From Prochlorococcus sp. AG-409-P01 (lineage in GTDB: Bacteria; Cyanobacteriota; Cyanobacteriia; PCC-6307; Cyanobiaceae), in contig QCKM01000002.1 of assembly GCA_003215335.1 (NCBI GenBank), forward strand, positions 124,001 to 188,000: a stretch of DNA of 64,000 nucleotides, read 5' to 3'. The position numbers were made by a program, and so were the translations under genes. The notes below the pieces were generated by a model. The model saw nothing but the letters and a program-made list of their open reading frames with translations. It did not search any database and was not told the origin of the DNA. This document shows, one piece after another, positions 1 through 64,000 of the stretch (the stretch's first letter is position 1; the number at the start of each line of letters is the position of its first letter).

Positions 1-1
1 A

Positions 2-1402
2 ATTGAAGTTTTCCTTGATTCAGGAGAGCTAAGTGAAGACCAGCTCATCTCTGGGATTCGTGAGGGAGTTCTTAAGCATGGTTTGGTTCCTATGCTTTGT
101 GGATCAGCATTTAAAAATAAGGGTGTTCAATTACTTCTTGATGCAGTAGTTGACTACCTTCCCGCTCCTGTTGATGTTCCTCCTATTCAGGGTTTACTTC
201 CAAATGGGGAAGAGGCTTTGAGACCCTCCGATGACAATGCACCTTTTAGTGCGCTTGCTTTTAAGGTCATGGCAGATCCATATGGAAAGCTCACTTTTGT
301 CCGAATGTATTCAGGGGTACTGGAAAAAGGAAGCTATGTTTTAAATGCAACGAAGAATGAGAAGGAAAGGATATCTCGTCTAATTATTCTTAAGGCTGAC
401 GATCGCGAAGAGGTTGAAGAATTAAGGGCAGGTGATCTTGGTGCGGTTTTGGGACTTAAAAATACAACTACTGGAGACACTCTTTGCACAACGGATGATC
501 CAATTGTTTTAGAAACTTTATTTATTCCAGAGCCGGTTATTTCTGTTGCAGTTGAGCCTAAAACTAAAGCTGATATGGAAAAGCTTTCTAAGGCTTTAAC
601 TTCTCTTGCGGAAGAGGATCCAACTTTCCGAGTTAGTACTGACCCAGAAACTAGTCAGACAGTGATTGCTGGAATGGGTGAATTGCACCTAGAGATTCTG
701 GTGGATCGAATGTTGCGAGAATTCAAAGTTGAAGCAAATATTGGTGCCCCTCAAGTTTCTTATAGAGAAACCATTCGTACTAGTTCAAAAGGCGAAGGCA
801 AGTTTGCTCGACAAACTGGAGGTAAGGGACAATATGGTCATGTTGTGATTGAGATGGAGCCAGGAGAGCCCGGCTCTGGCTTTGAATTTATTAACAAGAT
901 TGTTGGAGGAGTTGTTCCTAAGGAGTACATCAAACCAGCAGAATCAGGTATGAAGGAAACCTGTGAATCAGGTGTTATTGCTGGCTATCCATTAATTGAC
1001 GTAAAGGTAACCATGGTTGATGGGTCCTATCACGATGTGGACTCCTCAGAGATGGCCTTCAAGATTGCTGGCTCTATGGCGTTTAAAGATGGCGTCAAGA
1101 AGTGCAATCCTGTATTACTTGAACCCATGATGAAAGTCGAAGTTGAGATACCCGAGGATTTCCTAGGGTCTATCATCGGTGATCTTTCGTCCCGTCGAGG
1201 CCAGGTCGAAGGACAGTCCATTGATGATGGACAGTCCAAAGTCCAGGCCAAAGTGCCTCTAGCCGAAATGTTCGGTTACGCTACCCAGCTCCGATCAATG
1301 ACTCAGGGTCGGGGTATCTTCTCGATGGAGTTCAGCCATTACGAGGAAGTTCCTCGAAATGTGGCTGAAGCCATCATCTCCAAGAATCAGGGCAATTCCT
1401 GA
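2..1402 (+). CDS. fusA: elongation factor G, 3' part (5' end outside window)
   Basis: EF-G is the ribosomal GTPase that drives translocation of tRNA and mRNA. Only the last 466 codons are present, in frame from base 2; the P-loop and most of the G domain lie upstream of the window. What is seen: domain II ([16 protein letters not shown]), domain III, domain IV with the GKGQYGHV stretch, and domain V with [22 protein letters not shown] and the RRG loop that follows. The stop is TGA and tufA begins 43 bp later. In cyanobacteria fusA lies in the str operon with rpsL, rpsG, tufA and rpsJ; the last two follow here, so co-transcription is likely. No frameshift or other damage is visible in the part shown. 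Confidence 0.98.
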
Positions 1403-1445
1403 TCTCTAACATCCAACTTTTTCATCCCCCGATTCTTTAAAAACA

Positions 1446-2645
1446 ATGGCTCGCGAGAAGTTTGAGAGGAACAAGCCTCACGTCAACATTGGCACCATTG
1501 GTCATGTTGACCATGGAAAGACAACTCTTACGGCAGCAATTACTAATGTGCTTGCCAAGAAGGGCCAGGCCAAAGCCCAAGATTATGGAGACATTGATGG
1601 TGCTCCTGAGGAACGTGAACGCGGCATCACAATCAACACTGCCCATGTCGAATATGAGACTGAAGGCAGGCACTATGCCCATGTTGATTGTCCTGGTCAT
1701 GCTGACTACGTGAAAAATATGATCACGGGTGCTGCTCAGATGGATGGGGCAATCATTGTTGTGGCTGCCACTGATGGTGCTATGGCTCAAACAAAAGAGC
1801 ACATTCTTCTGGCTAAGCAGGTAGGTGTTCCTTCTTTGGTCGTGGCGCTAAATAAATGTGACATGGTCGATGATGAAGAAATGATTGAGCTTGTCGAGAT
1901 GGAGATTCGTGAGCTCCTTACGAGTTATGACTTCCCAGGTGACGACCTTCCAGTTATACAAGTTTCCGCCCTGAAAGCCCTTGAGGGGGATTCTGAATGG
2001 GAGTCAAAGATTGATGAGTTAATGAAAGCAGTTGATGAATCAATACCTGAACCAGAAAGAGAGGTGGACAAGCCTTTCCTGATGGCCATAGAAGACGTTT
2101 TCTCGATTACTGGACGTGGAACTGTTGCTACAGGTCGCATTGAGAGAGGGAAGGTGGTTGTGGGCGAAGAAATTGAGATAGTTGGGATTAAAGACACCAG
2201 AAAAACGACTGTCACGGGAGTGGAGATGTTCCGCAAACTCCTTGATGAAGGTATGGCAGGAGATAACGTCGGGTTACTCCTACGAGGTATTCAAAAAGAA
2301 GATATTGAAAGGGGGATGGTTCTTGTTAAGCCTGGCTCAATCACTCCTCATACCAAATTCGAAGGTGAGGTATATGTTCTTAAAAAGGAGGAAGGCGGAC
2401 GTCATACTCCTTTCTTCGCAGGGTATCGACCACAGTTCTACATTCGAACAACTGATGTAACTGGTCAGATCACGGCATTTACTGCTGATGATGGTAGTAA
2501 CGTCGAAATGGTTATGCCTGGTGACCGAATAAATATGACTGGTGAGCTTATTTGTCCTGTAGCTATCGAAAAGAATATGCGTTTTGCTATTCGTGAAGGT
2601 GGAAGGACAATTGGTGCTGGAGTGGTGTCCAAGATCATTCAGTAA
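1446..2645 (+). CDS. tufA: elongation factor Tu
   Basis: EF-Tu carries aminoacyl-tRNA to the ribosomal A site as a GTP complex. The 399-residue product is full length for cyanobacteria. G1 GHVDHGKT is at residues 19-26, followed by the DCPGH box and NKCD near residue 137; the beta-barrel domains II and III end in the usual [12 protein letters not shown]-type terminus. The start is ATG with the standard [20 protein letters not shown] beginning. It follows fusA by 43 bp and precedes rpsJ by 148 bp, and a strong hairpin sits just after its stop (2657-2685). It is the only tuf gene in the window. Confidence 0.99.
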
Positions 2646-2656
2646 CGCTTAATAGA

Positions 2657-2685
2657 GATGACTGGGCCTTTTAGGTTCAGTCATC
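2657..2685 (+). promoter_or_regulatory. hairpin between tufA and rpsJ
   Basis: An inverted repeat begins 11 nt after the tufA stop. GATGACTG (2657-2664) pairs with CAGTCATC (2678-2685). The helix continues inward through two G-T wobbles and CCT/AGG to a 3-nt loop, about 13 pairs in all. No run of T follows, so it is not a standard Rho-independent terminator. It may set the tufA 3' end by processing or reduce read-through into rpsJ. The structure is read directly from the sequence; the role is inferred. Confidence 0.5.
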
Positions 2686-2793
2686 CATTACATTGAATAC
2701 GATCGAATTAAGCTTTAGAGCTTACTTTTCTTAAAAGAACCTCGACAACCCACCTCATTTAAAGCCCTCAAAGGGATTTCGCATTAACTATTT

Positions 2794-3114
2794 ATGTCTA
2801 CGGCAATTGCTCAGCAGAAGATTCGTATCCGCTTAAAGGCTTTTGATCGCCGCATGCTTGATCTTTCCTGCGAAAAAATTATTGAGACTGCGGATAACAC
2901 AGCTGCAACAGCAATTGGGCCAATTCCTTTGCCCACAAAGCGTAAGATTTATTGCGTACTGCGTTCTCCTCATGTCGATAAAGATTCCCGTGAACATTTT
3001 GAAACACGTACTCATTTGCGGATAATTGACATCTACAACCCTTCTGCCAAGACAATTGATGCCCTCATGAAGTTAGATCTTCCAAGTGGTGTCGATATTG
3101 AGGTGAAGCTTTGA
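2794..3114 (+). CDS. rpsJ: 30S ribosomal protein S10
   Basis: S10 is a small-subunit head protein; in bacteria it also acts as NusE in transcription antitermination. The 106-residue frame starts [23 protein letters not shown] and contains the S10 signature [33 protein letters not shown] in shortened view (GPIPLPTK, then [11 protein letters not shown]). Length is normal. It lies 148 bp downstream of tufA, the usual cyanobacterial position at the end of the str operon. The gap to the next gene is 64 bp. Confidence 0.98.
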
Positions 3115-3178
3115 TTTGCAGGCAGTTTCAATATTTGATTTGTTTATCTAGGATTTAATCCTGTTTCGGAAGATTTCC

Positions 3179-3841
3179 GTGACCGATCTTTCAGTCAGGG
3201 AATTGCCCCTCTTCCTATTGCCAGACATTGTGCTGTTTCCTCAGGAGGTACTCCCACTTCATATATTTGAGTCGCGTTACCGGATAATGCTAGAAAGTGT
3301 TTTGGAAACTGATAGGCGTTTTGGAGTAGTTCGGTGGGATCCAAATAAGAAGCTTATGGCTGATGTTGGATGTTGTGCTGAGATTATGCAGCATTCGACT
3401 GCAGAAGATGGTCGCAGCAATATTGTGACTCTTGGCCAACAACGTTTTCGAGTGCTAGAAGTCATTCGGGAAGCCCCTTTTCGCACTGCAATGGTGAGTT
3501 GGATAGAAGATGAAGAAGTGGAGAGTCACGATGAACTTCAGAAGCTCTCTCAAGAAGTTCAAACTGCTCTAAAAGATGTTGTGGCTCTTACCGGAAAGCT
3601 CACTGGGTCAACTCTTACCTTGCCTGAAGACCTGCCAGACCTTCCAAGGGAACTTTCATTTTGGATAGGGGCTCATTTAGGTGGTCCAGTAGCAGAAGAA
3701 CAACAGTTTCTTCTTGAGTTATGCGATACCAATCATCGTTTGAGAAGAGAATTTGAGATGCTTGATCAAACCCGTCGACAATTAGCTGCAAGAACTGTTT
3801 TGAAAGATACTTTCGCTAATGCTGATCAATCCAACGGTTGA
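3179..3841 (+). CDS. stand-alone Lon substrate-binding (LON) domain protein
   Basis: This 220-residue protein is a LON domain with no ATPase or Ser-Lys protease part. It begins with a GTG codon and shows LPLFLLPDIVLFPQEVLPLHIFE near the N-terminus, then the mixed beta region (NIVTLGQQRFRVLEV) and a helical C-terminal half ending in LDQTRRQLAARTVLKD. Such proteins are present across cyanobacteria and are often annotated as ATP-dependent protease La N-terminal domain; their role is not settled. Substrate recognition without proteolysis is inferred from the Lon family. It follows rpsJ by 64 bp and the next gene starts 5 bp after its stop, so the two are probably co-transcribed. Confidence 0.88.
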   Translation: MTDLSVRELPLFLLPDIVLFPQEVLPLHIFESRYRIMLESVLETDRRFGVVRWDPNKKLMADVGCCAEIMQHSTAEDGRSNIVTLGQQRFRVLEVIREAPFRTAMVSWIEDEEVESHDELQKLSQEVQTALKDVVALTGKLTGSTLTLPEDLPDLPRELSFWIGAHLGGPVAEEQQFLLELCDTNHRLRREFEMLDQTRRQLAARTVLKDTFANADQSNG

Positions 3842-3846
3842 TGTAA

Positions 3847-4776
3847 ATGTGGTTGTTTGTCTTGTTTTTTTTAGGAGCGTCCCTCTTTCTTGCAGTTTTG
3901 GTTTGGTTGAAAAATAATCGCAGGTATAGATCTGGTTCAAGTGTTGCTTCTGCTTACGACAAATGGACTGAAGACCAGTTACTTGAAAGGCTATGGGGCG
4001 ACCATGTGCATCTTGGGTACTACGGAAACCCCCCTCGAAACTTTGATTTTCGCCAAGCAAAGGTTGCTTTTGTTCATGAGTTGGTTAAATGGAGTGGCTT
4101 AGAAAGACTTCCTCCTGGATCTCGAGTTTTAGATGTTGGATGCGGTGTTGGTGGTAGCGCAAGAATCTTGGCAAAGGAATATGGACTAGAAGTTGTTGGA
4201 ATAAGCATTAGTCCAGCACAGGTGAAACGTGCTTCTGCTCTTACTTCAGAAGGGACTTCATCTCGCTTTGAGGTTATGGATGCGCTGGACTTGAAGTTTG
4301 AAAATGGCAGTTTTGATGCCGTGTGGGGTGTCGAAGTGGGTCCTCATATTCCTGATAAGCAACTCTTTGCAAATGAACTTCTTAGGGTCCTTCGCCCTGG
4401 TGGGGTTTTGGCTCTAGCTGATTGGAATCGTAGAGATGCTCAAGATGGAGAAATGACCATTTTTGAGAGATTTGTGATGACTCAATTGCTTGATCAATGG
4501 GCACATCCTGAATTTGCAAGCATTTGGGAATTTCGTCAAAATCTTCTTAGAAGTCCTTTTTGCCAAGGGGTTATAGAAACTGATGATTGGACTGTTCCTA
4601 CTTCCCCTTCATGGATTGAATCCATTCTTGAAGGCATTCGGCGCCCACGCGCTGTTCTTGGTTTAGGTCCAAAAGCTTTTGTGCAAGCAATTAGAGAAGT
4701 CCCAACAATTTTGTTAATGATGTGGGCTTTTAAAACGGGCCTCATGCAATTTGGTGTCTTCCGCATTAAGTCGTAA
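3847..4776 (+). CDS. MPBQ/MSBQ-type methyltransferase (plastoquinone/tocopherol pathway)
   Basis: This looks like the cyanobacterial 2-methyl-6-phytyl/solanesyl-benzoquinone methyltransferase (the Synechocystis Sll0418 family), which methylates the quinone ring using S-adenosylmethionine. The first ~20 residues are one hydrophobic membrane anchor. After it come SVASAYDKWTEDQLLERLWGDHVHLGYYG, an N-terminal stretch shared by MPBQ and gamma-tocopherol methyltransferases, and SAM motif I VLDVGCGVGGSAR at 94-106. The C-terminal REVPTILLMMWAFKTGLMQFG also resembles Sll0418 as I remember it. The 309-residue length fits. It starts 5 bp after the LON-domain gene and converges on pheA with a 2-bp gap. 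The exact substrate is inferred from the family. Confidence 0.82.
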   Translation: MWLFVLFFLGASLFLAVLVWLKNNRRYRSGSSVASAYDKWTEDQLLERLWGDHVHLGYYGNPPRNFDFRQAKVAFVHELVKWSGLERLPPGSRVLDVGCGVGGSARILAKEYGLEVVGISISPAQVKRASALTSEGTSSRFEVMDALDLKFENGSFDAVWGVEVGPHIPDKQLFANELLRVLRPGGVLALADWNRRDAQDGEMTIFERFVMTQLLDQWAHPEFASIWEFRQNLLRSPFCQGVIETDDWTVPTSPSWIESILEGIRRPRAVLGLGPKAFVQAIREVPTILLMMWAFKTGLMQFGVFRIKS

Positions 4777-4778
4777 TT

Positions 4779-5621
4779 TCATTCAAGAATCATTTCACTA
4801 CTTGGATAGGCTCCAAAATTAGCTAAATGCTCACATAAGGGTTCTAGTGCTTGGCTTAGTAGATGTGGCGCATTTTGGGCTCCTATAGGTAATTCCACAT
4901 CAACAAAAAAGACGTACTCGCCAAGTTCACGCTTAGAGGGTCTTGATTCAATGCGACTCATATTTAACCCTTGTTGAGCTACACATGAGAGTGCTTTAAG
5001 GAGTGCTCCAGGCACATTGGAATGCAAGGAGAAAGCGAGACTTGCAAGATCACCTTGTTTACTCTTCTCACCATGCTCTAGCCAAAGAAATCTAGTGCGA
5101 TTCCCTGGCACATCATTTACTGGATAGGCAAGTTCTTTTAACCCGTTAATATGCCCTGCGGACCGGGAGGCGATTGCCGCACGAAAGCGGCTATTTGCAA
5201 CAAGCCTTACGGCCTCTGCTGTAGAACTTGTAGGAAGTTGCAGGGCATTAGGTAGGTTCTTTGCTAACCAGCCACCACATTGGGCAAGAGCTTGTGGATG
5301 GGATAGGACTTCAGAAATTTGTGAAAGCTCTCCGCTGCTAAGTAGGCAATGCCTGATAGGTAACACCAAGGCCCTTCGAATGCATAACTGCTTATGTATC
5401 CAAAGTGCATCTAAAGTGGTAGTTACTCCTCCTTCTACGGAATTTTCTACTGGGACTACAGCTGCATCACATAATTCATTGGCTAAATGCTCAAAAACTG
5501 AACGCAAACCTGTGCATGGAATCAAAATTGGATTTGTTACTCCTTCTAAGCCAGCAAGGGCAATTGCAGCCTTTTCGGCATAGGTTCCCTTCGGACCTAA
5601 GAAGGCAACTCTTGTTGGCAT
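4779..5621 (-). CDS. pheA: prephenate dehydratase
   Basis: This enzyme converts prephenate to phenylpyruvate in phenylalanine synthesis. The 280-residue protein has the dehydratase domain (start VAFLGPKGTYAEKAA; catalytic-region GNRTRFLWLEH) and a C-terminal ACT domain with the phenylalanine-binding ESRPSKRELGEYVFFVD motif, so feedback inhibition by phenylalanine is expected. It lacks a chorismate mutase domain, as is usual in cyanobacteria. The start ATG at 5621 lies only 32-62 bp from the divergent DUF1997 gene, so the two promoters must be close or overlap coding sequence. Confidence 0.95.
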   Translation of the reverse strand: MPTRVAFLGPKGTYAEKAAIALAGLEGVTNPILIPCTGLRSVFEHLANELCDAAVVPVENSVEGGVTTTLDALWIHKQLCIRRALVLPIRHCLLSSGELSQISEVLSHPQALAQCGGWLAKNLPNALQLPTSSTAEAVRLVANSRFRAAIASRSAGHINGLKELAYPVNDVPGNRTRFLWLEHGEKSKQGDLASLAFSLHSNVPGALLKALSCVAQQGLNMSRIESRPSKRELGEYVFFVDVELPIGAQNAPHLLSQALEPLCEHLANFGAYPSSEMILE

Positions 5622-5683
5622 GAGAAACGCAAAACGTAAAGGTCGATAGGATCATGATGCGCGACAACCAGGCCATGTCTCTG

Positions 5684-6217
5684 GCCTTTCAAGCCAGCCA
5701 GCAATTGGATTTGCCTGTAAGGCGCAATGTTGAGCGCCTGAACTCTTATTTGCTTGAGCAGGAGAGAGTAGTTGGTGCAATGCTTGACCCGAAAAAGCTT
5801 ACGCTTTTGGCCCCTGGAAGGTTTCGTTACACAGTAACTAGCCTGCAAGTTTTTCAGTTAAAAGTTAATCCTGTTGTTTGTATACAAGTTGAAAACGCTA
5901 ATGAGAAGTTAAAAATGTGTGCCACAGATAGTCAATTGGAGGGACTTGGATTGGTCGATGATTTTGAATTGAGTCTTGATGCAACTTTGGAGGCCACTCC
6001 AAGAGGTCTTGAGGGAGAGGCAATACTTTCAGTGACTGTTAGTCAACCTCCTCTTCTGCGATTGATTCCACCGAAGGTGTTGGAGAGTACAGGACAATCA
6101 ATCCTTAATGGGATTCTTGTTGGCATAAAGGCTCGGGTTGGCCAACAGTTGATTGCAGATTTTCGAAAGTGGTGTGATGAATCACCTGAGCTTTCAATTA
6201 GTGAAGAGCTTGGTTAA
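5684..6217 (+). CDS. DUF1997 family protein
   Basis: The product is a soluble protein of 177 residues starting [15 protein letters not shown]. It matches what I recall of DUF1997, a family conserved in cyanobacteria and chloroplasts and without a firm function. Visible features are the [30 protein letters not shown] core and the C-terminal [16 protein letters not shown] helix. The frame stays open to an ATG at 5654 (10 residues longer), but the later ATG gives the usual N-terminus and leaves room for a promoter between it and pheA. Its 3' end overlaps convergent rnhB by 24 bp. Confidence 0.75.
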
Positions 6218-6781
6218 GAATGAATGGCGATGTAATGGAGTTGGCCCTTCTTTAATTAGAGCTTCTCGGTGAAAAGCTGTGCCATATCCCATGTTTGTTT
6301 TAAGGCCATATCCAGGGAACTTTTGTTCTAGACGCTGTAATAGTTCATCACGTGCTTGTTTGGCGAGAACACTTGCTGCCGCTATAGCCGGACAATGATT
6401 ATCACCTTTGATTAAGGTCTTTTGAGGACCTTCCCATAGCCTTAATGGCAGGACACCATCAATTAGTAAAAGATTTGGCGGATCAGGAAGTTTTTGAATT
6501 GCTCTTAGCATCGCTAGCTCTGTCGCTGTACGAATGCCATTGGTATCAATTTCTTTAGATGATGCTTGCCCTAAGCCCCACGCAAGCGCTGTTCTCTTTA
6601 TTTCAGGAATCAAGGTTGTTCTTCTTTTAGATGAGAGTTTCTTGCTATCTCTAAGCCCTTTTTTGATTAAATATTGTGAGGCGGTCTCTGTTAGAACCAC
6701 TGCACCTGCAAAAACAGGTCCAAAAAGACACCCTCTGCCGACTTCATCGACCCCTGCAATAAGCTCCTGAGGGCAGTTCAT
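6194..6781 (-). CDS. rnhB: ribonuclease HII
   Basis: RNase HII cleaves RNA in RNA-DNA hybrids and removes misincorporated ribonucleotides. The 195-residue product begins [17 protein letters not shown]; the DEVGRG metal site, the LLIDGVLPL strand and the [17 protein letters not shown] segment (second catalytic Asp region) are all present. The frame extends upstream inside rne, but this ATG sits 1 nt after the rne stop and gives a family-typical length. The tight junction implies one rne-rnhB transcript with coupled translation. The 3' end overlaps the convergent DUF1997 gene by 24 bp. Confidence 0.93.
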
Positions 6782-6782
6782 A

Positions 6783-8690
6783 TTATGGAGTAGCTGAAGA
6801 GCGCCTGCGCCTCCTTCGGGAATCTTCTTGTTCTTGTTGGTTCTCGTTTGAAGGGTCATCACTCAAAGAGTGATTTGGTGCCAGAGGAGTGATTTCAACA
6901 TTTGCAGCTAAATCATTGTCACCCATTTCAGCATTGGTTCCGCTGTTAATTGTTTCCTCGGAATCCGTTGTGGCTTCTGTGGATCCACGAATTGTGCCGC
7001 GAATAATGTTTCGACCTCTTCGCCGCCTTCGACCAGAGTTGGCTGATAATTGTTGAAGGGCTTCTTCTAGAACGGCTGCTTCATTTTCCCCGGGCCTGAC
7101 AACTCTAATTAGAAGATTGTCTTTTTCTGGAGGAGGGGTAAGTAGAAGAAGAGGATTTAATCCGAGCCATCCAAAAACCTCTTCTTGCGCCTGATCCATG
7201 TGAACCGCGATCAATTCGGGATCTTGACGATTGCTTGAGACTTCTGATTGGGAGGCTTCATCATTTGCTTCTTGCAGATGATTAATTTGATCGCTTTCGC
7301 TAATTGTCTCTTGATTTAGAGCTATTTCAGAAAGTTCTGAACTCGAACGATTGCGACCTCCACGACGGCGACGACCATTACTTCCATCTAATGGAGTCTG
7401 AAGATCAGGCCTGGGAGCTGTTGTTGACCTTACTAATCCTGATGCAGAGGCCAGAGGCTCTAGGAGATCTTTGCCGGGAAGTACTCCCACATGTCCCAGA
7501 CCTCCGCAGTTAGGACATGCTTGACCGAAAAGCTCATAAATGTTTTGCCCTTGTCTTTTTCTGGTTAATTCAACTAGCCCAAGTTCAGTTAGCTGGGCAA
7601 TTTGAGGCCTTGCAGAATCATCTCTAACTGCAGTAGTGAAATGTTCCAGTAATTGCAGTTGATCTCTTCGTGAATCCATATCAATGAAATCGATGATGAT
7701 CACGCCTCCTATGTTCCGCAGCTTTAGTTGGCGGGCTATTTCCAGGGCGGCCTCACAATTTGTCCAGAGGACAGTTTCCCGGGCATTTGCAGATCGTGTG
7801 AAGGACCCAGAGTTGACATCGATAACTGTTAGCGCTTCTGTTGGCTCTATAATTATGTAACCACCAGAAGGCAAGTCAACACGAGGCTTTAGAGCATTTT
7901 TGATTGCTGCATTGACAAGATAATGTTCAAGAAGGTCTGTATTTTCCGAATGAGCTTCTACTAATAAACTAAGTCCGTCTTGACTAATGAAAGAACTTAC
8001 ACGTTCTACAGCGGCTGGATTATCAACAACAACTCGTACTAAATCTGGACCAACATGGTCTCTTAGGACTCTATGGATAAAATCTTCGTCACGATTTAGT
8101 AGGACAGGGGGAACTGCATTTTCAGCTGCTTGTTGAATTGCTTCCCACTGTCTAAGAAGATTTTCTAGGTCATCAATTAGGAGGTCTTCACTGATCCCAT
8201 TGGCTTCAGTACGTATTAATAAACCAGATCCAGGTGGCTTGACGAGGACTCCTAATGCTCGAAGACGATTTCTCTCTCCTTCTGAATTGATTCGACGGGA
8301 GATATTTACTCCTAATCCATGAGGTTGGAGTACTAAGTAACGACCTGGTAACGCTAAATTGCCAGTAAGTCTTGGACCTTTTGTACCAGTTGGCTCCTTC
8401 ATTACCTGGACTAAAACCTTCTGACGAGGTTCAAGTAACTCGGTGATTCCAGCAGTACCTTTTTTTAGTCTTAGTGGGCCAAGATCTGTGACATGTATAA
8501 AACCATTTTTTTCACTTTCTCCAATATTTACAAATGCGGCATCAATTCCCGGGAGAACATTTTCAACTGTCCCGAGAAAAACATCTCCGATTTGGTAGCG
8601 CCCTTGCGCGACTATTAACTCGTCAACTCGCTCATCAGTGAGCAAGGCTGCGATTCGCAACTGCTCAGCAATGACAATTTGTTTGGGCAT
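6783..8690 (-). CDS. rne: ribonuclease E/G with PNPase-binding tail
   Basis: This endoribonuclease starts bulk mRNA decay and rRNA/tRNA processing. The 635-residue protein has an N-terminal S1 domain ([26 protein letters not shown]), catalytic Asp strands [10 protein letters not shown] and [19 protein letters not shown], and a zinc-link [11 protein letters not shown] near residue 391. After that comes a cyanobacterial noncatalytic region rich in Arg, Ser and Glu, with a conserved hydrophobic [13 protein letters not shown] island. It ends with RRRRRRSSA, the nonapeptide reported in Nostoc RNase E to bind polynucleotide phosphorylase. The 261-bp gap upstream may hold a long 5' leader; a TCCGGA/TCCGGA repeat lies there at 8829-8848. 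Confidence 0.97.
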
Positions 8691-8951
8691 AGAAGGTCAA
8701 GAATGATGGCCCTGTTTGGATGAAAAAGATCAATGGCTGCATGCACATTGAGCTGCCTGGTAATTTTTTGACCGCATGGGCCAATGAAAATTCAATGAGC
8801 TGTTGCTCTTATTCAGATGGTTGTTTGATCCGGAGTTTTCCTTCCGGAACTGTGGGTGTTGTAACAGGCCTGGTATTCCTCAGGACTGGTAAAGAATGCC
8901 AGAACTGGCCACGAGCAAAAGATGCCTTGGACATTTAGTCCTAACTTCACA

Positions 8952-11684
8952 CTAGCATTTACGCAATACGAGCTCTTCACGTTTCACTGTTGTCATGGTT
9001 AGCGGCAGCTCTAGTTCTTTGCTAATCCATTCTTGGGTTTGTATAGGTTTGAGGCTTCTACCTAATGGATCTATGAGTGCATCTAGCATTAAATGAACTT
9101 TATTTAGACCAAACTGATCTGTATGTTCACTTTTGGGAGACTGTATTTTGATGTTTCGCAGGACCGACTTGCAATTGCGAGTCCGAGGTCTTCCTTTTTT
9201 GTCGGTGTCATGCCAAAGAAGCTCAGGAGCTTTCTTGATTGCTTCTAAGGCTTCAATCCATTGACACAATGTAGGTGGACAATTTGAATCTGTTGAGAGG
9301 CTAAAGGACCATTTTGCAGAGACTAAATCTTGAGAAAGGCTTTTCCCCCCAAGAGGAACTGAAGTTGCACTGAGGATATTTATCCCTTCTGGCAAGTTGG
9401 GTTGCAACCGCTTAAGTAAGTTTTTACTTGTTATGGGTTGAATAAATTCAATGTCCATCCATTCTCCTAAGCCTTCTACTCCTAGAGGAAGTGCAAGGCC
9501 TATTTGTAAGCGGGGAAGTGGGTGAAATCCACCGGAGTAACTTATAGGTAATTCACTTCTGCGTAGTGCGCGCTCTAAAAGCCGCATTAGGTCCAAATGG
9601 CTTAGAAGAGTAATGTATCCAGTCTTGGAAAATTTAACTCTGAGTTTGCAGACTCGCTGGGATGGAGGAGGCTCTTGAGTTTTTTGCTTTGGAACAGGCT
9701 GTGTTTTGATGACTACGTTATGGCCTAATTCTGGAGTGCAAACTCCACAACTACTACAGCTTGCAAAGGAGCAGTCCTCAACTACTTTTTCTTCTAATGC
9801 TTGTTGGAGATCTTTAGCAAGCCAAGATTTATTTATACCTGTATCAATGTGATCCCATGGAAGAGGTTGAGAACAAAAAATCTGCAAATCATCCCCAGTT
9901 AAATTTTCGAAATCCCCCCAGCTTCCTAGCTCTAATTTTCGATAATGGCCTATTAGTCCTGAAGCTTCTATCGCATGAGTCCAAGCTTTAAAAGTGTGCT
10001 CTGCATTCTCATACCAAGCGTCCATCCCTGCTCCCGACCTCCAGGCTTGTTCTATTACTTTCGCTAGGCGCCTATCTCCTCGTCCGATGAAATCTTCCAT
10101 TGCAGAAAGACGTACATCTGTGAAATTTGCCTTTACCTTTTTGATGGATTTGAAAGCTTGTTTTAGGAGTGCTTGTCTTCTTATAAATTCTTCGGTGGAG
10201 ACACTATGCCATTGAAAGGGAGTATGGGGTTTTGGCGTGAAGTTACTAATAGTGAGATTCAGATTAAGTTGGCCAATATCTCTGCACTTTTCTTGGAGCA
10301 TTAGGCAGGTATTTGCTATCCCAATCACATCATCATCTGTTTCACCTGGTAAACCGATCATGAAATATAGTTTGATTTTTTTATAGCCATTTTCCATAGC
10401 TTTTCTGATCCCAGTTATTAAGTCGTTATCAGTTAGGCCTTTATTAATAATGTTTCGGAGCCTTTGAGTACCAGCTTCTGGTGCAAATGTTAGCCCTGCT
10501 TTTCTTGTCCCTCCAAGTATGTGTGCAATATCATCATCAAATCGATCCACCCTTTGGCTTGGTAGTTGGAGAGTTACATTTTTAGAGGAAAGTCGGTTTC
10601 GGAGCTTTACTCCAACTGATGGCAGGGATAAGTAGTCACTACAACTAAGTGAAAGGAGCGAAAAATCGCTATATCCAGTTTTTTTCATTCCAGCTTCAAC
10701 AGTATTGATAACCACTTCGGGGTCTACATCTCTGGCAGGGCGTGTAATCATGCCTGGTTGACAGAAACGACAGCCTCTTGTACAGCCTCTTCTTATTTCA
10801 ACAGTTAGACGGTCATGGACAGTTTCGATAAGGGGTACTAAGCCCATCGAGTAGTAAGGCATTGGCGTTGCTACTCGACGGAGAATCTTTGTAGGTGTGG
10901 TTTGATCGATTGGCTGTATGGATGTCCCATCGACCCCTGTTGAGTAGAGAGATGGGACATATATTCCTGGAATTTCGGCAAGTTCTCGAAGCAGAGCTGA
11001 TTTAATCAATCCTGATGATTTCCCTTCCGCAACGATTAGGCCAACTTCTGGTAAAAGTTCTTCTCCATCACCAAGAGCGATAAAGTCAAAAAATGTTGCA
11101 TAGGGTTCTGGATTGCTGGTTGCTGTTGGTCCTCCAGCGAATATGAGTGGTGGCGAGTGTGGGTGATTGAGAGGTAGGTTTGCTCGATGATTGCTTTGCA
11201 GTGGTATGCCAGCAAGATCAAGCATTTCAAGAATGTTTGTTGCACTCAGTTCGTAGCTAAGGCTGAATCCAAGGATGTCGAATGAATAAAGAGGCCTTTT
11301 GCTCTCAACTGCAAATAATGGTTGATTTATTTCTCGCAATCTCTTGGCTAAGTCAAGTCCCGGCAAATAGGTCCTGTCACAAAGTTGCCCTGGAATTGCA
11401 TTAAGTATCGAATAGAGAATTATGTGTCCAAGATTGCTGGCCCCTACTTCGTATAGCTCTGGATATGAAAGTGCCCAGTGAACTTTTGCTTTATCCCATT
11501 CACGAGGTGCTACACCCAGCTCATGACCTACGTATCGGCCTGGTTTGTTGATGCTGCTGTTTACTACATGTTTGAAGTTAATTGGGCCAAGCGGCAAATT
11601 TGCTTGAAACGCTTTGTTGGAGAAGGGACTCACAGGACACAAAGTGTTGGTTCTTTTTGCATGGTATTTACGTTCTCTCTGCAA
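8952..11684 (-). CDS. radical SAM protein fused to a DUF2344 domain (TIGR03960/TIGR03936 type)
   Basis: This is a 910-residue two-part protein. The first ~620 residues form a radical SAM enzyme of the TIGR03960 type, with a B12-binding-like N-terminal fold (YELSATNILEMLDLAGIPL, GGPTATSNPEPYA) and the CTRGCRFCQ cluster motif near residue 298. A Cys-rich CSFASCSSCGVC segment lies near residue 640. The last ~230 residues are the DUF2344/TIGR03936 domain (KLRVKFSKTGYITLLSHLDL, SGGFHPLPRLQIGLALP). The reaction is unknown. The longest frame starts at ATG 11684; a TTG at 11597 would remove 29 poorly conserved-looking residues and is a fair alternative. The gene diverges from dapL. Confidence 0.85.
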   Translation of the reverse strand: MQRERKYHAKRTNTLCPVSPFSNKAFQANLPLGPINFKHVVNSSINKPGRYVGHELGVAPREWDKAKVHWALSYPELYEVGASNLGHIILYSILNAIPGQLCDRTYLPGLDLAKRLREINQPLFAVESKRPLYSFDILGFSLSYELSATNILEMLDLAGIPLQSNHRANLPLNHPHSPPLIFAGGPTATSNPEPYATFFDFIALGDGEELLPEVGLIVAEGKSSGLIKSALLRELAEIPGIYVPSLYSTGVDGTSIQPIDQTTPTKILRRVATPMPYYSMGLVPLIETVHDRLTVEIRRGCTRGCRFCQPGMITRPARDVDPEVVINTVEAGMKKTGYSDFSLLSLSCSDYLSLPSVGVKLRNRLSSKNVTLQLPSQRVDRFDDDIAHILGGTRKAGLTFAPEAGTQRLRNIINKGLTDNDLITGIRKAMENGYKKIKLYFMIGLPGETDDDVIGIANTCLMLQEKCRDIGQLNLNLTISNFTPKPHTPFQWHSVSTEEFIRRQALLKQAFKSIKKVKANFTDVRLSAMEDFIGRGDRRLAKVIEQAWRSGAGMDAWYENAEHTFKAWTHAIEASGLIGHYRKLELGSWGDFENLTGDDLQIFCSQPLPWDHIDTGINKSWLAKDLQQALEEKVVEDCSFASCSSCGVCTPELGHNVVIKTQPVPKQKTQEPPPSQRVCKLRVKFSKTGYITLLSHLDLMRLLERALRRSELPISYSGGFHPLPRLQIGLALPLGVEGLGEWMDIEFIQPITSKNLLKRLQPNLPEGINILSATSVPLGGKSLSQDLVSAKWSFSLSTDSNCPPTLCQWIEALEAIKKAPELLWHDTDKKGRPRTRNCKSVLRNIKIQSPKSEHTDQFGLNKVHLMLDALIDPLGRSLKPIQTQEWISKELELPLTMTTVKREELVLRKC

Positions 11685-11732
11685 GACGATGCTTCCCGTA
11701 GCAGGATGCTCTGAGAAATTGTTTTTAATCTT

Positions 11733-12959
11733 GTGGTTAAGGTCAACGCTAATTACCTCAAGCTTCAGGCTGGTTATCTATTTCCAGAGATTTCAAGGAG
11801 AGTAAATGCTTTTTTAGCTAGTAAGCCTGATGCGCAGTTGATTCGTCTTGGTATAGGTGATGTCACAGAGCCTTTGCCTAAAGCTTGCTGTGAAGCAATG
11901 AAGGCTGCGATTAAGGAGATGAGCGGTGTTGAAGGCTTTCATGGTTATGGACCAGAACAGGGATATAGCTGGTTACGCGAAGTCATCGCTAAGCAAGATT
12001 ATCAATCTCGTAAATGTGAGATTAGTCCCGAAGAGATCTTTGTTTCAGATGGCTCTAAGTGCGATAGCAGCAATATTCTCGACATTCTTGGCCAAGGTAA
12101 TCGAATAGCGGTGACTGACCCTGTTTATCCAGTTTATGTTGATAGCAATGTAATGTCTGGAAATACAGGCAGGGCTGGCGATTTGGGCCGGTATGAGGGA
12201 CTGGTTTATTTACCAATAACTGCTGCAAATAATTTTGAGGCACAACTTCCTGAAGAACATGTAGATCTCATCTATTTATGCTTTCCCAATAACCCTACTG
12301 GTGCAGTCGCAAGCCTGGATCAGCTAAGACGTTGGGTGGCATATGCAAAAGAGCATCAAGCTTTGATTCTTTTCGACGCTGCATACGAGGCTTTTATTCA
12401 AGATCCAGCTTTGCCCCATTCCATCTACGAGGTTGATGGTGCTCGTGAATGTGCAATTGAATTTCGCTCTTTCTCAAAAAATGCTGGTTTTACTGGGACT
12501 CGATGTGCGTTCACAGTTGTTCCAAAGACTTTGAAGGGGAAGACGGATGATGGTGCTGAGATTGATCTGTGGAGCCTTTGGAGTCGTCGTCAAAGTACAA
12601 AATTCAATGGTGTGAGTTATATCGTTCAAAGAGGAGCTGAGGCTGTTTATTCTTCAGAGGGACAAGCTGAGACCAAAGAACTTATTAGTTTTTATATGGA
12701 AAATGCGTCGATAATTCGTAGAAAACTTATGTCTCTTGGATTCAAGGTTTTTGGAGGAGAACATGCTCCTTATGTATGGGTTAACACCCCATCAAATATG
12801 GATTCTTGGCAATTTTTCGACCATCTTTTGCATCATGCCAATGTTGTAGGAACGCCAGGGAGTGGCTTTGGTGCTAGTGGTGAAGGCTACTTTCGCCTAT
12901 CAGCTTTCAATAGTCGCTCGAACGTAGAAAAAGCGATGGAGCGCATTGCTTTGCTTTGA
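11733..12959 (+). CDS. dapL: LL-diaminopimelate aminotransferase
   Basis: DapL converts tetrahydrodipicolinate directly to LL-diaminopimelate for lysine and peptidoglycan, the route used in cyanobacteria and plants. The 408-residue protein is a fold-type I PLP enzyme. It starts with GTG and the family-typical [27 protein letters not shown] and [12 protein letters not shown] contribute to the PLP site, and the Schiff-base lysine is in [17 protein letters not shown] near residue 249. The gene diverges from the radical SAM gene, with 48 bp or more between starts. clpS follows after 48 bp on the same strand. Confidence 0.95.
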
Positions 12960-13007
12960 TGCACGTGTTTTCGCATTTGATTTCTTTCCATTTAAATTGT
13001 TTAGGTT

Positions 13008-13334
13008 GTGAAGCTGTTTATGGTCGCTCAGATGCATAGCGGGACTAAAGGTGGTGCAGCAGTGCTTGAAAAGAGCACTGAGCCCATAAGAAAGTCCTCA
13101 CCGCTCTACAAGGTTTTGTTGCACAATGATTCTGTTAACTCAATGGAATATGTTGTGGAGACACTTAGGAAAGTCGTTCCACAGCTAAGTGAACAAGATG
13201 CTTTGGCTGTAATGCTTGAGGCTCACAATACTGGGATTGGTTTGGTCATTATTTGTGATATTGAACCTGCAGAGTTCTATTCAGAGACTCTAAAAGCGAA
13301 AGGCTTGACTAGCACCATTGAACAGGACAGCTGA
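13008..13334 (+). CDS. clpS: ATP-dependent Clp protease adaptor ClpS
   Basis: ClpS delivers N-degron substrates to the Clp protease. The core YKVLLHNDSVNSMEYVVETLRKVVP and the downstream AVMLEAHNTGIGLVIICDIEPAEFY match the family, including the substrate-pocket region around HNDSVNSMEYV. The frame opens with GTG at 13008 (108 residues); ATG codons at 13020 and 13032 would give 104 or 100 residues, and the true start is uncertain. The CPBP protease gene begins 14 bp downstream on the same strand, so the two are probably transcribed together. Confidence 0.92.
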   Translation: MKLFMVAQMHSGTKGGAAVLEKSTEPIRKSSPLYKVLLHNDSVNSMEYVVETLRKVVPQLSEQDALAVMLEAHNTGIGLVIICDIEPAEFYSETLKAKGLTSTIEQDS

Positions 13335-13348
13335 TTAAATTTTTCGCG

Positions 13349-14197
13349 ATGGGATGGAATGCATGGCTTCGTCAGCGAAAGATTTGGTTGCCAACTATAA
13401 CTTTTATTCCTTTTCTTTACCTTTTGGGATGGTTATTTGTTCAACCTTTGCAATTTCTCTTTAAGAATCAGACGAATGATTTTTTTGCTTTGTTAGGAAC
13501 ACTATTTAGCGTAGCCTTGTTTGTTTTGTGCCTACCTTCTTGGATAAAAGTTAGGTGGAAAACTAAAAAAACATGGAAAGTTTTGGGTCTTTTGGGATTT
13601 CACAAAAGGCATTTAATAGCATCCTTTTTAAAGGGTCTATTTATTTCATTCTGCTTATTGACCATAGTCGCCTTTGCTTTGTTTGTGGGCTCATGGGGTT
13701 ATTGGGTGGGTGGTCTGAGCTCCACTAATTTTTTGAATTCTTTGTTGCTTGCTTTTGGTGTTGGATTAATTGAAGAATTGATCTTTCGAGGTTGGCTTTT
13801 GGGAGAACTAGATCTATTGATTGGCACTAGATTTGCCACTTTTTCTCAAGCTATAGTTTTTAGTTTGGCGCACATTAGATTTGATGATAGTTTCTGGGTT
13901 CAAGTCCAAAGTGGTTCAAATCTAGGATTATTTTTGGGCTTATTCTTGTTTGGATTTGTGTTGGGAATTCGACGTAGAATGGATGGTGGTTGTTTATGGG
14001 GTTGCATAGGTATTCATGGTGGATTAGTTGGAGGTTGGTTTGCTCTTCAATCAGGCTTGATTCACATCTCTTCTAATACACCTACTTGGATCATTGGTCC
14101 TGGAGATCCAAGTAACCCCCTTGGAGGAATGCTTGCGATTCTTGTTTTATCTATAATTCTTTATCGTCAACTGGTTGCATTGGATATGGATCTCTGA
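13349..14197 (+). CDS. CPBP family intramembrane metalloprotease
   Basis: This is a polytopic membrane protein of 282 residues with about seven hydrophobic segments. The C-terminal half carries the CAAX-protease/bacteriocin-processing (CPBP, Abi) signature: EELIFRGWLLG near residue 143 (Glu-Glu and Arg), His in SLAHIRFDD near 174, and His in GIHGGLVGGW near 221. These are the metal-binding and catalytic positions of the family. Substrates are unknown. It follows clpS by 14 bp and its last 31 bp overlap the 3' end of the convergent B12-radical SAM gene. Several cyanobacterial and plastid CPBP proteins have been tied to thylakoid function; a link to PSII here is only positional. Confidence 0.85.
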   Translation: MGWNAWLRQRKIWLPTITFIPFLYLLGWLFVQPLQFLFKNQTNDFFALLGTLFSVALFVLCLPSWIKVRWKTKKTWKVLGLLGFHKRHLIASFLKGLFISFCLLTIVAFALFVGSWGYWVGGLSSTNFLNSLLLAFGVGLIEELIFRGWLLGELDLLIGTRFATFSQAIVFSLAHIRFDDSFWVQVQSGSNLGLFLGLFLFGFVLGIRRRMDGGCLWGCIGIHGGLVGGWFALQSGLIHISSNTPTWIIGPGDPSNPLGGMLAILVLSIILYRQLVALDMDL

Positions 14198-15795
14198 CCT
14201 AATAAAGGAGCGTGCAATGCATCTTGAAGAGGTGCTACTCCATAGTCTCTTTCAAGCAGTTTAAATACTGTTTTGCCAAAATTTTTCGAATCTTTGTCAA
14301 AAGCTTCTAAGCATATTCTCCCAAAGATTTTTCCCATTGGGTCTGGATTCCAGAGAAGTTTTCGAGCAGTCCACGGCATCATGCTCATAGGGTTATAACC
14401 AGGTTTAATTAAGCCTTTTTCAAAACCATATTGTTCAAGGTGGGTGTGGGGTTGTAGACCTATAAAGAATATTGCTGGATCAACTTTATCTGCACCAAAG
14501 ATTTTTTCTAGTTGTCGATGATAAGCAATAGTCTGTCGGATGGTTTCAGGTCTTTCATCTATAACATTAAATGAGTAGTTGACTGAAACATGATCTTTAA
14601 AACCGGCTTCTGCTAGTAGTTCACAGTTCTCCAGTACTGTCCGCAAGTTGTAGCCCATTCGCATCTTTCGAACGAGTTCTTGAGAACCAGATGTTATTCC
14701 TATTTCGAAATAACTCATCCCAGTGGCAACCATCAGCTCTGCTAACTCCTTGTCCAGGTTGTCTGCTCTGATATATGCAGCCCAGTGAATATCTTTAAGC
14801 CCTTCATCTAGGATGGCCTTTAGAAGCTCTTTTGCGTCTCTTATATGACTACGAGAAGGAATAAACTGTGCATCAGTAAACCAAAAGCTCCTTACTCCTA
14901 GGTTATATAGCTGGCGGATTTCTCCAACAATTTCTTGAACTGGATTTATACGAACTTGCTTGCCTTCTACAACTGTATATACGCAATAGCAGCAATTGTG
15001 TGGGCAACCTCTTTTAGTTTGAACTCCTATGTAGAAGTCACCACCATCTAAATACCAGTGAAATTGGGGCCATATTTTGGAAATGTATTCGTAATTGCAG
15101 GCTGTTTTAGGGCGGCTTTCTGGTTGTTCATGAATGAGCCCATTACGAGGGGTCTCTCCTGCAAGGAAACAGCGTTCGCCTTCAAGTGAAGTTCCCAGTA
15201 AAAGCTTTTCTAAAAGAGGTTCGCCTTCTCCTATAGAGATAATGGTTCCTCTTGGCAATGATTTGCCTAGTTGTTGATAAAAGACGCTGACAGCCCCTCC
15301 ACCAATAACGGCCTTGACATTTTTTGAATTTTTGTTGGCAATCTTTAGCCCGATTTTTACTAAACGCTTGTTGCGCCAAAGCTCTCCATAATGGCTAGTC
15401 ATTAATTGAAATCCGCCTAATGCGCCGCGCACTTTTTTGAGTGGGTTATTTGAATAAAAAACTTCAAATGAGTTTTGAAGTGGATTGCCTCCTCGACCGT
15501 CAACTGGCGCATAAATTTGAATATCTCGCCACGAGTAGACCAATAGTGTTGGGCAGAATCTATTTATAGTTTCGATAAGTATTTTTTCTACGTCGACTAA
15601 GGGGACTGCTGCTAGATCAAGTATTTGTTGAGGGAGGCTAGGGAAGCATTTGTGTAAGTGATCAGCTAAGTAAATCGGACCTATTGGAAAGATTGGGTTG
15701 CAAGGAAGTCTTACTAGCAAGACCCGCTCTTCTCGTTTAGGGGCCCTTTTTAAGCCCTTATTGGAAGAGAATTCATATGGTGAAGTCGAACTCAT
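14167..15795 (-). CDS. B12-binding-type radical SAM protein
   Basis: The 542-residue protein has an N-terminal cobalamin-binding-like region (VLLVRLPCNPIFPIGPIYLADHL, then GGGAVSVFY and ISIGEGEPLLEKLL) followed by a radical SAM barrel with the cluster motif CPHNCCYC near residue 264. Later segments VRSFWFTDAQFIPS and YFEIGITSGSQELVRKMRMGY are typical of the Elp3/MiaB-like barrel. I cannot assign a substrate; BchE-like or lipid-modifying members of the superfamily are possible relatives. It begins at ATG 15795, 321 bp from the divergent psbA start, and overlaps the convergent CPBP gene by 31 bp. Confidence 0.82.
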   Translation of the reverse strand: MSSTSPYEFSSNKGLKRAPKREERVLLVRLPCNPIFPIGPIYLADHLHKCFPSLPQQILDLAAVPLVDVEKILIETINRFCPTLLVYSWRDIQIYAPVDGRGGNPLQNSFEVFYSNNPLKKVRGALGGFQLMTSHYGELWRNKRLVKIGLKIANKNSKNVKAVIGGGAVSVFYQQLGKSLPRGTIISIGEGEPLLEKLLLGTSLEGERCFLAGETPRNGLIHEQPESRPKTACNYEYISKIWPQFHWYLDGGDFYIGVQTKRGCPHNCCYCVYTVVEGKQVRINPVQEIVGEIRQLYNLGVRSFWFTDAQFIPSRSHIRDAKELLKAILDEGLKDIHWAAYIRADNLDKELAELMVATGMSYFEIGITSGSQELVRKMRMGYNLRTVLENCELLAEAGFKDHVSVNYSFNVIDERPETIRQTIAYHRQLEKIFGADKVDPAIFFIGLQPHTHLEQYGFEKGLIKPGYNPMSMMPWTARKLLWNPDPMGKIFGRICLEAFDKDSKNFGKTVFKLLERDYGVAPLQDALHAPLLGQRSISNATS

Positions 15796-16116
15796 CGTCC
15801 ATTTAAGGGGCGGGTTAAAGCCTTCTTTGAATTAATAAAGACGCTATCGCGTTGAGTGGATTTTGGGTTGTGTAATACACCCAATAAGGCCATCAGTTTT
15901 AGGGTCCATAGGTTTGAAAAGGGTTTCGCCTTTGCAAACTTGCTTGTCTTTTAGAGATAAGTAGAAGTTCCCATGGGAATCATTTTCTCAGTTGAAGACA
16001 ATCTGAACAGGTTGTCCGCAGTTTGCGCAATCTTCCTTTAAAGTCTTTGAGCCAGGTTAAACCTGCATTTACTAGCGTCCCTTCGGGGGCACTTTTACAC
16101 CGCCTTATTAATTCCT
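15796..16116 (+). promoter_or_regulatory. psbA upstream region with structured leader
   Basis: This 321-bp gap between the B12-radical SAM gene (minus) and psbA (plus) holds no convincing gene. It must contain the promoters of both. Inverted repeats seen are: TTGGGT/ACCCAA at 15863-15884; the 12-bp palindrome TTCCCATGGGAA at 15968-15979; an 8-bp stem at 15997-16016 (GACAATCT with AGGTTGTC, loop GAAC); CAGGTT-A-AACCTG at 16053-16065; and GTCCC-TTCG-GGGGC at 16077-16090, which ends 26 nt before the psbA ATG. The last three could form successive hairpins in a psbA leader. I cannot place the -10 or -35 boxes or the transcription start with confidence. Confidence 0.55.
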
Positions 16117-17202
16117 ATGACCACTTCTATCCGCGATAGGGGTAGGTGGGAACTCGACGCTTGGGCAGACTTCTGCGAATGGGTCACTTCCACCAATAAC
16201 CGTATATATGTCGGTTGGTTCGGTGTCTTGATGATTCCTTGCCTGCTGGCTGCTACAACTTGCTTCATCATTGCCTTTATCGCCGCTCCTCCGGTTGATA
16301 TCGACGGCATTCGTGAGCCTGTTGCTGGTTCCTTCCTATATGGAAACAACATCATTTCTGGTGCTGTTGTCCCTTCTAGTAACGCCATTGGCCTTCATTT
16401 TTACCCAATTTGGGAAGCCGCCAGCCTCGATGAGTGGCTGTACAACGGTGGCCCTTATCAGTTGGTCATCTTCCACTTCCTGATCGGTATTTGTGGCTGG
16501 ATGGGACGTCAGTGGGAGCTTTCTTACCGCTTAGGTATGCGTCCATGGATCTGCGTTGCTTACTCGGCTCCTGTTTCGGCTGCTTTCGCTGTATTCCTTG
16601 TTTATCCATTCGGTCAAGGATCTTTCTCTGATGGAATGCCTCTTGGCATCTCTGGAACTTTTAACTTCATGTTTGTGTTCCAGGCCGAGCACAACATTTT
16701 GATGCACCCCTTCCACATGGCTGGTGTTGCAGGAATGTTTGGTGGAAGTCTTTTCTCCGCTATGCACGGCTCCTTGGTTACTTCATCTCTGATTCGTGAA
16801 ACCACAGAGAATGAGTCCCAGAATTATGGTTACAAGTTTGGTCAGGAGGAAGAGACCTACAACATCGTGGCTGCTCACGGTTATTTCGGCCGCTTGATTT
16901 TCCAGTACGCCAGTTTTAATAACAGCCGTAGTCTCCACTTCTTCCTGGCGATCTTCCCGGTTGTTTGCGTTTGGTTGACTTCTATGGGCATATGCACCAT
17001 GGCTTTCAACCTGAATGGCTTTAACTTCAACCAGTCGATTCTTGATTCTCAGGGCAAGGTTGTTCCTACTTGGGGTGACGTTCTTAACCGTGCAAACCTT
17101 GGTATGGAAGTTATGCATGAGCGCAACGCTCACAACTTCCCTCTTGACCTTGCAGCTAGTGAATCAACACCAGTTGCTCTTATAGCTCCTGCTATTGGTT
17201 GA
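16117..17202 (+). CDS. psbA: photosystem II D1 protein
   Basis: D1 binds the PSII reaction-centre pigments, QB and most of the Mn4Ca cluster. The 361-residue protein spans the thylakoid membrane five times. [15 protein letters not shown] (Mn and P680 ligands), [10 protein letters not shown] and [18 protein letters not shown] (QB pocket) are intact. The residue aligned with D1-130 is Gln (MGRQWELS, residue 132 here), the D1:1-type, low-light state. The C-terminal extension after NFPLDLA is 15 residues and would be cut by CtpA. It has its own upstream region and a strong terminator (17256-17281), so it is probably monocistronic. It is the only psbA copy in the window. Confidence 0.99.
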
Positions 17203-17255
17203 CGACAACGAATTGCGTTAAGCGATTTCAATATTCAGCAAGTGCTGAGCTTTAT

Positions 17256-17281
17256 AAGCCCCCTCAAAAAGGGGGCTTTTT
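17256..17281 (+). terminator. psbA Rho-independent terminator
   Basis: AAGCCCCCT (17256-17264) pairs with AGGGGGCTT (17270-17278) across a 5-nt loop and is followed by more T residues. A weaker hairpin, TCAGC/GCTGA at 17235-17248, comes just before it. The position, 54 nt past the psbA stop, and the G+C-rich 9-bp stem with a T run are those of a standard intrinsic terminator. Confidence 0.9.
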
Positions 17282-17296
17282 ATTGGTTTCTTATAG

Positions 17297-17368
<72 letters not shown>

Positions 17369-17409
17369 TGCCATCGGAACCTAACATTGCAAATATTGGA
17401 TGTGTTTCA

Positions 17410-17670
17410 TTGGGCGAATCTCCTGACTTCCGAACAAATTTGGACCCTGATCTACGTCAAAGGCTTCTTAAAGAGTCGCAAGCACCTTGGAGGGGGCTTC
17501 GATTAGCTCTTTGGGTGGCTTTATTTGGATCAGCCTGTCTTGGGTTAAGTGTTATGGGGTTAAGGGCATTTGCAGGGAATACTGTTTTATTAAGTGATAT
17601 TGGTATTCAACTGGCGGCTCTGATTTTATTTGGCGGATTGCTGTGGATAGATTTTCGCAAAAAAAATTAG
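17410..17670 (+). CDS. DUF3493 family small membrane protein
   Basis: This is an 86-residue protein with a charged N-terminus (FRTNLDPDLRQRLLKESQAPWRGLRLALW) and two hydrophobic segments (about residues 33-52 and 62-78). The arrangement fits DUF3493, a cyanobacterial and plastid family; in plants the domain occurs at the C-terminus of the PSII assembly factor LPA1. A role in PSII assembly is therefore possible but inferred. The frame starts with TTG at 17410; no in-frame ATG precedes the conserved part. It lies 42 bp from the divergent tRNA-Thr and converges on infB. Confidence 0.72.
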   Translation: MGESPDFRTNLDPDLRQRLLKESQAPWRGLRLALWVALFGSACLGLSVMGLRAFAGNTVLLSDIGIQLAALILFGGLLWIDFRKKN

Positions 17671-17710
17671 CTTCTACGTTAATTTTCATAGTCACATTTT
17701 TTATCGACCT

Positions 17711-17740
17711 TACCCGAATTAGCGCTATCTTTTTCGGGTA
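17711..17740. terminator. possible bidirectional terminator between DUF3493 gene and infB
   Basis: TACCCGAA (17711-17718) and TTCGGGTA (17733-17740) form a perfect 8-bp inverted repeat around a 14-nt loop, 40 bp past the DUF3493 stop and 58 bp past the infB stop. T-rich sequence occurs in the loop and nearby but not as a clean run directly after the stem. The position between two convergent genes suggests a shared 3' end, with modest certainty. Confidence 0.4.
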
Positions 17741-17797
17741 TTCCTTATAAAAATAAAGCGATTTGGTGGTCAATATAGTTGTATTAACTCTCCTGAT

Positions 17798-20700
17798 TTA
17801 ATTATTCAGCTTCCGTTTTTGAGTTGCATATTTATACGCGTTAACGATGTCACCTTCCTCCCAGTTAGCAAAGCGGTCACAGCCAATGCCGCATTCAAAG
17901 TTTGTAGCTACTTCTTTTACATCGTCTTTGTTGCGGCGAAGGGAATCGAGGTCTCCTTCGAATACAACTTGGTTTGCTCGTTTTACCCTTACTCGGCAGT
18001 TGCGTTGAAGCTTTCCATTTGTGACATAGCAGCCTGCAACCGCACTTTTCCCGACATTGAAGACTGCCCGGACTTCTGCTTCTCCAAGAGGCTCTTCTAT
18101 CATTTCTGGTTCTAGAAGACCTTCCATAGCAAGCTGGATATCTTCCAGCAATTTGTAGATAACTTCGTAATCTCTTACGTCAACACCAGTGGCATCCGCG
18201 GCGCGTTTCGCTCCTGAAGCCATTGAGGTGTTGAAGCCGACTATTACGGCTCCAGAGGCGGCTGCTAGGTCTATATCTGTCTCAGTGACTTCTCCTGGGG
18301 CAGATAGAAGTACACGAACTTGAACCTCATCTTTGGGTAATTGTTCTAGAGAACCAAGGATGGCTTCTACGCTTCCTTGAACATCTGCCTTGAGGATAAT
18401 GTTTAGCTCTTTGAGCTCACCTTCGCTGGCCTGGCCAGACATAGCTGACAAGGACACACGCCTTGAGGCCATTTGTTGAGCCAGTCGGCTTGCGCGAGCA
18501 TCTGAGGCTCTATCTCCTACAACTGAACGAGCTAATTTTTCGTCAGGGTATACCTCGAATTCATCACCTGCTGTAGGAACCTCATTAAAACCAAGGGCTT
18601 CTACAGCTCCTGAAGGACCAGATTCCTTAACTCTTGAACCATTCTCATCAACCATTGCTCGTACCTTGCCAAGTACCGAACCAGCTGCAAGAACATCACC
18701 AGTCTTAAGAGTGCCATTTTGTATTAGAAGCGTGGCGACTGGTCCTTTGGCTTTGTCTAAATGAGCTTCAATCACTGTTCCTTTTGCTAATCGGTTGGGA
18801 TTGGCCTGTAAGTCTTCAACTTCAGTAACTAGAAGAACCATTTCCAGTAGTTTGTCGATGTTTTCCCCCTTGATTGCACTGACAGGGACCATCACAACAT
18901 CTCCACCCCAATCTTCTGCGAGGAGACTTTGTTCTGAGAGCTCTTGTTTGACGCGGTCTGGCGATGCACCTTCTTTGTCAGTTTTGTTGATGGCAACAAC
19001 TATGGGAACTTCGGCCGCACGCGCATGACTTATCGCTTCAAGGGTTTGTGGTCTTACTCCATCATCTGCAGCGACAACTAGCACTGCGACGTCTGTAACT
19101 TTTGTCCCTCTAGCCCTCATTGCAGTAAAAGCTTCGTGGCCAGGGGTATCTAGGAATGTGATCTTTCTGAGCTCACCACCATGTTGAATTTCAACTTGGT
19201 ACGCCCCAATGTGCTGAGTAATTCCTCCTGCTTCTACAGCAGCGACTCTTGACTTGCGAATAGCATCTAGCAAGCTCGTTTTGCCATGGTCCACATGCCC
19301 CATGACAGTTACTACAGGTGGGCGACGGATCAAGTGATCTAGATCCTTCTCCTCAATCATTTCTGAAGTTTTCTTAGCAGCTTCCTCGACATCATCTTCA
19401 AGAACAGGTACCCCAAATTCATCTGCAACAGTTTCGATTGTGGAAAGGTCTAGGGACTGAGTTACGGTTGCGACTATTCCCTTAAAGAAGAGGGATTTGA
19501 TGATTTCTGAACTTTCTACTTTCAGCATGTCTGCAAGCTCTTGAACTGTGAGGTTCCCTTCAGGAATAATCAGCATTTCGGGCCTGACTTGCTTGGCTTC
19601 TCGCGCTGCTCTCAATTCCATCGCTCTTCGACGTTGTCGTTGTCGAGCAGTTTCTTTTTTGCGCTTTCTAATTGCTGCAACAGGTTTTGCAGCAGACTTT
19701 TGCTTTGATTTTGGTTTGGCAGGTCTGGCTAGGCTTGCTGAAAGAAGAACTGCTTGCTGCTCGCCCGCAAATCCACTTGTTTCAGTAGTTAATGCATCAT
19801 CGTTCTCGCCAATGATGTGGACTTTTTGTCGTTGCTTTTGAGGTGATTTATTGCGTAGAGCTTCAAGCTTGGCACTGTCATCCCAATCAGGGCGGCCTGG
19901 TCTTCGTGGTGATCCAGGGGCACCCGGAGAAGGCCTATGAGATGGTCTTTTTGGAGTTGCTGCAGGTGCATTCGGTCTGTTTGGAGGGGGGGTAGCTCCA
20001 TCTGTTGCGCCTTTGGGTTTAGGACTTACTGGAGTTCCATCAGGTCTTCTAGGAGGTGGTGTGCCTGGACGGCCAGTTGGCTTCTGAAGTTGCATTAACT
20101 CCCCAGGAGCCATCGGCTTTCTCATGCCAGCTGGCCTAGTAGGTGCTCCTGGCCTATTGCTGCCATCCCTATTAGGTCCGCTATTGCGATCGCGACGAAT
20201 AGGTTTGCCAACTAGTTCAAGAGAGTTTCCACTCGAACGAGGTTGTCCTGTTCTTGGGCTTCCTGGGCGTGTTGGTGGGTTTTGGCGTTGAGGAGCTCCA
20301 CCACGTTGGGGCATATTGTTTCGTTGATTCCCAACACCTAATTGCCTTGGACTGACATTCGGGCGCTTCTTATCTGGACGTTGGTTTTGGGAATTTGGAC
20401 GGACAGGAGGTGCGGTGGGCCTTTTGGGTTGAGGGCGTCCTACAAGTTCAGGTTTGTTTGTGGATCGATCACTAGATATCGGTTTTTTGGGGGGTGCTGT
20501 TCGATTTGTCGTTGTTGGTGACTGAGGTTTGGAGATAATTGTTGGACGGGAGGCCGTTGAGCTTTTTTGCCTAGGAATATCTCTTGGTAAACCTTGTGTT
20601 GAATTAGATGGCTTTGCGCTGTTGTTTGCGCGTAAAGGGGAGGCTGGCTTCGCGGCGGGGGCTAGAGGGCGACTAGGAGGCTGTGGCCGTGATACTGGAA

Positions 20701-21157
20701 CATTTGTTGGTTTTGAAGGCACATTGGCCCCATGATTTTTCTTGGGGGATTCTTTAGACTCAATTGATGACTTAGCTGAGGTAGCAGGTCGTCCTGAAGT
20801 AGCTGTTCCAGGCCTTTTAGGTGCAGAGGGCTTTGGTTTTACTTGAGGGGTTTGTTTTTTATCTATAGCTGCGTTTTCTTTTTGCTGTTTACTAGAATTT
20901 TCTTTGACGGAATTGGGCGTAGCTTTCTTGACAGAAAGAATTACTTTCTCAGGTTGGGCTTTTTTGCTTGTTGGTTGATCTGATTTCTTTTTTTTGATGA
21001 GAAGGTCACGTATTTGTCTTGCCTCTTCATCACTGATCGAACTGCTGTGGCTTTTTACCGCTATAGAAAGCTTCTTGGCGGCATCAAGCACATCCTTATT
21101 ATCCAGGGCTAAATCCCTGGATAATTCATAAACTCTGATTTTACCGCTGGTGGTCAT
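17798..21157 (-). CDS. infB: translation initiation factor IF-2
   Basis: IF-2 is the GTPase that places initiator tRNA on the 30S subunit and promotes subunit joining. The 1119-residue protein has an N-terminal IF2N domain (residues 1-50), then about 380 residues of low-complexity sequence rich in Pro, Arg, Lys, Ser and Gly, a second IF2N domain ([24 protein letters not shown]) and the G domain: GHVDHGKT near residue 619, [12 protein letters not shown] and SAIKG. Domains II to IV follow with normal length. Cyanobacterial IF-2 proteins commonly carry such a long linker. It is the last gene of rimP-nusA-ylxR-infB, 62 bp after ylxR. Confidence 0.98.
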
Positions 21158-21219
21158 TAATGTCTCCGGTCGGTCCGGGAAAAATTTGCCTTGGGCTTAA
21201 TTCAGTGAGGGTCCATTAT

Positions 21220-21498
21220 TCATCTTGCCTTAACGGCTGAATTAATGGGGTCAATGAGCCGCTCTTGCAGCACCTCATAAACATCTTCAGGGATCTGACA
21301 ACGAAGTGACTTTTGAAGACGTTTGCGGCGGCGAGCCTCTGCTAAGCAGTTCTCATTTCTACAAAGATAGGCCGATCGACCCATCCCTTCATCGAGAACC
21401 ACTCCATCCTTATGGTCACGAACTACACGCCAAAAATGCTTACGATCTAGCAACTTTCGACATGCAATACATCGACGTAGGACGGACCGATGGTTCAC
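21220..21498 (-). CDS. ylxR: YlxR family RNA-binding protein (DUF448)
   Basis: This is a small basic protein of 92 residues with the YlxR core RRCIACRKLLDRKHFWRVVRD and GRSAYLCRNENCLAEARRRKRLQKSL; four Cys could hold a zinc. YlxR lies between nusA and infB in many bacteria, as here, and has been proposed to bind nucleic acid. The start is GTG, and the GTGA overlaps the nusA TGA by 4 bp, which points to translational coupling. infB begins 62 bp downstream. Confidence 0.93.
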   Translation of the reverse strand: MNHRSVLRRCIACRKLLDRKHFWRVVRDHKDGVVLDEGMGRSAYLCRNENCLAEARRRKRLQKSLRCQIPEDVYEVLQERLIDPINSAVKAR

Positions 21499-22937
21499 CG
21501 GACCCCATCCTCTTCTTCTTTAATGGGCATCTCATCATCTTCTTGCTTGACTTCCTCGTCTGAGTATTTTTCTTCCTGAGCATCTATTTCTATATCTTCA
21601 GATTCTTCCGAAGCAAACTCTTCTTCTGAATTATCTTCCTCTTCATCTTCAGGTAGCGGATAGAGCTCTCTGAGACGTGCATCTTCTTCAGCCCGAGCTG
21701 CTTGCTCTGCGGCTAGTCGCTGTTCTGCTTCACGTTGAAGAGCTTCTTCTTCTTCTCGTTGGGCGATGAGCTCAGCAACAGCCTCATCTTCGCTAGCTTG
21801 GTCATATTCCTGGCTATTTTTGATGTCAATTTTCCAGCCAGTGAGCCTTGCTGCTAAACGAACATTTTGTCCTTCGCGTCCAATTGCGAGACTTAATTGA
21901 TCTGGAGGAACAAGTACATGGGCATGTTGACCTTCTGGATCTACTAGACGAACAATTTCTACTCTTGCTGGACTGAGAGAGTTGGCAATGTATTGAGTTG
22001 GATCAGACGACCATCTGATCACGTCAATCTTCTCTCCACGGAGTTCATTCACTACTTGTTGAATTCGAGAACCTCTTGCTCCTATACATGCTCCAACAGG
22101 ATCAACTTCTCTTTCAATGCTGTCTACGGCAACCTTTGTTCGTGGCCCTACGGATCGTGAAGGGGGATTTGCTTCACGGGCTACGGCCACAATACGGACA
22201 GATCCTTCTTGGATTTCCGGCACTTCATTTTCAAAAAGGTAAACAACAAGACCTGCATTGGCTCTACTTACAAATAGTTGTGGGCCGCGTCGAGGGATTT
22301 CGCTGACTTCTTTTAGGAAGACTTTGAAGGTTGCATTCGCCCGGTAATTGTCGTTTGGCAGCTGATCACGCCGGGGTAGTTCAGCTTCTACTTCAGGTCT
22401 CCCAAGTCCTGAACTTACCGCCATGATTACTGATTGACGCTCGAAACGTATGACTCTTGCTGTGAGTACAGGATCTTCTAAATCTGCAAATTCCTCTTGA
22501 ATCATGCGTCTTTGTTGATCCCTTAGCTTCTGTGCCAAAACTTGTTTGGTTGTGGCAGCAGCCATTCGGCCAAAGTCTTCTTTTTCGGGGGTTACATCTA
22601 ATACAACTGTGTCCCCAACTTGAGCGTCTTCAGCTACCTGCATTACTTCTGCATGAGCAATTTGATGGTCTTCGCTTTCCACTTCTTCGACGATGATTTT
22701 GCTTGCTAAAACTCGGTATCCTTCTTCGTCAAGGTCAAGACCAACATCAAAATTACTGAAATATTCTTCTTCGAAAGGGTCTTCACTAATTCCTAAATAT
22801 AGTGTGCGCCTATATCTTTCGTAACCCTTTAATAGGGCTTCTCTTAAGGCTGCTTCTACAACTTGTGTAGGCAGCTTCTTCTCTTCACTGATGTCATCGA
22901 TCAGGTTATTGAGGCCGGGAAGAAGAACTAGTGCCAT
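21495..22937 (-). CDS. nusA: transcription termination/antitermination factor NusA
   Basis: NusA binds RNA polymerase and controls pausing, termination and antitermination. The 480-residue protein has the N-terminal polymerase-binding domain ([23 protein letters not shown]), an S1 domain and two KH domains (the first with [28 protein letters not shown], the second with [23 protein letters not shown]). The C-terminal ~90 residues are a strongly acidic tail with long Glu/Asp runs instead of the acidic repeats of E. coli NusA. It starts 48 bp after rimP and shares 4 bp with ylxR. Confidence 0.97.
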
Positions 22938-22985
22938 CGACGATGGAGTTAGAGAAGGATTGTTGATGCTTTGAAATTGTGCCTG

Positions 22986-23453
22986 TTAGCTCGTAGGGCT
23001 TATTAGGCGGACGCAAACAACTGAATCACGTGGAATGCGTTTAATGCGGCCCCTAATGTTGAGGTGCACATATTCGCTGGATCTGTTTTTCAACAAACCA
23101 GATTCTTTAAGGTCAGAGCCTTTGGTGTTGTGGCTAGTAACTTCTACAGGAAATCCCCGAAAAGTCACAAAGTCTCGATCACTTTCAAGATGGTCTCCTA
23201 TTCCAGGGCTGCTGACCTCTAGAACATAAGCTTCTTTTAGCAATTCAGATGCCTCGATTGCTTCACCCATTGGACCACTGAAACGAGCACAATCATCTAG
23301 TGAGACGTCACCTCCTTCGAGATGACTAATCAGTACTTGCATTGTGATTGGCCTCAAATTAGTGAGCAGGTGAACACTGCAAACTTGATAGCCGTTTTCA
23401 GCGGCCGTATCAGAGGCAAGGCTCTCCAAGTGCGGGAGCAATGGGTGAGGCAA
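22986..23453 (-). CDS. rimP: ribosome maturation factor RimP
   Basis: RimP is needed for 30S subunit maturation. The 155-residue protein shows the family core EAYVLEVSSPGIGDHLESDRDFVTFRGFPVEV and the C-terminal SH3-like strand region. The start is TTG at 23453 (PHPLLPHLESLASDTAAENGYQ); no ATG lies closer to the conserved N-terminus. It is the first gene of the minus-strand operon rimP-nusA-ylxR-infB. Upstream, 238 bp separate it from the divergent HtrA gene. Confidence 0.92.
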   Translation of the reverse strand: MPHPLLPHLESLASDTAAENGYQVCSVHLLTNLRPITMQVLISHLEGGDVSLDDCARFSGPMGEAIEASELLKEAYVLEVSSPGIGDHLESDRDFVTFRGFPVEVTSHNTKGSDLKESGLLKNRSSEYVHLNIRGRIKRIPRDSVVCVRLISPTS

Positions 23454-23580
23454 GAGAAAGGTAATGATCGGACTTCTAGCCCGACCGGTTTCAGATTGAA
23501 CCTGCCTCCCGAAGGAGGAACCTGCCAGGCATGCGTTAAATCTACTTTATCAATGCTTTTTGTGGGAGATGTCAGAAGAA

Positions 23581-23602
23581 TCCTTTCTTAAAAAGGGTTT
23601 TT
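23581..23602 (+). terminator. terminator-like hairpin in the rimP/htrA gap
   Basis: On the plus strand TCCTTT (23581-23586) pairs with AAAGGG (23592-23597) and is followed by TTTTT. No annotated plus-strand gene lies just upstream, so if it is real it would end a short unannotated transcript from about 23460-23600 or one antisense to the rimP leader. A second small hairpin, CCTCC-CGAA-GGAGG, lies at 23505-23518. The stem is short and A+T-rich, so this could be chance. Confidence 0.25.
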
Positions 23603-23682
23603 ATGAGCAATTTTAGTGTTGATAGCCATTCACAATGCTTGGACTCTGCAAAGTTCTTGAGTGGGTTTCGCCTTCCATCTAA

Positions 23683-24849
<1,167 letters not shown>

Positions 24850-24895
24850 ACTTTTTCCAACCCTTGCTACGGTCTCGCCTATTAGTTAAGGAATT

Positions 24896-25609
24896 ATGTC
24901 TGACCTTCAAACACAGATGAAGCATGCAGTAGCAACAGCTGCTGTTGAAAAGATAGAAGATGGGATGGTTGTTGGATTGGGCTCTGGCTCTACAGCAGCA
25001 ATGATGATTCAGGAATTAGGGGCGAAGCTTTCGGTTGGCAAGTTAAAGGATGTCGTTGGAATTACTACCTCCTTTCAAGGTGAGGTGATGGCAGCTGAGT
25101 TGGGGATACCTTTGCTCACACTTAATGCGATTGAGCGAATTGATTTGGCAATAGATGGTGCTGATGAAGTAGATCCTTCTTTGAACCTTATTAAAGGTGG
25201 TGGAGCTTGCCATGTTCAAGAGAAGTTGGTTGCAAGTAAGGCTGATGTTTTTGTTGTGGTAGTTGATTCCACAAAGATTGTTGATCGATTAAACCTAGAT
25301 TTTTTGCTGCCAGTAGAGGTCTTGCCTGGAGCTTGGCGTCAGGTAAAAGGCTGTTTGTCGGAATTAGGGGGTAATGCAGAATTGAGGATGGCGACTCGCA
25401 AGGCTGGACCTGTGATTACTGATCAAGGTAACCTCGTTTTGGATGTTAGTTTTCTGGGAGGTATTGAGGATCCTGAGTTGCTGGAATCTCAGCTGAATAA
25501 TATTCCTGGAGTTCTTGAAAATGGTTTATTTGTCAATTTGGCAGACGAAGTTTTGGTAGGCGAAATAGTTGATGAGGTTGCAAGTGTTCGTCATTTGACC
25601 AGCAATTAG
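24896..25609 (+). CDS. rpiA: ribose-5-phosphate isomerase A
   Basis: RpiA interconverts ribose 5-phosphate and ribulose 5-phosphate in the Calvin cycle and pentose phosphate pathway. The 237-residue protein shows the substrate-binding [15 protein letters not shown] and [14 protein letters not shown] loops, and [10 protein letters not shown] further on. The start is ATG and the length is normal. It is 46 bp downstream of the HtrA gene and converges on hisD with a single base between the two stop codons. Confidence 0.97.
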
Positions 25610-25610
25610 A

Positions 25611-26945
25611 TCAAGACTTAGATGAGCGAATTCTTACGGATTCAGCATGACTATGAAGGCCTTCACTTATTGCTAGTTCTTGGATCGCTTCGCTTGTGGC
25701 TTGTAAGGCGGCTTGATTAAACTCAATTAGAGAAGTATTTCTCAAAAAGGTTTCGACACTTAGGGCACCACTAAATCGGGCTGTTCCAGATGTAGGCAAG
25801 GTGTGATTAGGACCAGCTAGATAATCTCCCACTGCTTCAGGTGACCAAGGCCCAATGAAGATCGCTCCTGCGTTAGTGATTTGTTCAATAAGTTGATGAG
25901 GGTTTTCTACTAGTAACTCAAGATGTTCAGGTGCAAAATGATTGCTGAGCTCTGTGCAGCTTTTAAGGTTGTTGCAAAGAACCATTAACCCCCAGTCTCT
26001 AAGTGCTGTTCTGCAAATCTGTTCCCTTGGGTGCCGCTTGAGCTGAGACTCCAAATGGTTAGGCAATGATTCAACAAGACTTTGACTAGTCGTTAAAAGA
26101 ACTGCAGCTGCCATTGGATCGTGCTCTGCTTGAGCAAGTAAGTCCGCAGCAACTTGTTCTACTTGGGCAGTATGGTCTGCAATGACAAGGACTTCACTTG
26201 GTCCTGCGAGTGAGTCAATACCCACTTGGCCATAGACAGCTTTTTTTGCAAGGGTTACATAAACATTGCCTGGACCAGTTATTACATCAACTTTGGGGAC
26301 TGTTTCGGTTCCAAAAGCGAGGGCGGCGATTGCTTGAGCGCCACCGATTCTGAAAACTTGTTCGATTCCAGAAAGGTGAGCAGCAGCAAGGACTGTTTGA
26401 TTGATTAAGCCATCTTTTCCTGCAGGCGAGACCATTACAATATTTTTAACTCCAGCGACTTGGGCAGGGATAGCATTCATAAGAACTGTGCTTGGATAAG
26501 CAGCCCGCCCTCCAGGGATATATAACCCTGCCCTCTCAACAGGACGCCAGCGCCTGCCTATTCGTTCTCCATGTTTGCCTTCATGTTCAATGTCTTTGGG
26601 TATTTGAAGTTCGTGGAAGCTTTTGATTCTTTGATGGGCAAGCTTTAATGCAGATTGAAGGTTTCTAGGTGTTGCATTCCAGGCTTTTTCAAGTTCTTCT
26701 GTACCAACTGATAAGGGATCTGGAAGAAAGTGATCAAATTTTTGGGTGTAAGAAATTAAAGCTTTATCACCATCTATACGTATGTTCTCGAGAATTTGCT
26801 CAACGGTTGAGATCGCTTGTTTTTGGGAATCCTCGTTTGTTCGTTTTGAAAGTCTTTCAATTTGGATTTTGGCTTGAGAAATATCTTCTGCCAGCTGTAA
26901 AAGCCCTTGATATCTGTTTGGATTTTCCAGGCTTCTATGCGTCAA
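25611..26945 (-). CDS. hisD: histidinol dehydrogenase
   Basis: HisD carries out the last two NAD-dependent oxidations of histidine synthesis, turning histidinol to histidine. The 444-residue protein contains the substrate and zinc-site segments [56 protein letters not shown] and [10 protein letters not shown], and ends with the [14 protein letters not shown] region. Length and order are normal. It is a lone his gene, convergent with rpiA and divergent from rpsT with 126 bp between the starts. Confidence 0.97.
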
Positions 26946-27056
26946 AGTTCTTCAACAGGTTTGAATTAACCTAGAACCTTCCTGATTTGGTGTGAACCAG
27001 ATGAGATAAGGAATGATTTCTTGGAGGGTTGTGAGTTATGGTTGTTGATTGTCTAG

Positions 27057-27374
<318 letters not shown>

Positions 27375-27465
27375 GCTGGGTTTTGGACAGACATTGATAT
27401 GAGGTTTTAATTAGTTTTTCTTGGATTACTGGCAAAATGTTCAAGAAGATTCGCTTTTTACTTGA

Positions 27466-28251
27466 GTGTTGTCGAATGCATTGATCGACAGCCACTGCCA
27501 CATTGTCTTTCGTAATTTCGATCAAGATATTGAGGAGGTGGCTATTAGATGGCGAAAGGCTGGTGTGGTCAGTCTTCTTCATGCTTGTGTTGAACCTTCT
27601 GAAATACCAGCCATTCGTGCGTTGGCGGATAAATTTCCTGAATTAAGGTATTCAGTCGGAGTTCATCCTCTTGATACAAAGCATTGGGGAAAAGATACTC
27701 AGGCAATTTTGCGCAATGCAGTTTTAGAAGATTCGCGTGTTGTTGCAATCGGTGAGCTTGGCTTAGACCTCTTTAGAGAGTCAAATCTTGAAGAACAGTT
27801 GAAAGTCTTGAGGCCACAGTTAGACCTTGCTGTGGAAATGGATTTGCCCGTAATCATTCATTGCCGTGATGCTGCCTCTCCAATGTTGTTGGAATTGCGT
27901 CACCGTGCGGCCAATGGTTGTTGTCCTAGAGGTGTTATGCATTGTTGGGGTGGCACCCCTGAGGAGATGGAAAGCTTTTTGGAGTTGGGCTTCTTTATAA
28001 GCTTTAGCGGAACAGTGACCTTCCCAAAAGCAGTAGATACTCATGTTTGTGCACGTAAGGTTCCACAAGATCGCTTTTTAGTTGAGACTGATTGCCCTTT
28101 CCTTGCTCCAGCCCCTCAGAGAGGCAAGAGAAATGAGCCTGCTTATGTGGAGGCCATAGCTGCTCGTATAGCCGAGCTTCGTGAACAACCATTCTCTTTG
28201 GTGGCAACAAGCAGCACTGAAAATGCACGACGATTGTTTGGACTTCCTTGA
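27466..28251 (+). CDS. TatD family metal-dependent DNase
   Basis: TatD-family enzymes are TIM-barrel metallohydrolases with DNase activity. The metal ligands are in place: His10 and His12 in DSHCHIV, Glu in AIGELGLD, His in VIIHCRDA, His in VMHCWGG and Asp in ETDCPFLAP. The length is 261 residues, normal for the family. The start is GTG at 27466. It is transcribed in the direction of rpoB, but a small terminator-like hairpin (28314-28334) and 277 bp separate it from the rpoB start. Confidence 0.93.
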   Translation: MLSNALIDSHCHIVFRNFDQDIEEVAIRWRKAGVVSLLHACVEPSEIPAIRALADKFPELRYSVGVHPLDTKHWGKDTQAILRNAVLEDSRVVAIGELGLDLFRESNLEEQLKVLRPQLDLAVEMDLPVIIHCRDAASPMLLELRHRAANGCCPRGVMHCWGGTPEEMESFLELGFFISFSGTVTFPKAVDTHVCARKVPQDRFLVETDCPFLAPAPQRGKRNEPAYVEAIAARIAELREQPFSLVATSSTENARRLFGLP

Positions 28252-28313
28252 TTTCGATAGACAAAGAATTAAAGAAGCCGTTTATGTGTAAAATGACTAA
28301 TTGCCTGGGCATT

Positions 28314-28334
28314 GCGTAGTTCGCCTACGCTTTT
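28314..28334 (+). terminator. probable tatD terminator
   Basis: GCGTAG (28314-28319) and CTACGC (28325-28330) form a 6-bp stem with a 5-nt loop, followed by TTTT. It lies 63 nt after the tatD stop. The stem is short for an intrinsic terminator but the arrangement fits. Confidence 0.5.
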
Positions 28335-28409
28335 GCTGCCAAAGGTTTTATTTACTTCAGGTGCATTGTCGAAGTCAGCCATTCTGACCAGAGATTCTTG
28401 AGTACAAGA

Positions 28410-28450
28410 GCACGGCAGCCGTTCTTCTCCTTAGTGATCGGCTGCCGTGC
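28410..28450 (+). promoter_or_regulatory. 12-bp inverted repeat upstream of rpoB
   Basis: GCACGGCAGCCG (28410-28421) and its exact complement CGGCTGCCGTGC (28439-28450) flank a 17-nt loop, 78 bp before the rpoB ATG. Only ATTTTGTG follows, so an efficient intrinsic terminator is unlikely. It could be a leader hairpin, an attenuator or a processing site controlling RNA polymerase synthesis. The repeat is certain; the role is inferred. Confidence 0.55.
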
Positions 28451-28528
28451 ATTTTGTGCTCATACTTTGCGAAGAGGCATTTCGACCTCCAGGTTTCATC
28501 TCCCTTCCTCTCACCTTCAGGTCTTCGA

Positions 28529-31500
28529 ATGAGCAGAAGCGCGATTCAGGTCGCCAAGACCGCTACCTATCTTCCTGATCTGGTCGAGGTACAGCGGGCC
28601 AGTTTTAAATGGTTTTTGGAAAAGGGTTTAATTGAGGAGCTTGATAGCTTTTCTCCTATTACTGATTACACCGGTAAGCTTGAACTTCATTTTGTTGGCA
28701 ATGAATATCGGCTGAAGCGTCCACGCCACGATGTGGAAGAAGCTAAAAAACGTGATGCAACTTTTGCTTCTCAGATGTATGTAACATGTCGACTTGTAAA
28801 TAAAGAAACGGGTGAGATTAAAGAACAGGAGGTATTCATAGGTGAGTTACCTCTGATGACAGAAAGAGGAACTTTTATTATTAATGGTGCTGAACGAGTA
28901 ATTGTTAACCAAATAGTTCGTAGTCCAGGAGTTTATTTTAAGGATGAACAGGATAAAAATGGTCGACGTACATACAATGCAAGTGTTATTCCCAATCGGG
29001 GCGCATGGTTGAAATTTGAAACTGACAAGAACGACCTTCTACATGTTCGTGTTGATAAAACAAGAAAGATCAATGCTCATGTATTAATGCGTGCAATGGG
29101 TTTATCTGATAATGATGTTGTAGATAAATTGCGTCATCCTGAGTATTACAAGAAGTCTATTGATGCGGCGGATGAAGAGGGTATAAGTTCTGAAGATCAG
29201 GCATTATTAGAACTCTATAAAAAACTTCGGCCTGGTGAACCTCCCTCAGTGAGTGGTGGTCAGCAGCTCTTGCAGACTAGATTCTTTGACCCGAAACGTT
29301 ATGACTTAGGTCGTGTAGGTCGTTATAAGATTAATAAGAAACTGAGACTTACAATTCCAGATTCAGTGCGTACACTTACGCATGAAGATGTTTTATCTAC
29401 TCTAGATTATTTGATTAATTTAGAGCTCGATGTTGGAGGCGCAACTTTAGATGATATAGATCATTTAGGTAATCGCAGAGTGCGCTCAGTAGGAGAGCTT
29501 TTGCAGAATCAGGTGCGTGTTGGACTTAATCGTCTCGAGAGAATTATTAAGGAGCGGATGACTGTTGGGGAGACTGATTCTTTAACTCCTGCACAGTTGG
29601 TCAACCCAAAGCCTTTGGTTGCTGCAGTTAAAGAGTTTTTTGGCTCAAGCCAATTGAGTCAGTTTATGGACCAGACCAATCCTTTGGCTGAATTAACTCA
29701 TAAGCGGCGTATTTCAGCCTTAGGCCCTGGAGGACTTACACGTGAAAGAGCAGGTTTTGCTGTTAGAGATATTCATCCGTCACACTATGGACGACTTTGT
29801 CCAATTGAGACTCCTGAGGGACCCAACGCAGGATTGATTAATTCTTTAGCCACACATGCAAGGGTTAATCAATATGGATTTATAGAGACGCCCTTTTGGA
29901 AGGTTGAAGAGGGAAAATTAATTAAAGAGGGAGACCCTATATATCTCTCTGCAGACCTTGAGGATGAGTGTCGTGTTGCCCCAGGGGATGTGGCGACTGA
30001 TTCAGATGGAAAAATTCTTGCTCAGCTTGTTCCTGTTAGGTATAGGCAGGATTTTGAGAAGGTCCCCCCTGAGCAAGTCGATTATGTGCAACTCTCCCCT
30101 GTTCAGGTCATTTCAGTTGCAACATCCCTTATCCCATTTCTTGAGCATGACGATGCAAATAGGGCTCTTATGGGATCAAATATGCAACGTCAGGCTGTGC
30201 CGCTTCTTAGGCCAGAACGCCCACTAGTCGGGACAGGGCTAGAAACTCAAGTTGCTAGAGATTCAGGGATGGTTCCCATCTCAAGAGTGAATGGATCGGT
30301 CGTATTTGTTGATGCTAATGCAATTGTGGTTAGAGATGAGGATGGTATGGATCACACTCACTATTTACAAAAATATCAACGTTCAAATCAAGACACTTGC
30401 TTGAACCAGCGCCCAATAGTTCGACAAGGGGATCCAGTGATTGTTGGACAGGTATTGGCAGATGGATCGGCATGTGAAGGCGGAGAAATTGCTCTTGGGC
30501 AGAATGTTTTGGTCGCTTATATGCCTTGGGAAGGTTATAACTATGAGGATGCAATTCTTGTTAGCGAAAGACTGGTAAAAGATGACCTTTATACATCTGT
30601 ACATATAGAGAAATATGAGATTGAAGCTCGGCAAACCAAGCTTGGACCTGAAGAAATTACAAGAGAGATACCTAACGTTGCAGAAGAGAGCTTGGGTAGC
30701 CTTGATGAGATGGGCATTATCCGGATAGGTGCTTTTGTTGAAAGTGGAGACATTCTTGTTGGGAAGGTGACTCCTAAGGGTGAATCTGATCAACCTCCTG
30801 AAGAGAAACTTTTAAGAGCAATCTTTGGCGAAAAAGCACGCGATGTAAGAGATAACTCTTTGCGAGTCCCGAGTACAGAGCGTGGTCGGGTAGTAGATGT
30901 TCGAATTTATACGCGAGAACAAGGTGATGAACTTCCACCAGGCGCAAATATGGTCGTCAGGGTTTATGTCGCTCAGCGACGGAAAATTCAGGTTGGAGAC
31001 AAGATGGCTGGACGTCACGGCAATAAAGGAATTATTAGCCGAATCCTTCCTAGGGAAGACATGCCTTATTTGCCTGATGGCACACCAGTGGACATAGTGC
31101 TCAATCCATTGGGTGTGCCAAGTCGCATGAACGTCGGACAGGTTTTTGAATGTCTTATGGGCTGGGCTGCAGCGAATCTTGATTGTCGAGTCAAAGTTGT
31201 TCCTTTTGATGAAATGTATGGAGCAGAGAAATCTCAACAGACGGTTGAGGCCTATCTGAAAGAAGCTGCAAAACAACCTGGAAAGGAATGGGTCTATGAC
31301 CCTGAGAACCCTGGCAAACTTCAGTTGATTGATGGACGCTCGGGCGAACCTTTTGACCAGCCTGTCACTGTTGGTTATGCGCAAATTTTGAAGTTAGTTC
31401 ACTTGGTGGACGACAAAATTCATGCGCGCTCAACAGGTCCTTATTCATTAGTTACCCAACAGCCTCTTGGAGGGAAAGCTCAGCAGGGTGGACAGCGATT

Positions 31501-31822
31501 GGGTGAGATGGAAGTTTGGGCGCTTGAGGCATATGGTGCTGCATATACGCTTCAAGAGCTTCTAACTGTCAAATCAGATGATATGCAAGGGAGAAATGAA
31601 GCACTCAATGCCATTGTGAAAGGTAAGCCTATTCCCAGACCTGGGACTCCAGAGTCTTTCAAGGTTTTGATGAGGGAGCTTCAATCCTTAGGTTTAGATA
31701 TAGCTGTTTATACAGATGAAGGTAAGGAAGTGGATTTAATGCAAGATGTAAATCCTCGAAGAAGTACACCTAGTAGGCCTACTTATGAATCTTTAGGGGT
31801 TACTGATTACGACGATGACTAA
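28529..31822 (+). CDS. rpoB: RNA polymerase beta subunit
   Basis: The 1097-residue beta subunit starts at ATG 28529 ([22 protein letters not shown]). The frame is open for 25 further codons upstream, but this start gives the usual picocyanobacterial N-terminus and length. Conserved segments include [25 protein letters not shown], the rifampicin-pocket region [41 protein letters not shown], and the C-terminal [31 protein letters not shown] that joins beta prime. It begins rpoB-rpoC1-rpoC2 with 49-bp gaps. A 12-bp inverted repeat precedes it. Confidence 0.98.
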
Positions 31823-31871
31823 CAACCTTATTTAACTCTGACTACTTCTTACATTTACTAAAGATTTGTCC

Positions 31872-33776
31872 ATGACTAACAGCAACCTTCGTACAGAAAA
31901 TCATTTTGATTACGTCAAGATTACCTTGGCATCCCCGGACCGTGTCATGGAGTGGGGGCAGAGAACTCTTCCTAATGGCCAAGTTGTGGGTGAAGTAACC
32001 AAGCCAGAAACTATTAATTACCGCACATTGAAGCCAGAGATGGATGGGCTTTTCTGTGAGAAGATATTCGGACCCTCAAAAGATTGGGAATGTCATTGTG
32101 GAAAGTATAAACGTGTTCGACATAGAGGCATCGTTTGTGAACGTTGCGGCGTAGAAGTTACTGAAAGCCGCGTACGTCGACACCGTATGGGCTTTATTAA
32201 ACTCGCCGCACCAGTCTCACATGTTTGGTATTTAAAAGGGATACCAAGTTATGTAGCTATTTTGATAGATATGCCTTTGAGAGATGTTGAGCAAATTGTC
32301 TATTTCAACTGTTATGTAGTACTTGATCCCGGAGACCATAAGGACCTTAAATATAAACAGTTGTTGACTGAAGATGAATGGTTGGAAATAGAAGATGAGA
32401 TTTATGCTGAAGATTCAGAGATAGAGAATGAACCTATTGTTGGCATTGGTGCTGAGGCTTTAAAGCAGTTGCTTGAGGATCTTGAATTAAAGCAAGTTGC
32501 GGAGCAGTTACGCGAGGATATTGCAGCTAGCAAGGGTCAGAAAAGAGCTAAACTTATTAAAAGATTGAGAGTGATTGATAATTTCATCGCGACTAGTGCA
32601 CGCCCAGAGTGGATGGTCTTAGATGCGATACCTGTAATACCTCCTGACCTGCGCCCTATGGTTCAACTTGATGGAGGACGCTTTGCTACTTCTGATTTGA
32701 ATGATCTATATAGAAGAGTTATTAACAGAAATAATCGCTTGGCTAGATTGCAGGAAATATTGGCCCCTGAAATAATTGTTAGAAATGAAAAAAGAATGCT
32801 TCAGGAGGCTGTTGATGCTCTTATAGATAATGGTCGAAGAGGCAGAACAGTGGTTGGTGCTAATAATCGACCGCTCAAGTCTCTTAGTGACATTATTGAA
32901 GGTAAGCAAGGACGTTTTCGCCAGAATTTATTAGGTAAGCGGGTTGATTATTCAGGAAGATCCGTAATAGTTGTTGGCCCAAAATTAAAGATGCATCAGT
33001 GCGGATTACCTAAAGAAATGGCTATAGAGCTCTTTCAGCCATTTGTTATTCACCGGCTAATTCGTCAAAATATTGTCAATAACATTAAGGCTGCAAAAAA
33101 ATTAATTCAGCGAGCTGATGATGAAGTAATGCAGGTCTTGCAGGAAGTGATCGATGGACATCCAATCTTGTTAAACCGTGCACCTACTCTTCATCGTTTA
33201 GGAATACAAGCTTTTGAACCGAAATTAGTAGATGGCAGAGCAATTCAGCTTCACCCTTTGGTTTGCCCGGCATTTAACGCTGATTTCGATGGAGATCAAA
33301 TGGCAGTGCATGTTCCTTTAGCCATTGAAGCTCAGACTGAGGCCCGTATGTTGATGCTCGCTAGTAATAACATCCTGTCTCCTGCTACCGGGGATCCGAT
33401 TATTACCCCGTCGCAAGATATGGTCCTTGGCTCATATTATTTAACTGCACTTCAGCCTGAATTTAAGCAGCCTGAGTTTGGTGATCGCTCGAGAACATTC
33501 GCAAGCCTTGAAGATGTAATTCACGCTTTTGAAGACAAGCGACTTGTTTTACATGATTGGGTTTGGGTTCGCTTTAACGGTGAGGTCGATGATGAGGAGG
33601 AGCTAGATGCTCCCGTTGAGTCCAAGTCTCTTAGTGATGGGACTCGAATTGAACAATGGACTTATCGCAGAGATCGATTTGATGAACAAGGAGCTCTGAT
33701 AAGCAGATATCTTCTTTCAACTGTAGGTCGAGTAGTTATGAACCACACAATTATCGATGCAGTAGCTGTTACTTAA
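31872..33776 (+). CDS. rpoC1: RNA polymerase gamma subunit (N-terminal part of beta prime)
   Basis: In cyanobacteria beta prime is split; this 634-residue gamma subunit holds the N-terminal part. It starts at ATG 31872 ([25 protein letters not shown]). The zinc-binding domain is [23 protein letters not shown] (starting near residue 75), and the catalytic Mg-binding motif NADFDGDQM is present after [18 protein letters not shown]. The RNA polymerase clamp helices lie between. Spacing is 49 bp from rpoB and 49 bp to rpoC2, so one operon is expected. Confidence 0.98.
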
Positions 33777-33786
33777 CGCGTTCTGA

Positions 33787-37950
<4,164 letters not shown>

Positions 37951-37993
37951 ACCTTTATTTTCCTTCTTCTTCATTTTATGCTTGTGTACGTAG

Positions 37994-39216
<1,223 letters not shown>

Positions 39217-39257
39217 CGAGTGTGACTATAAGAGTTTGCAATTAAGAGAAAACCTAT

Positions 39258-41021
39258 ATGTCTGCGATTGATTGGATCATCCTGATTGGATACTTGCTTT
39301 TCACTCTCTGTATTGGGTTTTGGTTAGCTCGTCGAAATCGGAGTGATGATGATTATTTTGTGGCAGGGAGACGACTGTCTGGCTGGCTAGCTGGTGCGTC
39401 GATGGCAGCAACAACTTTTTCAATCGATACGCCACTTTATGTGGCTGGTTTGGTTGGGACTCGTGGATTGGCTGGAAATTGGGAATGGTGGAGCTTTGGT
39501 TTGGCTCATGTCGCAATGGCTGTAGTATTTGCTCCTTTATGGCGAAGGAGTGGTGTACTTACTGATGCTGCTTTTACTGAGCTGCGTTATGGAGGTAAAG
39601 CTGCCGCATGGCTTCGAGCCGTAAAAGCTTTTTTACTTGCAGTCCCAGTTAATTGTATTGGTATTGGCTACGCATTTCTCGCTATGCGTAAGGTTGTAGA
39701 AGCATTGGGGATGGTAGATGGCGAACCTTTATTTGGAGGGGTTACTGACACGCTGATTCTGCTTTTAGTCGTTGCAGCTTTGGTGTTGACATACACAGTG
39801 GTGGGTGGTCTTTGGGCAGTTGTGATGACTGACTTGGTTCAGTTGATATTGGCTCTTGCTGGTGCATTGACTGTTGCGCTTGTTGCTGTTCATGCCGCAG
39901 GAGGCATGACTCAGATGTTAGAGAGACTGGATGAATTAGGACGCCCTGAGTTGTTATCAATATTTCCTTGGACCTGGACTGGCACTCGGTTGGAGTGGAT
40001 TGGAGGTGCAGGGGTTAGCTTTGCGAGCTTTATGGCATTCCTTTCCCTTCAGTGGTGGAGTTTTCGACGAAGTGATGGTGGTGGTGAATTTATTCAGAGG
40101 ATGTTGGCGGCTAGGGACGAACAACAAGCGCAATTGGCAGGTTGGGTGTTCCTTATCGTCAATTATTTGGTTCGAAGTTGGTTATGGGTTTTGGTGGGTT
40201 TGGCTGGATTAATACTGTTACCTGCTCAGCAGGATTGGGAGCTCAGTTATCCAACTCTTGCGGTTAAATACCTGCCTCCGGTTGCACTTGGCTTGGTCGT
40301 GGTGTCATTAGTGGCGGCTTTTATGAGTACGGTTAGCACCTCTGTGAATTGGGGGGCTAGTTACCTCACTCATGATCTTTATCAGAGATTCTTCCGTCCT
40401 TCAGCAGGTCAACATGAATTGCTTTTGATAGGTCAATTAACCAGTTGCTTATTACTTATTTTAGGCGTTGTGACTGCGCTTGTAAGTGACAGCATTGGAG
40501 CTGTTTTTAGGCTTGCAATAGCTATAGGAACTGGACCAGGGGTGGTTCTGGTCTTGCGGTGGTTCTGGTGGAGAGTGAATGCGGCGACTGAACTTGCGGC
40601 GATGGTATGTGGATTTGTAGTTGGACTTACTACTTCTGTTGTGCCTTTGGTACGTATTGATGATTATGGATTAAAGCTAATCTTTACGACTTCCTTTACA
40701 GCAGTTGTTTGGCTCATCGTTTTGGTAATGACTCCTCCAGAATCTCCTGAAGTATTGGCACGGTTCGTACATCAAGTTCGACCTCCTGGCCCAGGGTGGC
40801 GAATTTGGCGTAAAAGGTTGGGTGTAAAACCGGTAGATTCGTTAGACACCCTTGTGACCCGCTTTCTTTTGAGTTCAGGTGTCCTTTTTGGGACTCTTCT
40901 AGGTTCTGGCTCTTTCATCTTGCATCAGACTCTTGGAGGTTGGATAGGCCTTTCTGTTGCTAGTTTCTGTTTGATTCCTATGGCAAAGACCTGGATGCGA
41001 ATAAGGCTGGTAACAGGTTGA
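39258..41021 (+). CDS. sodium:solute symporter (SSS) family transporter
   Basis: This is a large polytopic membrane protein of 587 residues, about 13 transmembrane helices, with the SSS fold. It begins MSAIDWIILIGYLLFTLCIGFWLARRNRSDDDYFVAGRRL (first 20-residue part shows the typical YF-AGR motif) and contains TYTVVGGLWAVVMTDLVQ, a family signature near residue 180. Members co-transport sugars, amino acids, carboxylates or vitamins with Na+; the substrate here cannot be told from sequence alone. It begins 41 bp after rlmN. The C-terminal ~90 residues include an amphipathic stretch (PPGPGWRIWRKRLGVKP) and two more hydrophobic segments. Confidence 0.88.
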   Translation: MSAIDWIILIGYLLFTLCIGFWLARRNRSDDDYFVAGRRLSGWLAGASMAATTFSIDTPLYVAGLVGTRGLAGNWEWWSFGLAHVAMAVVFAPLWRRSGVLTDAAFTELRYGGKAAAWLRAVKAFLLAVPVNCIGIGYAFLAMRKVVEALGMVDGEPLFGGVTDTLILLLVVAALVLTYTVVGGLWAVVMTDLVQLILALAGALTVALVAVHAAGGMTQMLERLDELGRPELLSIFPWTWTGTRLEWIGGAGVSFASFMAFLSLQWWSFRRSDGGGEFIQRMLAARDEQQAQLAGWVFLIVNYLVRSWLWVLVGLAGLILLPAQQDWELSYPTLAVKYLPPVALGLVVVSLVAAFMSTVSTSVNWGASYLTHDLYQRFFRPSAGQHELLLIGQLTSCLLLILGVVTALVSDSIGAVFRLAIAIGTGPGVVLVLRWFWWRVNAATELAAMVCGFVVGLTTSVVPLVRIDDYGLKLIFTTSFTAVVWLIVLVMTPPESPEVLARFVHQVRPPGPGWRIWRKRLGVKPVDSLDTLVTRFLLSSGVLFGTLLGSGSFILHQTLGGWIGLSVASFCLIPMAKTWMRIRLVTG

Positions 41022-41048
41022 TTCTTTGGAGTTGTTTGGGGGAGCAGA

Positions 41049-41195
41049 ATGAGAGAAAAGCTTTTTCTCTTGACTTTTTTTCGAACGACATTGCTGCCAA
41101 TTCTTATTGTGGCCTTATTTGGTTTGGCATTATTTGCTGTCTCTGCTCGTATTTGGTTGCCTGGGGACATGCTGGAGCCGGCCTCAATGTCTTAA
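41049..41195 (+). CDS. small single-pass membrane protein, unknown function
   Basis: ATG 41049 opens a 48-codon frame, MREKLFLLTFFRTTLLPILI followed by more hydrophobic residues and ARIWLPGDMLEP, ending in TAA. It has one strong transmembrane helix (about residues 6-34) with a short polar tail. A G-rich GGGGGAG sequence lies 4-10 nt before the ATG and could serve as ribosome-binding site. It lies in the 208-bp gap between the symporter and the HEAT-repeat gene, on the same strand. The overlapping frame from 41018 has less gene-like composition. I think this is a conserved picocyanobacterial small protein but cannot verify that here. Confidence 0.6.
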   Translation: MREKLFLLTFFRTTLLPILIVALFGLALFAVSARIWLPGDMLEPASMS

Positions 41196-41229
41196 GGCCT
41201 TTTGGACTTAATGCCTCTACGATTTCTTT

Positions 41230-42039
41230 ATGAACTCTGCTGCTGGACAGTCATCTGAAGAGGGCCTTGCTAATTTGGCCATAGATCCAGATGTTCTGGC
41301 TAGAGAGCTGGATGCTGAGCTTTTAGGTGATCCATTAGATGAAATTGATCTGGATGGATTGGATGTTGATGAATTAAAGGTTGCTCGTGAATGTGAAGCT
41401 GGGTTGACTTGGTTGCAGCAAGGACATGAGGAACGTCTTCAGGGATTAAGGGTTTTTTGCGAGCATAGAGATGCCCGAGCTTTGCCTCTCTTGGTGCCTT
41501 TACTTAATGAGCCCTGTCCTGTTGAGAGGATGAGTGCTGTGTATGCATTGGGTCGGAATCCTTGTCCAATTGCTGTTGATTTGTTGCTTCAGTTATTGCG
41601 AACAGATAGCAATGCTTATGTGCGTAAAGCCACCGCATGGAGCTTGGGAAATTATGCAGACGCTTCTGTTTTAGACCCTCTTATACATGCCCTTCAGAAC
41701 GATGTTGCAGCTGTTCGCCTGTGGGCATCTGGCTCACTTGCAGAAGCTGGTGGAAAATCTTCTGAGAGCGCGCAAGCAGCGGCTAATCAATTGTTGATCA
41801 GTTTGCAGATTGATAGTGAACCAGTTGTTCGCAGTAACTGTATTTGGGCTCTGGGTCGCCTTTATCAAAATCTGGAAGAACCTCTTAAAAATGCGATGGT
41901 AGAGGCTTTAATCGATGTTCTTTTGCAAGAAGCTGAGCAGTCGGTTCGTTATGAGGCTCGTGTTGTGTTGGAACAACTTGAAAGTCCTCAAATCTTAAAA
42001 CGCCTTCAACAATTGAGTAATGAGGGACTCTTGGCTTGA
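41230..42039 (+). CDS. HEAT-repeat protein (PBS lyase-like repeats)
   Basis: This is a soluble 269-residue protein. After an acidic N-terminal region (residues 1-50, DPLDEIDLDGLDVDELKVA), at least four HEAT/PBS-lyase-like repeats are visible, for example RMSAVYALGRNPCPIAVDLLLQLL, YVRKATAWSLGNYADASVLDPLI, AVRLWASGSLAEA and VVRSNCIWALGRLYQ. Repeats of this kind occur in phycobilin lyases (CpcE, NblB) but also in many scaffold proteins, so lyase activity should not be assumed. It is followed 87 bp later by the DUF2997-Ycf35 cluster on the same strand. Confidence 0.82.
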   Translation: MNSAAGQSSEEGLANLAIDPDVLARELDAELLGDPLDEIDLDGLDVDELKVARECEAGLTWLQQGHEERLQGLRVFCEHRDARALPLLVPLLNEPCPVERMSAVYALGRNPCPIAVDLLLQLLRTDSNAYVRKATAWSLGNYADASVLDPLIHALQNDVAAVRLWASGSLAEAGGKSSESAQAAANQLLISLQIDSEPVVRSNCIWALGRLYQNLEEPLKNAMVEALIDVLLQEAEQSVRYEARVVLEQLESPQILKRLQQLSNEGLLA

Positions 42040-42126
42040 GATTTCTTTTAAGTTGATCCATGTAACAACTGCCACGACAAATTCCTGAGGTTTTCTATAG
42101 CATCAACTTCTATTCAGTCCAGACGC

Positions 42127-42336
42127 ATGCCACAACGCACGCTTCGGTTCCGGATTAAACAAGATGGGAGAGTTGAAGAGTCTGTCGAGGGGGCTCTTGG
42201 CTCATCTTGTTATCAACTGACTGAGAAGCTTGAAGAAGCCTTAGGTTCTGTGGAGAACCGCGAGGCTACTTCCGAGGCTTTTCTCCAACCTCAAGAAGAG
42301 TCCCATGCAATTACTACCGAACTCAAATCAATCTGA
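42127..42336 (+). CDS. DUF2997 family protein
   Basis: This is a 69-residue protein beginning PQRTLRFRIKQDGRVEESVEG, followed by YQLTEKLEEALGSVENRE, the core of the DUF2997 family. These small proteins are normally encoded beside DUF1257/Ycf35, as here, and have no known function. The first ~25 residues predict beta strands and the rest is helical and polar. The TGA shares its last base with the ATG of the next gene (TGATG), so translation is coupled. Confidence 0.8.
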   Translation: MPQRTLRFRIKQDGRVEESVEGALGSSCYQLTEKLEEALGSVENREATSEAFLQPQEESHAITTELKSI

Positions 42337-42728
42337 TGTCCCACTTCAGCACAGTTAAAACTCAGCTCCGTAAGCTTGATTCTCTTGTGAAGTCTTTGCA
42401 AGATCTTGGCTATGACCCACAAGAGGGTGAAATGTTAGTGCGGGGCTACAAAGGTCAGACAGTAAAAGCAGAGCTTGCTGTATCTTTCCCAAAAGGTGGT
42501 GATATTGGCTTTAGATGGAATGAAGCTACCGGTGCTTTTGAATTAGTTGCGGATCTAGATCTTTGGTCACATGATGTTCCTGTTGAGCGGTTTTTGGGAC
42601 AGCTAACTCAGAGATATGCACTTAATACAGTGCTTTCCGCTTCTGTTAAAGAAGGTTTCGAGGTTGCTGAACAGAGTACAAATGTTGATGGTTCGATAGA
42701 ACTAGTTGTTACTCGATGGGATCCTTGA
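42336..42728 (+). CDS. ycf35: Ycf35 family protein (DUF1257)
   Basis: This 130-residue protein matches Ycf35, encoded in some algal plastid genomes and in all cyanobacteria I know of. It starts SHFSTVKTQLRKLDSLVKSLQDLGYD and has the core VRGYKGQTVKAELAVSF and DIGFRWNEATGAFELVADLD. No function is established. It overlaps DUF2997 by 1 bp and is directly followed by the ferredoxin frame, with no gap if that gene uses its TTG start. The order DUF2997-Ycf35-ferredoxin suggests a joint role. Confidence 0.88.
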   Translation: MSHFSTVKTQLRKLDSLVKSLQDLGYDPQEGEMLVRGYKGQTVKAELAVSFPKGGDIGFRWNEATGAFELVADLDLWSHDVPVERFLGQLTQRYALNTVLSASVKEGFEVAEQSTNVDGSIELVVTRWDP

Positions 42729-43124
42729 TTGAAGGCAATGACCTCTGATCCCTCTGCAGCCTATTTGGCAGAGCCATATTCCAAAGATTCGCCCAATGGA
42801 CGGGAACCTTGTTTGGGTGGTCAATTGAGTGAGAAGGCAGTATGGGTGGACGAATCAATATGTATTGGTTGCAAATATTGTGCACATGTAGCGACTAATA
42901 CTTTTGTCATTGAAAGGAGCTTGGGGAGATCAAGAGCTTTTCGACAAGATGGTGATAGCACTGCTCGTATCCAAGAGGCTATAGATACTTGTCCAGTTAA
43001 TTGCATTCATTGGGTTCCTTTTGAGAATTTAGAAAACTTGCGAGCTCAATTAGATGCGATGGACCTTCAAGATTTGGGCAAGCTGCCTAAACCTTCTAAA
43101 AGGATAAATTTAAGAAAGAATTGA
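42729..43124 (+). CDS. 4Fe-4S ferredoxin-like protein
   Basis: This is a bacterial-type single-cluster ferredoxin of 131 residues. Cys45, Cys48 and Cys51 form CIGCKYC and the fourth ligand is Cys88 in TCPVNC; the usual fourth Cys of the first motif is replaced (CKYCAHVA), so one [4Fe-4S] cluster is expected. It has a ~35-residue N-terminal leader and a ~35-residue basic C-terminal tail outside the fold. The frame starts with TTG right after the Ycf35 stop; ATG 42738 would be three residues shorter and is equally possible. Its TGA overlaps the next gene's TTG by 4 bp. Confidence 0.88.
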   Translation: MKAMTSDPSAAYLAEPYSKDSPNGREPCLGGQLSEKAVWVDESICIGCKYCAHVATNTFVIERSLGRSRAFRQDGDSTARIQEAIDTCPVNCIHWVPFENLENLRAQLDAMDLQDLGKLPKPSKRINLRKN

Positions 43125-44329
43125 TAGCTTTGGCGATTCCCTGTAGACGCTTTGGTCGTACGGGTTTGCAGATTCCTGTTTTATCTCTAGGAGGGATGAG
43201 ATTTCAGCAGAGTTGGTCGGAATTGCCTTTAGAAGAGATCATTCCTGATGGGCAAAACCAACTGCAGAGGATTCTTCAGAAGGCTCTGCAGTTGGGTCTC
43301 CATCATATAGAGACTGCTAGGCATTATGGAACCTCTGAGATGCAACTTGGGTTGGCGTTAAAAAAAGTCCCAGACTCACTGAGGTTAATCCAGACAAAAG
43401 TGCCTCCTTATGAGGACTCAAAGGCTTTTGAGCTGGAGCTGGAGGTTAGTTGGGAGCGCCTTCAATGTAAAAAGATTGATCTGTTGGCAATTCATGGGTT
43501 GAACTTGCCAGAGCATCTGGAACAGACTTTGCGCCCTGGAGGTTGTATGGAGGTAGTTCGTCGTTGGCAGGCAGAAGGGAGAATTAAACATGTTGGCTTT
43601 TCAACTCATGGCCCAACGGATTTAATTGTTCAGGCCATTGAATCCAACGCTTTTGATTTTGTGAATTTGCATTGGTATTACATCAGACAAGACAATGATG
43701 CAGCTTTAGATGCTGCGGCTAAGCATGATTTAGGGGTTTTTATTATTAGTCCTACAGATAAAGGTGGTCACCTCCATAGCCCTTCTCCCAAATTACTTGA
43801 GCTTTGCGAACCGCTACACCCCATTGTTTTTAATGACTTGTTTTGCTTGAAGGATCCAAGGGTGCACACCATAAGTATTGGGGCTGCAAAATTGGAAGAC
43901 TTTGATCTTCATATTGAAGCTCTAGAGCATTTTTCAAGAGCGGATGAGTTGCTTGCTCCAATTCAAGAGAAACTTGAGAATGCCGCAGTCCAATCTTTAG
44001 GAGCTGCTTGGGTCTCAAGTTGGTCTGAGGGACTCCCGAAATGGCATGAGACTCCAGGAAATATCAATATTGAGGTGTTGCTTTGGTTATACAACCTAGT
44101 TGAAGCTTGGGGTATGGAAAGTTATGCCAAGGCACGTTATGGGCTTTTAGGGCGAGGCAGTCACTGGTTCCCTGGCGAAAATGCTGATTCCCTTGACAAT
44201 CAAATTTCAGAGGAAAGATTATGCGCTTCGCTAGGTAAGAGTCCTTGGTGTGATGAGATACCTGAAATGCTTCGAAGGCTTCGAGATCGTGTAGGAGGGA
44301 CTTCTCAGCAAAGACTCTCATCTTTTTAG
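43121..44329 (+). CDS. aldo/keto reductase family protein
   Basis: This is a 402-residue TIM-barrel oxidoreductase. Family features are RRFGRTGLQIPVLSLGGMRF near the N-terminus, IETARHYGTSE, LIQTKV and LLAIHGLN. The usual catalytic tetrad Asp-Tyr-Lys-His reads Glu64-Tyr69-Lys93-His125, so Asp is replaced by Glu. The C-terminal ~130 residues are helical and lie beyond the barrel. The TTG start at 43121 overlaps the ferredoxin stop by 4 bp, suggesting the ferredoxin may supply or accept electrons. Its 3' end overlaps convergent rsmG by 12 bp. The substrate is unknown. Confidence 0.85.
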   Translation: MIALAIPCRRFGRTGLQIPVLSLGGMRFQQSWSELPLEEIIPDGQNQLQRILQKALQLGLHHIETARHYGTSEMQLGLALKKVPDSLRLIQTKVPPYEDSKAFELELEVSWERLQCKKIDLLAIHGLNLPEHLEQTLRPGGCMEVVRRWQAEGRIKHVGFSTHGPTDLIVQAIESNAFDFVNLHWYYIRQDNDAALDAAAKHDLGVFIISPTDKGGHLHSPSPKLLELCEPLHPIVFNDLFCLKDPRVHTISIGAAKLEDFDLHIEALEHFSRADELLAPIQEKLENAAVQSLGAAWVSSWSEGLPKWHETPGNINIEVLLWLYNLVEAWGMESYAKARYGLLGRGSHWFPGENADSLDNQISEERLCASLGKSPWCDEIPEMLRRLRDRVGGTSQQRLSSF

Positions 44330-45070
44330 ATGGCCTAGGGGTCTCTTCTTAGGTATTCCAACTGCTCTTGGATATTTTTCTGGACAGTGGTTAATAGCTT
44401 TTAGACGTATTTGGTGACGTATGCCTCGCTCGCCAGGAAGATCTGTTTTGTCAATTTTGCTAATTGTTCCATGAAGTGGGATAAGGGCTGTATTGAGCTC
44501 TTGCAAATCTTGTTGTCTCCAATGCCCTTGATAAATCAGTGCTTCTCCATTGGATTTGATCAAAGGAATAAGGTATTCAGCGACCTCGGAGACTCTTCCA
44601 ACTGCTCGTGCCATTGCAAGATCAAACTTTCCTCTGAAGTTTGAATTCTGACCGGTAATTTCTGCGCGCTCGGTCCGTACAACTATTCTTCTATCGAGAC
44701 CTAACTCAGTGATAATGGTTTTAAGTGCTTTAGTTTTGCGGCTTGATGAATCGATGAGTGTCATTTTAGATTTTGGTAGTGCTATGGCTATTGCTATACC
44801 TGGGAAACCACATCCGGCTCCAATGTCTACGCATTCTCTAAGCCTTAAGGGGTTTTTGAGCTCATCTTTTAACGGCCATAAGCTATCAAATACTTGAGAT
44901 ATCCAGTAATGCTCTCCTTCTATTAGGCGAGTTAGATTTAGCCGGGTATTCAATTCTCTCAAAAGTATTTGAAGCTTGACGAATTGATCGATTTGTTGGT
45001 AAGAAGGTTGCCATTGAAGAGCTTCCCAAAGGGATCTATCTGATTTATCAAAGTAATTGTTTTGTTTCAT
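44318..45070 (-). CDS. rsmG: 16S rRNA (guanine-N7) methyltransferase RsmG
   Basis: RsmG methylates G527 in 16S rRNA with S-adenosylmethionine. The 250-residue protein has the N-terminal helical part (LNLTRLIEGEHYWISQVFDSLWPL), SAM motif I VDIGAGCGFPGIAIAI and the FDLAMARAVGRVSEVAEYLIP segment. It is slightly longer than E. coli RsmG because of a basic C-terminal tail (PKKRPLGHLKR). It overlaps the convergent aldo/keto reductase by 12 bp and is divergent from the DnaJ-domain gene with an 85-bp gap. Confidence 0.95.
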   Translation of the reverse strand: MKQNNYFDKSDRSLWEALQWQPSYQQIDQFVKLQILLRELNTRLNLTRLIEGEHYWISQVFDSLWPLKDELKNPLRLRECVDIGAGCGFPGIAIAIALPKSKMTLIDSSSRKTKALKTIITELGLDRRIVVRTERAEITGQNSNFRGKFDLAMARAVGRVSEVAEYLIPLIKSNGEALIYQGHWRQQDLQELNTALIPLHGTISKIDKTDLPGERGIRHQIRLKAINHCPEKYPRAVGIPKKRPLGHLKR

Positions 45071-45155
45071 CTCTTGTCAACTTTAGTGTCCTTAGACATG
45101 GCTTCCCAAAGCGAAAGCATCAGCAACTCCATATTCATGAATATTTTGTGAGAGC

Positions 45156-45677
45156 TTGACTACTCCTCATGGCTATTACGAAGTTTTAGGAGTCTCACCT
45201 TCAGCAGATTCCGACACTATTCATAGGGCTTTTCGTCAACTAAGCAAAACACTTCACCCTGATACGACAAGATTGCCTGCAGAAGAAGCAGCTAAACAAT
45301 TTCATGTACTTTGTGAGGCTTATGGATACCTTGCAGATCCACATAAACGTCAATTATATGATTTGACCCTTCAAAATGATTCTGAGGTCAAGTTAGACCG
45401 AATGTCAGGATCTGTTCCTAAGAGTCGCTTTGTAAAAGGCAGGGCTAAGAAAGTGAGTACGCTTCGTCCGCTTTCAGGTGGTGAATTGTTTTCGCTTATT
45501 TTGTTGTGTGGTGCTTTCTTACTAAGTTTGTTGTTAGTGTTAGTGCTTCAGTTTGCACAGGGCAGAGAGTTGCAAATAAGGCCAAGTTGGCTCATGGTTG
45601 ATGATGTTCTTGGCACCACCAATTTATTAATTATTTCTGATGTCGATGTTGCCACCCTCTACAACTCCTTTAAATAG
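45156..45677 (+). CDS. DnaJ-domain membrane protein
   Basis: The 173-residue protein has a J domain at its N-terminus (GYYEVLGVSPSADSDTIHRAFRQLSKTLHPDTTRL, with the HPD tripeptide needed to stimulate Hsp70) and a single membrane helix near residues 107-130 (LFSLILLCGAFLLSLLLVLVLQF). It lacks the Gly/Phe, zinc and substrate-binding domains of full DnaJ, so it likely recruits Hsp70 to a membrane. The start is TTG at 45156 (TTPHGYYEVLG). Its 3' end overlaps the DUF3143 gene by about 32-38 bp. Confidence 0.85.
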   Translation: MTTPHGYYEVLGVSPSADSDTIHRAFRQLSKTLHPDTTRLPAEEAAKQFHVLCEAYGYLADPHKRQLYDLTLQNDSEVKLDRMSGSVPKSRFVKGRAKKVSTLRPLSGGELFSLILLCGAFLLSLLLVLVLQFAQGRELQIRPSWLMVDDVLGTTNLLIISDVDVATLYNSFK

Positions 45678-45906
45678 ACATTCTTTGAATGGATTGGAAA
45701 GCTGGCTGCGTCAATTGGGCGCCCAGAGATCTGATGATGACCGTTGCCGTTGGACTTGGGTACTTTCAGGATGGACAAATGAAATTTTGTTGGCACAGGA
45801 TGAGTTAAGAGTCACATGGTTAAAGGATGGTCAAAGTACTAGTTGTTGTTTTTCTTATGGGCTTTCTCGTAGCGATGTTGAGGCTGCTATCAAGCAAGGA
45901 CCTTGA
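45646..45906 (+). CDS. DUF3143 family protein
   Basis: This 86-residue soluble protein begins MLPPSTTPLNRHSLNGLESWLRQLGA, the typical DUF3143 opening, followed by WTWVLSGWTNEILLAQDELRVTW. The family is cyanobacterial and its function is unknown. The frame is open from ATG 45640 two codons earlier; ATG 45646 matches the family better. It overlaps the end of the DnaJ-domain gene by 32 bp in another frame, so the two are co-transcribed. It converges on bioA with a 21-bp gap. Confidence 0.78.
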   Translation: MLPPSTTPLNRHSLNGLESWLRQLGAQRSDDDRCRWTWVLSGWTNEILLAQDELRVTWLKDGQSTSCCFSYGLSRSDVEAAIKQGP

Positions 45907-45927
45907 GTGGAACATTAATTTGACTTG

Positions 45928-47208
45928 CTATAGATAATCAAGACTGACTTTTATGGCTGAATAACATTGCTCAAGCTGGTCATCACTAATACACAATGGA
46001 GGTAGAAGGTAAACGACTTGACCAAGTGGCCTTAGAAAAACTCCATTGGCTATCACTTTCTTTTTGAAAATACGGCCAATTGGGTTGAGGTAACCTTCAC
46101 GCTTTTCAACAGCGATGTCGAAGGCAGCAATGGATCCTGTAAGCCTTGGCTTTTGTACTTTTGAATGTTTCTCAAGATCTTTGAGATGGGGCAGGTGACG
46201 ACTTTCAAAGTCCTCGTAGGCCATAGGCTTGCGCTCCAGTAGGTCTAAGCTGGCATTAGCGGCTGCACAGCCTAAGGGGTTAGCGGTGAAGCTATGACCA
46301 TGCCAGAAAGTTAGTTCAGGCTCATTCCCGATAAAGGCTTCAAAGATCTCTTCCGTAGCCATAGTGACCCCCATCGGCAAGAAACCGCCGGTAAGGCCTT
46401 TGGAAAGTGCTATTAAATCAGGTTTGATGCCAGCTCGTTGAAATGCAAATAATGCGCCACACCTTCCAAAACCAGTTAGTACTTCATCAGCGATAAGAAG
46501 AGCACCTGCTTCCCGTGTCTTTTTTTCGATTGCTTGTAGGAACTTCTTTCGCACCATAGACATCCCACCAGCACCTTGAACCAGCGGCTCAAGAATTACT
46601 GCGGCAGTTGGCTTTTCTAGGCAACGATCGAGCTCCTTTAAAACCATTGCTTCACGGGATTCAACTGAGTCATCCCCCCACCATGTTTGGGGCCATGGGA
46701 CTCGGGCTACAGGAAAAAGCATTTCTTGAAATGGAGCATTGAATATGTTTCGTTCACCTACAGACATGGCTCCAAATGTATCGCCGTGATAGGCCCCATC
46801 GAAGGCAATAAGTTGTTTCCTCTCTATACCTTGGTTATGCCAAAATTGAAATGCAATTTTGATTGCTACTTCTACAGCTGTTGAACCATTGTCTGAAAAG
46901 AATAACCTCTGTAAACCTGTATGAGCACTTAAGCGTTTGGCAAGTCGCTCAGCTTGTGCATGAGTGAAATCTGCAAAGATTACTTGTTCGAGTTCCTTTG
47001 CCTGTTTGGATATAGCGTTAGCTATATAGGGGTCTGAGTGACCATGAAGGGTGACCCACCAACTGCTTATTGCATCAATCAGTGGTGGCTGACCATTGTC
47101 ACGAATCAATAGTGCTCCTTTGCCTTTTGATACACGTAAAGGTGGAGACGCTGAAGCGATTTGAGTAAATGGTGGCCATATGTTTTGATGCCATTTTTGG
47201 GAGGTCAT
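45928..47208 (-). CDS. bioA: adenosylmethionine-8-amino-7-oxononanoate aminotransferase
   Basis: BioA converts KAPA to DAPA in biotin synthesis using S-adenosylmethionine as amino donor. The 426-residue class III aminotransferase shows WPPFTQ at the N-terminus, SSWWVTLHGHSDP, FSDNGSTAVEVAIK, AYHGDTFGAMSVGE, LIADEVLTGFGR and the PLP-binding LSKGLTGGFLPMGV (Lys near residue 269). It is the most downstream gene of the minus-strand biotin cluster, separated from bioD by 336 bp that hold a small open frame and a leader hairpin. Confidence 0.96.
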   Translation of the reverse strand: MTSQKWHQNIWPPFTQIASASPPLRVSKGKGALLIRDNGQPPLIDAISSWWVTLHGHSDPYIANAISKQAKELEQVIFADFTHAQAERLAKRLSAHTGLQRLFFSDNGSTAVEVAIKIAFQFWHNQGIERKQLIAFDGAYHGDTFGAMSVGERNIFNAPFQEMLFPVARVPWPQTWWGDDSVESREAMVLKELDRCLEKPTAAVILEPLVQGAGGMSMVRKKFLQAIEKKTREAGALLIADEVLTGFGRCGALFAFQRAGIKPDLIALSKGLTGGFLPMGVTMATEEIFEAFIGNEPELTFWHGHSFTANPLGCAAANASLDLLERKPMAYEDFESRHLPHLKDLEKHSKVQKPRLTGSIAAFDIAVEKREGYLNPIGRIFKKKVIANGVFLRPLGQVVYLLPPLCISDDQLEQCYSAIKVSLDYL

Positions 47209-47242
47209 ACCAGGTATTGGATTCAGATCATCTATTGTTTAA

Positions 47243-47282
47243 GAATCTTCTGTCAGTGGTGTTTATCACAGAAAGAAGATTC
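47243..47282 (-). promoter_or_regulatory. hairpin in the bioA leader
   Basis: GAATCTTC (47243-47250) pairs with GAAGATTC (47275-47282), and TGT (47251-47253) with ACA (47268-47270) extends the stem past a 4-nt bulge. The structure ends 34 nt before the bioA ATG on the minus strand. A shifted pairing, TTCTGT with ACAGAA, is also possible, so two exclusive forms exist. A role in bioA expression is inferred. Confidence 0.4.
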
Positions 47283-47371
47283 GCTACATAGCTTTGAGGA
47301 AGTAGGGTGAATAACTACTTTTAGTTGAATTGTTGTCATTTGAGTCTTTGATGAAAAGGCTGATTATGTAT

Positions 47372-47530
47372 TTATTGACAAATTTTTCTTTGCTCTTCCA
47401 ATTCAATAGATGAGATCAATGTGCATTGAAACCAGTGCATGAAACTTTTCTCGACATTTGTGAAAACCATCATGATTGCTCCACAGCAGAGAGCAATGAT
47501 TAATGTGCCCCATGTTTGTCGAATGTACAT
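47372..47530 (-). CDS. possible small membrane protein inside the bio operon
   Basis: ATG 47530 opens a 52-codon frame 14 nt after the bioD stop, on the same strand: MYIRQTWGTLIIALCCGAIM, then MVFTNVEKSFMHW and a Glu/Gln-rich end EEQRKICQ. Residues 7-24 form a plausible membrane helix. No Shine-Dalgarno sequence is seen, which is common in these genomes. It lies in the 336-bp gap between bioD and bioA; the rest of that gap (47209-47371) holds only the bioA leader hairpin. No homologue is recognised, and chance occurrence cannot be excluded. Confidence 0.4.
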   Translation of the reverse strand: MYIRQTWGTLIIALCCGAIMMVFTNVEKSFMHWFQCTLISSIELEEQRKICQ

Positions 47531-47544
47531 TGTTGTTGACCAAA

Positions 47545-48192
47545 TCAGTTGAGAAGGCGTTGAAGAGTATTACTTAAGTTTTGATGTTGCCATTGCTCTT
47601 TTAGTGCTTGTGCTGTCAGTTTAGGTAGATGTGGGAGTTGAGCGATTACTGGAACATTTCCCAGTTGCTCTAATGTTTTGGGATTATCTTGATGGGTTGG
47701 TCCATTTAAAATTAGACCAAGCACAGGCAATTTTCTTTGGCGCAGGGCTTCAAGGCTTAAAAGCGTATGGTTTAGTGTTCCAAGCCCGCTTCGTGCTACG
47801 AGGATGATAGGCAATTGCCATTCTTTTAGCTGGTCTACTTGAAGCCATTCTCGATTTAGTGGTACTAAAACTCCTCCTGCAGTTTCTATTACTAAGGGAC
47901 CTTTGATTTTGGGTATCTGAAGTTTTTTCGGATTGATGAGGCGATTTTCTTTTTCTGCAGCCCAGTGAGGTGAGACTGGAGCGACAAATTTGTATGCCTC
48001 ATGGCACCATCTTTCTTGAGGCAGGTTAAGGATTTTGCAAATCCTTCCAAGGTCTCCGCCTCCATCTAATCCGCTTTGTACAGGCTTCCAATAGGTTGCA
48101 TCAAGACCTTGTACCAATAGAGCGCTGGCAACAGTTTTGCCTACGTCAGTATCTGTTCCGCAAACGATTAAGCCCTTCGTTGATGAGTTCAT
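47545..48192 (-). CDS. bioD: dethiobiotin synthetase
   Basis: BioD closes the ureido ring of dethiobiotin from DAPA, CO2 and ATP. The 215-residue protein has the P-loop GTDTDVGKT (residues 12-20), VIETAGGVLVPL and VARSGLGTLNHTLLSLEAL typical of the family. Its ATG overlaps the bioC stop by 4 bp (ATGA), indicating coupled translation within the operon. Confidence 0.95.
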   Translation of the reverse strand: MNSSTKGLIVCGTDTDVGKTVASALLVQGLDATYWKPVQSGLDGGGDLGRICKILNLPQERWCHEAYKFVAPVSPHWAAEKENRLINPKKLQIPKIKGPLVIETAGGVLVPLNREWLQVDQLKEWQLPIILVARSGLGTLNHTLLSLEALRQRKLPVLGLILNGPTHQDNPKTLEQLGNVPVIAQLPHLPKLTAQALKEQWQHQNLSNTLQRLLN

Positions 48193-48941
48193 CGTTGTAG
48201 TAATAGGAATAGGACCCTCCAGGTGAGTTCGATATTGTTATCTTTTGAGCGGTTCCAAGCTTTATTCAGCAGACGCCACTCTCCAACCCTAAGACTTTGC
48301 TTGTAACTAGCTTGGGATCCTGCTTTGCGAATAGGCTTTAAAATTTGAGCAAGTTGAGTGGTCCTTTGAGTGAAGTTGTGAAGTCTCTGATAACGAATAC
48401 AGTTTTTTGGAATTCCATTCAACAAGTTTGTTTTTGACGGTAAAGGTAGGGCTGTATAAGGAACATTTGCAGTTATTGATGCGTCTTGCCATTGAGGGAA
48501 GCTGCCATCTACGGGTAGAGCTAATGCCAACCACCCTTTCGGGGCTAAGGCTTTGAACCATTCTTCTATTCGGTATTGAGGATTGCTAAGCCATTGCAAT
48601 GTGAAACTTGAGGCGAGAAGGGTTGGAGGTTCAGGGCATGCAGGTAATCCTAGATTGAGGTCCCATTGTTGTGTTTGGCTGTTGGCTCGATTCAGTGCGA
48701 GCATTCCACGGCTTCCGTCAACTCTTAGGACCGTCTGTAATGGGGTACATATCTCCAGCGCATCGGCTAAAAGTCCCGTGCCAGAACCAAGGTCTATCCA
48801 GTATCCCAGTGGGATGTGATTGCGAGAGCAGTGTTTTGCTAGGCGCCATGCCACAGCGCGTTGCAATTTTGCATGCACGTTGTAATCCTTAGAAGCTTGC
48901 TCAAAATTTCGAAGAACATTTTTCTGCCAGCCAGAGTTCAT
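48189..48941 (-). CDS. bioC: malonyl-ACP O-methyltransferase
   Basis: BioC methylates malonyl-ACP to start pimelate chain assembly on the fatty acid machinery. The 250-residue protein is a class I SAM methyltransferase with motif I WIDLGSGTGLLADAL and the BioC-like LASSFTLQWLSNPQYRIEEWF segment. The frame is open 6 codons further (48959), but ATG 48941 overlaps the bioK stop as ATGA and starts at the conserved part. It lies between bioK and bioD, with 4-bp overlaps on both sides. Sequence similarity to known BioC is moderate; the context makes the call. Confidence 0.86.
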   Translation of the reverse strand: MNSGWQKNVLRNFEQASKDYNVHAKLQRAVAWRLAKHCSRNHIPLGYWIDLGSGTGLLADALEICTPLQTVLRVDGSRGMLALNRANSQTQQWDLNLGLPACPEPPTLLASSFTLQWLSNPQYRIEEWFKALAPKGWLALALPVDGSFPQWQDASITANVPYTALPLPSKTNLLNGIPKNCIRYQRLHNFTQRTTQLAQILKPIRKAGSQASYKQSLRVGEWRLLNKAWNRSKDNNIELTWRVLFLLLQR

Positions 48942-49654
48942 TGCTGTGACTCCAACCATTTGTGAACGTCTTGAATTAGTTCAGGACAAATAAGCGTATG
49001 CCCTGAATTTTTCATCTTCCAATGTGTAATTGATTTCTGCAGATGTTGTTCCAGATCTTTGATGAGGTGATTTTTAGTGGCTTCAACCAATACAGCGTCT
49101 TGCTCACCTTGTATAACAAGAACCCTTGCCTCGGGTGGAAATCCTTTAGGTAAACCTTGAGTGCTCATAAGTAACTGCAGATCAGCTTGGAGTTTCGTGC
49201 GTCCTTGAATTGACAGTCCTTTTTGGATTGGACCTTCTGGGAGATGATTGACCGGGAGCGGCTCACATGCTTTTGCGAGAAAGTTGTTGAGCATGGCTTT
49301 TTCGTCTTTTGTCCCTAATCGCGCATGCATGCCTGTGAGGGCTGCCTGGATCAAACGGCTTTTTGGTCCATTAGGCACAAATCGGCTGAAGCTAGCTAGC
49401 AAGACTAGATCTGTGGCTTCTTCAAGAACCTTGCTTTCAAGTAGATGAGGTCCAAGGGAATGGCCAATGATTACTCGCCTGGGGACTTCATTGGAAAAAG
49501 CATTTTGTTCCCATTGAGGATTAATGGGTGGCAGTTCGCCGTATCCCCGCTCACCGCTTTGCCAATACCAACCATGATTTTTGAAATAAGGAATCCAGTT
49601 TTGCCAGCCATTGCTATCACCACTCCAGCCATGCATGGCGATTATTTGCTTCAT
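48938..49654 (-). CDS. bioK: BioK-type pimeloyl-ACP methyl ester esterase
   Basis: This alpha/beta hydrolase of 238 residues would cleave the methyl ester from pimeloyl-ACP, releasing the BioF substrate. It has the nucleophile elbow GHSLG (Ser66), Asp186 in QGEQDAVL and His219 in NSGHTLIC as the triad, and the MHGWSGDSNGW oxyanion region. Marine Synechococcus and Prochlorococcus lack BioH and use an unrelated-in-detail esterase named BioK, encoded in the bio operon. The position between bioF and bioC with 4-bp overlaps on both sides fits that exactly. Confidence 0.88.
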   Translation of the reverse strand: MKQIIAMHGWSGDSNGWQNWIPYFKNHGWYWQSGERGYGELPPINPQWEQNAFSNEVPRRVIIGHSLGPHLLESKVLEEATDLVLLASFSRFVPNGPKSRLIQAALTGMHARLGTKDEKAMLNNFLAKACEPLPVNHLPEGPIQKGLSIQGRTKLQADLQLLMSTQGLPKGFPPEARVLVIQGEQDAVLVEATKNHLIKDLEQHLQKSITHWKMKNSGHTLICPELIQDVHKWLESQQ

Positions 49655-50781
49655 TTTTTATTTAGTACTTTCACTAGTTTTTCTAATGCTTTATCAGGAA
49701 GATCTTTCCTAAGGACAATTCGAAGTCTGGAAGTGCCTTCGGGAACTGTTGGGGGGCGGATTGCAATACAAAGTAATCCTTCATCTTCTAGTTGGCGTTG
49801 AAGGTCAAGAGCTGTTTGATCACTTCCAACTATTAAGGAAAGAATTGGCCCATTCCCTGGTGGTTTTGCCCATCCTTCCTTGGCAAGACGTTCTCTCCAT
49901 CTTGAAGATCGTTCTTGTAGTTCTTCACCCCATTGTGGATTTGCTTGAATAAGGTTGAGTGCAGCCAGAGCACTCGCTGCTAAAGGTGGTGCAAGCGCAG
50001 TGGTATATCGAAATGCGCCACTACTTTGGAGTAGATGATCACCCATTGAGGCATTGCTTGCTAGGAATGCTCCACCACTACCAAATGCTTTGCCAAAGGT
50101 TCCACTGATTAGAGTTAAAGCGCCAGACAATCCATAGCTCAGGCCTCGACTTTTTTCTCCAATCACGCCAAGCGCATGGGCTTCATCTACGATAAGTTTG
50201 GCATCGTATTCTTCGCAAAGACTAGAAATCTTGTCTAAGGGAGGGCTGCTCCCTTCCATGCTGAAGAGACTTTCTGTAATTACAAGTGTTTGTTTATTGT
50301 GATTCAGCTTGAGAAGTCTTCGCAAATCATTAATGTCATTGTGTGCATATCGTTGAAGCTTGGCTCCGCTTGCTTTCACTCCGATTAAAAGAGAATGATG
50401 AATGAGTCGGTCGGCCAGCACAGTGGTATTGCGATTGGCTAGTGCCATTACTGCAGCGAGGTTTGCCTGGAACCCGCTGGGAAATAGTAAAACGCGCTCA
50501 CGCTTTAACCAGTGAGCCATAGCCTTCTCTAAAGCTTCATGTATGGGTCTGCTTCCAGTTAAAAGTCTTGAGCCACCTGCTCCAAGACCCTCTGAATTCA
50601 TTGTTGTTTGGGCGGCTTTGATTAATTCAGGATGCCTACTAAGACCGAGATAATCATTGCTAGCAAGATCTAATAATTTTTTTTTGATTCCAGTATTGCT
50701 GCATGGTTGTAATTCAGCATTTCCTTTGCCGGGGATCCAGGTTCTCAGATGGCGACGGCGGGCCGGTGTATTGCTATGCAT
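49651..50781 (-). CDS. bioF: 8-amino-7-oxononanoate synthase
   Basis: BioF joins pimeloyl-ACP and alanine, a PLP-dependent decarboxylating condensation. The 376-residue protein has LASNDYLGLSRHP, GSRLLTGSRPIHEALE, LIVDEAHALGVIG and the PLP lysine in ISGTFGKAFGSGGAF near residue 231. It is the first gene of bioF-bioK-bioC-bioD-bioA and shares an ATGA overlap with bioK. The 126-bp gap upstream must hold promoters for both this operon and the divergent helicase gene. Confidence 0.96.
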   Translation of the reverse strand: MHSNTPARRRHLRTWIPGKGNAELQPCSNTGIKKKLLDLASNDYLGLSRHPELIKAAQTTMNSEGLGAGGSRLLTGSRPIHEALEKAMAHWLKRERVLLFPSGFQANLAAVMALANRNTTVLADRLIHHSLLIGVKASGAKLQRYAHNDINDLRRLLKLNHNKQTLVITESLFSMEGSSPPLDKISSLCEEYDAKLIVDEAHALGVIGEKSRGLSYGLSGALTLISGTFGKAFGSGGAFLASNASMGDHLLQSSGAFRYTTALAPPLAASALAALNLIQANPQWGEELQERSSRWRERLAKEGWAKPPGNGPILSLIVGSDQTALDLQRQLEDEGLLCIAIRPPTVPEGTSRLRIVLRKDLPDKALEKLVKVLNKK

Positions 50782-50907
50782 GAGTACAGTTTGAAGAACA
50801 AGTATTCAAGTTTGTCTTGAACACTTGGTCTGGCACTTTTCTGCTTTCTCTTGTGAAGTGGGTTTCATGTCCAGAGATTTATTTAAGAGCTTTATAGGAT
50901 TTCTCCC

Positions 50908-53685
50908 ATGAGTTCAGGGGCGAACGTCAAAAAATCTGTCGGCGTCCCGCAATCTGAGTTAGATCCTTTTGCCATCTTTCCTTTTTCATTGGATGAATTC
51001 CAGATTGAGGCTATTGATGCCCTAAAGCAGGGGCATTCAGTTGTTGTAAGTGCTCCTACAGGATCTGGTAAGACATTAATAGGAGAATATGCCATCCATA
51101 GAGCAATTGCTCATAAGCAGAAAGTCTTTTATACGACACCATTAAAAGCTCTTTCGAATCAAAAGTTACGAGATTTTCGGCATCAGTTTGGAGTAGAGAA
51201 CGTTGGATTAATGACAGGTGATCTAAGTGTTAATCGTGATGCTTCGGTTGTTGTGATGACCACAGAGATTTTCCGCAACATGCTTTATGCGGAAGTCGAT
51301 GAGAATGACGACCCTCTAGCTGATGTCGAGGCGGTGATATTGGATGAATGTCATTACATGAACGATTCTCAACGAGGCACTGTTTGGGAAGAGTCAATTA
51401 TTCATTGCCCTCCATCAGTGCAGTTGGTCGCACTTTCAGCAACTGTGGCTAATGCTCAACAACTCACTGATTGGATTGAAAGGGTGCATGGGCCTACGCA
51501 GCTTGTGCAGAGTGATTTTCGGCCTGTTCCTCTTCAATTCAGTTTTTGTAGCGCCAAAGGTTTGCATCCTTTGCTAAATAAACAGCGCACAGGTCTCCAT
51601 CCAAATTGCAAGATCTGGAGAGCACCTAAGGGACATAAGAGAAAGGGGCGTTCAAATAAACCTCCTCAGCCTGAGGCTCCACCTATCAGCTTTGTAGTTT
51701 CACAGATGGCTGAACGCCAGATGCTTCCCGCTATATATTTCATTTTTAGTCGTCGTGGTTGTGACAAGGCTGTTAAGGATCTCGGGATTAAATGCTTGGT
51801 TGACAAGCCTCAGCAGGAATTGATTCGCAAGCGATTTGAGGCCTATAGCCAGTCGAACCCTGAGGCAGTGCGAGAAGGTATTCACTCAGAAGCATTGTTG
51901 AGAGGGATTGCCGCTCATCATGCTGGAGTTTTGCCAGCCTGGAAAGAATTGATCGAGGATTTATTCCAGCAAGGTCTTGTCAAAGTTGTTTTTGCAACAG
52001 AAACCTTGGCAGCTGGAATAAATATGCCTGCTCGCAGCACAGTTATTTCTTCCTTGTCTAAACGCACTGAACGTGGACATCGGGCTTTGATGGGTAGTGA
52101 ATTTCTACAAATGGCTGGACGTGCAGGACGTCGAGGACTTGATTCTCAGGGATATGTGGTCACAGTTCAAAGTCGTTTTGAGGGCGTACGCGAAGCAGGA
52201 CAGTTGGCGATTAGTCCTGCAGATCCGCTTATCAGTCAATTCACCCCAAGCTATGGAATGGTGCTAAACCTCTTGCAGCGACATTCACTTGATAAGGCTA
52301 GAGAGTTGGTTGAGAGAAGTTTTGGTCGTTATTTAGCGGGTTTGGACTTGGTTGAAGAAGAGGAAATTATTGAACATCTAAGGGTTCAGTTAGGCCAATT
52401 GGAGAATGTGGCAGGTGACGTGCCATGGCAGGACTTTGAGGATTATGAGAAACGTCGAGGTCGCTTAAAGGAAGAGCGACGCTTGTTAAGGATTTTGCAG
52501 CAACAGGCCCAAGAGACATTGGCCAATGAGCTCACTATGGCATTGCAGTTTGCAAGCGTGGGGACCTTGGTAAGCCTTAAAGCGCCTCAACTAAAAGGTC
52601 GAGTGACTCCTGCAGTACTTGTAGACAAGCTTCAGGGGCCTGGTCAGTTTCCTCTCTTGCTTTGTTTGACTGATCAAAATATTTGGCTGTTACTTCCTTG
52701 TCAGGCAGTGGTCAGCATTCATGCTGAGTTGACTTGTTTGGAGGTAAGGCATCTAAGTAACCCTGGTTTGCATCGCTCTGGAGAAATTAGACATGGTGAC
52801 AAACAGAGCGAGGGACTTTCTACCGCTGTTTCCCAAATGGCTCATAGGCATGACATGAAAACTCCTCAGTACGATTTGGCTGGGGAGGTAATGGCTCAGT
52901 TGGAGCTTGTAGACAAGTTAGAAGATGAGCTGAAAGAACTGCCTGCACATAGATGGGGTGATCGTAAGCAATTAAAAAAACATCGTCGTCGCATGGAGGA
53001 GCTGGAGCTGGAGATAAAAGAAAGACAAAGAATTTTGCATCATCGAGCCAACCGTCATTGGGACACTTTCCTTGCCTTGATGGAAATCCTCCAATCTTTT
53101 GGTTGTCTAGAGGAATTGGAACCTACTCAAATAGGAAGAACTGTGGCTGCTCTGAGGGGTGATAACGAGCTTTGGATTGGACTTGTGTTGATGAGCGGCC
53201 ATTTGGATGATCTCTCGCCCCCTGAGTTAGCAGCGGTTGTAGAGGCGATAAGTACAGAGGTGAATCGACCAGACCTTTGGAGTGGCTTTGCCCCTCCTCC
53301 AAGGGCTGAAGAGGCATTACATGATTTAGCTGGGATGCGCAGACAATTATTACGTGCTCAGGAGCGCTTGAAAGTTGTTTGTCCTGCTTGGTGGGAGCCT
53401 GAACTCATGGGTCTGGTTGAAGTGTGGGCTCGTGGTGCTAGTTGGGCAGATCTGATAGCCAATACTTCTCTTGATGAAGGGGATGTGGTGAGGATCATGC
53501 GTCGAACAGTGGATTTGTTAGCTCAAGTGCCTTATTGCGAAGTGATTAGTGATCAATTGCGCACGAACGCTAGAGCTGCTTTAAAGGCAATTAATCGCTT
53601 TCCAGTCTGCGAGGCAGACGATCTCTTGAAAGCCGCTGCATCTGAATCTGAGGGGTTTAATCCAGCCACTGAAAGAGCAGCTTAG
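50908..53685 (+). CDS. DEAD/DEAH-box RNA helicase, Ski2/Mtr4-ISE2 type
   Basis: This is a 925-residue superfamily 2 helicase. Walker A APTGSGKT is at residues 49-56, the Walker B box is DECH (ILDECHYMND near 147), motif III is LSATVANA and motif VI is QMAGRAGRRGLD near 402. The C-terminal ~170 residues (LEELEPTQIGRTVAALRGDNELWIG, then DLSPPELAAVVEAI) resemble the DSHCT domain of Ski2 and Mtr4. Chloroplast ISE2 belongs to the same group, so a role in RNA processing or ribosome assembly is plausible. It is divergent from bioF and convergent with fumC (16-bp gap). Confidence 0.9.
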   Translation: MSSGANVKKSVGVPQSELDPFAIFPFSLDEFQIEAIDALKQGHSVVVSAPTGSGKTLIGEYAIHRAIAHKQKVFYTTPLKALSNQKLRDFRHQFGVENVGLMTGDLSVNRDASVVVMTTEIFRNMLYAEVDENDDPLADVEAVILDECHYMNDSQRGTVWEESIIHCPPSVQLVALSATVANAQQLTDWIERVHGPTQLVQSDFRPVPLQFSFCSAKGLHPLLNKQRTGLHPNCKIWRAPKGHKRKGRSNKPPQPEAPPISFVVSQMAERQMLPAIYFIFSRRGCDKAVKDLGIKCLVDKPQQELIRKRFEAYSQSNPEAVREGIHSEALLRGIAAHHAGVLPAWKELIEDLFQQGLVKVVFATETLAAGINMPARSTVISSLSKRTERGHRALMGSEFLQMAGRAGRRGLDSQGYVVTVQSRFEGVREAGQLAISPADPLISQFTPSYGMVLNLLQRHSLDKARELVERSFGRYLAGLDLVEEEEIIEHLRVQLGQLENVAGDVPWQDFEDYEKRRGRLKEERRLLRILQQQAQETLANELTMALQFASVGTLVSLKAPQLKGRVTPAVLVDKLQGPGQFPLLLCLTDQNIWLLLPCQAVVSIHAELTCLEVRHLSNPGLHRSGEIRHGDKQSEGLSTAVSQMAHRHDMKTPQYDLAGEVMAQLELVDKLEDELKELPAHRWGDRKQLKKHRRRMEELELEIKERQRILHHRANRHWDTFLALMEILQSFGCLEELEPTQIGRTVAALRGDNELWIGLVLMSGHLDDLSPPELAAVVEAISTEVNRPDLWSGFAPPPRAEEALHDLAGMRRQLLRAQERLKVVCPAWWEPELMGLVEVWARGASWADLIANTSLDEGDVVRIMRRTVDLLAQVPYCEVISDQLRTNARAALKAINRFPVCEADDLLKAAASESEGFNPATERAA

Positions 53686-53701
53686 AATCAGGATTTTGTG
53701 T

Positions 53702-55105
53702 TCAGTTTTCAGAATTCAGATTCGCCATTGAAGCAGGATCGACAATGAGATCAAAATCTGATTCGCTTATATGGCCTAGTTCTATAGCTGCTTGTCGAAG
53801 AGTGAGGTTTTTTTTATGAGCATGCTGGGCAATTTGAGAGGCTTTCTCGTAACCGATCTTTGGGGCTAAAGCTGTGACGAGCATTAAAGACCCCTCTAAA
53901 TTACGTTGGATTTGAGGCCTATTGGGCTCTATTCCATTGATCAAATGTATCCGACAATTTCTACATGCATCATGTATTAACTCGATGCTGTGGAGGAGAT
54001 TGAAACCAATTAGGGGCTTATAAGAATTCATTTGCAAATGACCACCGGCTCCAGCCATCGCGACGGCTGAATCAAGGCCCATTATTTGTGTACATACCAT
54101 GGCCATTGCTTCGCATTGAGTGGGATTTACTTTGCCTGGCATGATTGAGCTGCCGGGTTCATTTTCGGGAAGAAGAAGCTCTGATATTCCTGCTCTTGGA
54201 CCGCAGCCAAGGAAGCGAATATCATTCACTATTTTTAAAAGAACAATTGCCAACATGCGTATATGAGCCATTGCATTTACCAAGCCGTCATGACTTGCCA
54301 TTAATGCGAACTTATTTCTAGCTGAACATAAGGGTAGGCCAGTGAGGATTGCTAGTTCTTTGGTTGCTTTTTTATCAAATAGCGGCGGAGCACTTAGGCC
54401 AGTACCTAATGCTGTTCCTCCAATAGGTAGTTGGTATAGCTCGAGAAGGCTTATTTCAATACGCTTTTGGGCAAGAGAAATTTGATCCCGCCAGGCAGAT
54501 GCTTCTTGGCCAAGCGTTAGAGGGACTGCATCCTGTAGATGGGTCCGCCCTATCTTTACTATTTTTTGCCAAGCTTTGCTTTTGTCATCCATGGCTTTGA
54601 CTAATAGTTCGAGCTCTGGAAGTAATTGCTCTTTAATGGCTAATGCTGCCGCAATATGAATCGCACTAGGGAAAGAATCGTTGGTTGATTGTGAACGGTT
54701 GACATGATCATTTGGATGAACTGGTTGATGGCTACCTAAAGCATGGCCAGTTGCCTGGGAAGTTAAATTGCTTATGACTTCATTGACATTCATATTGGTT
54801 TGGGTGCCGCTACCTGTTTGCCAAACCCTTAGTGGGAACTGATCATCATGTATCCCATCTGCAATTGCTGAAGCTGCTTCTATGATCAAATCACCTCGAT
54901 AATTATCAAGAACACCTAGCTTGCTATTAACAATTGCAGATGCTTTTTTGATCAGAGCCAATGCATGAATTATTTCTAAAGGGATAAGGTCTTTGCTGAT
55001 TGCGAAGTTTTTCAAAGATCTTTGTGTTTGAGCTCCCCAGAGGACATTCGCCGGCACTTCGATAGCGCCCATGCTGTCGTATTCAATTCGCAGAGTTTCA
55101 GCCAT
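53702..55105 (-). CDS. fumC: class II fumarate hydratase
   Basis: FumC interconverts fumarate and malate without an Fe-S cluster. The 467-residue protein has the superfamily signature GSSIMPGKVNPTQCEA near residue 320, SGTQTNMNVNEVI and the HPNDHVNRSQSTNDSFPS loop that binds substrate. Start and length are normal. It lies upstream of nothing obvious on its strand; purB ends 153 bp before its start, and the gap contains the imperfect inverted repeat at 55202-55233. Confidence 0.97.
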   Translation of the reverse strand: MAETLRIEYDSMGAIEVPANVLWGAQTQRSLKNFAISKDLIPLEIIHALALIKKASAIVNSKLGVLDNYRGDLIIEAASAIADGIHDDQFPLRVWQTGSGTQTNMNVNEVISNLTSQATGHALGSHQPVHPNDHVNRSQSTNDSFPSAIHIAAALAIKEQLLPELELLVKAMDDKSKAWQKIVKIGRTHLQDAVPLTLGQEASAWRDQISLAQKRIEISLLELYQLPIGGTALGTGLSAPPLFDKKATKELAILTGLPLCSARNKFALMASHDGLVNAMAHIRMLAIVLLKIVNDIRFLGCGPRAGISELLLPENEPGSSIMPGKVNPTQCEAMAMVCTQIMGLDSAVAMAGAGGHLQMNSYKPLIGFNLLHSIELIHDACRNCRIHLINGIEPNRPQIQRNLEGSLMLVTALAPKIGYEKASQIAQHAHKKNLTLRQAAIELGHISESDFDLIVDPASMANLNSEN

Positions 55106-55201
55106 TTCGTTTTAGGTAAGTGGCAGGAGCTGGACAAGGGATTTTTTAAGCATGAAGAATTCGATCAGTTTTCCATAGAATCTATTGAGCCTTAATTGCT
55201 C

Positions 55202-55233
55202 ATTGGGGTTGCACTGCTTTAAACAATCCCAAT
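55202..55233. repeat. 10-bp inverted repeat between purB and fumC
   Basis: ATTGGGGTTG (55202-55211) pairs with CAATCCCAAT (55224-55233) through nine Watson-Crick pairs and one G-T pair if read on the plus strand; on the minus strand, the coding direction here, the same position is a C-A mismatch. The loop is 12 nt. It begins 96 bp upstream of the fumC start and lies 26 bp past the purB stop. It could mark the purB 3' end or a binding site near the fumC promoter; no T run is attached. Confidence 0.3.
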
Positions 55234-55258
55234 TGGAAATCTGTCTAGTTTATTTGGT

Positions 55259-56554
55259 TCAGAGCCCAAGTCTCTCCCATATCACTTTTAAATTTGCTTG
55301 GTGAATTTCTGTACTAAAGCAATCTGCAAGCTTTTCTTGGCTGATCAGCTTAGATACTTTCTCATCACCCTCAAGGTTTTTGCGGAAATTTCCGCCCTCC
55401 TTGTTCCAGGCAAGATGTGCATGGGTTTGGACAATTTTGTAGGCGTCTTCTCTACTCATTCCTTCTTCAACGAGAGCCAAAAGTACTCTTTGGCTAAAAA
55501 CAACACCTCCATATACATTCATATTGCGAAGCATATTTTCTGGATAAATACCAAGCCCTTCAATTACCTGGGTCATTTCCCTAAGCATGAAATGCAAAGT
55601 TGTCGAACAGTCTGGCAACATCATTCGTTCAGTTGAACTATGACTGATGTCACGTTCATGCCAGAGGGCTACATTTTCTAGTGCAGCCACGACATAGCTA
55701 CGAAGAACTCTGGCTAACCCACTGATTCTTTCACTCCGGATAGGGTTTCGTTTGTGTGGCATTGCAGAACTGCCTTTTTGGCCTTTGGCAAAGCTTTCTT
55801 CAACTTCTAAGACGTCGGTTCTTTGCAAGTTGCGAATTTCAGTAGCAAACCGATCAAGTGAAGCTCCTACTAAGGCAAGTGTTTGTACATATTCTGCATG
55901 GCGATCTCTAGATATCACTTGAGTGCTTGCTGTGTCAGGGGTAAGGCCAAGCCTTTCACAAGTGAGCTGCTCTACTCTTGGATCTGTGTTGGCATAGGTA
56001 CCCATTGCGCCACTGATTTGGCCTACTCCTACGACTTGTTTTAGTCGGTTTAATCGTTCGGCATTGCGCAATGTTTCTGCTAGCCATCCTGCAAGCTTGA
56101 ACCCGAAGGTTATAGGTTCCCCATGAATCGCATGAGAACGGCCAATCATTACTGTTTTTTTATGGCCTTTTGCAAGTTTGCGGAGTGCAAACTCAAGCCC
56201 TTTTAGTTCATTAAGCAAAAGTCCAATTGAGGCTTTTAGTTGTATTGCTAATCCTGTGTCTAGAACATCGCTACTTGTCAGGCCAACATGGATAAAACGG
56301 CCTTCTTCTCCAACATTTTCATTCAAATTGGTCAGGAAAGCGATTACGTCATGTCGAACTTCCGCTTCGATTTCAAGAATCCTTTCAGACGTGAAGGAAG
56401 CCTTCTCTTTTATTTTTTGCATAGCAGATTCTGGAAGTCTGCCCAGCTGGCAGTTGGCTTCACATGCTGCTAGCTCGACATCGAGCCAGCTTTGATATTT
56501 GGCCTGGTCGGTCCAGATTTGGCCCATTTCAGGCAATGTGTAACGCTCGATCAA
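55259..56554 (-). CDS. purB: adenylosuccinate lyase
   Basis: PurB catalyses two fumarate-releasing steps of purine synthesis (SAICAR to AICAR and adenylosuccinate to AMP). The 431-residue protein contains HVGLTSSDVLDTGLAIQ, GRSHAIHGEPITFGFKLA and the signature GSSAMPHKRNPIRSE near residue 261. It belongs to the same superfamily as its neighbour fumC but is not a recent duplicate by sequence. It starts 43 bp after the small hypothetical gene upstream, so the two may share a transcript. Confidence 0.97.
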   Translation of the reverse strand: MIERYTLPEMGQIWTDQAKYQSWLDVELAACEANCQLGRLPESAMQKIKEKASFTSERILEIEAEVRHDVIAFLTNLNENVGEEGRFIHVGLTSSDVLDTGLAIQLKASIGLLLNELKGLEFALRKLAKGHKKTVMIGRSHAIHGEPITFGFKLAGWLAETLRNAERLNRLKQVVGVGQISGAMGTYANTDPRVEQLTCERLGLTPDTASTQVISRDRHAEYVQTLALVGASLDRFATEIRNLQRTDVLEVEESFAKGQKGSSAMPHKRNPIRSERISGLARVLRSYVVAALENVALWHERDISHSSTERMMLPDCSTTLHFMLREMTQVIEGLGIYPENMLRNMNVYGGVVFSQRVLLALVEEGMSREDAYKIVQTHAHLAWNKEGGNFRKNLEGDEKVSKLISQEKLADCFSTEIHQANLKVIWERLGL

Positions 56555-56597
56555 GGCCCGAATACGTTTAATTGTGTATTGAACTTAGTTCCTTGGC

Positions 56598-56867
56598 TCA
56601 CGCAGACTGAAGTCGCCCGTGTTCCACCTCCCATTGAACTGACATTCCCCATGACTGTTGTCGGACCAAACAGCGCCCTCCTTTGCAGTTGATCACTTGA
56701 AAGGGAGGGAGATCCTGTGGCTGGTTGTCTAGTTTTACAAAACTCCCAGGTCTTAGCAGCTCTAGGACTTTTGCAGGCTCAACTGATGGCACAAGATGAA
56801 GTCTGTTGAGCTTTTGCTCATCAGAGTTTTCAGGGGAAGGTGAAGGGTTAGTGGGTATCACGTCCAC
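56598..56867 (-). CDS. small hypothetical protein
   Basis: The product has 89 residues: a disordered, Pro/Ser-rich N-terminus (DVIPTNPSPSPENSDEQK) and a compact C-terminal part (LLRPGSFVKLDNQPQDLPPF, then GGRCLVRQQSWGMSVQWEVEHGRL) that looks like a small beta-rich fold, perhaps SH3-like. I do not recognise a named family; the composition and the position directly before purB suggest a real picocyanobacterial gene. It is divergent from tlyA with 91 bp between the starts. Confidence 0.65.
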   Translation of the reverse strand: MDVIPTNPSPSPENSDEQKLNRLHLVPSVEPAKVLELLRPGSFVKLDNQPQDLPPFQVINCKGGRCLVRQQSWGMSVQWEVEHGRLQSA

Positions 56868-56958
56868 TAAGTAAGTTGTGTTGATCTTCTCGGGGTATTG
56901 GGCAAAATTGACGAGTTGAGCGGTTTTTGTTCAGATTTCCATCTGCTTTTATGACGAA

Positions 56959-58109
<1,151 letters not shown>

Positions 58110-58136
58110 TTATTAGTTGAAGTAAGTGGATAAATA

Positions 58137-58367
58137 TTATTGGAATTTAGTGCTAATAGATAGTTCTGGAATCACTCCTAAATTTAGGCCAGCCTGATTT
58201 GCGTCCTCACAAAGTTCCCGAGCCTCTTCATTAGGCAACTTGACTAGACCAGAGGCTAGGGCTTCCCAATGGTTCTCAGCGAAATGTGTCTGTAGCCAAA
58301 GGATTCCATGAATACTCATTGGTCGTAAATGGGTGCCTCTGTCTGTAGTGATTAAAGATATGTCCAT
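58137..58367 (-). CDS. small hypothetical protein upstream of glnB
   Basis: This 76-residue soluble frame starts MDISLITTDRGTHLRPMSIHGILWLQTHF and ends GVIPELSISTKF. It is mostly helical with an acidic middle (LPNEEARELCEDANQAGLNLG). I do not recognise a family with certainty, but the coding look and the position 39 bp ahead of glnB suggest a conserved picocyanobacterial gene. A hairpin with a T run (58369-58412) ends directly before its ATG, so its expression may depend on read-through or on a promoter inside the hairpin region. Confidence 0.65.
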   Translation of the reverse strand: MDISLITTDRGTHLRPMSIHGILWLQTHFAENHWEALASGLVKLPNEEARELCEDANQAGLNLGVIPELSISTKFQ

Positions 58368-58368
58368 G

Positions 58369-58412
58369 AAAAAGGCCCTTGTCTTGACCCATTAGGGGGG
58401 CAAACGAGGGCC
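58369..58412 (-). terminator. terminator/attenuator-like hairpin before the glnB-linked small gene
   Basis: On the minus strand GGCCCTCG (58412-58405) pairs with CAAGGGCC (58381-58374; one G-T pair), with an inner CCC/GGG helix, and is followed at once by TTTTT (58373-58369). The next base but one begins the ATG of the 76-residue gene. It is 24 nt after the DUF4278 gene's stop and so likely ends that transcript, while its abutment to the next start codon would suit attenuation. Confidence 0.6.
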
Positions 58413-58436
58413 GAGGTTGTCGCTTTTGCTACAGAT

Positions 58437-58655
58437 TTAATTGTTCATGCTGCGAGCTACCGCATCTTGACGATGATGATAAATGCTCCCGCGGTAGTGG
58501 AGTTCTACACTTTCGTTAACTGGCTGGGCCTCATGTTTTAAAGGCGATTCGTAACGATTTCCGCGATAAACATGCTCGAAGAGTGCACTGCTTGCCTCTT
58601 CATGTTCAGCGGGACTATAGGTAACTCCGCGATAGGTCCTTTGTTGAGTGGTCAT
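58437..58655 (-). CDS. DUF4278 family protein with YRG repeats
   Basis: The product has 72 residues and three copies of a YRGxxY motif: TYRGVTYS (near 7), VYRGNRYE (near 29) and HYRGSIYH (near 53), which is the mark of DUF4278. These short cyanobacterial proteins have no known role. The start is ATG at 58655. Upstream is the 337-bp palindrome-rich gap; downstream a terminator-like hairpin follows 24 nt after the stop. Confidence 0.78.
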   Translation of the reverse strand: MTTQQRTYRGVTYSPAEHEEASSALFEHVYRGNRYESPLKHEAQPVNESVELHYRGSIYHHRQDAVARSMNN

Positions 58656-58992
58656 GGGATTAACCTCGAAGGGAAGAGAGTTTCCTTGCTATTAAGAAAG
58701 GAGATTCGCCACCTCTAGGGAAGGAGCGTTGCTTCGCCTGGCGGGGGCTACTTCCGGCTTAATGGACCATCAAAATTTTGATGGTCGAGCTCAACGTTTT
58801 GTCCTTCAAGATAGTTCTAGACCAATACTGATGTTCATGGTGAACATTTTTAGAAAATTTTGTGAAAAGTTTCTAAAAAAACAAGCTTTTGTAGATCCTT
58901 TTTCGCTTTTGAATGGTTGGTGAGGGGCGCTTTTCTTTAGTTTGCTTCTGATGGTGGAGATTTAAGTTCTTGTAAGGAGCGCTTTTATCTTC
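58656..58992. other. gene-poor, palindrome-rich gap between DUF4278 gene and queF
   Basis: This 337-bp gap lies between divergent genes. It holds a perfect 22-bp palindrome (58765-58786), GTTCA-TGG-TGAAC (58833-58845) and a 10-bp inverted repeat TTTTTAGAAA/TTTCTAAAAA (58847-58856 and 58870-58879). A 53-codon frame from ATG 58762 to 58923 crosses these (a TTG at 58729 would add 11 codons), but its composition and the palindromes inside it argue against a protein; it cannot be fully excluded. The gap also must hold the promoters of both flanking genes, and a small RNA is possible. Confidence 0.45.
58765..58786. repeat. perfect 22-bp palindrome
   Basis: Two 11-base arms, GACCATCAAAA and its complement, meet with no spacer. 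As DNA this is a symmetric site such as a dimeric repressor would bind; as RNA it would form a 9-bp stem with an AATT loop. It lies 110 bp upstream of the DUF4278 start and 207 bp upstream of the queF start. No second copy was noticed in the window. Confidence 0.6.
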
Positions 58993-59400
58993 GTGAAAAA
59001 TGTTGACCCGCATACCCATTCTCCCCTGTATGGGGAAAGAGCTATCAATGAAGGTGCTCTGATCTGTTTCGATAACCCTAGCCCTAATCGGGTTTATGAG
59101 ATCTCAATTGATTTGCCTGAGTTCACCTGCCAGTGCCCTTTTTCTGGATATCCGGATTTCGCTGTATTGCGATTGTGTTATCAACCAGCGCTAAAGGTGG
59201 TGGAGCTTAAATCAATCAAGCTTTATGTGAATAGCTATAGGAATCTCACTATTTCTCATGAAGAAGCTGCGAATAGAATTCTTGATGATCTCATTTCAGT
59301 TTGTGAGCCAAATTGGATGCAACTTGAGGCAGATTTCAACCCAAGGGGCAATGTTCATACTGTTGTCAAAGTGAGTCATGGGATTAGAAAGCCGTGTTGA
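58993..59400 (+). CDS. queF: NADPH-dependent 7-cyano-7-deazaguanine reductase QueF
   Basis: QueF reduces preQ0 to preQ1 for the queuosine modification of tRNA. The 135-residue protein is the short, unimodular type. Cys48 in FTCQCPFSGYPDF is the expected nucleophile, Asp55 the paired acid, and ELKSIKLYVNSYRN (71-84) is the family NADPH/substrate motif. The start is GTG at 58993, with AAGGAG about 14 nt upstream. It converges on ccsB with 2 bp between the stops. I see no preQ1 riboswitch in the gap before it. Confidence 0.94.
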   Translation: MKNVDPHTHSPLYGERAINEGALICFDNPSPNRVYEISIDLPEFTCQCPFSGYPDFAVLRLCYQPALKVVELKSIKLYVNSYRNLTISHEEAANRILDDLISVCEPNWMQLEADFNPRGNVHTVVKVSHGIRKPC

Positions 59401-59402
59401 AT

Positions 59403-60689
59403 TTATGCTTTTGACTGATTGAAGAGGCTTGGTAATTCATTCGCTAGGCCAGAGAGGTTTCTATTGCAGAGTCCACCTAAATGCAGAGCAGATTGTTTTG
59501 GATCAGCTACTGCCCATAAATGGCGAGTGGCAATTATGCTTAAGCCACCACCGATAAGAGTTAAAGCAAAGCCCGCATATACCAATGGAACTCCAGGGTC
59601 TCGTTTTAAAAGTAGACCGCTAGCGGGTAGGACTTCTGATACACGAATTGATAGGCCATTAATCTCTCCTGCGGGTCCACCTGGCCGCAGATTCAGTATC
59701 AGTTCGCCATTGGAACCATATATTTGTATTGGCCCAGTTTCGTTTGAAAGGCTTAAAAGCACTCTTTCACTATTGTCAGGACTGGTAGGCAGAATTAGTC
59801 CCCAAACTTGTTCTCCTAATTCAGGGAAATTGCTTAAAGGAAGCTGTAATAGTGGACTTTTGCCGATTTGGAGAGTTATCGCAGCCAAGCTCCAGTCAGC
59901 TTGATAAACCGTTAGCCCTTTAAATCGGAGGGGGTGATTGACACTGATTTCTTGAAGGTTGCCAGCGTTTTCTCCAGGCTCAATCAACTCTATTTTGGAA
60001 CGAAATTGTTCTGGTCTACCTACTGAATCTCTCTCAATTCCAAATTCATTTAGTTGAAGAGTGAGTTGGTTGATTCCATTTCTGTCTAGTAATTCGAAGG
60101 AACGCCCAGGAGCTAAGAAGCGTTCTACCTTTTGGCCGTTAAGTGCTCCCCATACTGCGCCAAACATAAGCACTATCAGACCAAAGTGCACAAGAGGTGG
60201 ACCTACTCGACCAATTACCCCTTTGCGAGCTGCAAGACGAAGGTGTTTTTGTTTTACTTGCCAACCTTTTTGTTGTAGACGTAGAGCCAGTTTTTCCAGA
60301 CTCAATTCATCTTCTGGTATTGCTTGGGTTTCTGCTAAGGCCAGTTTGCTTAGTTGACGTGGTTCTTTGTAGTCGATCCAGCTTAAAGCTGCTTTTAGAG
60401 CGGGCCATTGCCTGCGCCAACTGCAAATAATGAGAGAAAGGCCAAGCCATGCCAATAGTGATAGGAACCAGCTACTGGTATATATGTGATCCATCTCTAA
60501 TCGGAGGATCATTTCTGCGTTGAATATTCCCAACCACGGTTTTTTGCTATATAACTCGAAGTAATTCGCTGAGAGCTCGTTTTGCGGGATGCTTGTCCCT
60601 AGGCCGCTAGATACTGCAATTATTAAGAGCAGAGCTATTGCAATACGTAGATCAGATATGAAAGCAATGATTTTTCTGAAAATTTTCAT
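59403..60689 (-). CDS. ccsB: cytochrome c biogenesis protein CcsB (Ccs1/ResB)
   Basis: CcsB/Ccs1 works with CcsA in System II to attach haem to apocytochromes c on the lumenal side of the thylakoid. The 428-residue protein has three N-terminal membrane segments (about 12-32, 70-88, 163-185), a large lumenal domain and a final membrane helix near 370-392 ([20 protein letters not shown]). The pattern matches the ResB family. It starts 3 bp after ccdA and is the last gene of the ftsW-ccdA-ccsB set. CcsA is not in the window. Confidence 0.93.
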
Positions 60690-60692
60690 GCA

Positions 60693-61397
60693 TTAGATCC
60701 ATCTAGCTAAAAGGGTCAGCAAGCCAGTTGCTACCAGCAGTGCTCCACTGATTGGTGGTATCCATCTACTTACTGAGCGAAAGGCCAAGAGATTTGGAAT
60801 AAACGCAGCTGCAGTGCCTGCCATGAGTAGAGGAATTATTTGCCCAAAACCAAAGGATGCAAGCATTACCATCCCTACTACAGGACGACCATTTTGAGCG
60901 ATCCATCCAAGGAGAACTGCCAACACAGGAGTTGTGCAAGGTGAGGCCGCCAGCCCAAAGGCTAGTCCTGCTGTGATAGGGGCTATTGGGGCTGGTACTT
61001 TGGATTGCCAAATGCTTGGGTCAGGCCCTTGTGGTAAAGGCAGCTTTATTAGTCCAAGCAGATTGAGACCCATGCCTACAGCGAGTAGTGCGACTAGTGT
61101 CGGAATGAATAATGGAACTTGGCCATATATCCGCCCTAGAAGCCCACTGATTGTCCCCAGCAGAACTAACGCACTAACGATTCCCCCGCAAAAAGCTGTG
61201 CTGCGCATTAAGGGACTTTGTCGGTTATTAAAACCTGCAAGGTATGCCACTGTCACGGGTAAAAGTGATATCGAGCATGGACTTAGACTTGTTAATAAAC
61301 CTCCAAAAAACACTAAGAAAATTGTTAATGGACCTGGATTGGCTAGGCCATTAATTAGCAATTCCTCGCTATTGCGAGCTAAATCAGAGATGGCCAA
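60693..61397 (-). CDS. ccdA: thiol-disulphide transporter CcdA
   Basis: CcdA passes reducing equivalents across the membrane to keep apocytochrome c thiols reduced. The 234-residue protein has six membrane helices and the paired Cys motifs LSPCSISLLPVTVAYLAGF and ASPCTTPVLAVLLGW. The start is TTG at 61397; no ATG, GTG or TTG lies in frame between it and an upstream stop. It stands 60 bp after ftsW (with a small CCGGC-TTA-GCCGG hairpin at 61421-61433) and 3 bp before ccsB. Confidence 0.93.
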   Translation of the reverse strand: MAISDLARNSEELLINGLANPGPLTIFLVFFGGLLTSLSPCSISLLPVTVAYLAGFNNRQSPLMRSTAFCGGIVSALVLLGTISGLLGRIYGQVPLFIPTLVALLAVGMGLNLLGLIKLPLPQGPDPSIWQSKVPAPIAPITAGLAFGLAASPCTTPVLAVLLGWIAQNGRPVVGMVMLASFGFGQIIPLLMAGTAAAFIPNLLAFRSVSRWIPPISGALLVATGLLTLLARWI

Positions 61398-61457
61398 GTC
61401 CAGGGTGGGAATCGTCTCTGCCGGCTTAGCCGGATCAAATAAGATTATTTACCTTAT

Positions 61458-62696
61458 CTAGTAGTGGATCTTTTTTAGTTGTCGCTCTGATAAAAGTTCT
61501 GTTGACTCTAGTGAACAGCGGATCAGAAGCCCTGCGATTAGGAGGCTCGATAAAAGTGAATTACCTCCATAGCTAACCATTGGGAATGGCAGTCCAGTTG
61601 TTGGCATGACACCTGAGGCGACCGCCACATTCATAATTGCTTGTCCAACCAGAATGGTGCTACAGCCTATTGCGACTAGCTTGGCTTTGTTGTTTCGACA
61701 GCGGATTGCAATTCGCAATCCTAGAAATGCAACGAGCATTAGGAAGAGCAATAACATCAACGAGCCGACGAATCCAAACTCTTCAGCGAAAACCGCATAG
61801 ATGAAGTCAGTACTTTGAATTGGCAAATATTGGAGTTTTTGTGTTGAGAGGCCAAACCCCTCTCCAAACCATCCTCCAGAACCTATAGCGAGAAGACTTT
61901 GGACAAGTTGGTAGCCATGTCCTTGAGGATCTTGCCAAGGATCTAGAAATGAAATTACTCGCAGACGTTGATAATCATTGATAAGGATGCTTGTGGCTCC
62001 TGATAAACCACCTAATAGGGCCGTAGCAATGAGGGTTCGAAACCTAAGTCCTGCTGCCATGGCCATTAGCCAAAGTAAAATCCCTACTAAAGCTGCTGTG
62101 CTTAGGTTTGGTTGTTTGAGTATGAGGAGTAAAAGTGTTCCGAAGATTAACAACCAAAAAATTTTCTGATCTGAACTAATTCGCTTCCAATAGGCGAAAA
62201 GATTTGCAGCTTGAAGTACCACAAATGGCTTTATTAATTCTGATGGTTGTATTTGGAGAGGCCCTAATATCAACCATCTACTTGCACCATTGACAGTGGT
62301 GCCAATAAATAAGGTTGCTCCTACCAGAAGGCAGCCTATCCATACACAAGGCCCTGCAAGATTTAGCCACCTTCGAAGATTTGTTGACATTGAAAAACCA
62401 AGTAGGGTCCAACTGGCGGTCATCCAGATCAATTGGCGCTTGATGTAATACGCTCCGTCTCCCATTTCTCGGCTAGCAACCCACCAGCTTGCAGAGCCCA
62501 GAACCAAAAGCCCAGCAATGCTCCAGAAGGCAATTAATGTAAGTAGTAAACGAGCTTCGGCTGGCCAAAGAACCCAAGGTAATGGCAGAAGCTTTTGTAA
62601 TAAGGACAATTTATGGACACGATTCCCTTGAGTTTTTTTGGAGGTTCCGTCTCTATGGTGGCGACTTCCGGTTTTCAATTCGGAGGGACTTCTCAA
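61458..62696 (-). CDS. ftsW: FtsW/RodA family peptidoglycan polymerase, probably FtsW
   Basis: FtsW is the septal SEDS glycosyltransferase acting with FtsI in cell division. The 412-residue protein has a basic cytoplasmic N-terminus (~35 residues) and about ten membrane helices. SEDS landmarks include GASRWLILGPLQIQPSELIKP, SIQSTDFIYAVFAEEFGFVGS (here PIQSTDFIYAVFAEEFG) and GLPFPMVSYGGNSLL. FtsW is favoured over RodA by SIQS/PTTGLPFP-type motifs, though the two are close. It precedes ccdA by 60 bp on the same strand. Confidence 0.9.
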   Translation of the reverse strand: MRSPSELKTGSRHHRDGTSKKTQGNRVHKLSLLQKLLPLPWVLWPAEARLLLTLIAFWSIAGLLVLGSASWWVASREMGDGAYYIKRQLIWMTASWTLLGFSMSTNLRRWLNLAGPCVWIGCLLVGATLFIGTTVNGASRWLILGPLQIQPSELIKPFVVLQAANLFAYWKRISSDQKIFWLLIFGTLLLLILKQPNLSTAALVGILLWLMAMAAGLRFRTLIATALLGGLSGATSILINDYQRLRVISFLDPWQDPQGHGYQLVQSLLAIGSGGWFGEGFGLSTQKLQYLPIQSTDFIYAVFAEEFGFVGSLMLLLFLMLVAFLGLRIAIRCRNNKAKLVAIGCSTILVGQAIMNVAVASGVMPTTGLPFPMVSYGGNSLLSSLLIAGLLIRCSLESTELLSERQLKKIHY

Positions 62697-62932
62697 AACT
62701 GAGTTGCAGGTTTCTTTTGACCTATTGAGACGCTCCTAAGGCAATTTGCCAAGTCTTGCTAACACCAAGAGAAATTTGGTGATGAGAATGAATAAAGCAG
62801 TTCGAGAGTTGTTATTGGTTTTCTCTTGCTGGTTTGAGTAGCCTTTTGTTCATTGATCAATATTTAGATTGACATTAAATAGGTTTTGTTTGAAGGGACT
62901 TCTGCTTAGTATTTTACAAATAAAAATTGGAA

Positions 62933-62949
62933 TATTTTAAGTTAAAATA
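62933..62949. repeat. A+T-only palindrome before the terminal methyltransferase gene
   Basis: TATTTTAA and TTAAAATA flank a single G, a perfect 8-bp symmetric repeat ending 32 bp before the ATG at 62982. The right arm contains TAAAAT, a fair -10 box, so the palindrome could overlap the promoter. The rest of the 285-bp gap (62697-62981) is A+T-rich and holds nothing else I can name. Confidence 0.35.
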
Positions 62950-62981
62950 GAAGACCGCAAGATCTTGACTTGTTCCTTGAC

Positions 62982-64000
62982 ATGTCTTCTGAATTTGTTT
63001 CTCCTGATGCGATAAGTGAAGCTACAAGTAAATTTTATGACCAATTTCCTTTTCCTTCTTCACCATTAATCTTTAACCTGCCTCAAGAATGTGATTGGCA
63101 CTTTTGTTTTGATGCTGTTTATTCGTTTTGTACAGGGGTGCACCCCTCTTATCGAAATATTTTCGAACCCATAAGAATTCTTGATGCAGGTTGTGGAAGT
63201 GGAGTGAGCACGAATTGTTTGGCATATTTCAACCAAGGTGCAGAAATCCTTGCAGTAGATATTTCTGGTGGAGCTCTTGAAGTTGCTGCTGAGCGATTGA
63301 GACGGTCTGGATGTATTGAATTCGTTGATTTGCGCTTTCATAAAGAAAGCCTTTTCAACCTAAGTGATGAGGGCTTATTTGATTATATAAATTCAATAGG
63401 TGTTTTGCATCATTTAAATGACCCTTCGGCCGGTTTGAAAGCTCTTTCCTCTCTGCTGAGTCCGTCAGGACTAATGCACATTTCTATTTATTCAAGTGCA
63501 GGCAGGTGGGCAATTCAACGAATTCATCGAACCCTTAATATGCTTGGTTTCAGTGACCATAAAGCAGATGTAAAACTTGCTCGAAAGCTCTTTGAAAATC
63601 TACCTTTTGATAATGAATTTCGTTGTAATTTCAAAAAAAAATGGTTTCGAGATTGTCAGGTTGATGCAGATTTTGCGGATATGTTTCTTCACCCTTATGA
63701 GACCAGTTTTAGTCTTGATGAATTGTTTGAATTAATCTCGGAGGTAGATTTGTATTTTGCTGGCTTCTCTAACCCTCAGGTTTGGGATTTGTCACGTCTT
63801 TTGCGTGGAGAATTCCTAGAGAGGGCAATATCTTTGTCTCAATTTGAACAATGGAAATTGATTGAAGAGCTTGATACGCAGATAATTAGCTTTGATTTTT
63901 TCTTGTCAAAGTCACCAATTTCAATTCATGAATGGAGCGATGACAATCAAATTCTCAACGCTACTGCAAAAATTAATCCTTGTTTTCCAAAAAATCTTCT
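62982..64000 (+). CDS. class I SAM-dependent methyltransferase, 5' part (runs off the window)
   Basis: ATG 62982 opens a frame that stays open to the window end, at least 339 codons. The first residues are SSEFVSPDAISEATSKFYDQ, and after FPFPSSPLIFNLPQE comes SAM motif I ILDAGCGSGVSTNCL, ILAVDISGGALEVAAERL, and NSIGVLHHLNDP, the Methyltransf_12/25 pattern. The C-terminal ~200 residues do not belong to the methyltransferase fold. The substrate is unknown. It follows a 285-bp gap and is divergent from ftsW. Confidence 0.85.
   Translation, partial: MSSEFVSPDAISEATSKFYDQFPFPSSPLIFNLPQECDWHFCFDAVYSFCTGVHPSYRNIFEPIRILDAGCGSGVSTNCLAYFNQGAEILAVDISGGALEVAAERLRRSGCIEFVDLRFHKESLFNLSDEGLFDYINSIGVLHHLNDPSAGLKALSSLLSPSGLMHISIYSSAGRWAIQRIHRTLNMLGFSDHKADVKLARKLFENLPFDNEFRCNFKKKWFRDCQVDADFADMFLHPYETSFSLDELFELISEVDLYFAGFSNPQVWDLSRLLRGEFLERAISLSQFEQWKLIEELDTQIISFDFFLSKSPISIHEWSDDNQILNATAKINPCFPKNL

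Follow-up and report, generated by a model that had tools for sequence, protein, structure and literature searches.

The question raised by this locus is what a perfect 22-bp palindrome might be doing in the gap between two divergent genes. The gap, located in the window (the whole stretch of 64 kb of DNA that was analyzed), spans 337 bp from the start of a DUF4278 gene (58655, minus strand) to the start of queF (58993, plus strand). The palindrome, GACCATCAAAATTTTGATGGTC at 58765-58786, is made of the arms GACCATCAAAA (58765-58775) and TTTTGATGGTC (58776-58786), which are 100% complementary and have a spacer of 0. According to the original prediction, such a spacer-free palindrome was too long to be due to chance and was accompanied by two further inverted repeats, and our analysis bears this out. 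The palindrome is exact, it is the only spacerless one with arms of at least 9 in the 64 kb, and those with arms of at least 11 are expected at a mean of 0.025 per 64 kb based on 40 order-1 Markov simulations; the two additional repeats are present at 58832-58846 and at 58847-58861 / 58865-58879. With up to 3 mismatches allowed, the palindrome has a single match both in the window and in the genome. The window contains one other inverted repeat whose arms are perfect over at least 11 and whose loop is no longer than 6, ATTATCCAGGG-CTAAAT-CCCTGGATAAT at 21098-21125. As for the function of the gap, it is very probably the control region of the minus-strand DUF4278 gene, in which a conserved promoter palindrome is combined with a type 1 glutamine riboswitch that would set translation.

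The palindrome lies within a minus-strand match to RF01739, the type 1 glutamine riboswitch or glnA RNA, which extends from 58798 to 58723 and scores 38.4 bits against a gathering score of 35. When aligned to this family, the P1, P2, and P3 helices are all present around the conserved CGGAAGUA / GAAG core, with one P2 pair marked as non-standard at each end of P2. Based on the family alignment and on that of the relatives, P1 is formed by 58796-58792 and 58731-58727, the base of P2 by 58790-58788 and 58759-58757, and P3 by 58748-58746 and 58738-58736, while the core CGGAAGUAG within the match occupies 58756-58748 (all minus strand). The fifth P1 pair is G-C here and C-G in the Rfam consensus, which represents a compensatory change. 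P1 is also extended, as GAAGGA (58802-58807) on its 5' strand can pair with UCCUUC (58725-58720) on its 3' strand, and a compensatory change is seen in three of these six pairs, a count that was obtained twice, independently. The aptamer has the position of a leader, as it precedes the DUF4278 gene (58655-58437), with PII further on. No match to the glutamine-II family (RF01704) was found among matches up to an E-value of 5 in 58400-59100, and none of the family matches on the plus strand of the locus reached its cut-off. We infer that the locus is a type 1 glutamine riboswitch leader, of a known aptamer class, which is predicted to bind glutamine.

Conservation of this aptamer extends well past the genome under study. 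RF01739 was detected in 29 of 60 relatives at an E-value of 0.001 (21 of them above the cut-off); among 400 family genomes, an E-value of 0.1 gave matches in 160 (49 above the cut-off). Leaders of the window's type amounted to 54 distinct ones when a strict pattern was used and to 71 with a looser pattern; 65 of these 71 carry the promoter palindrome, and 63 of the 65 palindrome-bearing sequences, all distinct, were aligned. Standard pairs account for 99.1% of cells in the 63 aligned sequences. When the alignment was compared to shuffles, which related sequences can exceed, six pairs were changed on both sides against a shuffled mean of 3.5 (1 of 500 shuffles was as high), and the covariation score was 0.202 against a shuffled mean of 0.084 (0 of 500 as high) and against 0.056 at most for slid structures; the number of further pair types (13, with 12.0 in shuffles, 128 of 500) was the one of five whole-structure measures that did not exceed them. 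All three pairs at the base of P2 show a compensatory change among the 63 sequences, and P1 proper is invariant in the same set, partly because the sequences were gathered by their P1 letters. With R1, an aptamer model built from the 63, a match at an E-value of 0.01 was obtained for 99 of 400 family genomes, training sequences counted. A DUF4278 gene start was recognized after 50 of the 54 leaders. The 39 named loci found by the strict pattern include those of Synechococcus WH7803 (L125) and WH5701 (L130) and of Prochlorococcus AG-409-J16 (L128), and two with titles (Zunongwangia, L118, and an actinobacterium, L120) that look like mislabelled or contaminated records. Phage records yielded no match to the 556-bp region, and viral contigs yielded none by either the aptamer pattern or the DUF4278 protein.

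Within the aptamer, the 22-bp palindrome corresponds to the apical part of the P2 hairpin, and on the minus strand its predicted fold consists of 9 bp and an AAUU loop. The letters of this stretch differ from those of the window in every relative compared. The ability to fold, on the other hand, is mostly maintained: in 53 of the 54 sequences (one with ambiguous bases was left out), the apical P2 stretch had a mean z-score of -1.63 against its own shuffles, with z below -1 in 41 of 53, whereas an upstream control stretch had a mean of -0.43, with z below -1 in 14 of 53. Folding was not clearly better than in shuffles for 12 of the 53, and the window's value of -5.2 is the lowest of all 53. Because the letters vary and the stretch mostly folds better than shuffles, the hairpin is what is kept, and the perfect palindrome is the local extreme of such a hairpin; it very probably belongs to the hairpins of a type 1 glutamine riboswitch and is not an operator. 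The suggestion of a structured small RNA was therefore correct with regard to structured RNA, and failed with regard to a separate small RNA, as we are dealing with a cis-acting riboswitch leader instead. Lack of conservation in relatives had been set beforehand as the result that would disprove the prediction; it holds for the letters of the palindrome, but the structure is kept, and a rule based on conservation of letters would have discarded a real feature.

The palindrome being perfect, spacerless, and rare, one could still argue for a DNA operator controlling DUF4278 or queF, its place in an aptamer-like RNA being secondary. We see hardly any chance for such a reading, and reject it, because the letters of the palindrome are not kept among the relatives compared; furthermore, a second genomic copy is absent and, given the inferred start site, the palindrome would reside inside the transcript. 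That the aptamer is a decayed copy, which has lost control of its gene, appears highly improbable as well. Such a reading might draw on an RF01739 score that is barely over the cut-off, and on the DUF4278 gene of L182/L224, which is preceded by the promoter palindrome without an aptamer recognized by Rfam. All 17 modelled pairs, however, can form in the window sequence, which also keeps every position that is invariant in the alignment and scores 86.4 bits with the lineage's own model (the window sequence being in its training set), and the RF01739 score is low because this lineage departs from the Rfam consensus. There is also a weak but full-length match on the minus strand, at 58877-58797, to Yfr10 (RF02362; E-value of 1.1), which would make the region a free small RNA. 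We give virtually no credit to this candidate and rejected it, as its 21.9 bits are far under the gathering score of 43, no match to the family was found in the organism's own genome at an E-value of 1, the consensus stretch ACUCCUCACACAC reads ACUUUUCACAAA in the window, and the supporting hairpin is unconserved among relatives.

The second inverted repeat of the gap is a different matter. This is the promoter palindrome, TGTTCACCATGAACA (plus-strand letters TGTTCATGGTGAACA) at 58832-58846 on the minus strand, which was read from the sequence and was not listed as such by the inverted-repeat search. Its pattern, TGTTCRNNNYGAACA, is exact in 45 of 54 relatives, and has one mismatch in five and two in four, with G2, T3, C5, G11, and C14 invariant in the 54 sequences. 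A putative -10-like box, TAGAAC in the window (58814-58819, minus), is suggested by the presence of TAnnnn at the same place in 53 of 54 relatives; it is separated from the palindrome by 12 nt in 40 of 53, and from the GAAGG of the P1 extension by mostly 6-7 nt (6 nt in the window). Based on this spacing, transcription would start at the first G of GAAGG, at position 58807 of the minus strand. Because no sigma-70-type promoter was found by a consensus scan of 57700-59100, it is conservation that argues for a promoter here. The halves of the palindrome show no covariation (312 standard pairs and 311.7 in shuffles), and since their distance to the -10-like box is fixed, the repeat is probably a DNA operator centered near -32 and a candidate site for a regulator. 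The box recognized by NtcA has the consensus GTAN8TAC, and no such box occurs within 260 nt upstream of the DUF4278 start in the window's leader (L153). We presume the 5-5-5 layout of the palindrome to be similar to that of LysR-type sites.

The gene most likely to be served by these elements is DUF4278, which encodes 72 aa (58437-58655, minus; Pfam PF14105, 41.1 bits, cut-off of 25.3). A 76-aa protein (58137-58367, minus), with no Pfam or NCBIfam matches, is possibly encoded by the next gene of the unit and was matched by tblastn in 72 of 92 loci, and glnB, encoding the nitrogen regulatory protein PII (57759-58097, minus; Pfam PF00543), possibly belongs to the same unit and was matched by tblastn in 53 of 92, counts in which same-genome repeats and loci with short flanks are included. 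The 76-aa gene is also found beside DUF4278 at loci that lack queF and glnB as adjacent genes. The terminator-like site between DUF4278 and the next gene (58390-58373, minus) is at chance level. Being the divergent neighbor, with a homologue in 56 of the same 92 loci, the plus-strand queF could also be proposed as the target, which we regard as extremely improbable given that no plus-strand family match at this locus reached its cut-off. In addition, three loci (L112, with a sequence equal to that of L078, L114, and L143) keep both aptamer and promoter palindrome before DUF4278, with queF not found within ~3 kb on either side, which indicates that the two elements go with DUF4278. Thus, the operator proposed for DUF4278 or queF was misplaced on the 22-bp palindrome, and probably exists, for DUF4278, in the second inverted repeat. 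If the latter were instead a hairpin in the RNA of some longer transcript, one could explain why 12 of 54 sequences, in which the DNA symmetry is broken, retain their sixth pair as G-U; the absence of covariation and the position of the repeat upstream of the -10-like box, at a fixed spacing, make this improbable, and a DNA operator remains our preferred reading. The own genome's second DUF4278 leader (L154), as well as L229 and L233, carry neither the palindrome, nor an NtcA box, nor a recognized riboswitch.

A search of the own genome with TGTTCRNNNYGAACA returned one exact site, plus three with a single mismatch that fall inside reading frames or at their start; allowing up to 2 mismatches gave 22 matches over the two strands vs 19 for the reversed pattern, and no regulon for the palindrome emerged from this genome. 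The exact palindrome occurs in 33 of 151 genomes. Among 30 exact-match loci examined, 14 precede a DUF4278 frame (the aptamer core is present in 13 and absent from L182), and 15 are elsewhere, six of them falling within one recurring coding-like stretch, so the exact pattern alone is no proof of function. L190 is a possible DUF4278 leader whose aptamer-like letters were seen by eye and are unrecognized by Rfam. In L182 / L224 (G013:C7), DUF4278 is accompanied by the promoter palindrome and the -10-like box, the aptamer is unrecognized, and another long inverted repeat is found in the leader. No report of the promoter palindrome was found in the literature searched; the primary type 1 riboswitch paper, which was outside that search, may describe it or the P1 extension. 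The third inverted repeat, TTTTTAGAAAATTTT / AAAAGTTTCTAAAAA (58847-58861 / 58865-58879), is A+T-rich and 93% complementary; it has 14 matched positions here, whereas the runner-up among 54 upstream regions has 8, and it is thus seen in this genome alone (1 of 54).

Between the aptamer and the gene, two elements appear relevant to how the riboswitch might work, namely CCUAGAGG (58712-58719, minus), which is predicted to pair with the Shine-Dalgarno stretch, and CCCUUCGAGG (58664-58673, minus), which includes the Shine-Dalgarno GAGG 8 nt before the ATG. Among the 49 of 54 leaders counted, GAAG or GAGG lies within 16 nt past the P1 extension in 46, and CUUCGAGG is present in 42. Because the elements near the Shine-Dalgarno site hardly vary, covariation is uninformative there, and their pairing energies were above those of shuffles in both alternatives. 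Ensembles with P1 either forced or blocked were then compared in 46 of the 54 leaders (left out were four leaders without a recognized gene start, one with ambiguous bases, and three without a Shine-Dalgarno match), using energy models that leave out both the ligand and co-transcriptional folding. Pairing of the GAAG/GAGG element with the CUUC that precedes the Shine-Dalgarno GAGG was 0.85 with P1 formed and 0.38 with P1 blocked, whereas pairing of the 5' GAAGG at that same CUUC was 0.47 with P1 blocked and 0.00 with P1 formed. The Shine-Dalgarno site was open at a mean of 0.28 with P1 formed vs 0.40 with P1 blocked in the 46 leaders, and at 0.33 vs 0.50 in the window; forming P1 reduced openness by more than 0.1 in 21 of the 46 leaders and raised it in one. 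The direction of folding in these models suggests an OFF switch in the presence of glutamine; in view of what the models leave out, we consider translational control of DUF4278 likely and do not assign a direction.

Taken together, a mechanism can be envisioned in which transcription would start near 58807, with the -35 region under the 15-bp palindrome at 58846-58832, where a regulator is probably bound. The 5' end of the mRNA would fold into P1 with its lineage-specific extension, the variable P2 that holds the 22-bp palindrome, and P3 together with the conserved core; binding of glutamine would stabilize P1 and its extension, stabilized P1 would alter the pairing partners around the Shine-Dalgarno site, and this altered pairing would in turn set translation of DUF4278. 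It is tempting to take this one step further, and to see in this picocyanobacterial subclass a dual sensor with inverted logic, where a dedicated regulator would act through TGTTCRNNNYGAACA at what is essentially a single promoter in each genome, while the P1-extended riboswitch would turn DUF4278 off with glutamine, formation of P1 freeing the element that covers the Shine-Dalgarno site, but we consider this version rather unlikely. The locus would equip a DUF4278 gene, which neighbors glnB (PII) in many genomes of this set, with both a conserved promoter site and a sensor for glutamine, and our analysis, besides correcting the operator reading of the palindrome, names the RNA and DNA positions for testing.

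Some of these features are already in print: three publications (PMC2864571, PMC6316151, PMC11288750) cover this class of aptamer, the genes with which it is associated (DUF4278, PII, and PMT1479), and the activation exerted by glutamine. A glnA RNA before PMT1479 of Prochlorococcus was published in 2010, with PII and PMT1479 among the associated genes and PMT1479 reported to be repressed more than any other gene under nitrogen starvation (PMC2864571); this repression could be explained by the promoter site as well. The window shares with the PMT1479 RNA the aptamer family, the helices, and the core, along with a DUF4278-type downstream gene and PII nearby, a likeness in the kind of gene. Compared to known type 1 members, the window differs for the P1 extended by GAAGGA/UCCUUC, for a conserved palindrome in the promoter in place of an NtcA box, and for a different element opposite the Shine-Dalgarno site. 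In the gifB leader of Synechocystis, a riboswitch also precedes a DUF4278 protein, and glutamine is reported to activate translation of IF17 through this type 1 riboswitch, published type 1 members being ON switches (PMC6316151, PMC11288750); the gifB leader is reported as ON with glutamine, while folding of the window's leader would point to OFF. The DUF4278 protein is a relative of the N-terminal part of IF17, the glutamine synthetase inactivating factor. IF17 of gifB is, however, longer than the window protein, with DUF4278 as its N-terminal part only, and earlier findings, as reviewed, argue against streamlined lineages such as these using inactivating factors to control glutamine synthetase (PMC6316151).

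The glutamine-II riboswitch (Downstream-peptide, RF01704) similarly precedes DUF4278 genes of relatives, with 9 such cases among 14 DUF4278 loci scanned. Its aptamer is different from that of the window, and a GTAN8TAC box is found beside it in 8 of 8 readable leaders of this kind (L234 left out), whereas the window has none. Elsewhere, downstream of the type 1 aptamer core, arginine-rich frames of 37-39 aa (e.g. MSITTARQLARQAEEARRAAKQ...) were found at other loci (L021, L028, L044-L046, L048-L057, L061, L063, L079, L109, and L111), for a total of 20 distinct proteins. These were picked by protein start and length and not by the presence of a box, and an NtcA-like GTAN8TAC box is nevertheless found within 75 nt upstream of the core in 20 of 20 loci. 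Two of these proteins were checked and had no Pfam matches; our guess is that they could be further small regulators of nitrogen assimilation. The own genome also has matches to the glutamine-II aptamer at two loci, L151 and L152 (G000:C2:231734-231788, minus, and 256695-256750, plus), with 35.3 bits (above the cut-off) and 23.4 bits (below it), respectively. Lastly, several of the type 2 DUF4278 leaders L219, L220, L222, L227, L228, L230, L231, and L232 seem, by eye, to have a GTAN8AAC-like site further upstream, with the spacing of a promoter activated by NtcA.
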